In this document: positions 1 through 32,556 of the stretch, piece after piece
Layout: each line of letters begins with the position of its first letter
Numbering within the stretch: the first letter of the stretch is position 1
Source of the DNA: a virus
Length of the DNA: 32,556 nt
Reading direction: 5' to 3' (one strand)
IMG/VR virus record: IMGVR_UViG_3300036985_001946
Location: 1 to 32,556 of that record
The notes under the pieces: generated by a model
What the model was told of the DNA's origin: nothing
Databases searched by the model: none
The model's input: only the letters and a program-made list of their open reading frames with translations
Program-made: the position numbers and the translations under genes

Positions 1-1440
1 GGTGGCAGCAGCGATTGCTTGGAACTCATTCGAGATAGCATCTGCTTCCGCAAGCGCCTCTTTGATGAAGTCCGTGCGCGCCACCGCCGCCTGTGAGCCT
101 GCTGAAAACTCTGCTTGCAGAGTAGCCGCCCCAGAGCGGAAGTCAGCCAGAATCACAGCGGCTTCAGCAGACGCGTCAAACTCCCGAGCCGGTACTTGGG
201 CCACTGGAGTAATCCGGGCGGTTTCCACTGGGGCCGGCACAACGTCTGGCTGGTCAGCTACGCGATCAGCTGCGCGCTTGGTGGCGCGGTAGGCGCGGGA
301 GGCGTCTATTCCCTTGGCGATAGCATGACCCACGCCGTTGAACGCGCCAGCGATGAGCGTGTCTGCAACGGCGTCTTCGGTGGTGTACTCCTGCTGCACC
401 ACTTCGTTTGCCACAGCTGCAAAAGTGTTGCCCACGGCAATGTCGGCGGCTGCCATCTTGAGCACACCTGCGCCAGCGCGATAGCCCACTGCACCAACAC
501 CGCCACCGGCAACCAGCAAGGCAGGGTCAGCAACACTTGCAAGTACCCCGGCAGCCTGCAAGCCGGCCCGCTTCCACGAGCCTACAGTGTTACCAAGTTT
601 CTGTGAGTACAGCTGGTCTTCTTTCCATGTAGCTAGTCGGTCTTGGAACTGCTCCTCGCTGGTGCTCTCGGACATGACGCTATTCAGCCGGTCAGGGTCA
701 GCGTACATGCCAGCCTCCTTGAGCTGAGCTTTGTGGGCGTCTCCTGCCTTCCAGCCGGGCGTGGCCTTGAAGCGGAAGCCGTCAATCAGCTTCATGGTGA
801 CTGTGTTTTCCCATGCGTTTCGCAGAGTGTCACCTACTGTAGCCTCGCCGGCTGCCATCCGAGCACTGCCAGATGCCGCTGTAATCGCCGCTGACTCCCC
901 TAGCAGCGCAGAGCTGCGGTCAATCAGGGCCGGGCCTTGGAAGGCTTCTTCCTTGACCAATGGCGCAAAGCTCGCCCGAGCTACACCCTCCATCTTGGGG
1001 TTAAGCATGTTGCCATGCACGTCCTGCACCATACCACTTGCAGAGCGCGGAGCTGGGGTGCCCATCGTCATACCCCGCGTGACTTTTCGGACATACTCAG
1101 AGGTTTCCGGTGGCAGTGAGGCAACACCTTTGCGGTCTACGTTGCCCTGTCCCCAGTTGTACGCTGCAAGGCTCTTTGTTAAGTCGCCCTTGTACTTCTT
1201 GAGGTGGCTTCCCAGCTCCGCCATGCCCGCGTCGAGGTTCTGGTCTACATCGTAGGGGTCTGTAACGCCCCGGCCTTGTGCCGTAGCGGGCATGAGCTGC
1301 ATCAAGCCCATAGCGCCAACTGGCGATTTTGCTTTTGGATTCCAAGTGGACTCCTGCTCAATCACTGCTGCGCCAAGTTCCCAAGGTACGCCGTGCCGTG
1401 CTGCTGCGGCCTTAGCCTTGTTCTCGTAAAGCTCTCTCAT
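1..1440 (-). CDS. Internal virion / ejection protein with N-terminal lytic transglycosylase domain (T7 gp16-like), 3' end beyond window
   Basis: The frame is open from an ATG at 1440 to the window edge, giving 480 visible residues without a stop; T7 gp16 is about 1300 residues, so most of the gene is missing. The start is supported by GGAG six bases upstream. Residues 20-55 carry the SLT-type transglycosylase signature: an ES pair (candidate catalytic Glu30) in EQESTWNP, followed by GAMGLMQLMPATA. A region near residues 90-110 (LAAYNWGQGNV) matches the later SLT motif. In T7 gp16 this domain locally opens peptidoglycan during DNA ejection, and the remainder forms part of the trans-envelope channel. 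The gene follows the gp15-like gene after 26 bases, the usual T7 order. Identification of the domain is firm; the rest is inferred from position. Confidence 0.9.
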   Translation of the reverse strand, partial: MRELYENKAKAAAARHGVPWELGAAVIEQESTWNPKAKSPVGAMGLMQLMPATAQGRGVTDPYDVDQNLDAGMAELGSHLKKYKGDLTKSLAAYNWGQGNVDRKGVASLPPETSEYVRKVTRGMTMGTPAPRSASGMVQDVHGNMLNPKMEGVARASFAPLVKEEAFQGPALIDRSSALLGESAAITAASGSARMAAGEATVGDTLRNAWENTVTMKLIDGFRFKATPGWKAGDAHKAQLKEAGMYADPDRLNSVMSESTSEEQFQDRLATWKEDQLYSQKLGNTVGSWKRAGLQAAGVLASVADPALLVAGGGVGAVGYRAGAGVLKMAAADIAVGNTFAAVANEVVQQEYTTEDAVADTLIAGAFNGVGHAIAKGIDASRAYRATKRAADRVADQPDVVPAPVETARITPVAQVPAREFDASAEAAVILADFRSGAATLQAEFSAGSQAAVARTDFIKEALAEADAISNEFQAIAAAT

Positions 1441-1466
1441 TGCTGCTCCTGCCCGTAGGCACTAAG

Positions 1467-3812
1467 TTATTTCTTGTACCACTTACCATCCACGCCTTGA
1501 GTAATCTCACTGGGCTTGTACTTCATTGGATCAACTGGCGTTCCCATCTTCGGTAGCCAGTAAGCTACATCTTGCTCGGGGATGTACTGGGTCGCGAAGT
1601 TTGCTTTGCTCGGCACTGGCGTTGCTGTGTAGATTCTGGCAATGTCACTGGCTTTAATGTAAGCCACATCCCTACGTCCAGCTAAAGGCCCACGACTTAT
1701 CAGCGAAGTAACCATAATAACGCCATTGCCCAAGTCCCTCGCATCTGCTACATCCACAGCCTGTGTTGGGTCTTTGGTCAGGATGCCACGGGAAAGCAAC
1801 GAGCGTCCATAGGCTACCTTCATCGCGTTGTCGTAATGCTTCTGATCCAGCGTACTACTGTTGACAGCTCGCATGACGCTTCCCTTGAACTGGTCGCCGC
1901 GAGCTACAACGTCGGCATCTGCTTCTACCAACACACCTGCTACGACAGTCAACTTCTTCCGCACGTCAGCCTGCGCATGTGCGATGATCTGCTCGTCGTC
2001 GAGGTTAGTGGTCTGCTTGTAAACGGCCACTCTCTCAGCAAGTTCGCGAACAAGCCGGCGAGACTGCCCCGGAATAAGCCCGTCATACTCTGCCTTGCCA
2101 AACACCGAGGTAAGCCAGTTACTTTGGCCGGATTCAACAATAGCTTCAGCGGCCTTGTAGTCGTCCTTACTGGCCTGAGCAAAGCTCTTCTGGTGCTGGA
2201 GATTTACTTGTGCTTGTAGAGCCACCTTATCCGAGAGGTCTACGCCGCTGCTCAGCAAGTCCTGCCAGTACGCTGCTTTGCCACCTGTGATGTTGTTCAC
2301 TGCGTCTACACCGTAGGCTTTGTCCGTCAGCAGAGTACCTACCACAGCCAGAGAGTCCAAGTCATCAGATTCTAGTAGCCCACCGGCCTGCACTTTAGCT
2401 CCTAGCGCACGCGCACGTTCTTTGTACAACGTCGGTACGGTGCGGGGATCATGCGCCATCATGCGGTTGAATTTTCCCATGAACTCGACGCGAGCTTTCG
2501 GGTTTTTAATTGTAAGTCCGGTCTGTAACAGCGCGTCTGCCGCCGCGCCGATCTCGGCGGGCTTATAGAGGTCAAGGTTTACTCTGCCCGGATTGTGCAG
2601 GTCTTCGTAAAGAGCTTGGTCAACAGGAGGTGGCTCGTCTGCTGCTTTTGCTGCGGCCCTCTGCCTAGCTATAACCCCAGCATCACGAGCTGACCGCAGT
2701 CGTATGGCATCGTTCTGGTTAAACAGGTTGCCTACGCCACCCTCTGGTGTCTTGGCGTGAGCTGCGTTGCCGTTGGCGACGTAGGCGTCAATCTCACTAT
2801 CGGACATCCAAGGTGCTACGCCCATCTGCAAGTTTGATGCGAGCAAATCAAGGTCGCCACGCGGCGTTCCCAGCAACGGATTCTCCAGAGCAGCCTTCCG
2901 AGTGGCAGAATCTTCTTTTGCCACCAGCTCCTGCTGCTGCACTTCGGAAAGCTCGTTCCATTGCTCACTGTTACGAAAGCGGGAGTAGGCGCTCACCTGC
3001 CCGTTGTCGAGCATCCGGCTTGCCGCCATAGCGCGGGTACGCTGCACGCTCTCATTGGTCTGGCCCGGCACTGACATGTCGAGTGAGGACAGGAGGTTCT
3101 GCTCAGCGACGGAAATGGCGTCGCTGTTGACTGTGCCTGCATTAACCTGAGCAAGCGTGGACTGGAAAGCCCCAGCTGCGGCGTCAGCAGCATCGAGCGC
3201 GCTGTTGACATACTCTTGGTTGACGTAGGCCACTCGGGCCTTGGCGTGAGCCGTCATGGCTTTCGGCAAGTTTTCAACGAACTGCTGCTCCGCCATTGCG
3301 CGAGAGCCGGCATCCATGCCTTCGAGCGCAGTCTGGATTCGCACCCGCGCTGCGCCGGCAGCCTGCTCTGTAGTAAGCCCGGCCATGTCAGGGATAGCAT
3401 CATACATCTCCGACATCACCCGCGACACGGTGGCATTGCTGTGATGCAGCTGGGCACCGATGACAGCAGGGGCGTCCTGTCCCAAGAAGGTAAGGATTGG
3501 ATTCTGCTCAGCCCGCAGCTCGTCCACGGACTCTCCGGCAGCGGCGCGACTCATGCCATCCCATAAAGCAGCTTCTTTGGCTTCCTTGATTTTGCCGTCG
3601 ATGATGCCGGAGGTCAGTTTCCACAAGCCACCGAATGCTGACTCGATGCTACCAGTAGGCTGGCCTGCGATGGCTGTCTGTACATCAGCGGCGGCAGTTA
3701 GTCGGGCAGTGGTGCCAGACTCTGCGGCCTGTACTGGGATTGGCTCGCTCGGGGCGAACGACTGCGGCGCACCTGACAGCTCGGTGGTGCCCTGTGGAAC
3801 GAAAGAAGTCAT
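1467..3812 (-). CDS. Internal virion / ejection protein (T7 gp15-like)
   Basis: 781 residues, close to T7 gp15 (747). No enzymatic motif is visible. The protein is Ala/Gln/Asp-rich and largely helical in composition, with a short low-complexity N-terminus and a basic C-terminal end (DGKWYKK), as expected of internal core proteins that are ejected with the DNA and help build the periplasmic tunnel. Its ATG overlaps the stop of the upstream gp14-like gene by one base (TAATG) with GAGG five bases before it. Assignment rests on length and on position between gp14-like and gp16-like genes; direct sequence similarity cannot be judged by eye. Confidence 0.8.
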   Translation of the reverse strand: MTSFVPQGTTELSGAPQSFAPSEPIPVQAAESGTTARLTAAADVQTAIAGQPTGSIESAFGGLWKLTSGIIDGKIKEAKEAALWDGMSRAAAGESVDELRAEQNPILTFLGQDAPAVIGAQLHHSNATVSRVMSEMYDAIPDMAGLTTEQAAGAARVRIQTALEGMDAGSRAMAEQQFVENLPKAMTAHAKARVAYVNQEYVNSALDAADAAAGAFQSTLAQVNAGTVNSDAISVAEQNLLSSLDMSVPGQTNESVQRTRAMAASRMLDNGQVSAYSRFRNSEQWNELSEVQQQELVAKEDSATRKAALENPLLGTPRGDLDLLASNLQMGVAPWMSDSEIDAYVANGNAAHAKTPEGGVGNLFNQNDAIRLRSARDAGVIARQRAAAKAADEPPPVDQALYEDLHNPGRVNLDLYKPAEIGAAADALLQTGLTIKNPKARVEFMGKFNRMMAHDPRTVPTLYKERARALGAKVQAGGLLESDDLDSLAVVGTLLTDKAYGVDAVNNITGGKAAYWQDLLSSGVDLSDKVALQAQVNLQHQKSFAQASKDDYKAAEAIVESGQSNWLTSVFGKAEYDGLIPGQSRRLVRELAERVAVYKQTTNLDDEQIIAHAQADVRKKLTVVAGVLVEADADVVARGDQFKGSVMRAVNSSTLDQKHYDNAMKVAYGRSLLSRGILTKDPTQAVDVADARDLGNGVIMVTSLISRGPLAGRRDVAYIKASDIARIYTATPVPSKANFATQYIPEQDVAYWLPKMGTPVDPMKYKPSEITQGVDGKWYKK

Positions 3813-4543
3813 TAAATCCTCACGGGCTTATAGGTGCCGATGGAGTTGATGGAGTCCCGCGCAGCTTGCCCGTAGGCTGGCTGGTTTGGAGAGGAAGTCA
3901 TGTTGAAAGCGCCGGGCGTAGGCGGTGCCTTGGCTTTGTCGAACGCCCCCGCCTGTGCCGACCCAGTAATGGCGGAGAACGCCGCCGACACGATGCCAGC
4001 GTTACCCGGCTTGAAGTGCGGGGTGAAGTCCAACTGCGTCGGTTGGTAGCTGTAGTCCTGTCCCGTGACAGCGTTGAATAGCGCGTCACCCTGCTGCCCA
4101 GTCAACGCATCCAGCTCGCGAGACTCGGCCACTTCTCGACGGGCGGCTGTCTCCGCCACCGTGCGCTCCATTGCCAGCTTTATAAGCCTGACGGACGAAC
4201 CGCCCTGACCAGCAGCTGCGGCAGCCACGTTGAGGGCACCTAGCTGCTCGCTGGCGATGATCTGTTGACGCACGCTACCTTGGGTAGCGGATTCAGCCAA
4301 GCGCCCCTGTGTCACGCTCAGCGCGGTCACATCTTTGCCTGCCTGCACGAGCTGGCGGCGATTGTTTTCTGATCGGACGCGCAGAGCGGCGGCTGCTTTC
4401 GCAGCCTCCAGCTTGCTGCGGGCTTTCTGCATCCGTACCTGCGCTTCGTACTCAGCCTGCGCAATGCGCTTTGCATCGAATGCAGCTGACAGCCCTACTA
4501 GCCCTTGTGTTACTGCGCCACTAGCGCCGGGTGTGATAGCCAT
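3812..4543 (-). CDS. Internal virion / ejection protein (T7 gp14-like)
   Basis: 243 residues, against 196 in T7 gp14. An N-terminal glycine/alanine segment (residues 5-20) is followed by a long Ala/Lys/Arg/Gln-rich helical stretch (about 25-150) with few helix breakers, typical of gp14-type proteins, which embed in the outer membrane at the start of DNA ejection. The C-terminus (190-243) is Pro/Gly/Ala rich. Start ATG is preceded by GAGGAAAC. It lies 7 bases after the tail tube B gene and is translationally coupled to the gp15-like gene. The call is from position, size and composition. Confidence 0.75.
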   Translation of the reverse strand: MAITPGASGAVTQGLVGLSAAFDAKRIAQAEYEAQVRMQKARSKLEAAKAAAALRVRSENNRRQLVQAGKDVTALSVTQGRLAESATQGSVRQQIIASEQLGALNVAAAAAGQGGSSVRLIKLAMERTVAETAARREVAESRELDALTGQQGDALFNAVTGQDYSYQPTQLDFTPHFKPGNAGIVSAAFSAITGSAQAGAFDKAKAPPTPGAFNMTSSPNQPAYGQAARDSINSIGTYKPVRI

Positions 4544-4550
4544 AGTTTCC

Positions 4551-7454
4551 TCACATACGCTTCACGTTGTTAAGGTACTGACCGGCCCACTCAATCGAGG
4601 TGACTGTGAGGGGTAGCCAGCTCTGAGCCTGCACCTCGTACTGCACGTCCCGGATTTCTCTTCCGATTAGCGCACTCGCTGTGTAGGTGCTCACCGGCTG
4701 TCTGCCGATGATGTTGTTTTGGAACCCGAGTATGCGCGCCTTGCTGTTCAGTACCTCACGCACGATGCCAGCGTTGCTCATTGTTACCACCTTGACTCCG
4801 CCTGTGTTAGCTAGGGTCAGAGTAATAATGCCAAGAGTAAGCCGACAGTTTACGATGGCCTCCCCGTTCCTGTCGCGTGGGTAAGGATTAGTAGGGGACA
4901 CAGCGGCGGGGGCATTCCAGCCGACGTACAGCTCCGACTTTTCCTGTGGAGTATAGCCCACCAATTCGCTCATACGAGAAGCTGGCACACCGACCAGCTT
5001 ACGGGAAGTGTTTGGCCCGAAGGCAAAGCTGATCGTGCTGATGTCACCAATACCGTCGAATGATGTAGCTGGAGTCCACGTTGCTGGCTGCTTGCGCAAG
5101 CTATCAAGGTGAGGCATGGAGTTGAACTCAGTCTTGAAGCTGAACCGTTCGCAGGCGTGGTACAGTATACCATTGTGCTCGCGTTCAAGGAAAACCAGCA
5201 GCTCCTCTGCGTCCGAGGACATGCCAGTGATACTGCCCATAGCTGGAGTCCAAAACCACTGGCCCCACGAGTCAAAGACTCGCTCGCTGGCCCCTGCACT
5301 ATCAAGGTACGAATAAAGGAACAGCGTGTTCGCCAGCCCATCCGTTCGGACTACAAGGTGGTTCGGGCCTGTGAAGGCTGCCAGCTCTACGGCTGTGCCA
5401 GTCAGGTAACTGTCCAGCTGAGAACTTACTTGGTAGGCCACCGGCGTCTCGGACAGGATGCCGGGCTGCATCTGGTGTACGGTCGTGCTACCTGCGTTTT
5501 TACGGCAGAAGAACACGAAGTTACCAGAGGCAACAGGACTTGCGTCAACGGCTGCACCATAGGCGGACATGATGTTGATGGCTGCGTTCTTTGGTGTGAT
5601 AGCCTGCCGACCAGACACGATGTACTGCAACTCGTCCCCGAACAGGATGTAGTTTCGGTCGTATGTCACTGCGGAACGGATTATGTCACTCTCTGAGCCG
5701 TACGCCTGAACTTCAAGCGGGTCGTCGTCTTCAACTGTCAGCGTGCTACGCCGGAAGAAGTTGAAGTAGTCACCGGGGCGAGACATGAATACCTTACTAC
5801 CGGACGCGATGACGAGGCGGTCTTGAAACAGCCCGAGGTACGAGATGAAGCGCCCGAGAAACTCTGGTACTGGGTCGGTAATCAAGTCACCGGCAACTGA
5901 CGGCAGAAGGTCAGGGGTGTCAGTGCTCGGGGCGACACCGTAAGCCACGCGCATTGTGGTCAGCTCTAGCCCTGAGCGACCAAGCAGCAGGCAATTCTTA
6001 CCAAGCACTGAGCTGAACTCAATAGTACCATACAGGAACACATCAGCGGGCTGCACAACTGTACCGGCGCACTCCCTCCATACAACGTCTGCACCCTGAG
6101 TAGAATCGTTGGCACCTGCCACATCTGCGACAAACGCCTGCAAGTACGTCACCTTCTCAGAGTCACCGTCCTTCGGGCGCACACGCACCACATGGCCGGG
6201 GAAGTGCCGCTGCGTTACCAAGGCTACGTCGTTGATTTCTCTACCCACCACACGCAGCAAGCTGCCATCACCGCTGTCGTCACCACTCAGCTCCACTACC
6301 CGGCTGCCAGTCACTCCTGTGAAGGAGTTGCGAATCAGCAGGTGAGAGCCGTACCTAACTATACCCGGAGCACTCCGCCCAGCAGCGGCGAAGGCTGCCA
6401 GCACTGCGAGGTGTAGTCCCTCTGCAATACCTTCTGGTGATGCACCGTTAGCCGATGACGTGATCCACGCAGTGACTGCTGAGTTATACAGGTTGGTTCG
6501 ATTAGAGACTTCTTCCTGATAGGATAGGTTTGTCTCAACGGCGTACCGGACGTATATGACCCGCAGACGGTGGCCGGCGAGGGTAGGGCTTACTCGCACT
6601 GTGTCTGTCGTGGTCGTGTACTGTGTTGCTGCCGGCTCACCCGGAGTGAACGTCAATACAAGGCCAGTGGTTAGGTCAGTCACGCTACTTATTGATACTC
6701 GCGCCCAGAAGTTAGTCGGGTTGACTACACCGCTAGGCGACAGCACGAACGTCTTATCCAGCGTTACGTTTGACCCGCCAGTGTTGATAGTCTCAGTTCG
6801 TAGGTCAGACGTATCCAGCACGCCGGGGTATCCGCTGCTTGGTGACTTGTATGTTGCAGTAATTACGTTACCGCTGGCCTCCGTGAACTCAAGCGTGAAC
6901 GTCTTGGCATAGGCAGCCCCACGCGCCTGCACTGCGAATTTGGTTTCCCCGTTACCATCAGGGATAGTATCCCACTTGGGGATTATAGTAGCTGTTGGCA
7001 CATGGCCGCGTCCAGCCAACACCGTGTACTTTCCGAGTGACACAGGGGTACTGATCCCACTGGCATTAAAAGCTGCCAGCATTACTGGCGCATTCGGATA
7101 GACAACAGGAAGGAACTCCTGAGTATTACGGCTGTACACTGTCAGCAGCTCATCCTCGTAGCCGAGGTAGTTTGCCGGGCTACTCCGGTAGATTATGTCG
7201 TGGACAGCGCCGTCGATACTAAGCTGTGCAGTCTTGTGCCGCTTGCGGTCGTTGTTTATGTTGGCAACCTGCATTGGACTGTAAGCCCCGCGAGAGGACT
7301 CCCCGTTGAACAGGCTGCCCCGTCGGCGGGATAGGCCGCGTACCGGGTCGCTAATCATGTTGTACTGACTGTTCATCTGGCCGCTGCGCCGATCTTGCGG
7401 CACCTGCTGGCTTACCCCCCGGATGACGCTGTCGTAGCTACCGTTGACTTTCAT
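4551..7454 (-). CDS. Tail tubular protein B / nozzle (T7 gp12-like)
   Basis: 967 residues, longer than T7 gp12 (794). The N-terminus shows the family hallmark: G-V-S-Q-Q-V-P around residues 13-19, then QYNMISDPVRGLSRRRGS (about 29-47). The protein forms the nozzle of the short tail below the gp11 ring, to which fibres attach. It is rich in beta-forming residues throughout. The ATG overlaps the tail tube A stop by four bases (ATGA), coupling the two tail proteins. The extra ~170 residues relative to T7 imply inserted domains, perhaps in the middle third, but I cannot place them exactly. Confidence 0.93.
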   Translation of the reverse strand: MKVNGSYDSVIRGVSQQVPQDRRSGQMNSQYNMISDPVRGLSRRRGSLFNGESSRGAYSPMQVANINNDRKRHKTAQLSIDGAVHDIIYRSSPANYLGYEDELLTVYSRNTQEFLPVVYPNAPVMLAAFNASGISTPVSLGKYTVLAGRGHVPTATIIPKWDTIPDGNGETKFAVQARGAAYAKTFTLEFTEASGNVITATYKSPSSGYPGVLDTSDLRTETINTGGSNVTLDKTFVLSPSGVVNPTNFWARVSISSVTDLTTGLVLTFTPGEPAATQYTTTTDTVRVSPTLAGHRLRVIYVRYAVETNLSYQEEVSNRTNLYNSAVTAWITSSANGASPEGIAEGLHLAVLAAFAAAGRSAPGIVRYGSHLLIRNSFTGVTGSRVVELSGDDSGDGSLLRVVGREINDVALVTQRHFPGHVVRVRPKDGDSEKVTYLQAFVADVAGANDSTQGADVVWRECAGTVVQPADVFLYGTIEFSSVLGKNCLLLGRSGLELTTMRVAYGVAPSTDTPDLLPSVAGDLITDPVPEFLGRFISYLGLFQDRLVIASGSKVFMSRPGDYFNFFRRSTLTVEDDDPLEVQAYGSESDIIRSAVTYDRNYILFGDELQYIVSGRQAITPKNAAINIMSAYGAAVDASPVASGNFVFFCRKNAGSTTVHQMQPGILSETPVAYQVSSQLDSYLTGTAVELAAFTGPNHLVVRTDGLANTLFLYSYLDSAGASERVFDSWGQWFWTPAMGSITGMSSDAEELLVFLEREHNGILYHACERFSFKTEFNSMPHLDSLRKQPATWTPATSFDGIGDISTISFAFGPNTSRKLVGVPASRMSELVGYTPQEKSELYVGWNAPAAVSPTNPYPRDRNGEAIVNCRLTLGIITLTLANTGGVKVVTMSNAGIVREVLNSKARILGFQNNIIGRQPVSTYTASALIGREIRDVQYEVQAQSWLPLTVTSIEWAGQYLNNVKRM

Positions 7455-8065
7455 CCACGACCTCCGATAATAGTGGGATTATTCCAGCCCTGCGTCCCCG
7501 ACACATCCCGCAGCTTACGCTGGAAGCTTGGAGTGTTCAGCAGGTTAGCACTAACGCAGCGAATAGCCTCTGCGTTCAGGGCCATCCATGCCAGCTTCCA
7601 CTCAGCCGCAAGTGTGGAAGCCTTAGTGACATCGCCATCGTAGTCTTTCTGGAACTTCACCTGACAGCAGATTGAAATGTAAGTCTGCATAAGGGAGGGA
7701 AGGTCTTCATACGGCAGTAGGCGGACTAGATTGCACTGCAACGATGTCTCATCGAACTCGTAGCGGGCGCGTGCTGTGTCGTAAAGGCGACGCCCACGCA
7801 TCACATAATTCTTGGTGGTATCCACCGGGTCTACACTAATGGCGTCTGCCGGTATGTAGATGTACTTTGACTGCGGGTCAGCAGCGAGTGTTACCAGTTC
7901 CTTATTGAACCACCACTCCTTAGCCTGCTCTCCGAGATTCACCATTCGGAGTACACGCAGGGCGGCAGCGGTGAGTGGGTGGTCTTCGTCAATGCTGTTC
8001 AGCGGGCTTTCGCCAAGGGTGGCAAGCATGTCGTTGACGACATCCAGCTCAGTGTAAAACGCCAT
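7451..8065 (-). CDS. Tail tubular protein A / adaptor (T7 gp11-like)
   Basis: 204 residues beginning MAFYTELDVVNDMLATLGE, the conserved N-terminus of podovirus gp11 adaptors (T7 gp11 is 196 residues). The protein docks the tail below the portal. I chose the ATG at 8065: GGAG lies nine bases upstream. A longer frame opening at 8107 has no ribosome site and would start inside the terminator hairpin at 8090-8122. The conserved motif GESPLNSIDEDHP (18-30) fits the family. It is coupled by ATGA to the nozzle gene. Confidence 0.93.
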   Translation of the reverse strand: MAFYTELDVVNDMLATLGESPLNSIDEDHPLTAAALRVLRMVNLGEQAKEWWFNKELVTLAADPQSKYIYIPADAISVDPVDTTKNYVMRGRRLYDTARARYEFDETSLQCNLVRLLPYEDLPSLMQTYISICCQVKFQKDYDGDVTKASTLAAEWKLAWMALNAEAIRCVSANLLNTPSFQRKLRDVSGTQGWNNPTIIGGRG

Positions 8066-8089
8066 GTGATGGTACTCCAGATAGAACGC

Positions 8090-8122
8090 AAAAACCCCGG
8101 ACAGCACGAGGCCGACCGGGGT
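8090..8122 (-). terminator. Intrinsic terminator downstream of the capsid gene (T-phi analogue)
   Basis: Read on the minus strand, a 7-bp stem ACCCCGG / CCGGGGT (arms at 8116-8122 and 8094-8100, 15-base loop) is followed at once by five T residues (8094-8090). It lies 22 bases beyond the capsid stop and just before the gp11-like gene, exactly where T7 has its late terminator T-phi. A partly efficient terminator here would raise capsid mRNA over tail and ejection mRNAs. Confidence 0.88.
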
Positions 8123-8144
8123 CTTATTTGTTGCACGCTACCTA

Positions 8145-9128
8145 TTACGGCAGCATGATGCGACCCGCGTATTCAGCGCGGTTCGGGGTGACACCGTAGC
8201 TGATGTGCGAGTCAATGAACCACTGCTTGGTCAGCTTGTCGTAGAAGACATCCGAGGTCAGCGGGATGGTTTCACCGGCCAACAAGGCACGCGGCGAGAA
8301 GGCCAAGATAGCGAGCTTCGAGAAGTCACCGTCGTAGGCGCTACCGTTCGCAGTGTTGGACAGCAGATGGGCGGCGATGACCGAGTTCGGCACGTTGTTC
8401 GAGCTGATGACCGGCACGCCGAAGGTCTTGAACATGGTCATGCCTTCGATCTTCGTACCATTGCTGGTGATGTAGTCCGAATTGATGATCTGCTCAGCCT
8501 GCTGGAGCGTGTAGAAGATGTCCGGGCGCATGGCTAGGATCACATCATCGTTCTGCGGATCAACGTCCTTGCCTTCCATGAGGATGAACAGGTCAGCGAT
8601 GGCCTTGTATACCTTGGCCGGGTCGAGCTTGTCGCCAGCAGCAGTCAGGGTAACAGTCGAGCCGCCACTGTGACCGTCGAGGGTGCTGTACGCGGAGTTC
8701 GCCAGAGCGGCAGCCTTGAATGCCTGAATGAAGAACGACTGATCCCAGAACTTGGCGATCTTCTTGCCGTGTTCGGTGGCGATTTCATTACGGGTGTCGA
8801 ACTGGGTCTGGAAGGAATCCAGCAGCGGCAGCGTGGCGCGAGCGTAGACCAGAGTATCCACCGTCAGGAACAGGCGGTTGAACTCAGTCTGGTTGCCATC
8901 CGGCATGGTGCCCGGAGTAACCTTACCCAGCGTGGATTCACCCACACCGTAGTTGGTCAGAGTCGAAGTACCCTTCACCGGCTTGACGGTGACGAAGCCT
9001 TGCAAGGCGGACTTGCGGGCAATAGTGCCCTCGACAAGGCCAGTGAACTCTTCGATAATCAGCGCCTGATCGGAGCCGGTGTTGAGCGCCTGATTCGGGC
9101 GGATGGTGGTGGTAGACAGCAAAGGCAT
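8145..9128 (-). CDS. Major capsid protein (T7 gp10A-like)
   Basis: 327 residues, near T7 gp10A (345), HK97 fold expected. The N-terminal half contains segments typical of the T7/phiKMV capsid family: EEFTGLVEGTIARKSAL (26-42), then the long TEFNRLFLTVDTLVYARATLPLLDSFQ region (81-107). The ATG has a perfect AGGAGG ribosome site six bases upstream, the strongest in the late block, as expected for the most abundant virion protein. A short GCCC-GCT-GGGC hairpin lies at 9151-9161 before that site. It follows the scaffold gene and is followed by the terminator. No frameshift site giving a 10B-like product is evident. Confidence 0.95.
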   Translation of the reverse strand: MPLLSTTTIRPNQALNTGSDQALIIEEFTGLVEGTIARKSALQGFVTVKPVKGTSTLTNYGVGESTLGKVTPGTMPDGNQTEFNRLFLTVDTLVYARATLPLLDSFQTQFDTRNEIATEHGKKIAKFWDQSFFIQAFKAAALANSAYSTLDGHSGGSTVTLTAAGDKLDPAKVYKAIADLFILMEGKDVDPQNDDVILAMRPDIFYTLQQAEQIINSDYITSNGTKIEGMTMFKTFGVPVISSNNVPNSVIAAHLLSNTANGSAYDGDFSKLAILAFSPRALLAGETIPLTSDVFYDKLTKQWFIDSHISYGVTPNRAEYAGRIMLP

Positions 9129-9204
9129 GGAAGCCTCCTATTTCAGTTAAGCCCAGCGGGCAAGGAAACCTCCACGCCGAGGGCGCAGAGGGTGTAACAT
9201 ACGA

Positions 9205-9990
9205 TTAGCCCTTGTAGGCGCGACGGCGCTCTTGGAGAGCTACGTACTCAGGGCTGTTGTCCATCCGGTGAGCACCCATCTTGGCTGCCAGCTTACGTAC
9301 TTCGTTGCTGTACTGGGCTGCGGTCAAGGCTGAGTTGTCCGGCTGAAACGACTGCGGTGTTGAAGTTGTCACTTGGCCCGGCTCCACTACCGTGCCATAC
9401 GCTTTGGCATAAAGGCCGGCGAGGTACTGGGCAGCGGCGCGTGCCTGCATACCACCAGCGGCGAGCATTGCGTTGATGCTCTCCTTCTCAGCCGGATCGG
9501 CATTTGCGCCGGCCCACTCTGCGAGTCGGCCCCATGCCTCTTCGCCACCAACTTCTGCGTACACGAGAGTGTTGGTAGCTTGGGCCTCTGCTTCGGCAGC
9601 GGCCTTGAGGTTGCCCATGCCCTTCTCTGCGAGGGCTACGTACTGCTCCCAGCCACGGGCCTTGTCACCGAGGGACGCGAGCTTAGCTTTGAGGAAGTCG
9701 AAGTTGCCCTCTTCAAGGGCTGCCACGATAGCCGGGTCGTCTTTGGCGATGCCAAGGCCCGCCACCCACGAAGCTGCGAGGTCGAGACCAGCGTCCCCAG
9801 TCGGCTCAAAAGCTACCGGCGCTGGGACGGCTGGTTCCACCGGGGCTGCTGAGGCGGCGGGTGCTGCCGGTTCAATAGGGATCGACGGGACAACGGCAGG
9901 CACCACTGGAGCTACGGGTACTACCGGGACAACTGGAGCTACGGGTACTACCGGAGCTGGGGCAACTGGGGCTACTGCTGGGGTGGTCAC
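9205..9990 (-). CDS. Scaffolding / capsid assembly protein (T7 gp9-like)
   Basis: 261 residues, against 307 in T7 gp9. Residues 4-60 are an extreme Pro/Val/Ala low-complexity tract built from PVVPVAPVV-like units, followed by an acidic, alanine-rich helical domain (65-190) and a basic C-terminus (EVRKLAAKMGAHRM...ALQERRRAYKG) suited to binding the capsid inner surface. The start is GTG at 9990, overlapping the portal stop as GTGA with GGAG seven bases upstream. Position between portal and capsid is decisive. The Pro/Val/Ala tract is encoded by direct DNA repeats (listed separately). Confidence 0.88.
   Translation of the reverse strand: MTTPAVAPVAPAPVVPVAPVVPVVPVAPVVPAVVPSIPIEPAAPAASAAPVEPAVPAPVAFEPTGDAGLDLAASWVAGLGIAKDDPAIVAALEEGNFDFLKAKLASLGDKARGWEQYVALAEKGMGNLKAAAEAEAQATNTLVYAEVGGEEAWGRLAEWAGANADPAEKESINAMLAAGGMQARAAAQYLAGLYAKAYGTVVEPGQVTTSTPQSFQPDNSALTAAQYSNEVRKLAAKMGAHRMDNSPEYVALQERRRAYKG
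9905..9954. repeat. Two tandem copies of a 23-bp direct repeat, 27-bp period, in the scaffold gene
   Basis: The 23-base unit at 9905-9927 recurs exactly at 9932-9954. The 27-base period is nine codons, so the reading frame is kept and the Pro/Val-rich N-terminus gains one nine-residue unit per copy. This is a signature of slippage or unequal recombination. Confidence 0.9.
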
Positions 9991-11531
9991 TGTTGGACTC
10001 CTGCTTGATTGACTGCGATCTTACCACCGGCATCTGCGGCGGCTTGATTATTCATTTGCTGCTGCTGTGCATCTTGCATGGCCCGCTGCTGCTGCGCTAC
10101 TTCTGCCTCACCCAAGAGGACTTCCGAAGAAGCCACACCGCGACCTGCTGCTAACTTGGAGGCGATGGCACGGAGACGGAGCAGACCTTGTAGCTGCGGA
10201 GGCAGCTGGGTTACTGCGGCCAAGTCAGAGAGGAACAGCTTGAGAGCCTCGATGTCGCCGTTACGAGACAGCGCGTCGAGTCCAGTAATTACGATAGGCT
10301 TTATCTTTGCACCCTGCAAGGATAAGCCAATTATCCCGGTAAGCCAGAACGCCATAGGAGTCTGGAAGTCCACGGCCAGACGGGAGTAGGCACCGCCAAG
10401 GGCAGTCTCCAGTTCGTCGGCTTGCTGGCGGATTTCCTCTGCCGTTACGCGCTCAGCGTCGCGTGTCACTGCGCTGCCAAGAAGGAAGCCCGAGCCGATG
10501 CGGCGGATGTAGTCAGCGCCGATCTGCTGGATGATCTGAAGCTCACCGACTTTGCCGGACTGTACCAGCTGGATGTCATCTTTCATACCGGGCAAAGCTG
10601 CACCATTCTCGCTATTCTGCAAGTCCTCTGGCTTCGTCATACCACCGGGGTTGACCAGCCAGCGGAACTCAGACGACAAGATGGCAGATTCGATCTGTGC
10701 CCGGCTCAGGGTACTCAGGGCGGAGAAGTCGCCGGAGTAGTCCTCGACCAGCCCGGTGCCGTAGTCTGCATCGTCAGACAAGTCCCACGTCAAGGCACGA
10801 TAGGGCAGCTTGTTTGCCGGCCACTTACCGCCGAACTTGGCGGGCAGCGGCGTAGCGTCAATGTGCTGCGTCATCAGGTAGTCGCCTGACTTGCTATCGT
10901 AGCGCACCCACTTGTACAGGCCCACACGCTGGGCCTCGTCCCGCCCAGCAGAGAACTTGCCGATAGACAGCAGGTACTCCAGCACCGATTGGTCAAGCTC
11001 GTCTACGAGAATGTTCTCGCGGATCATCAGCTCAATGACCGTGCCATCGCAGTTACGCTTGGTTACGTAGTTCTTGAGGCCCATCACACGCAGCTTGTCT
11101 TTTGCGAGAATTAGCAGGACGTTGCCGGTAATGATGAGGTGCTTCAAGGACTCGTACAGCTTAGGGCGAGCGGCCATGCCGTCCAGCGCCTGCACTGCTT
11201 TTCGCTCGCCACCTGCAAGGGCTTCCGCAAGCTGCGCCTCATCGACGTTCAGCTGCTTGAGCTGGGCCATTAGGTCGTCGTCGGCTTGATAACGGAAGAA
11301 TGGGCGGCTGGGCGCAAATAGCGCAAGCATCATCTTGTTACAAAGGTGGTTCACGGCCTGCGCCCCGACCGACTGCCAGTCATGCGAGAGCACGCTGTTG
11401 TTTTGGTCATAGCCTACGGGTAGGCAAATCTTGGGGAGCGTGAAGGCCGCGAAGGTTTCGCATTTACGGAGCAAGCCAGAGCGAGCACCGTCGAGTTGGA
11501 GCCAACGTGCGGCGGCGTCTACTTGTGGCAT
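9987..11531 (-). CDS. Portal / head-tail connector protein (T7 gp8-like)
   Basis: 514 residues (T7 gp8 536). Conserved portal features include an early CLP motif (TLPKICLP, about 31-38), WQSVGAQAVNHLCNKMMLALFAP (52-74) and a late segment with AEVAQQQRAMQDAQQQQ, a glutamine-rich C-terminal helix typical of the family. The dodecameric portal forms the unique vertex through which DNA is packaged and ejected. The ATG is preceded by AAGGA. It sits after a small virion-type gene and before the scaffold gene, with a GTGA junction to the latter. Confidence 0.94.
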   Translation of the reverse strand: MPQVDAAARWLQLDGARSGLLRKCETFAAFTLPKICLPVGYDQNNSVLSHDWQSVGAQAVNHLCNKMMLALFAPSRPFFRYQADDDLMAQLKQLNVDEAQLAEALAGGERKAVQALDGMAARPKLYESLKHLIITGNVLLILAKDKLRVMGLKNYVTKRNCDGTVIELMIRENILVDELDQSVLEYLLSIGKFSAGRDEAQRVGLYKWVRYDSKSGDYLMTQHIDATPLPAKFGGKWPANKLPYRALTWDLSDDADYGTGLVEDYSGDFSALSTLSRAQIESAILSSEFRWLVNPGGMTKPEDLQNSENGAALPGMKDDIQLVQSGKVGELQIIQQIGADYIRRIGSGFLLGSAVTRDAERVTAEEIRQQADELETALGGAYSRLAVDFQTPMAFWLTGIIGLSLQGAKIKPIVITGLDALSRNGDIEALKLFLSDLAAVTQLPPQLQGLLRLRAIASKLAAGRGVASSEVLLGEAEVAQQQRAMQDAQQQQMNNQAAADAGGKIAVNQAGVQQ

Positions 11532-11540
11532 AGTGATTCC

Positions 11541-11864
11541 TTAAATGCGGAGGCCGGAGCTACTGGCTTGGAACGACTTCCGTCGCTGTGCCGTGGCCTT
11601 GGCCGGGTTTATATCGTTACCTACCTGCACCACCGGGGCGGCAGTCGGGGATTGGCTTTCGATTACAGCCTTCGCTGTCTCAGCAGCTTTGGCCTGAGCG
11701 ATCTGAGTCTCACTCTGAGCCTGCACTTGTGCAGCCTGCTGGGCAGCGTCTTGCTCGGCCCGCTTGGCAGCGGCGTTGACTTGAGCAGCCTGTTTCTTCG
11801 CAGCTTGGTGGCTGCTGACAGCGGAGGCTGCGCCCACTACTGCAATCGTTGCGCTAATCGCCAT
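11541..11864 (-). CDS. Small putative virion protein (positional analogue of T7 gp6.7/gp7.3)
   Basis: 107 residues from the ATG at 11864, which has AAGGAG about nine bases upstream; a longer frame starting at 11972 lacks a ribosome site. Residues 2-18 form a small-residue hydrophobic helix (AISATIAVVGAASAVSS), followed by a long Ala/Gln/Lys coiled-coil-like segment (20-70). Small proteins of this shape directly ahead of the portal gene in T7 relatives are minor virion or tail assembly proteins. The function is inferred from position and shape; I do not recognise the sequence. Confidence 0.65.
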   Translation of the reverse strand: MAISATIAVVGAASAVSSHQAAKKQAAQVNAAAKRAEQDAAQQAAQVQAQSETQIAQAKAAETAKAVIESQSPTAAPVVQVGNDINPAKATAQRRKSFQASSSGLRI

Positions 11865-12315
11865 GTGCGGCAAGCTCCTTAGAGTAGATGATGTCTTGGA
11901 CTGCGTAGGACTTGCTGAGCATTGTGTCCAGCGCGGTGTCCTTCTTTGCGTGCCACAGCATGAGCTTGGCACCTAGGGCAGCGACCTGAGTCTCCGTCTC
12001 TTCGACGAGTTTGCGACCAGCGCCGGAAAGGCGGTAGTCCTGCAATACGAACAGAAGGTCGTTCTGCCCAACTATCAGCCCGCTGTAGTGCGGATGGTTT
12101 ACAACGAACGTCAAGCTGTATCCGACGAGAGTGCCATTGTCGAACATGCCAATGCAGTGCAGATTGCCGGCATCTTGCATACGAGCGTACAGGTCTTTAT
12201 CAGGAGACAGCACCATCAGGTCTTTATTCAAAGCCACTTCGTCGTAGTGCAGCGGCAGGAGCGGAAGCATCATGCGGAACAGGTCAGAGAACTCGCGGTG
12301 TTCATAGGTAATCAT
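11854..12315 (-). CDS. GNAT-like N-acetyltransferase
   Basis: 153 residues with GNAT architecture: beta strands with LVGYSLTFVV (63-72), then NDLLFVLQDYRLSGAGRKLVEE (85-106), in which RLSGAGRKL matches the acetyl-CoA pyrophosphate-binding signature Q/R-x-x-G-x-G/A, and a later strand LGAKLMLWHA (114-123). Proteins of this type occur before the portal gene in many phiKMV-like phages; their substrate is unknown. The start is coupled to the upstream gene (ATGA) with GAGGG seven bases before it. The C-terminal end overlaps the next gene by 11 bases. Confidence 0.75.
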   Translation of the reverse strand: MITYEHREFSDLFRMMLPLLPLHYDEVALNKDLMVLSPDKDLYARMQDAGNLHCIGMFDNGTLVGYSLTFVVNHPHYSGLIVGQNDLLFVLQDYRLSGAGRKLVEETETQVAALGAKLMLWHAKKDTALDTMLSKSYAVQDIIYSKELAAHGD

Positions 12316-12614
12316 GCTGCGGCCCTCGGAGTAATTGAGATGAGATTCGCGTCATTGCCAGTAGCGGCTTCCTTGAGTGCGTCTAGGATTTCCTGCGGTG
12401 GTACTGCGTCATCGAATGATAGCAGGAAGCGCACCTCGTAAGCCTTGGAATCAAAGTACCACGGCTCGTCCACGACGGCGGCGTTTACAAGCCAGCCGCC
12501 CATGACAAAGGTGTCAGGGCTAGTAATCAGGTAGCTGCGAAGGCGACCAGCTGGGAGCAGGGCTGCAAGCAGCTCGGTGTGTTCGTGACGAATTCGCTCA
12601 GCGACCAGTGACAT
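12312..12614 (-). CDS. Hypothetical protein upstream of the acetyltransferase
   Basis: 100 residues from the ATG at 12614 (GAG six bases upstream); an in-frame ATG at 12620 is an alternative with a worse site. It shows a central hydrophobic patch (FVMGGWLVNAAVVDEPWYFD) and a second beta/alpha stretch (YEVRFLLSFDDAVPPQEILDALKEA) but no motif I recognise. It overlaps the preceding small gene by 17 bases and is coupled by ATGA to the acetyltransferase gene, so it is a genuine member of the late operon. Confidence 0.7.
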   Translation of the reverse strand: MSLVAERIRHEHTELLAALLPAGRLRSYLITSPDTFVMGGWLVNAAVVDEPWYFDSKAYEVRFLLSFDDAVPPQEILDALKEAATGNDANLISITPRAAA

Positions 12615-12768
12615 AGCCATCTCGCAGTAAGTTGAGGACGTGCTGGATACCTAGCTGGTAGCCTGCTTGTAATTCTGTTGTTTGGCCTCCGACAGCAATG
12701 CTGGGAAGCGCCCGTACAAGGGCAGCGAATGTCTCAGGATCGAGACGAGTAACGGTGTTGGTTGCCAT
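12598..12768 (-). CDS. Hypothetical 56-residue protein, first gene after the phage promoter
   Basis: Starts at the ATG at 12768 (MATNTVTRLDPETF...), with AAGGA about eight bases upstream. A longer frame beginning at 12813 would read through the putative phage promoter at 12784-12804 and has no ribosome site, so it is rejected. The product has a short amphipathic helix (PETFAALVRALPSI) and a second one (ELQAGYQLGIQHVLNLLRDGY). No family recognised. It would be the first cistron of transcripts starting at this promoter. Confidence 0.7.
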   Translation of the reverse strand: MATNTVTRLDPETFAALVRALPSIAVGGQTTELQAGYQLGIQHVLNLLRDGYVTGR

Positions 12769-12783
12769 AAAATGTTTCCTTGG

Positions 12784-12804
12784 GCTATAACTGTACCAAT
12801 TCAA
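12784..12804 (-). promoter_or_regulatory. Putative phage RNA polymerase promoter, late block
   Basis: A 21-base sequence whose core reads AATTGGTACAGTTATAGC on the minus strand occurs exactly twice in the window (here and at 32314-32334), both times upstream of minus-strand genes. Its form, AATT-GG-ACA-TATAG, resembles promoters of T7-group polymerases such as K11 and SP6 (ACACTATAG core). It sits directly behind the polymerase gene and 16 bases ahead of the first late gene. Initiation would be near the final GC (12784-12785). Confidence 0.72.
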
Positions 12805-12839
12805 AACCCGCATAGAATCTGATTCGGCACAGTTATAGC
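12784..12839. repeat. Inverted repeat: promoter plus a degenerate opposite-strand copy
   Basis: The arm 12784-12802 and the arm 12821-12839 are inverted copies, 11 bp perfect at the outer ends (GCTATAACTGT / ACAGTTATAGC), with three more pairs and wobbles inward and an 18-base spacer. On the plus strand the second arm matches 15 of 18 core promoter positions. The whole fits between the RNA polymerase stop (12850) and the first late gene. In RNA it could form a stem of about 14-16 bp without a U tract. Confidence 0.85.
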
Positions 12840-12849
12840 TGATAAAATG

Positions 12850-15282
12850 TCAGGAGAAAAAGTACATCGAGGACAGCACGCTGGTAATGTCGAGGGTGCC
12901 CCGGCTTGGCGGCGCGTCGATGAACGGGTACAGATCGTGGAACTGACGGAGAGGATCGTGTTTGACATACATGTCCACAAACACTTCTCGGATGATGTGG
13001 TAAAGCGCGTCTGCATCGGCAGCGTGAGTACCGTAGTCATCGTGGATCATTGCCAGAGCATCTATTGTCCGAGCGTCAGCATAGCATGTCACCATACACA
13101 AGTGTGCAGCATCCATACTGTGGATGAAGTTAGGAGCAATCCCATTCTTGTGAGCATTCCTATCAGGTAATTCTCCCTCAGAGCGCACCATGATCTTACC
13201 GTTGCCATGTAGTCTAGTATGGATACGATGATCCTGAGATTCCCAGTAGTGCTGTACAACTGGAAAGCCTGCTGGTGTAACCCAGCAAATACCCTCTGCA
13301 CCATTCTTGATGATCTTGTTAGAGCTGGCTTGCAGCCAGTCCATCGCTTCGCGAGCTTTGACAACTACGTCTGCGATAGCTTCCCATACAAAGTGGGATA
13401 GATACCGTGCAGCTCTGTCGTACTCTCCCTTCTCAAACTGCACAGCCTTGCCTTGCTTGAGGTAGTCAACGACAATGAACTCCGAGCAGGAGAATCTGGT
13501 GCTACCATACGGTAGGGTCATAACGCTACGCTTCACCAGTGTACGATTCATGCCGTGAGCTAACCACTTGGCACGGTAGCCAGCTGCATCTGGCGTCGCT
13601 GCTTCCAGCAGCTCCTGTACTCTGGCCGCAACCAGCGCGTATATGTCACTTGGCTTCGAGCCGGGAATAAGGTTTGTTGCCTTGCCACCTACCTCGTCCC
13701 GCAGCATAGCTGAGAAGTTTTGTAGGCCGTTGCAGCTACCATCCATACCCACTGACACACGAGACTCAAATGTCGTAGGAGAGTGGCACCACTCTGCGTA
13801 CTCAAAAACCCATGCAAGGAACTGCATTGGTACATCCGCTTCCCGCCACTCGTTGTGCGTGATTGGATCAGCAGCCATACGTAGAAAGAACTGCTTGTTC
13901 TCGTCAACCTTGCGGACACGTTCCGCCAGCGGCAACTTATCCCAACCCCAGCGGTTTGCTCCGGCGATCTTAAACCAATCGACAGCGCGCTCAGTGTTGA
14001 GCACCTTGCCGTCAGCGAACTCAAGCAGCGCCTTCTGCAAGTCTGAGCCTTGCGGTGACACCCCAGTGGTGCGGCAGTAGTGCCGGCCACGGAAGTCAGC
14101 GAAGTACACGAAGTACAGGGCGGGGTAGTCCTTGAACTCCTCTGACACCCGCATAGCTTGAGTGAAGCGGCCCCACTTGCTGCCCCTCAGCTTCAACTCG
14201 GTGTGCCAGTTAGCCATCTCCCGCTTCCACTGGCTGAACTCAGTCAACTCGTTTGGCGACATGTCGTCCTTAGTCTGGTTGACCAGCCAGTTCGGCCTTG
14301 GTGGTGCGGGGAAGTCTGCCTGCGACAGAATCTCATCGACATCAAAGTGACGGGCTACCTGCTTGGCAGCAGCGAGCACGCGCTGATTTATGCGCCACTT
14401 GACAGACTGCAATTTGTTCAGCGACTTGAACAGGTTCGGTGATGGGTTGTCTTGCAGGTACTCCCGCGCCGAGGGCGCAGCCTGCACGCAGAAGGGATAC
14501 ACACGCTTCATCTCACGGGTGTGAAAGCCACCCTCGGCCAGAGAAGTCCAGTCCTGCGGCTTCTCGACACATGGTGTGCTGAACTTGGCAACCTCCACGA
14601 CATACCCAGTGATTTGTTGCACCACGTTCATCGCCTCGTAGCTCAGGGCTACGCTGTCTGCCACGCTCATACGCCGCCGACGGCCATCCCACTCCTCAGT
14701 CCGGTGCATCTCAACAAGCCCCAGCTGCTCGCACTTGTTGAGCAGGTAAAGTCCGACCTGCTGCACGCTGCCGACACCCCAGTCCGGCAACTCGATGCCT
14801 CGCTCTTTGGCCTGCATCTTGAATACCGTCATGCGATGGCGCTCGGACTTGGACAACTTGCGGGTGAAGTCGTTTACGAGGGTGTGGAACAGGGCGGGGT
14901 CAATGTGCTCGAACACTGCAAGGCACTGCTCGTGGTATACAGCCCGGCCAATCGGATGATCCAAGTGACGTACCGACACCACGTCCTCTTTGCCGGAGGA
15001 CATGAGCGTGCTGATGATGGTGCGGCAGGTGAGGAACGCTACTGCTTCTGGGTCAATGCCCTTGAGTAGCAGCGTGTGGGCCTGCTGCCGGCCAGCCTTC
15101 TTCACCTTAAGGTCAGTCGCTACAGCCTGCGCAAGTGGGAGCACATACCGCTTATACAGCTCAGCAGTGTACGGGTTGTTGTGTGCCCGGCCCTGCTCTT
15201 CGTTGTTGGCAATGATGCGGGCTGCGCGGCATTTGCCGTGGGCATACATCTTGTGTTCCAGTTCCACTTGCGTCATCAGCAT
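12850..15282 (-). CDS. Phage single-subunit DNA-directed RNA polymerase (T7 gp1-like)
   Basis: 810 residues, the size of phiKMV-type enzymes (T7 883). Visible motifs: the D/TxxGR element FADFRGRHY (394-402); motif A DGSCNGLQNFSAMLRDEVGG (514-533) with catalytic Asp514; motif B KRSVMTLPYGS (584-594) with Lys584 and Tyr592; GIAPNFIHSMDAAHL (714-728); motif C HDDYGTHAAD (747-756) with Asp748. The C-terminus ends in FFS, comparable to the aromatic foot of T7 polymerase. It transcribes phage promoters independently of host subunits. The gene lies after the ligase gene (10-base gap) and just ahead of the promoter at 12784-12804, the phiKMV arrangement, which implies that host polymerase reads all preceding genes. 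ATG at 15282 chosen; an ATG two codons later is possible. Confidence 0.97.
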   Translation of the reverse strand: MLMTQVELEHKMYAHGKCRAARIIANNEEQGRAHNNPYTAELYKRYVLPLAQAVATDLKVKKAGRQQAHTLLLKGIDPEAVAFLTCRTIISTLMSSGKEDVVSVRHLDHPIGRAVYHEQCLAVFEHIDPALFHTLVNDFTRKLSKSERHRMTVFKMQAKERGIELPDWGVGSVQQVGLYLLNKCEQLGLVEMHRTEEWDGRRRRMSVADSVALSYEAMNVVQQITGYVVEVAKFSTPCVEKPQDWTSLAEGGFHTREMKRVYPFCVQAAPSAREYLQDNPSPNLFKSLNKLQSVKWRINQRVLAAAKQVARHFDVDEILSQADFPAPPRPNWLVNQTKDDMSPNELTEFSQWKREMANWHTELKLRGSKWGRFTQAMRVSEEFKDYPALYFVYFADFRGRHYCRTTGVSPQGSDLQKALLEFADGKVLNTERAVDWFKIAGANRWGWDKLPLAERVRKVDENKQFFLRMAADPITHNEWREADVPMQFLAWVFEYAEWCHSPTTFESRVSVGMDGSCNGLQNFSAMLRDEVGGKATNLIPGSKPSDIYALVAARVQELLEAATPDAAGYRAKWLAHGMNRTLVKRSVMTLPYGSTRFSCSEFIVVDYLKQGKAVQFEKGEYDRAARYLSHFVWEAIADVVVKAREAMDWLQASSNKIIKNGAEGICWVTPAGFPVVQHYWESQDHRIHTRLHGNGKIMVRSEGELPDRNAHKNGIAPNFIHSMDAAHLCMVTCYADARTIDALAMIHDDYGTHAADADALYHIIREVFVDMYVKHDPLRQFHDLYPFIDAPPSRGTLDITSVLSSMYFFS

Positions 15283-15292
15283 AGCTACGTTC

Positions 15293-16219
15293 TCATTTAT
15301 CAGGTTGGAGTTTATCGTGGCGAACGCCCTTGATGCTCGGCTCGCGGGGTACGCCGCCGCTGGTCAGGCCGAGGCATTCGATTTCAAAAATTTTGCCAAC
15401 CGCGAGGGACGGGTCAGCCCAGTACGCATTGCGATGGGCCTTGGTCAGCCCTGTGCCTGCGTTGGTGGTTGTATCGTTCCACTTGAATACCAATGCACCA
15501 GTCATGCCGGCCATCGCGCCCTTGCCCTCTTCCAGCCCCGTGCAGAGCAGGTCATAGGTGACGCGGTGCTTGACCTTGATGACCGCCCCGTCATTGCCGT
15601 CGTGCCCCTTCACCCAGCCAGCTTCCGGGTCACGCATGATTAGGCCGTCGTAGCCACCACGCGCCACGAGATTAGCGGCGAGCAGCTTGGCGGTGACGTA
15701 CTCGTCGTGGCCGTACTCACGGGCCAAGCTGACCATGTTTTCGTATGGGCAGCAGTCTTGCGGGAAGAACGCGCTGCGGAGGCCGATGTGGCGTTTCCAG
15801 AACGGGCGGCTACTCACCCCTTGCTCGTACTCCGAACGCAGCACAGCGTCGTTCAGGACGAGGCGTAGGTTGGTATCTCCAGCATGGCGGCGGAAGGCAC
15901 CGGAGATTTCAGGGAACTGGTCAGCACCGGGCCACCATGCCTCACCGAAAAGCACGATGCCCTCGTCGTTGCGCTGCACTATTTCAGAGAACATCGTCCA
16001 GACTTCTTCGTCGAGGTGCGAGAGGTTAGCCTTCTCACCAGTGCGGGACAGGTACTCCACCGTTCCGGCCTCGTTGACTAGCACGATAACGCAGCAGCCG
16101 TCATACTTAGCGAAGGCCCGGTAATGGGCCTCCAAGTATCCGGGCTGGGTCAGCAGCTTTGCTACCGGCTTCTTGCACTTCTCTGCCTCGCAGGCTTTGT
16201 GAACCAGATAGTTAGACAC
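15293..16219 (-). CDS. ATP-dependent DNA ligase
   Basis: About 308 residues. Nucleotidyltransferase motifs are clear: motif I FAKYDGCC (Lys near residue 38 is the adenylated residue), motif Ia-like LSRTGEK, motif III FGEAWW (near 91-96), motif IV GGYDGLIMRD (near 192-201) and motif V AVIKVKHR (near 215-222), followed by an OB-fold C-terminal part ending RHDKLQPDK. It seals nicks during phage DNA replication. No ATG precedes motif I plausibly; a GTG at 16219 (AGGGG ten bases upstream, overlapping the previous stop as GTGTCTAA) is chosen, with a TTG at 16225 as alternative. Confidence 0.93.
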   Translation of the reverse strand: MSNYLVHKACEAEKCKKPVAKLLTQPGYLEAHYRAFAKYDGCCVIVLVNEAGTVEYLSRTGEKANLSHLDEEVWTMFSEIVQRNDEGIVLFGEAWWPGADQFPEISGAFRRHAGDTNLRLVLNDAVLRSEYEQGVSSRPFWKRHIGLRSAFFPQDCCPYENMVSLAREYGHDEYVTAKLLAANLVARGGYDGLIMRDPEAGWVKGHDGNDGAVIKVKHRVTYDLLCTGLEEGKGAMAGMTGALVFKWNDTTTNAGTGLTKAHRNAYWADPSLAVGKIFEIECLGLTSGGVPREPSIKGVRHDKLQPDK

Positions 16220-16460
16220 GATCAATGTACCCCTGAATTACCGGGGCCATCGCCTCGGCAGTGGTAGGGCCGGCGTCGGCCAGTGCGTCAACCAGTTGCT
16301 GGCGCAGGTCGTCGTTCATACCACCGCATTCGTCGGCGCTGAATCGCCATCGGTCAACCACCTCGAACACGCAGTCGTCCCAAGGCAGGGAGGTGCAGTT
16401 GAAGTTGTAGCGAATCTCGATGGATACACGCTGTGCCCCCGACAGGCTAAGGTCAGTCAC
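16212..16460 (-). CDS. Hypothetical 82-residue protein with GTG start
   Basis: GTG at 16460 overlaps the upstream stop by four bases (GTGA) and has GGAGG seven bases upstream, which makes it a better start than the GTG at 16493 deeper in the upstream gene. The product begins VTDLSLSGAQRVSIEIRYNFNCTSLPWDD and has an alternating beta-type first half and a helical, acidic second half. No recognised family. It lies between DUF3310 and ligase genes and is probably a small accessory of DNA metabolism, but that is only context. Confidence 0.68.
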   Translation of the reverse strand: MTDLSLSGAQRVSIEIRYNFNCTSLPWDDCVFEVVDRWRFSADECGGMNDDLRQQLVDALADAGPTTAEAMAPVIQGYIDRV

Positions 16461-17005
16461 TTGCTTGCCTCCAACATCTGGTTGATGTACCACTGCGCCT
16501 TCTCCATCGCAATGTTCTGTTGCTTGATCCGCTCACGCCATGTGTACTTGAGGACGTTGCCCTTGCAGTATCCACGGAACTCTTCGGGAGTCAGGGCTGC
16601 ACGGATGGCGTCGATGCACTCGATGCCCCCTTGGGTGTAGTGCGGTGGGTGGTTGACTTCATCGACCGCAGGCATCATGTTGGTTTCACCAAACGCGGCC
16701 ACCGGGGTAGTCTGCATCTGTTCCTCACAGAAGGCGTGGGCTGCGCAGGGGCCGGGCACGGCCACTGGCTCAGCCGGGAAGTTCACCTTGTCCCAGTCCA
16801 CGCGGCAATCTTCCCCGAAGTAGACAGACACGCCGTTCGGGTAGAAGGTACACTCGTTGGTCTGACCAGTGTCGTCTGCGCTGTACCGTACCGTGCAGAA
16901 GAAGCTGCCCTCAGTAGTCTGGCGGATGACGTCGATGGAGTGGCGGGGATATGCGCCGTTGATGGCAGCGAGCAGGTATGTCTTGCCGATTTCAAGTTGG
17001 TTCAT
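16457..17005 (-). CDS. DUF3310 domain protein (phage nucleotide-metabolism-associated)
   Basis: 182 residues. The C-terminal 65 residues carry the DUF3310 signature: VNHPPHYTQGGIECIDAI (117-134), then GYCKGNVLKYTWRERIK (145-161) and KAQWYINQML (169-178). DUF3310 is common in phages beside replication genes; it is sometimes labelled nucleotide kinase but its reaction is unproven. The N-terminal 75 residues form a separate beta-rich segment (FFCTVRYSADDTGQTNECTFYPNG), perhaps a small SH3-like fold. It starts two bases after the exonuclease stop and is coupled to the next gene by GTGA. Confidence 0.85.
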   Translation of the reverse strand: MNQLEIGKTYLLAAINGAYPRHSIDVIRQTTEGSFFCTVRYSADDTGQTNECTFYPNGVSVYFGEDCRVDWDKVNFPAEPVAVPGPCAAHAFCEEQMQTTPVAAFGETNMMPAVDEVNHPPHYTQGGIECIDAIRAALTPEEFRGYCKGNVLKYTWRERIKQQNIAMEKAQWYINQMLEASK

Positions 17006-17007
17006 GA

Positions 17008-17796
17008 TTAGTTACTCAGGAGATTTTTGCGGGTGTCGCCCTTGTTCACGGTGTAGCGGCCACGACTCCAGCCACCGCAGCCTTGGCACTGGTAGCGTAC
17101 ATACTGGCAGGCCACAGTGTAGCGGTAGCCCTTAGCATTGAGGCGGTCGCCCCCGCACTTGGGGCAGGTCGGGGTGTCAGGATGCAGCTGGGTTGCCACG
17201 TTCGGGTGGCCTTCCATCCACGGGCGGAGCTTGAGGTACAGCTCTTCCAGAGACACCACGTCTTGGATGTTGTACAGCTTCATCTCACGCCATGCCTTTG
17301 GGTTTCCGAGAAGGCACTCCTTCCACAGCTCGAAGCCGGGGAACTTACCGTGCTTGAGCTTCTTCTCTTGGCACAATACGCCGGTCAGCCACTCCAACTT
17401 GTTGCTGGTGAAGTTGGCAACCTTGCGTACTTCCAGCAGGGTGTCGATGACTGTCACCGGGGAGTACGGGGCGAAGCCCTTCGTGATAAGACGAGCGTTG
17501 ATCTTCTTCACGTCGAAGTTCTTGCCGTTGTGCGCCACCACATAGTCAGCCTCGTCCAGCAGGGAGTGCAGCTTGACCAGCAGGGGCATGTCATCTTCAA
17601 TGTCAGCGGCCTTGGCTTGATCGTGGTAGATGATCTTGTTATCACCGAGCCACTTGGCGCAGAAGCTCAGGATGCACCAGTCGTTCTTGATCTGGTTCAG
17701 CCCGACGTTCTGCTTCCACAGTGACCAGACATTGCCGAGGATCGGGGCTGTCTCGATGTCAAGCAGCAGGATTTTCGGAGCGAGTGGGTTTGTCAT
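17008..17796 (-). CDS. DnaQ-like 3'-5' exonuclease fused to a zinc ribbon
   Basis: 262 residues. RNase H-like exonuclease motifs: Exo I LLDIET (Asp13, Glu15), Exo II AHNGKNFD (Asp95) and Exo III YNIQDV (Asp179). Residues 208-244 hold a four-cysteine zinc ribbon: CPKC (211, 214) and CQGC (237, 240), followed by a basic tail. It is separate from the proofreading domain of the DNA polymerase and lies between endonuclease VII and DUF3310 genes. A role in host DNA breakdown or recombination processing is inferred; the ribbon may bind DNA. The ATG is coupled to the endonuclease VII stop (ATGA). Confidence 0.85.
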   Translation of the reverse strand: MTNPLAPKILLLDIETAPILGNVWSLWKQNVGLNQIKNDWCILSFCAKWLGDNKIIYHDQAKAADIEDDMPLLVKLHSLLDEADYVVAHNGKNFDVKKINARLITKGFAPYSPVTVIDTLLEVRKVANFTSNKLEWLTGVLCQEKKLKHGKFPGFELWKECLLGNPKAWREMKLYNIQDVVSLEELYLKLRPWMEGHPNVATQLHPDTPTCPKCGGDRLNAKGYRYTVACQYVRYQCQGCGGWSRGRYTVNKGDTRKNLLSN

Positions 17797-18176
17797 GTCG
17801 TTACCTTTTTGGCTGCACGGGTCTTCCGCGCTTTGGTGTTACGGGCAAGGCGCTTTTCTTCGGCGGTCTTGTGGGTAGGGTAAACTGCTCCAGTGTATTC
17901 ACGCCGATGCAGGTACGGGACAAGACCAGTAGCCCAAGCATGAGCCGACTGGACAGTCGTGAGCTTTGCGATTCGCTGGTGGTTCTCGAACTTGCCGAGC
18001 ATGGAGTTGCAGCCACGGTGAAGGATGCCACGTATTTCGCCAGTCGTATGGCAGTGGTCAGCAACTGACTCCGCTGGGTCGGTGATGAGTCTGAGGCATA
18101 AGGCACAGCGGCCTCCTTGTACGAGTAGTTGGTTGTGGCGGAACTCTGCGAGTTCAGATGCTTTGAGCTTTAGCAA
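17793..18176 (-). CDS. Recombination endonuclease VII (Holliday-junction resolvase)
   Basis: 127 residues. The endonuclease VII core is visible: CALC (24-27), DHCHTTGEIRGILHRGCN (40-57) and LGKFENH. The family fold resolves branched DNA and in T7-like phages serves the same role as gp3. The usual second zinc pair is C-x-x-C; here it is H53-x-x-C56, a substitution that could still bind zinc. No ATG exists before the core; the frame opens with TTG at 18176, which has GAGGAG about ten bases upstream and overlaps the end of the 5'-3' exonuclease gene by 23 bases. The C-terminal 30 residues are very basic. Confidence 0.9.
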   Translation of the reverse strand: MLKLKASELAEFRHNQLLVQGGRCALCLRLITDPAESVADHCHTTGEIRGILHRGCNSMLGKFENHQRIAKLTTVQSAHAWATGLVPYLHRREYTGAVYPTHKTAEEKRLARNTKARKTRAAKKVTT

Positions 18177-19146
18177 GGGATTCTGACTCCTCTTTGATTC
18201 GGAACGTCAGGCCGAGTGCGGCGTTGATGAGGGCTTGGTCAGCCACCCCATTTAGCGCACCATTCAGTGTCCAGCTATGCGGCACAGCTTGTGGGTCATG
18301 GCGCAGGTACAGCAGGCACAGTTGCTCAGCCATGCGCTCAGCCCACTGCATGTTGTAGTAGGAGCGATAGGCATCCTCGACAATGTTCCAGCCAACAAGT
18401 AGCTTCTCACTATCGGGGAGGTCAAGCTCATCCACATCGGAGAGTAGGCCACCAGCCGTTACCTCGCCGCACTGCTTGGCCTTGCCTTTGATTACCACCT
18501 TCTCAAGGCCGGGTATGTTGTCCGCTGTGTCACCATGCAGTAGCTGCAACAGCAGCCACTTGTAGCCGTACTGCTTGTCGTCAGCACCGATCAGGTCATA
18601 GCAATGCAGCGGCACATCAGCAACGATGGCCTGCGATACCCATGACATGTGCAGGCCGGGCAGCATACGCATGTCTTTGTCCGCAGTAGCGATGACGATC
18701 TGCTTGCTACGGGCAGCAGCGTGGTACGCACAGATGGCGATACCATCGTCAGCCTCGCGGGCCTCCCAGATTTTCACGATGAAGCGGTCGCCTTGGTACT
18801 GTTCAAGGAAGTCACGGAGGTACTGCCAGTTCTTTGGCTTGCGCCCGGACTTGCGTTGTGCTTGGTACGGCTTGACGGTAGCAGCGAAGTACCGATAGCC
18901 CTTGTGTGAACTGCCCTTGGTGAGATGCACGATGATACGGGAAGCGCCGCAGCGCCTCGCCATGCCCTCGAAGCGACCGATGGTATTCTGCCGGGCCATG
19001 CCCGGCTCGACCTCATCATTGCCAGCGCAGTAGTACGCAGCGTAGTCGCCGTCGATGTGCAGCTCAAGCCCCGGCACTATGGCAGGGAGCTTGAACTCAA
19101 CAGGCTGGGCAGCCGCCGCTTTGGCGATTGCGTCAGCGAGGGCCAT
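18154..19146 (-). CDS. 5'-3' exonuclease (FEN / T7 gp6-type)
   Basis: 330 residues. FEN-family active site motifs: HIDGDYAAY (30-38), WEAREADDGIAI (127-138) with acidic residues Glu131, Asp133, Asp134, ATADKDMRML (153-162) with Asp156 and Asp158, and the helix-hairpin-helix segment LLHGDTADNIPGL (202-214) followed by KGKAK. In T7-like phages this enzyme removes RNA primers and degrades host DNA. Its ATG overlaps the stop of the preceding gene by one base (TAATG). Confidence 0.93.
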   Translation of the reverse strand: MALADAIAKAAAAQPVEFKLPAIVPGLELHIDGDYAAYYCAGNDEVEPGMARQNTIGRFEGMARRCGASRIIVHLTKGSSHKGYRYFAATVKPYQAQRKSGRKPKNWQYLRDFLEQYQGDRFIVKIWEAREADDGIAICAYHAAARSKQIVIATADKDMRMLPGLHMSWVSQAIVADVPLHCYDLIGADDKQYGYKWLLLQLLHGDTADNIPGLEKVVIKGKAKQCGEVTAGGLLSDVDELDLPDSEKLLVGWNIVEDAYRSYYNMQWAERMAEQLCLLYLRHDPQAVPHSWTLNGALNGVADQALINAALGLTFRIKEESESLAKAQSI

Positions 19147-19982
19147 TACATGCCGGCCAGTGGGTCAGCGTCAGCACCGGAGGATGCACCAGCCTTCTTG
19201 TCTGCGCTGGCCTGCACGTCTTCTTCGTCACGGGATGGTGTGGTCACAGCCGGCAGGGCCAAGGCGTCACCACCGGCAGCGAGGATTACTTCCTGAACAG
19301 GGCTGCCCTCGAAGTTGATGGCCGAGCGGATGGCGTTCTGGAACTGGTTCTTCGACTTGGCCGGGATGACTGTGCCATCGTCCAGCTTCTTCTCGTCGTA
19401 GCTGCCGTCGATGAAGATGCTTGCCCACTGCTCAGCGTCAGCGTAGTCCCAGATGAAGCACTTGGTCGGGCTGATCTGTGGGTCAGCAACGATTCGGATG
19501 TCTTCACCTGTCTCTGGGTTCGGCAGGAACGGTGGGCGCACAGTATAGCCGCCCTCGTCACGCAGGTTGGCGTAGGTCTTCTTGCCGTCCGCGCTCTTCT
19601 TGTGTACCACGGTGCAGATGAAGTCATCACCCAGCATTTCAGCGAAGTGCGACTTGCCTTGGTAGTTCATGCGCTGGAACAGCTTGAAGAAGTTGGCCTT
19701 CTCGTTCAGCGACAGGGACTCAGTGATGGTCAGGCGGATGGGCACACCCTCGGTCGGCTTGTGCTTCGGGCCGGATAGTTCAAAGACAAGCGTTACCTTC
19801 TCCTTGACCTTGGGCTGGCCCTTGTACTCTTCGCGGTGCTTGCCTGTCTCGATGTAGGCAACCAGACGGCAGCGGGCCATTCCTGTGGCTGGCGGCTCGT
19901 AGTCACCACCACCGGCCTGAGCCTGTGTCATGTCGCGAGTTGCTGCTGCCTTTGCTGCCAGTGCTTTGAAGTCGATAGCCAT
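19146..19982 (-). CDS. Probable single-stranded DNA-binding protein
   Basis: 278 residues. The central part shows an OB-like pattern of alternating strands with aromatic and basic residues (CRLVAYIETGKHREEYKGQ, then KVTLVFELSGPKHKP, residues about 38-77), and the C-terminal 45 residues are flexible and acidic (RDEEDVQASADKK...GADADPL), as in SSB proteins whose acidic tail contacts polymerase and helicase. It lies two bases after DNA polymerase and is coupled to the 5'-3' exonuclease, the place of the T7 gp2.5 function. I infer the role from context and composition; no strict motif confirms it. Confidence 0.6.
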   Translation of the reverse strand: MAIDFKALAAKAAATRDMTQAQAGGGDYEPPATGMARCRLVAYIETGKHREEYKGQPKVKEKVTLVFELSGPKHKPTEGVPIRLTITESLSLNEKANFFKLFQRMNYQGKSHFAEMLGDDFICTVVHKKSADGKKTYANLRDEGGYTVRPPFLPNPETGEDIRIVADPQISPTKCFIWDYADAEQWASIFIDGSYDEKKLDDGTVIPAKSKNQFQNAIRSAINFEGSPVQEVILAAGGDALALPAVTTPSRDEEDVQASADKKAGASSGADADPLAGM

Positions 19983-19984
19983 GA

Positions 19985-22327
19985 TTAAGTTCTCTCAAAA
20001 GTTGGGACGTAATTGTCCATGTAAAGTTTACGAAGTTCGTTGCGGATGTCGGCGTGAACAGCTACGTCGATCTTGTTCTCTTCCATCATGTTGTCCCCGA
20101 CCACGGTATCGGATGGCACAGGCACTGGGCAATCCCAGCCGAACCACCACTCCATGAACTCGGAGGCAGCAACCATGCAGGCATGAAGCGAGCTGGCTGC
20201 AATGGGTGTACTGGTCAGCGCACTGTCAACATAGAGCGCATCGTGTACTTGGTTTACCAGCAGTGCCTCGCCGGCGAAGTTGCGGTGAAGGTAGAAGTAG
20301 CGAACGGCCAGCCACATAGCAGCCTTGGCCCACTCACCACCTGCGCCTTGCACAACATAGTTCTTGATTTCCGTAGGGCTGAACGAGGTCAGATGCCCAC
20401 GCTTTGCGAGGTACTCAGGACTCGGCTGCTCCTCGTAGGAATACCGCTTGTTGTCTGGCGTAACGAAATGGGACTTGCCGATCTGGCACATCGCACCACG
20501 AAGCGTTGGGTGTGGTACGAACTTGGAGGTAGCCCGCCGATTGCGCTTGACAGCCGCCGTAACAAGCTCGTAGTACGCGTCGATCTCAGGATAGCGGTCA
20601 GTCTCAGCCTTGATGAGTGCCTCGACTTCTTCCAGTGCCATGCCGGTGGACTCAGCGATCTTTGCTGCGCCAGCACCGTAAGCTCTCTGGAAGCTGAACA
20701 CTTTCGCTTTGGTACGCTTCGTGTCCCACTCTGGTATGCCCTCAGTCTTCGCAAGTCGGAACACCTCAGCATAATCCATGCCCTCCTTCTGGGCCACACG
20801 CACACAGTGCATGTCGAGGCCGGCCTTCAAGTCTTCGATGAGCTGATGGCACTTGGTTAAGATGGCCTGCACATACACTTCCAGTGCAGTGAAGTCAGAC
20901 TGAATGATCTTGCCACCCTCGAAGCGGGAGACAAACACCTTCTTGACATCGGACTTGCCACCCTTCGGGATGTTCTGCAAGTTCGGGTTGCTCGAAGAGA
21001 AGCGGCCAGTGACGGTGCTGGTATGGTTCAGGCTATGATGGATGATGCCATCCTCCTGCACCAAGGTCAGCATACCCTTGCTCTCGCCTGTCTCCTCGTC
21101 GGTCACGATGTAGTAAGTGCCGAGGTCTTTGGTCAGGCCGATAACCTCAGCGAGCTGCTTGAGGAACGGGATGTTACGGTTGCCTAGCTCCTTGATGATC
21201 TCAGCACCGACGGAGTACACTCCCTCTACGCTGCCTTCCCATTCCTTCTTCGGCTCAGTCATGCGAGGGAACTCGTAGTAGAAGTCCTCCCACTTGAGCT
21301 TGGGCTTGTCGAGGTCGGGCACTGTAACCTGCTTGGTCTTGAACTCACCCGCATTCTTGCCACCAGCGAACACAGTGTACTCCATGAGGGAGTGGGCAGA
21401 GTCCGGGCCGGGTGGCTCAGGTGTAGTGCTACCGTCGTTGAGCTTGTACTGTACCTCTGTCTTGTTGGAGTACAGCAGGAACCCATCGGAGTCCATCTGA
21501 TGGATGCGCTGCTGGTACTTTACCTTGCCGCCAAAGATGAGGGCGGACAGTTGCTGGCGGCTTGACCACTTGAACTCGAACGGCAGCTCAGCAGGCAGGA
21601 AGGTGTCAAGCTCAGCACGCAGGATAACGAGGCGCTTGGACAACTCCTCAGCTAGGCGCAGGCCCAGCTCCTTGTCCACGGCCATGCCGTTGCGTTCCAT
21701 CTCGATGGTGCAGAGCAGGCTGCCCATGTTGAGCATGATGCTCTTGACTTGCTTGGACTCACGGGCACGCTTGAGCTGGCCGAGGAAAATAATCTCGGTG
21801 TTGCCAATGTCGCCGTGGCTATACTGCCCATGCTCATCGGTATGGCCGCAGAGGTAGCGGGTCAGGATTGCGCGGTCAATGTCCGGCGTGTTCACACCGG
21901 CAGCCCACAGCGCCTTGACCTCATCGAACTTGACATTGCCACCGTAAACCGGGGCAACCTCGTCGAGGTCCAGCATGTGGCTGCTCTTCTCGCAGCCGTT
22001 GAGCAGGTACTCCGCCAGCTGGGTGTCCCATACACTGCCGCCCTTGGCTACCCATGCCTGCCATGCAGCGAGGTTCTTGGGGTTGCGGTGGATGGCGTGC
22101 AGTAGGTCGAACTTGATGTTGTGCCCGACGAGTAGCTGCACATACTCAAGCAGCGGGGCCAGCCAGCCGTCGGCGGGACGGACGCGGCCATAGTACGAGG
22201 ACTCAACAGGGCCAGCCTTCCGCTGCCAGCCCACCATGACGACGTGGTTCAGTGGATCAAAGGGGTTGCCCTTGCGCTTGAAGCTGGAGTGAATGGTCGT
22301 CTCAAGGTCGAGGACTAGATAGGTCAT
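19985..22327 (-). CDS. Family A DNA polymerase with 3'-5' proofreading domain
   Basis: 780 residues. Exonuclease domain: LVLDLETT (4-11; Asp7, Glu9), GHNIKFDLLHA (68-78; Asp74), and a third acidic motif around 148-158. Polymerase domain: TGRFSSSNPNLQNIP (440-454), motif A QSDFTALEVYVQAIL (476-490; Asp478), motif B KRTKAKVFSFQRAYGAG (537-553) and motif C NQVHDALYVD (692-701; Asp696). Motif C has Ala697 where most relatives have Glu (HDE). It is the replicative polymerase, working with the separate primase and helicase. The ATG overlaps the stop of the winged-helix gene (ATGA) with GAGG ten bases upstream. Confidence 0.96.
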   Translation of the reverse strand: MTYLVLDLETTIHSSFKRKGNPFDPLNHVVMVGWQRKAGPVESSYYGRVRPADGWLAPLLEYVQLLVGHNIKFDLLHAIHRNPKNLAAWQAWVAKGGSVWDTQLAEYLLNGCEKSSHMLDLDEVAPVYGGNVKFDEVKALWAAGVNTPDIDRAILTRYLCGHTDEHGQYSHGDIGNTEIIFLGQLKRARESKQVKSIMLNMGSLLCTIEMERNGMAVDKELGLRLAEELSKRLVILRAELDTFLPAELPFEFKWSSRQQLSALIFGGKVKYQQRIHQMDSDGFLLYSNKTEVQYKLNDGSTTPEPPGPDSAHSLMEYTVFAGGKNAGEFKTKQVTVPDLDKPKLKWEDFYYEFPRMTEPKKEWEGSVEGVYSVGAEIIKELGNRNIPFLKQLAEVIGLTKDLGTYYIVTDEETGESKGMLTLVQEDGIIHHSLNHTSTVTGRFSSSNPNLQNIPKGGKSDVKKVFVSRFEGGKIIQSDFTALEVYVQAILTKCHQLIEDLKAGLDMHCVRVAQKEGMDYAEVFRLAKTEGIPEWDTKRTKAKVFSFQRAYGAGAAKIAESTGMALEEVEALIKAETDRYPEIDAYYELVTAAVKRNRRATSKFVPHPTLRGAMCQIGKSHFVTPDNKRYSYEEQPSPEYLAKRGHLTSFSPTEIKNYVVQGAGGEWAKAAMWLAVRYFYLHRNFAGEALLVNQVHDALYVDSALTSTPIAASSLHACMVAASEFMEWWFGWDCPVPVPSDTVVGDNMMEENKIDVAVHADIRNELRKLYMDNYVPTFERT

Positions 22328-22593
22328 AGCACGATAGCCTCAGAGAGTCTGCCAGTTACAGGGCATGGTATGTCGTAAGCAGGGGCAGGGATAACCCCGC
22401 GCTTGATTAGACGGTTGACTGCTCCCGCCACGGTGCTCGCTTGGTCGTCAAGGTGACTCGCAATCTGGCGGCGGGTACAGCGCAGGGTGGGTAGGTCATG
22501 TACAGCCTGCAAGATACGGCGCTCTAGTCGGGTAAGCTCACCACTAGCAAGCAATACGTAGAACGCCGCAAGGCTAGTTGCTCTTACTGTCAT
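22324..22593 (-). CDS. Small winged-helix DNA-binding protein
   Basis: About 89 residues from the ATG at 22593 (GGAGG six bases upstream; an adjacent ATG at 22596 is possible). The segment LTRLERRILQAVHDLPTLRCTRRQIASHLDDQASTVAGAVNRLIKRGVI reads as a MarR/GntR-like winged helix: three helices, recognition helix around QASTVAGAVNRLIKRG. A longer frame up to 22707 gives an unlikely Ser/Thr-rich N-terminus and overlaps the cysteine-rich gene at 22574-22753 in full. It ends in an ATGA junction with DNA polymerase. A transcriptional regulator or replication accessory are both possible. Confidence 0.65.
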   Translation of the reverse strand: MTVRATSLAAFYVLLASGELTRLERRILQAVHDLPTLRCTRRQIASHLDDQASTVAGAVNRLIKRGVIPAPAYDIPCPVTGRLSEAIVL

Positions 22594-22753
22594 CATCCAC
22601 CTCCGCATAGTAGCTGTTACTGTCGTACACGCAGTCATCGTACTCAGGCTTGGAGCACTCAGTAGGCGCACGGTTGAAGAGGCAGAACTCGCAGGCATGT
22701 TTGCCACGGGGCAGTGGGTTGCCGGTGTTCACCAGTTGGATTCGCTTGGCCAT
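22574..22753 (-). CDS. 59-residue four-cysteine protein (putative zinc-binding)
   Basis: ATG at 22753, stop TAG at 22576-22574; AGGTGAG precedes the ATG. The product starts MAKRIQLVNTGNPLPRGKH and has C21-x2-C24-x8-C33-x7-C41, a spacing compatible with one zinc site or, less likely, a small iron-sulphur site, followed by an acidic tail (EVDDDSK). It overlaps the end of the HNH gene by 25 bases and the start of the winged-helix gene by 20 bases, so it fills what would otherwise be an unexplained gap. No family recognised. Confidence 0.72.
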   Translation of the reverse strand: MAKRIQLVNTGNPLPRGKHACEFCLFNRAPTECSKPEYDDCVYDSNSYYAEVDDDSKSN

Positions 22754-23178
22754 AGTCTCACCTGTTGATTAATTATGCGGCCCATTTGATTCTTGCTGAC
22801 ACCAAAGCGGCGAGCAAGGGCAGCCTTCTCACCGAACGCCCCGGTGTAGGCGGCTCGGGCAGAGGCAACCTCGCTGTCAGATAGAACGCACTTACCATTG
22901 GCCTCGCCGGCCTTTGTTGCTTGTCGGCCACGGGCCTTCCGATCTTGGGAGTTGTCCGAGTATGTGCCCAGCTCAAGGTGCTCAGGGTTTATGCAGGGCG
23001 GGTTGTCGCACTTGTGCCGCACCACCTGCGCCGCTATGTCTACTATGGCTAGGCCGTGGTGCTCACAGTACGCTACCCGGTGGGTGAACTGCGTCTGCCC
23101 TTTGTACTTGCGCTTGCCGTACCCAGCAGGATTGCGCCAGCCGGGGTACTCGATGCACTCACTCGCCGGGCATGACAT
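22729..23178 (-). CDS. HNH endonuclease, copy 1 (downstream of helicase)
   Basis: 149 residues from the ATG at 23178, which lies inside the last codons of the helicase gene (20-base overlap). The HNH core is RHKCDNPPCINPEHLELGT (54-72), preceded by FTHRVAYCEHHG. A C-terminal helix-turn-helix-like segment follows (SDSEVASARAAYTGAFGEKAALARRFGVSKNQMGRII, about 100-136). The architecture is that of free-standing homing endonucleases of phages. It shares both segments with the two other HNH genes here. A longer frame to 23331 is an artefact of reading through the helicase 3' end. Confidence 0.85.
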   Translation of the reverse strand: MSCPASECIEYPGWRNPAGYGKRKYKGQTQFTHRVAYCEHHGLAIVDIAAQVVRHKCDNPPCINPEHLELGTYSDNSQDRKARGRQATKAGEANGKCVLSDSEVASARAAYTGAFGEKAALARRFGVSKNQMGRIINQQVRLWPSESNW

Positions 23179-24442
23179 AACGCCCCCTGTCTCCATCGAA
23201 GACCACTTCACATCTCGGGTCTTTGGGTTGGCCTTCACGGGCCAGCTTGTTCTTGGTTGTGCCGATGAAGCGTGAGTGTTGCAACTCAATCTCATTGGCA
23301 GCACCGATGGTGATGATGAACTCAGCAGCACCCTGCTTACCTGTCTTGCTGTCCTTCAACATGGACAGGGTAGGGTAGGCCAAGCCGTCACCATCCGCAC
23401 TGATCTGGCTGGTAGCCAGCACGGCACAGTCATGCTTCACTGCCATGATGCGCGCCCACTGGTACATCGCTTCGAGTAGCTGGTCAGTACGCTGGCCGTT
23501 GTTGCCGGCAGCACCACCGAACTTGATGTTGTCCACCATGTCGAACACCACGATGGCCGGCGGGAAGTTCTTGAAGATGTCCTCTACTTCGTGCGACCAG
23601 AAGTCATGGATGTCGAATACACGGATGGTGTCCGGCCTGCCTCCCGTCTCGGCCATGTAATCAGCTCGAAGGGTTCCTGCTTTCTGTCGAGCAAGAAGTC
23701 CTGATAGAGGCTCATTGAGGGCTGACTGATAGAGGCGTTTGATAATGCGATTACCCGGCCCCTCGTTGTTGAACCACAACACAGAGCGCATCTCGCCGGG
23801 GAACATCTCATCCACCTGCCCAGCCATGAACGACAGCTCGGAGGTGAGGAAGGTTGACTTGCCCTTGTCAGGTCGAGCAGCGATGATGCCAAAGTCTCCG
23901 GGGCGGAGCGGTCGCATACATCCGTTGAGGCAGTCGAGTCGCCAGTGAAAGCCCTTGTCATTCTTGTCATCAGCCAGCAGGTCTTCGATGTTATCCTGTA
24001 CCCACGGGGTCTTCACCTTGCGCAGGGTCTGGGCCTCGAACTCCTCGACGACGGTGCGCAGGGCGTAGTACAGGTCGATCTCGTCGCCCTCGTTCCACTT
24101 CTGCACCAGCTCAGCTACCTTGAGGGCAGACTCAGCAGCAACCAGACGCTGCACCAGCCCAGCTTCCAGCGTCGGGTCAGCCGGGGTGGTCAGCACATTG
24201 CGGAGCAGCGTGTCGTAGGTGGCGAACTGCTCGTCCGTCAGCGTCGGATGCCAAGTTTTGAAGTAGGTAGGGAAGGACGCCGCATCTACCTCGCCAGTGT
24301 CCAGCTCTCTGAACCAGCGACCGAAGTCGTTCAGGATAGCCAGCGTCTTCGAGTCAATCGCCCGATCAGGGACTACGCCCCGAAGGCGGTCATACTTTTC
24401 TTTAGTCCGGCAGACCCGGAGCAGGGTCAAGTCGAGTGACAT
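23159..24442 (-). CDS. Replicative DNA helicase (DnaB / T7 gp4 C-terminal type)
   Basis: 427 residues. RecA-type motor: Walker A AARPDKGKST (188-197, DnaB-style ARPxxGKS), NNEGPG (225-230, including the candidate catalytic Glu), Walker B IVVFDMVDNI (297-306), motif H3-like VLATSQIS (341-348) and a terminal arginine-containing GTTKNKLAREG segment (394-404). An N-terminal helical domain (1-140) resembles the primase-interacting domain. Primase is encoded separately, as in phiKMV and unlike fused T7 gp4. The ATG has GGGAGG six bases upstream and overlaps HNH copy 2 by 16 bases. Confidence 0.93.
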   Translation of the reverse strand: MSLDLTLLRVCRTKEKYDRLRGVVPDRAIDSKTLAILNDFGRWFRELDTGEVDAASFPTYFKTWHPTLTDEQFATYDTLLRNVLTTPADPTLEAGLVQRLVAAESALKVAELVQKWNEGDEIDLYYALRTVVEEFEAQTLRKVKTPWVQDNIEDLLADDKNDKGFHWRLDCLNGCMRPLRPGDFGIIAARPDKGKSTFLTSELSFMAGQVDEMFPGEMRSVLWFNNEGPGNRIIKRLYQSALNEPLSGLLARQKAGTLRADYMAETGGRPDTIRVFDIHDFWSHEVEDIFKNFPPAIVVFDMVDNIKFGGAAGNNGQRTDQLLEAMYQWARIMAVKHDCAVLATSQISADGDGLAYPTLSMLKDSKTGKQGAAEFIITIGAANEIELQHSRFIGTTKNKLAREGQPKDPRCEVVFDGDRGRYVMPGE

Positions 24443-24855
24443 GGTAGCCTCCCTTTATCTCGAACGATGTTGTGTACCTGTTGAGGAGTCACGGCGTACT
24501 TGCGGGCCAAGGCAGACTGCTGCCCACGCCGGCCTGTATAGGCTGCTCGAATCTCTATGACCTGAGCATCAGTCAGCTTGACCATACCGTGTGTCTCATT
24601 GGCGCAGCGGGCATGACGACCACGAGCTACCATGTCAACGCAGTTCTGCTGCTGTGTGCCAAGGACTAGGTGGTCTGGGTTTATACAACGGGGGTTATCG
24701 CAGGTGTGCATTACCACCAAGCCTTTGATGTTGGCTAGGTCTTGGCCGTGAGTTTCGCACCACACCTTGCGGTGCAGGCTAGTGCCCTTGCCTTGGAATC
24801 GCACATTACAATAGCCACCCTTGTTGCCTACGGTTTGGTGGTCTACACAAGACAT
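24427..24855 (-). CDS. HNH endonuclease, copy 2 (upstream of helicase)
   Basis: 142 residues. HNH core MHTCDNPRCINPDHLVLGT (49-67) after LHRKVWCETHG, and a C-terminal helix-turn-helix-like segment (TDAQVIEIRAAYTGRRGQQSALARKYAVTPQQVHNIV, about 95-131). Start ATG has GGAG five bases upstream. It begins one base after the 24-residue peptide ends and its last 16 bases overlap the helicase start. Closely related to copies 1 and 3. Confidence 0.86.
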   Translation of the reverse strand: MSCVDHQTVGNKGGYCNVRFQGKGTSLHRKVWCETHGQDLANIKGLVVMHTCDNPRCINPDHLVLGTQQQNCVDMVARGRHARCANETHGMVKLTDAQVIEIRAAYTGRRGQQSALARKYAVTPQQVHNIVRDKGRLPCHST

Positions 24856-24856
24856 G

Positions 24857-24931
24857 TCAGCTCCACATCATTTGGTGTACGAGGGACAGGGTAACAACGA
24901 GGGTGGTGAGGTAAGCGAGAGCCTTAGTCAT
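24857..24931 (-). CDS. Possible 24-residue hydrophobic peptide
   Basis: ATG at 24931 overlaps the stop of the preceding 50-residue gene (ATGACTAA), and the frame closes with TGA two bases before the HNH copy 2 ATG. The peptide (MTKALAYLTTLVVTLSLVHQ, then four more residues) could span a membrane once. The tight overlaps at both ends support translation, but its shortness leaves room for chance. Confidence 0.4.
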   Translation of the reverse strand: MTKALAYLTTLVVTLSLVHQMMWS

Positions 24932-25076
24932 CGCAGTACACCAGCACAGTGTGTGCAATAGCACCGGCCACTACAACTAGGGCCATGCTTGCAAGGAATA
25001 GGGCGAGGGCGGGGATGAGGCACGCCACAATCGGGATGAGACTAGCGACAGCCACTGTGCGCTTTAACAATTTCAT
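24924..25076 (-). CDS. 50-residue membrane protein
   Basis: ATG at 25076 overlaps the HNH copy 3 stop (ATGA) and GAGG lies eight to eleven bases before it. The product has a positively charged start (MKLLKRTV) and an almost continuous hydrophobic stretch from residue 8 to 47 with a central proline (ACLIPALALF), consistent with two short transmembrane helices or a signal-anchored peptide, ending YCDD. The hydrophobic run is long enough that chance is unlikely. Such small membrane proteins in phages can be holin-like or host-envelope effectors; its location between primase and helicase is unusual for lysis. Confidence 0.62.
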   Translation of the reverse strand: MKLLKRTVAVASLIPIVACLIPALALFLASMALVVVAGAIAHTVLVYCDD

Positions 25077-25501
25077 GATGGATTCCTCACTTTGTTACGA
25101 ACTATCGAATGAATTAGTTGCGGAGTTACTGAGTATTGACGGGCGAGTTGGGTCTGTTCTCCGAACTTGCCTGTGTAGGCAGCGCGGATAGCGCCCACTT
25201 CCATGTCAGTCAGGGTCGCCATCGGATGATCTTCTCCGAGTCGGTTGTTAGACCGCCCTCTGTTCTCCCGGTCGATTGCGTTATCCTTTGGACTACCTAA
25301 GTAAAGGTGTTCAGGATTTACACACGCCGGGTTGTCGCAGTGGTGACAGGCCCAGCCTACTAAGTCAGCAAGTAGGATGCCGAGCTTCCCGGCAAGGGCT
25401 AGGCGGTGGGCGAACACTACCTTCCCTCTGTACCGCATACGCCCATAGCCATGCTTGTCAAGATTGCCAGCCCAAGGTAGGCACGGCGTTGTTAATTGCA
25501 T
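25073..25501 (-). CDS. HNH endonuclease, copy 3 (downstream of primase)
   Basis: 142 residues. HNH core CHHCDNPACVNPEHLYLGS (52-70) following FAHRLALAGKLG, and a C-terminal helix-turn-helix-like segment (DMEVGAIRAAYTGKFGEQTQLARQYSVTPQLIHSIV, about 99-134). The ATG at 25501 has GGGAGG about nine bases upstream and lies 44 bases inside the primase 3' end. Its stop overlaps the next ATG (ATGA). Closely related to the two other copies. Confidence 0.86.
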   Translation of the reverse strand: MQLTTPCLPWAGNLDKHGYGRMRYRGKVVFAHRLALAGKLGILLADLVGWACHHCDNPACVNPEHLYLGSPKDNAIDRENRGRSNNRLGEDHPMATLTDMEVGAIRAAYTGKFGEQTQLARQYSVTPQLIHSIVRNKVRNPS

Positions 25502-26279
25502 CTGCTATTGCCTCCCGGCTTAGTAGTTTCGGGTCTTGCTCAGAAGTAATCCGAGCACAGGATACACCCATACGGCGTAGCTCTACTATGATCTTGCCAC
25601 TAGCTTTAGTACCGGCAGTGTCGGAGTCGAGCCACACCAATACGGGTGCGTTGAGGGACAGCAGGTCATGCTGCATCCTCGGGCCAAGGGATGTACCCAG
25701 TAGCGACCAGCCTTGGGCAACCAGCCCCACCTTGAAGGCAGAGAGGATGTCCTCAGTCAGTACCACCGGGCCGCTGCCGAACCGAGGGATCACCCGCCGC
25801 TTATCCACCAGCGGGTTGATGTACTTGGGCTTGCGCTTGGGGTCACAGCTACGGGCCTGCCAGTACACCACCTCGTCGCCCTCATACACGGGGAGGACGA
25901 CACGATTAAGGGGTGGGCAGTAGTAGGCCCGCAGTTTCTTGCGCTCGACTGCGCCGACGCCTGCCTTGAGCAGCCACAGGGCAGCCTCAGCCGGCCACTG
26001 CCCCATGTCCACCACCATAGGGGTAGGTAGGTCAGGGGTATGCACCACCTGTGCAATGGCGGCGCTCTCAGCGGCTTGGGCAGCGAGCAATTCAGCGAGG
26101 GTGGGCGGGGCATGGTGGATGTGGCCCCCGTCTGAGCAACGGAAGCACCACGCACTGTACCCCTTGTCGTCATGGGACACGAGCAGGGTGCGCCCTCGTC
26201 CGCAGTCATGGTCGAGGTACATCTTCTTGCCCCGCTCGATGCCCTTGGTCAGGTGTTGCCACGACTCAAGGGCCAGCAT
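25458..26279 (-). CDS. DNA primase (T7 gp4 N-terminal type, TOPRIM)
   Basis: 273 residues. An N-terminal zinc-binding module uses DHDCGRGR (23-30) and WCFRC (44-48), with the family pattern of a short ribbon that reads the primer start site. The RNA polymerase/TOPRIM core shows VVLTEDILSAFKVG (172-185; Glu176) and VLVWLDSDTAG (213-223; Asp218, Asp220). It makes primers for lagging-strand synthesis and works with the separately encoded helicase. The last 44 bases overlap HNH copy 3. No strong ribosome site is seen before its ATG, and it starts two bases after the preceding stop. Confidence 0.9.
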   Translation of the reverse strand: MLALESWQHLTKGIERGKKMYLDHDCGRGRTLLVSHDDKGYSAWCFRCSDGGHIHHAPPTLAELLAAQAAESAAIAQVVHTPDLPTPMVVDMGQWPAEAALWLLKAGVGAVERKKLRAYYCPPLNRVVLPVYEGDEVVYWQARSCDPKRKPKYINPLVDKRRVIPRFGSGPVVLTEDILSAFKVGLVAQGWSLLGTSLGPRMQHDLLSLNAPVLVWLDSDTAGTKASGKIIVELRRMGVSCARITSEQDPKLLSREAIADAINNAVPTLGWQS

Positions 26280-26281
26280 GG

Positions 26282-26545
26282 TCAGCGCACCGAACGAATC
26301 TGGTGCGTCACCATACGCAGCATCGCCTGCTCAAACACGCGGTCAGCCCCCTCGGACATATGTGCCAGCTCAAGTAACCGGCGGTCGATGGAGAAGCGGG
26401 CGGTGTAGCAGTCCTTGCTGCCGGGGTCAGTGACAATCTCGAACTCCACTGCGCAGTTGACATAGGCAGCCCGGCTATCGTACATCGTCAGCCGAGCACG
26501 GGGGTACAGGGAACGGAGCTGGTCTACCCAGCGGGATATGTTCAT
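26282..26545 (-). CDS. Hypothetical 87-residue protein upstream of primase
   Basis: ATG at 26545 forms an ATGA overlap with the preceding stop; a GTG at 26623 would lie deep within that gene and is less likely. The product (MNISRWVDQLRSLYPRARL...) has a basic N-terminal helix and a second helix ADRVFEQAMLRMVTHQIRSVR. No family recognised. Its junctions place it in the same translational chain as primase. Confidence 0.7.
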   Translation of the reverse strand: MNISRWVDQLRSLYPRARLTMYDSRAAYVNCAVEFEIVTDPGSKDCYTARFSIDRRLLELAHMSEGADRVFEQAMLRMVTHQIRSVR

Positions 26546-26964
26546 GCTGACTTGCTCACATGGAGTAGGCCACCAGTCACCACCGTGGCGTTTGATACGG
26601 AGTGTATAGGCAGTGCGTCCCACAGCTCATTACACACAGCCGTAACATCCTTGTGCAGGTTTGTACCTGCACGAGTATGCCGCAGCACCTCAGCCAGTAC
26701 CTCAGCCTCACCCTCGGTCAGCTCAATCTTGTACAAGGCAGGAGTCGTGGATACTACAGCCTTGAGTGGGGCGCACTCATCAAGTCGGTACTCTTTGCCG
26801 TGGCAGCACAGGTAGCGGGTGTGGATTTTCGTAGCTGCTATAGTACGGTCGATGATGGAATGCAGAGGGTATGTGTCACCGTTGTAACGGAAGTGCGTAG
26901 CCTCTTCGAGGTTAACCTCTAGGTACTTCGTGGTACTCTTGGCTACAGTGAAGTCAATCTTCAT
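26542..26964 (-). CDS. Hypothetical 140-residue early protein
   Basis: Start ATG at 26964 has GGAG eight bases upstream and overlaps the previous stop (ATGA). The protein begins MKIDFTVAKSTTKYLEVNLEE and shows an alternating strand pattern (ATHFRYNGDTYPLHSI), a cysteine pair (YLCCHGKEYRLDEC) and a C-terminal helical part (EGEAEVLAEVLRHTRAG). A longer frame to 27273 exists but runs through the neighbouring 83-residue gene and has no good start. Function unknown. Confidence 0.7.
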   Translation of the reverse strand: MKIDFTVAKSTTKYLEVNLEEATHFRYNGDTYPLHSIIDRTIAATKIHTRYLCCHGKEYRLDECAPLKAVVSTTPALYKIELTEGEAEVLAEVLRHTRAGTNLHKDVTAVCNELWDALPIHSVSNATVVTGGLLHVSKSA

Positions 26965-27212
26965 GCCTTGTACTCCGGCAGTGTCTTCAACTCGGCGTCC
27001 GCCGCCTGCTCCACTAAGTAAGCATGACGCTGTGCCGCTGCTGACTGCACCGCTACCCGCTTGGCGTGTCGCAGGGCTTCCGTGTGGATGAAGTCCGCCG
27101 TGTCTGCTTGGTGCTGCTCGTGCTTCACGGAGGATGTAAGCAGGTAGCGGTGGATAAGGATGATCCGCTTGGTCGCGGAGCGGGAAAGTCGCAGCAAGAA
27201 TGCGTAGCTCAT
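26961..27212 (-). CDS. Hypothetical 83-residue basic early protein
   Basis: ATG at 27212, ATGA overlap with the next gene. N-terminal part is hydrophobic and basic (SYAFLLRLSRSATKRIILIHRYLL), the rest is helical and charged with many Ala, His and Glu (ADFIHTEALRHAKRVAVQSAAAQRHAYLVEQAADAEL). The ribosome site is weak. No family recognised. The overlapping second frame here also encodes a polymerase-like peptide, see findings. Confidence 0.6.
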   Translation of the reverse strand: MSYAFLLRLSRSATKRIILIHRYLLTSSVKHEQHQADTADFIHTEALRHAKRVAVQSAAAQRHAYLVEQAADAELKTLPEYKA

Positions 27213-27283
27213 GGCCTGAGTAGTCCTGATCTAATAGGTTGTAGGCATACAGGGCAGCATGGGTTGCCTGCACCAGATAATTG

Positions 27284-27349
27284 TTACTGGGTAGCAGCCC
27301 ACCCCCAGCGGCCAGTGGTTGTACCGTGCTGCTTGAATGGGCCGGCCAT
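27284..27349 (-). CDS. Possible 21-residue peptide, doubtful
   Basis: A short frame opens with ATG at 27349 one base after the stop of the 111-residue gene and closes with TAA at 27286-27284. The product is small and basic (it contains KQHGTTTGRW). The ribosome site is poor. The remainder of the 138-base gap (27213-27283) shows no gene. Included because the gap is otherwise unexplained. Confidence 0.2.
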   Translation of the reverse strand: MAGPFKQHGTTTGRWGWAATQ

Positions 27350-27350
27350 G

Positions 27351-27686
27351 TCAGATGTTCTCGGCAGCGTTGGCTTCAACCGGCAGAGCATCAGTGTCTA
27401 CCAGTGGCAGCTCTTCCTGCACAGTCTGGCCGGCAATGGCAGCACGGAAGACACGGACGATGCGAGTCTCGATGCCTTCGCCAACTTGGATGGCGACCTG
27501 ATTGTCTTGGATGGCAATGACTGTGCCACTCAGAATCTCGACCGGCTTGCGACCGAAGCGGAAGCTGACTGTCTCGCCAACTGTCAAGGACTCAGTGAGT
27601 TCGGCCTCAGAAATTTTGAGGTCAACGGCAGCGAGCTGGGTCAGCAGGGCGGTACGACGGGCTTGAAGTGTGAAGAGGTTGGACAT
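27351..27686 (-). CDS. Hypothetical 111-residue early protein with beta-barrel-like core
   Basis: ATG at 27686 preceded by AGGAG (seven bases). An N-terminal helix (LFTLQARRTALLTQLAAVDLKISEAEL) is followed by a compact strand-rich segment, GETVSFRFGRKPVEILSGTVIAIQDNQVAIQVGEG (37-71), which resembles SH3/KOW-like barrels in which a G-x-V step recurs. The tail is acidic and Ala/Glu/Pro rich. This may be a nucleic acid or protein-binding module; unproven. It is the first gene after the kinase-like gene, separated by an 89-base gap. Confidence 0.75.
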   Translation of the reverse strand: MSNLFTLQARRTALLTQLAAVDLKISEAELTESLTVGETVSFRFGRKPVEILSGTVIAIQDNQVAIQVGEGIETRIVRVFRAAIAGQTVQEELPLVDTDALPVEANAAENI

Positions 27687-27775
27687 GGTGAATCTCCTAG
27701 AGGGTTGGGCTTGGGTTGGTGGATGTGAATGTGCCTCGGATGAAGCACACTATTACGGGTTGGTTAGTGGTAGGG
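27687..27775. other. 89-base intergenic gap with a weak hairpin
   Basis: This is one of the few gaps in the early and middle block. On the minus strand it contains TTGACC about 18 bases before TAATAG, a poor match to a sigma70 promoter, and an imperfect stem (TGTGC / GCACA) without a U tract. It ends in the AGGAG ribosome site of the 111-residue gene. Confidence 0.35.
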
Positions 27776-28507
27776 TCAAGCATCTACTGACATAGCACTG
27801 CCGAAGGATCGGCTGCATGACAGGGGATCGTTAATGATAGGAACAAGATACATAGACATGTCTTCACGATAGGCCACCTGAAACAGGATGTTACCGGAAT
27901 GCAGGTCAGTGAATGTTGTGCCTGCAAAGTATGCCCTGATGTCAGCCATAGTTTCAATCAGGAAGGGGCGCTGGTCACAGCCGGCACACAGCACAGCGTT
28001 GTACTCGTCGTTAGGGCAGCCACCTTCCAGTACATGGGAGGCCAGCAGCCAGTAGCCCTTCGGCTCGACGGGGAAGTGTGGCTGGCCTTGCTCCTCGTAC
28101 CGCACTTGTGCCTCGGAGTAGGTCAGGTACATGTCAGTCACCATGTACCAGATACTGTCGTTGACAGTGGCGAGGTCATGCACACGAGGTACATGCAGAC
28201 GGGACTGGTTGGCACGACACCAGCGGGCATAGTCCTTGCCGGCGTCACGCTCACCCTTGAATCCGATCTTGAGCACGCGCCCATCGGGCATCTCGAAGGC
28301 AGCGGAGTAGAAGCCAGCACCTAGGAACTGCAACTCCAGCTCGAACTCAGACAGGAACTCCTCCCACCAGTCGTTACCTTCCAGCTCGTAGTCTTCCTGC
28401 ACAGTGTAGCCCTGCACCTCCAGCCACAGCAGCACACGCTGCACATAATCCACAGGGGTAGGGCCGGCAGCAGGTATCCACTGCTCCAGCGGAGGGAGGT
28501 TAGCCAT
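27776..28507 (-). CDS. Protein-kinase-like early protein (T7 gp0.7 kinase-domain homologue)
   Basis: 243 residues from ATG at 28507 (GGAG six bases upstream; an ATG four codons earlier has no site). Kinase-like signatures: nucleotide loop LGAGFYSAAF (62-71), RVLKIGFKGE (77-86; Lys80), catalytic loop TFTDLHSGNILF (198-209; Asp201, Asn206) and a metal-binding IINDP (224-228; Asp227). These and the spacing between them resemble, as I recall it, the T7 gp0.7 N-terminal domain (LGxGxFSAAY, RVIKVGFK, DMHSGNIMF, ITDP). T7 gp0.7 phosphorylates host RNA polymerase and RNase E and has a C-terminal host-shutoff region of about 100 residues, which is absent here. It overlaps the preceding gene by eight bases and sits in the early region. 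Activity is inferred. Confidence 0.8.
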   Translation of the reverse strand: MANLPPLEQWIPAAGPTPVDYVQRVLLWLEVQGYTVQEDYELEGNDWWEEFLSEFELELQFLGAGFYSAAFEMPDGRVLKIGFKGERDAGKDYARWCRANQSRLHVPRVHDLATVNDSIWYMVTDMYLTYSEAQVRYEEQGQPHFPVEPKGYWLLASHVLEGGCPNDEYNAVLCAGCDQRPFLIETMADIRAYFAGTTFTDLHSGNILFQVAYREDMSMYLVPIINDPLSCSRSFGSAMSVDA

Positions 28508-29090
28508 TCTGTGCTCCATGATGGTGTATCAGGTATGAGTAGAGCTGCTTGACGAACGCCTCTTGGTTATCGACGAACGCACCGTGGTTGTTCGTGCCGT
28601 ACCATAGCTGACCGAGCAGGTCACATGCACACAGCACAGCAGCAACGAAGCCGGCAGCATGGAACACTTCCATGATGAAGGGGATGATTACCTTGACCTC
28701 GCCGTCATGCGACAGGTCAGCTTGCAGTATCACATGGTCAGTGTCATGCACAAAGCGGAAGGCGTGGTTGATCTGGGGCGAGGTGAAGATGGTACAGTCA
28801 GACGCACCACTCCACACACGGAAGGGCTTGAGTGTGTTCATGCAGCCCTGAAACTCAGCGATCAGTTTGGCGTAGGTGTCAGGCGCTACCTCGCCAGCCG
28901 CCCAGCCGAAGCCGTACTTGATGCGTCGCTTGCCAGCAGCAAAGGTGATGTAGTCAGAGTACCTCTTGCGGGCATACTCATAGCTGTCAGGTACGGCGTG
29001 GTTGGTGGCAGCGCAGTCGTTCACTGCGAAGTCCATGTGGTCGAGCATGTGGCGAAGGGTAAGGACGAGGTCACGTTGAATCCAAGGCAT
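28500..29090 (-). CDS. Hypothetical 196-residue early protein
   Basis: ATG at 29090 with GGAG seven bases upstream; an upstream in-frame start at 29123 would overlap the preceding gene more and has no site. The product starts MPWIQRDLVLTLRHMLDHMDF and has an aromatic-rich middle (YSDYITFAAGKRRIKYGFGWAAGE), a beta-rich second half and a hydrophobic segment near 145-165 (GFVAAVLCACDLLG). No motif recognised. It overlaps the kinase-like gene by eight bases, suggesting co-expression. Confidence 0.75.
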   Translation of the reverse strand: MPWIQRDLVLTLRHMLDHMDFAVNDCAATNHAVPDSYEYARKRYSDYITFAAGKRRIKYGFGWAAGEVAPDTYAKLIAEFQGCMNTLKPFRVWSGASDCTIFTSPQINHAFRFVHDTDHVILQADLSHDGEVKVIIPFIMEVFHAAGFVAAVLCACDLLGQLWYGTNNHGAFVDNQEAFVKQLYSYLIHHHGAQNG

Positions 29091-29091
29091 G

Positions 29092-29262
29092 TCAGTGCTC
29101 CGGCAGGTAAAGGTTGAGTTCAATCAGCAGGCCCATCTCAGCACACGCATCGGTGTACGATCCAATGGCACAGTACATGCGCCACGGCTGGCTGCTGTTG
29201 TCGCGGTGTTGAATCAGGTTCAGTCCGGGACGGACGATCTTAACTCGGTAGTCCTTGCGCAT
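29092..29262 (-). CDS. Hypothetical 56-residue early protein
   Basis: ATG at 29262, stop TGA at 29094-29092, GAGG about ten bases upstream. Product starts MRKDYRVKIVRPGLNLIQH and ends LLIELNLYLPEH. It overlaps the preceding zinc-finger-like gene by 23 bases and is followed immediately by the 196-residue gene. The amino acid mix (charged start, hydrophobic strands) is protein-like; no family recognised. Confidence 0.6.
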   Translation of the reverse strand: MRKDYRVKIVRPGLNLIQHRDNSSQPWRMYCAIGSYTDACAEMGLLIELNLYLPEH

Positions 29263-29407
29263 GGCGGCGGGCCTCGAAGATGGCGGTGATGTGAGCTGGC
29301 GGCAGGTGATACATCGAGCAGCTCATGTTGTTGCAGTGTACCTTACCCAAGCCGAAGGCCACATAGGTGCGGCCACAGGTAGGGCATTGCTTGGTGTGGT
29401 CAATCAT
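29240..29407 (-). CDS. 55-residue zinc-finger-like early protein
   Basis: ATG at 29407 with AGGTG eight bases upstream; it overlaps the stop of the membrane protein gene by eight bases. The product starts MIDHTKQCPTCGRTY and has C8-x2-C11 and C25-x4-C30, a plausible single zinc site, with a helical basic C-terminus (ITAIFEARRHA). Small zinc proteins of this type are frequent early phage products that bind host factors or nucleic acid. Target unknown. Confidence 0.68.
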   Translation of the reverse strand: MIDHTKQCPTCGRTYVAFGLGKVHCNNMSCSMYHLPPAHITAIFEARRHAQGLPS

Positions 29408-29636
29408 TGCCGGCACACCTGTTGAACAGTTTGATGGTAGCCAGCAGGCAGAGGTTGCCTACTATGAACAGTCCGATTGGCACAAGCACATGGGTCATGG
29501 CATCGTTGTACTCACCGAGGCCGTCGAACGGGTTGTCCCATGTAGCAGTGAAGCTGGCGACGAGGAGCAGCAGCGATGACACGCCACAGATAGCGAAGGC
29601 GATGCACGCCCAGACAAACAGGAATTGGTCAAGCAT
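29400..29636 (-). CDS. 78-residue two-helix membrane protein
   Basis: ATG at 29636 with GGAG six bases upstream. Two strongly hydrophobic segments, about residues 4-31 (FLFVWACIAFAICGVSSLLL) and 48-69 (THVLVPIGLFIVGNLCLLAT), are joined by an acidic loop (WDNPFDGLGEYNDAM) and followed by a short tail. An inner-membrane protein expressed early could block superinfection or alter the envelope; holin is conceivable by topology but the early position argues against it. Confidence 0.75.
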   Translation of the reverse strand: MLDQFLFVWACIAFAICGVSSLLLLVASFTATWDNPFDGLGEYNDAMTHVLVPIGLFIVGNLCLLATIKLFNRCAGND

Positions 29637-29637
29637 G

Positions 29638-29874
29638 TTAATCTCCAGTGCGGGGGTCAGTCACACGGTCAGTTGAGCATTTTGGGTTGGTGCAACGGCT
29701 GATCCACACCCGGTTAGGTGGGCACAGCTTGGGATTACTAGAGCGCAGGTCATCGGCCAGTGAGTAGTCATGGTCAGGAGGCACAAGCCGGCAGGTGCAG
29801 GTTCGCTTGCACTCAGGGCAGGTCAGTACCTCCATCCACCGGCCATACTTGCGAAGCCCACCAACGGGCGGCAT
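29638..29874 (-). CDS. 78-residue cysteine-rich, zinc-binding-type early protein
   Basis: ATG at 29874 overlaps the upstream stop by one base (TAATG) and has GGAGG seven bases before it. Cysteines at 19, 22, 26, 28 (CPECKRTCTC), 51, 61 and 66 (CTNPKC) make a probable zinc-binding module, possibly two sites. The rest is charged and soluble. No family recognised. It starts one base after the membrane protein gene ends in the reverse sense of coordinates, in a dense run of small genes. Confidence 0.72.
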   Translation of the reverse strand: MPPVGGLRKYGRWMEVLTCPECKRTCTCRLVPPDHDYSLADDLRSSNPKLCPPNRVWISRCTNPKCSTDRVTDPRTGD

Positions 29875-30152
29875 TAGAATACCTCCGGGCCTAAGCCCTC
29901 TTCACGGGAATCAGCAAGGCGTTTGATGTGAACGCGGTGGTCGCGGTACTCAGGGTATAGACGCACAGCCTCAGCACGAGCAAGCCACGGGCCTTCGGCA
30001 CGCACATCAGTGGCCTTCACCACACCCTCGAAGGCTTGGATAAAGGTGACGCGGAACAGATAGGTGGCAGCAGGCAGGCGCTTGTTCAGGTAATCGTGAG
30101 ACATAGCGCCCGGCTCGGCGTTGTAATCAGGATGTGGCTGAATGCTGTTCAT
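29874..30152 (-). CDS. Hypothetical 92-residue early protein
   Basis: ATG at 30152 makes an ATGA overlap with the preceding stop and has GGAG six bases upstream; the longer frame to 30221 lies inside the preceding gene. The product begins MNSIQPHPDYNAEPGAMSHDYL and has a central beta segment (ATYLFRVTFIQAFEGVVKATDV) and a helical part (LARAEAVRLYPEYRDHRVHIKRL). No family recognised. Confidence 0.7.
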   Translation of the reverse strand: MNSIQPHPDYNAEPGAMSHDYLNKRLPAATYLFRVTFIQAFEGVVKATDVRAEGPWLARAEAVRLYPEYRDHRVHIKRLADSREEGLGPEVF

Positions 30153-30424
30153 GCGATACTCCGCAGTCTCATGGTATGGAATTTGGCAGCAGTCTTGCCG
30201 CAGTGCGCCACAAGGCGGCACGCTTCGATGTGGGCATGGTGCTCAGACACAAAGTCACCGACCACGAACGGGCGCTTGCCCTTGGACACAGTACGACGGC
30301 CAGTGTTGGCATCAAGCCAAGCGCATTCATAGACAAAGGTGCGACCATCGGCAGAGAACACAGTGCTAATCTCACACACAGGCTCCTCATAGCCGGGCAC
30401 ACCCCAGCTCAGGGAAACTTTCAT
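30149..30424 (-). CDS. Hypothetical 91-residue early protein
   Basis: ATG at 30424, one base after the preceding stop, and an ATGA junction with the next gene. It starts MKVSLSWGVPGYEEPVCEIS with an alternating beta pattern (STVFSADGRTFVYECAWLDANTGRR) and ends in a His/Cys/Lys-rich helix (HHAHIEACRLVAHCGKTAAKF). The ribosome site is weak, so translation probably depends on coupling. Function unknown. Confidence 0.7.
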   Translation of the reverse strand: MKVSLSWGVPGYEEPVCEISTVFSADGRTFVYECAWLDANTGRRTVSKGKRPFVVGDFVSEHHAHIEACRLVAHCGKTAAKFHTMRLRSIA

Positions 30425-30425
30425 G

Positions 30426-30635
30426 TCATGCCAGCCCGTAGTAGTTGTCGTCGCCCACAGTCACGACCTTGGCAACCAAGGCAGCAGTGCGCAGCTTGGT
30501 CACATAGTCGCCCTTGAAGTCCACCAGCCACAGCGAGCTGTTACGGCTTTCCCGCATGGCATGGAAGGAACCGAAGTAAATGTGATTGTAGCGGTCAAGG
30601 TCAGCCCGCACTTGCTCAGCCATAGATGTAATCAT
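30426..30635 (-). CDS. Hypothetical 69-residue early protein
   Basis: ATG at 30635 lies one base after the preceding stop with GAGGG eight bases upstream; an internal ATG four codons later is an alternative. Longer readings to 30734 overlap the cysteine-rich gene at 30637-30816 and are rejected. Product: an N-terminal helix (EQVRADLDRYNHIYF) then strands (SSLWLVDFKGDYVTK) and a C-terminal LVAKVVTVGDDNYYGLA. No family recognised. Confidence 0.65.
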   Translation of the reverse strand: MITSMAEQVRADLDRYNHIYFGSFHAMRESRNSSLWLVDFKGDYVTKLRTAALVAKVVTVGDDNYYGLA

Positions 30636-30636
30636 G

Positions 30637-30816
30637 TCAGCAGCCCTCGCATTCGCAGTCAGTGATACAGCCCACGGGCACAACGGCATCGTGGTAGCTG
30701 TAGGTCGCCTGCTCGTTGGCAAGCTGGCGGTCAAGCCCTTCTACGAGGACATACGAGAAGCAGAGGCAGAATGCGCAGACGGCACTCCACTGTGCAGTAG
30801 CACGGATAATAGACAT
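30637..30816 (-). CDS. 59-residue cysteine-rich early protein, possibly membrane-anchored
   Basis: ATG at 30816 with AGGTGA four bases before it; stop TGA at 30639-30637. The N-terminal third is hydrophobic (SAVCAFCLCFSYVLV, residues 11-25) and the C-terminus is cysteine-dense (C50, C54, C56 and C59 in GCITDCECEGC). The hydrophobic part could anchor it or be a signal peptide with Cys residues exposed to the periplasm. No family recognised. It was found by reading the gap between the 69-residue gene and the first gene. Confidence 0.6.
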   Translation of the reverse strand: MSIIRATAQWSAVCAFCLCFSYVLVEGLDRQLANEQATYSYHDAVVPVGCITDCECEGC

Positions 30817-30846
30817 GATGTCACCTATTGGATGTGGTTGGTATTA

Positions 30847-30891
30847 CATGCGGAGCGCATGAGCTAGTACCCTGACTCATCAAGGCACTAG
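30847..30891 (-). other. Two adjacent RNA stem-loops between the first two genes
   Basis: Two inverted repeats: CATGCG-GAG-CGCATG at 30847-30861 (perfect 6-bp stem, 3-base loop) and an 8-bp stem at 30864-30871 / 30884-30891 (one G-U pair, 12-base loop). Neither is followed by a U run, so they look more like RNase III processing sites or a weak attenuator than a terminator. They fill the 88-base gap between the 163-residue gene and the cysteine-rich gene. Confidence 0.55.
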
Positions 30892-30904
30892 ACTTGCGTT
30901 CAGA

Positions 30905-31396
30905 TTAAACAGTCGGAGCGATAGCCGAGGCCACACGACGTAGCGAAGCCAGCGCCTCAGTGGTAGCGTCCCCAGTCACCAACAGCTTGCCTTCGGAATC
31001 AGCCTTGACGGCTTTTTTAAGCAGGGCTTCAATAGCAGCGTGCAGGTCGAACAGCTTGTCCAATTCTGGAGCCTTGACGGCATCATACCACTTGTTGACC
31101 ATAGCAGCTTCGATGTCGGTCAGCTTCTCAGCCTTGAACAGAAACGGCTTATCATCCTTGGTCTTTGGGTTTGAGTTTGCCGATACCTTGGCATAGTTCA
31201 GGAACCACTGCCCCAAGGCAGCTTTGTGCCCACCATTGCCAATGGCAAGGTAAAGCTGATTCGCAAGACTAACCTCGCCGTGCTCTTCGATGTGACGGAT
31301 GATGTCAATCCCCACGGCCTGAATGTCAGTGCGCAGTGTAGTCGAACGCTTAGCAATCGACTGGATTTTGAGGCCAATGACCTTTGCATTATTCAT
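30905..31396 (-). CDS. Hypothetical 163-residue first early protein
   Basis: The first gene after the leader. ATG at 31396 with AAGG nine bases upstream. The product is largely helical and charged: MNNAKVIGLKIQSIAKRST..., then DIIRHIEEHGEVSLANQLYLAIGNGGHKAALGQWFLNYAKVSANSNP, KTKDDKPFLF, and a helical C-terminus (KLFDLHAAIEALLKKAVKADSEGK). I recognise the general type as a conserved early protein of T7/phiKMV-like phages but know no function. As first product it would be a candidate host-takeover factor. Confidence 0.8.
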   Translation of the reverse strand: MNNAKVIGLKIQSIAKRSTTLRTDIQAVGIDIIRHIEEHGEVSLANQLYLAIGNGGHKAALGQWFLNYAKVSANSNPKTKDDKPFLFKAEKLTDIEAAMVNKWYDAVKAPELDKLFDLHAAIEALLKKAVKADSEGKLLVTGDATTEALASLRRVASAIAPTV

Positions 31397-31720
31397 AGTA
31401 GCTACCTTCTAAGTTACTGGAGACAGTACCCGATTGTCAGGCACTGTCAGCAGTGACCTAGGAACAAGGCAGCAGAGCATAAAGCCCTAGGGCGTGATGC
31501 TACCTTGTCCGTAGGTTTACTGGCGAATTTTTAAGGATCACTGCCCGTCGGTCGTCCCGAACAAGGTCGCGCACTTTACCCGAAGGCATCCAGTAAAGGA
31601 TTGCACGCTATCCAACAGTTTACGCCTATGGCTTTCCGAGGCGTGACAGTACCGTTTCAGATAGAACCACCTAGAGGCGAGTTACACTATCCGGCGCAAT
31701 GCCGTCGTTTCTTGCAACCT

Positions 31721-31748
31721 ATTCTACATAACCGGATAACCTTGTAAA
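31721..31748 (-). promoter_or_regulatory. Candidate host sigma70 promoter
   Basis: On the minus strand, TTTACA (31748-31743) and TAGAAT (31726-31721) lie 16 bases apart, five of six and five of six matches to consensus. It points to the first gene (start 31396), leaving a ~315-base untranslated leader. Confidence 0.6.
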
Positions 31749-31933
31749 GCCCTTTTGTGTAACCTTTTGTAAACGCGTTTGTTGCCGTTTGCTTTCGATC
31801 CTTTCGGGCACTACTTACAAACCTACAAGGCCCGTTGGTCTTTGCCGTTCACTTTCCAGCCCGTAGACTGTAGTCGATTCCGTTGGTACAAAGAGTCGTT
31901 GCCTATAGTGCTGTCCCGCGCCAGCAAGTGACT

Positions 31934-31942
31934 ATATTAGCA
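31934..31942 (-). promoter_or_regulatory. Candidate extended -10 promoter element
   Basis: Minus strand reads TGCTAATAT: an extended -10 (TGn) followed by TAATAT. No good -35 hexamer is 16-18 bases upstream. Weak by itself, but it lies in the stretch with the other promoter candidates. Confidence 0.35.
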
Positions 31943-32028
31943 TAGCCTTGTGACAAGTGTAGCTATAGATTATCCGGTCAAGTAGTTAAAGAACTATCCG
32001 GTAGCTCGTCGCTATCCGATGAGTGAAC

Positions 32029-32055
32029 TTTATAGACTACCCTCGCGCCTTGCAA
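32029..32055 (-). promoter_or_regulatory. Candidate weak host promoter
   Basis: Minus strand TTGCAA (32055-32050) and TATAAA (32034-32029) with a 15-base spacer, shorter than optimal. It points toward the first gene. Confidence 0.35.
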
Positions 32056-32313
32056 GTGCTATTTGCCGTTACATTGTAAATTTATGTAACGCCTCGCCGT
32101 CTGCTACCAATAGTCACAAGCAGCGTGCCTACCTTGCCGTTTATGTTGCATTCCGTCCCAGTGGTCTTTGTATACTTTCGCCGACCCGTAGGGCGCTATG
32201 CGCGGGCGTAAGCCTTTCGCGCCCTTTCGGCGTGTCTTTCGTGTCGGTATCCTTCGGTGCTGACGCTGACAATAGATGTCAGATTCCCGGCATCATGCCC
32301 GGCGTTTACTTCT

Positions 32314-32334
32314 GCTATAACTGTACCAATTCAA
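32314..32334 (-). promoter_or_regulatory. Putative phage RNA polymerase promoter, early leader copy
   Basis: Exact second copy of the 21-base sequence described at 12784-12804 (core AATTGGTACAGTTATAGC), same strand, about 920 bases before the first gene. It would let the phage polymerase re-transcribe the whole early and replication block, or prime replication at the genome start. Confidence 0.7.
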
Positions 32335-32484
32335 CCCGGCCCGCTTTCCCTAAGAAAGATAGCGCCCACGCACGCGGCCCGTGGCGAGCTTTCCAGACGC
32401 TACCCGCTACCCTTGCCAGCCCCACGCGACCTTTCCAGCGTATACGCGGCCCCACGCAGCCCCACACGGCCACCAAATGGCGTT

Positions 32485-32520
32485 ATGTTATAACATTGCA
32501 TGGCAGGAGGCGCGGCCTCC
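32485..32520. repeat. Perfect palindrome and GC hairpin near the right edge
   Basis: ATGTTATAACAT at 32485-32496 is a perfect 12-bp palindrome. GGAGGC-GCG-GCCTCC at 32506-32520 is a perfect 6-bp stem with a 3-base loop. Both could bind proteins or lie near a genome terminus, but nothing here proves either. Confidence 0.5.
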
Positions 32521-32556
32521 TCGCGGGCTACCGAGGGCCGTATGGGGGAACCGGGT

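What the first reader, a model, noticed from the sequence alone, without database searches (positions are those of the whole stretch)
12784..12839. The late promoter is half of an inverted repeat: a second, degenerate promoter copy points back into the polymerase gene
The 19-base arms (12784-12802 and 12821-12839) are inverted. The plus-strand arm keeps CACAGTTATAGC and matches 15 of 18 core positions, so the polymerase might start divergently and make antisense RNA across its own gene, a possible self-limiting feedback. Alternatively the RNA reading through from the polymerase gene folds into a ~14-16 bp stem that sequesters or processes the junction, like RNase III sites in T7. The distant copy at 32314 has no inverted partner, so the arrangement is specific to this place.
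Basis: partly seen in the sequence, partly recalled or inferred. Interest (0 to 1): 0.66.

Follow-up and report, generated by a model that had tools for sequence, protein, structure and literature searches.

The report
Back-to-back phage promoters after polymerase gene
Just after its RNA polymerase gene this T7-like virus carries its own late promoter twice, the second copy facing backwards into that gene; the same mirror arrangement, rewritten in each virus's own promoter 'spelling', recurs in many distant relatives, so it is probably a used, though dispensable, control element and not an accident.

Summary
The inverted repeat is real: 12784-12803 / 12820-12839, 17/20 complementary, confined to the late promoter of a T7/phiKMV-like phage. 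Among 91 distinct RNAP/late junctions of relatives, 17 carry such an inverted promoter pair, 10 carry a tandem pair as in T7, and most others carry at most one recognisable promoter. Each phage's reverse arm matches that phage's own promoter, which elsewhere occurs only in sense. Arm identity is 95% over -11..-8 and -5..-1 and near chance outside the promoter. Mismatches show no sense-RNA bias (G.U 11, A.C 10), unlike sister phages' stop-codon hairpins (18:2). Cautions: the reverse copy often carries one core change (-7/-6 in 7/15 phages, in none of 27 sense comparisons), so it may be weak or silent; and about 13 gains or losses on the tree show it is dispensable. Antisense output, RNase III cutting and origin function are untested; no GC-skew switch marks an origin.

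The parts
12784..12803 (-). Arm 2: late phage promoter TGAATTGGTACAGTTATAGC; TATA at 12789-12786, predicted +1 G at 12785; GTAC core (-11..-8) at 12796-12793
   Evidence: Identical 20-mer (21 with the preceding T) in sense orientation at 32334-32314; layout matches T7-type promoters (inference)
12804..12819 (.). 16-nt spacer between the two promoter copies (loop if the RNA folds)
12820..12839 (+). Arm 1: reverse-facing promoter copy TGATTCGGCACAGTTATAGC, predicted +1 at 12838, aimed into the RNAP gene; differs from arm 2 at -15, -13 and -10
12850..15282 (-). Single-subunit (T7-type) RNA polymerase gene, 810 aa
   Evidence: PHROG 414, E 5e-283
12598..12768 (-). First late gene (56 aa, phrog_5112); ATG at 12768, 17 nt after the predicted +1, with a Shine-Dalgarno-like AAGGA between
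32314..32334 (-). Second sense promoter copy near the left end of the genome, without inverted partner

Best explanation
The inverted repeat is a head-to-head (divergent) pair of promoters for the phage's own RNA polymerase. Arm 2 drives the late genes. Arm 1 is a reverse-facing copy that selection keeps recognisable to the same polymerase, while allowing (or favouring) a single weakening change. Most likely it fires weakly, rightward on the window's + strand, making antisense RNA from the 3' end of the polymerase gene and opposing read-through from the left-end promoter. This would damp polymerase and early-gene expression once polymerase is abundant. Shown here: the sequence, its recurrence, its co-evolution with each phage's promoter, its confinement to promoter positions, and the absence of reverse copies elsewhere. 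Inferred: binding, initiation, antisense RNA and feedback.
For: Reverse arms match each phage's own promoter, which occurs elsewhere in the genome only in sense (WIN, L023, L028, L075, L079, L080). 17 of 91 distinct junctions reach an inverted match of >=14/17, against 1 of 184 shuffled regions; 15 of those are promoter pairs, and L075 and L080 add two weaker ones. Identity by zone is 95% at -11..-8, 77% at -7..-6, 95% at -5..-1, 87% at +1..+2, 52% at -17..-12, 31% further in and 22% further out: the promoter's constraint profile, not a stem's. Arm differences sit mainly at -16..-12, with the hot spot at -13, where sense copies of one genome also differ. G.U 11 vs A.C 10 in these stems, against 18 vs 2 in stop-codon hairpins (Fisher p 0.015). 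Tandem pairs occupy the same locus in ten relatives and in T7. The arrangement spans both deep halves of the RNAP tree.
Against: Reverse arms carry -7/-6 changes in 7/15 phages, never seen in 27 sense-sense comparisons (Fisher p 0.0002); WIN has a core change at -10. This fits a weak promoter, but also a silenced one. Close relatives lack the reverse arm (L114 vs L079, L133 vs L149, L074 vs L078), and about 13 gains or losses are needed on the tree, so it is dispensable. No transcript data. In WIN and L001 taken alone, the sense RNA folds better than the antisense.
Confidence: 0.5

Rival explanations
1. RNA stem: RNA reading through from the polymerase gene folds the two arms into a hairpin that RNase III cuts (or that protects the 3' end), separating RNAP mRNA from late mRNA; mRNAs that start at arm 2 lack it. 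The promoter sequence is simply reused as one strand of the stem.
For: WIN folds at -30.8 kcal/mol, z -5.4 and L001 at -38.4, z -6.5. T7 has RNase III site R1.1 at this junction (PMC8708148; T7 sequence). Sister phages have a stop-codon hairpin with strong G.U bias, so a junction RNA stem matters in some relatives. In WIN two of three arm mismatches are G.U in sense RNA.
Against: Across the 17 inverted-pair loci mismatches are unbiased (11 G.U, 10 A.C, 13 other). Pairing stops at the promoter's edges. Several loci fold better as antisense RNA. Arm 1 matches promoter variants where it does not pair perfectly (for example L079 GATCTAG, L028 GGATAA).
Confidence: 0.22
2. Bidirectional replication origin: the divergent promoters make primers for leading strands in both directions, the mirror-image version of the T7 primary origin, which holds tandem promoters just after gene 1.
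For: Same locus as the T7 phi1.1A/phi1.1B pair. T7's primary origin lies 15% from the left end and follows transcription, with bidirectional replication (PMC8472574); that it includes these two promoters is from my own knowledge of Saito 1980 and Fuller and Richardson 1985.
Against: No switch of third-position GC skew at the junction in the inverted-pair genomes, though lytic phages may show none. The arrangement is often missing in close relatives.
Confidence: 0.1
3. Passive remnant: an inverted duplication made by template switching, kept similar by quasi-palindrome correction, with the reverse promoter already crippled and no function.
For: Frequent gain or loss; single core changes in most reverse arms; the GTAC core is itself palindromic.
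Against: Core changes cluster at -7/-6 (7 of 18, p 0.014), which a random process does not predict; reverse copies occur at this one junction only; arms track promoter turnover across RNAPs that are only about 45-55% identical.
Confidence: 0.18

Closest known systems
T7 gene 1 / 1.1 junction: phi1.1A - RNase III site R1.1 - phi1.1B
   Same: Two phage promoters directly after the RNA polymerase gene, with a strong RNA hairpin in the read-through RNA (PMC8708148)
   Different: T7's two promoters are tandem and co-directional, with a separate hairpin between them; here the first copy is inverted and the two copies themselves form the inverted repeat
Tandem-pair relatives (L020, L027, L030, L041, L042, L047, L062, L081, L082, L087)
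   Same: Same junction, phage-specific promoter present twice; in several pairs the RNAP-proximal copy has TTTC where the distal one has TTTT, as in many inverted pairs
   Different: First copy faces forward
Aquamicrobium phage P14 (L023; KX660669)
   Same: Cultured phage with the inverted pair, about 20343-20356 / 20374-20387
   Different: Promoter sequence GGTACGCTCTAGCA; its genome paper reports host-type promoters elsewhere and no such element in the passages read (PMC5295034)
Antisense RNA in Pseudomonas phage LUZ100 (and, as that paper notes, LIT1 and LUZ7)
   Same: Phage antisense transcripts proposed to regulate structural genes (PMC10134795)
   Different: Located in the structural region downstream of the capsid gene, not at the RNAP junction; no inverted promoter pair described in the passages read

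Membership tests
T7-type single-subunit RNAP promoter | Short (~20 bp) sequence repeated at several sites of the same genome, sense to the genes | tested here: met
   Two exact sense copies in the window; 2-5 copies in relatives
T7-type single-subunit RNAP promoter | Initiates transcription by the cognate phage RNAP | not testable with these tools
   No transcript data; applies to both arms
Reverse-facing copy of that promoter (arm 1) | Matches the genome's own promoter across the core | tested here: met
   WIN 17/20; pooled over 15 loci 95% at -11..-8 and -5..-1
Reverse-facing copy of that promoter (arm 1) | No change at positions invariant among sense copies | tested here: not met
   -7/-6 changed in 7/15; WIN changed at -10
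RNase III site (T7 R1.1 type) | Long irregular stem in the read-through RNA | tested here: met
   -30.8 kcal/mol, z -5.4
RNase III site (T7 R1.1 type) | Pairing conserved in the sense RNA (G.U favoured over A.C) | tested here: not met
   11 vs 10 over 17 loci, against 18 vs 2 in the control set
RNase III site (T7 R1.1 type) | Cut by RNase III | not testable with these tools
   Needs infected-cell or in vitro cleavage data
Intrinsic terminator | Stem followed by a T run | tested here: not met
   Arm 2 is followed by CCAAGGAAAC; no terminator called at the junction on either strand
T7-like primary replication origin | Bidirectional initiation at the post-RNAP promoter pair | tested here: inconclusive
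   No GC3-skew switch at the junction; no replication data

The most novel reading that the evidence does not exclude
Many T7/phiKMV-like phages flip one of the two post-polymerase promoters, making a divergent pair that helps switch the genome from early to late: as polymerase accumulates, the reverse promoter sends antisense transcription back over the polymerase and early genes (and could prime leftward replication), a self-limiting loop built from one inverted promoter.
Probability: 0.3. Interest if true: 0.72.

Novelty: new variant of a known kind. Interest (0 to 1): 0.56.

Why it matters
T7-type polymerases can drive themselves in a runaway loop. How phages limit that loop is known for T7 (lysozyme binding; own knowledge) but hardly for the wider family. 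A recurrent, co-evolving reverse promoter at the end of the polymerase gene would be a simple DNA-encoded brake, or a mirror-image origin, and it can be tested in a cultured phage (P14). The arms also give matched polymerase-promoter pairs from many phages, useful for decoding promoter specificity.

Tried and rejected
Intrinsic terminator: no T tract and no call at the junction. Known RNA family: no Rfam hit in the window. Co-variation as proof of an RNA stem: WIN/L001 arms do change together, but in the genomes where other copies can be seen such changes follow the promoter, and the mismatch test shows no sense-RNA bias. A hairpin universal to the junction: 22 of 64 junctions without a promoter pair reach z<-2, against 8 of 65 random windows, so it is not universal. 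Replication origin by GC skew: no switch. Antisense ORF 12847-13170: its ATG is not kept in L001, so not pursued. Exact search for the window promoter in viral contigs: no hit. Library searches for a described divergent phage-promoter pair at this junction: none found in the open papers held, which does not show absence from the literature.

Full report
WHAT IS THERE. The window is a 32,556-base virus record of a T7/phiKMV-like phage; its nearest named relatives by DNA are Brevundimonas and Caulobacter podophages. All main genes lie on the minus strand. The RNA polymerase gene is 12850-15282 (PHROG 414, E 5e-283), and the first late gene starts at ATG 12768. Between them lies one inverted repeat, 12784-12803 / 12820-12839, 17 of 20 positions, 16 nt spacer. 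The downstream arm read on the minus strand, TGAATTGGTACAGTTATAGC, is repeated exactly at 32333-32314 near the left end of the genome, also in sense, so it is taken to be the phage promoter: TATA then G, with a GTAC core at -11..-8. The upstream arm read on the plus strand is TGATTCGGCACAGTTATAGC. The chance expectation for a match this good anywhere in the window is about zero.

RELATIVES. L001 (80% identical polymerase) has the same layout with both arms rewritten: AGTCGGGAGcGTACCgAATC ... GAATTGGTACaCTCCCGACT. I collected RNAP junctions with three further viral-contig scans plus named phages. After removing near-copies there were 91 distinct junctions. An ungapped 17-nt inverted match of at least 14 occurs in 17 of 91 junctions, against 1 of 184 shuffled regions; a direct match of at least 14 occurs in 10 of 91, against 1 of 184. 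By inspection I count 17 inverted promoter pairs: WIN, L001, L023, L028, L078, L079, L083, L118, L124, L126, L136, L149, L152, L181, L205, plus L080 and L075, which fall below the 14/17 level; L032 and L057 reach it but do not look like promoter pairs at the junction. The ten tandem pairs are L020, L027, L030, L041, L042, L047, L062, L081, L082, L087. On the polymerase tree the inverted pairs occur in both deep halves. If all other rows count as lacking it, about 13 gains or losses are needed, and close relatives can lack it (L114, L133, L074). The layout is therefore widespread but labile.

PROMOTER OR RNA STEM? Four tests. (1) Other copies: in six inverted-pair genomes the junction promoter also occurs elsewhere, always in sense; no other reverse copy was found. 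The arms of each phage therefore follow that phage's own promoter, so co-variation of the arms between phages is first of all promoter turnover. (L001 itself is only 4.4 kb, so its other promoters cannot be seen.) (2) Extent: pooled over 15 loci, arm identity is 95% at -11..-8, 77% at -7..-6, 95% at -5..-1 and 87% at +1..+2, but 52% at -17..-12, 31% further in and 22% further out. This is the profile of a promoter. (3) Kind of differences: arm-to-arm differences peak at -13 and fall mainly at -16..-12, as do differences between sense copies within a genome. (4) Strand bias: with scoring that treats G.U and A.C alike, inverted-pair stems have 11 G.U, 10 A.C and 13 other mismatches. The stop-codon hairpins of a sister clade, which serve as a positive control for a sense-RNA structure, have 18, 2 and 2 (Fisher 0.015 for G.U vs A.C and 0.0004 for G.U vs all others). 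The control rows are related to each other and one arm is coding, so these p values are optimistic. Taken together, the second arm looks like a DNA-level promoter copy. For WIN and L001 alone the RNA reading is stronger (sense RNA -30.8 vs antisense -19.8; -41.3 vs -31.4), so an added RNA role in this lineage stays open.

IS THE REVERSE COPY ACTIVE? Unknown. It usually carries one change in the core: at -7 or -6 in 7 of 15 loci, against 0 of 27 sense-sense comparisons (Fisher p 0.0002), and at -10 in the window. That is what a weakened promoter would show, or a silenced one kept for another reason. The sense-copy set was assembled by hand, and both sets were found by similarity searches, so the numbers are small and approximate.

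MECHANISM. Most likely the two copies are a divergent pair. Arm 2 starts the late transcript at 12785, 17 nt before the ATG. Arm 1 would start at 12838 and run antisense into the polymerase gene. The left-end copy at 32314 would transcribe through the early genes and the polymerase gene, which makes an autocatalytic loop (inference); a weak opposing promoter at the end of the polymerase gene would damp it (inference). The alternatives are an RNase III type stem, a mirror-image version of the T7 post-gene-1 origin, and a passive remnant. T7 itself has two promoters and an RNase III stem at this junction, and T7 replication starts 15% from the left end after transcription, bidirectionally (PMC8472574). 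GC skew gives no sign of an origin here.

COMPARISON AND NOVELTY. A post-polymerase promoter pair is known from T7 in tandem form. An inverted form, repeated across a broad set of relatives, I did not find described in the open papers searched; subscription literature was not available. I rate it a new variant of a known kind. A cultured phage with the layout exists (Aquamicrobium phage P14), so the question can be settled at the bench.

Noticed in passing
RNAP stop codon in L004, L005, L006, L009, L015, L016, L031, L084: A strong hairpin straddles the RNAP stop codon in the Brevundimonas/Caulobacter phage clade, with mismatches mostly G.U in sense RNA (18 vs 2 A.C), pointing to a selected RNA structure.
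   Followed up: partly
RNAP/late junctions of L087, L030, L047, L041, L042, L062, L027, L020: Tandem phage promoters after RNAP, in several cases with a hairpin between them, the same order as T7 phi1.1A - R1.1 - phi1.1B.
   Followed up: partly
L220 (Acinetobacter phage APK2), about 2900-3040: An intrinsic terminator with a long T run follows the RNAP gene, then two tandem copies of TTTGAAGTTACACTTATAGAAGG.
   Followed up: no
L102:256 and L103:14001: A phage promoter copy with identical flanks sits near both ends of the L087 contig, so probably in the terminal repeat (like T7 phiOL); the window's copy at 32314 is also near the genome's left end.
   Followed up: no
window 11854-12315 (-): Acetyltransferase-like gene (phrog_1249) near the start of the late operon.
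   Followed up: no
inverted-pair loci, promoter positions -7/-6 of the reverse arm: Reverse arms change at -7 or -6 in 7 of 15 phages although sense copies never do; the reason is not known.
   Followed up: partly
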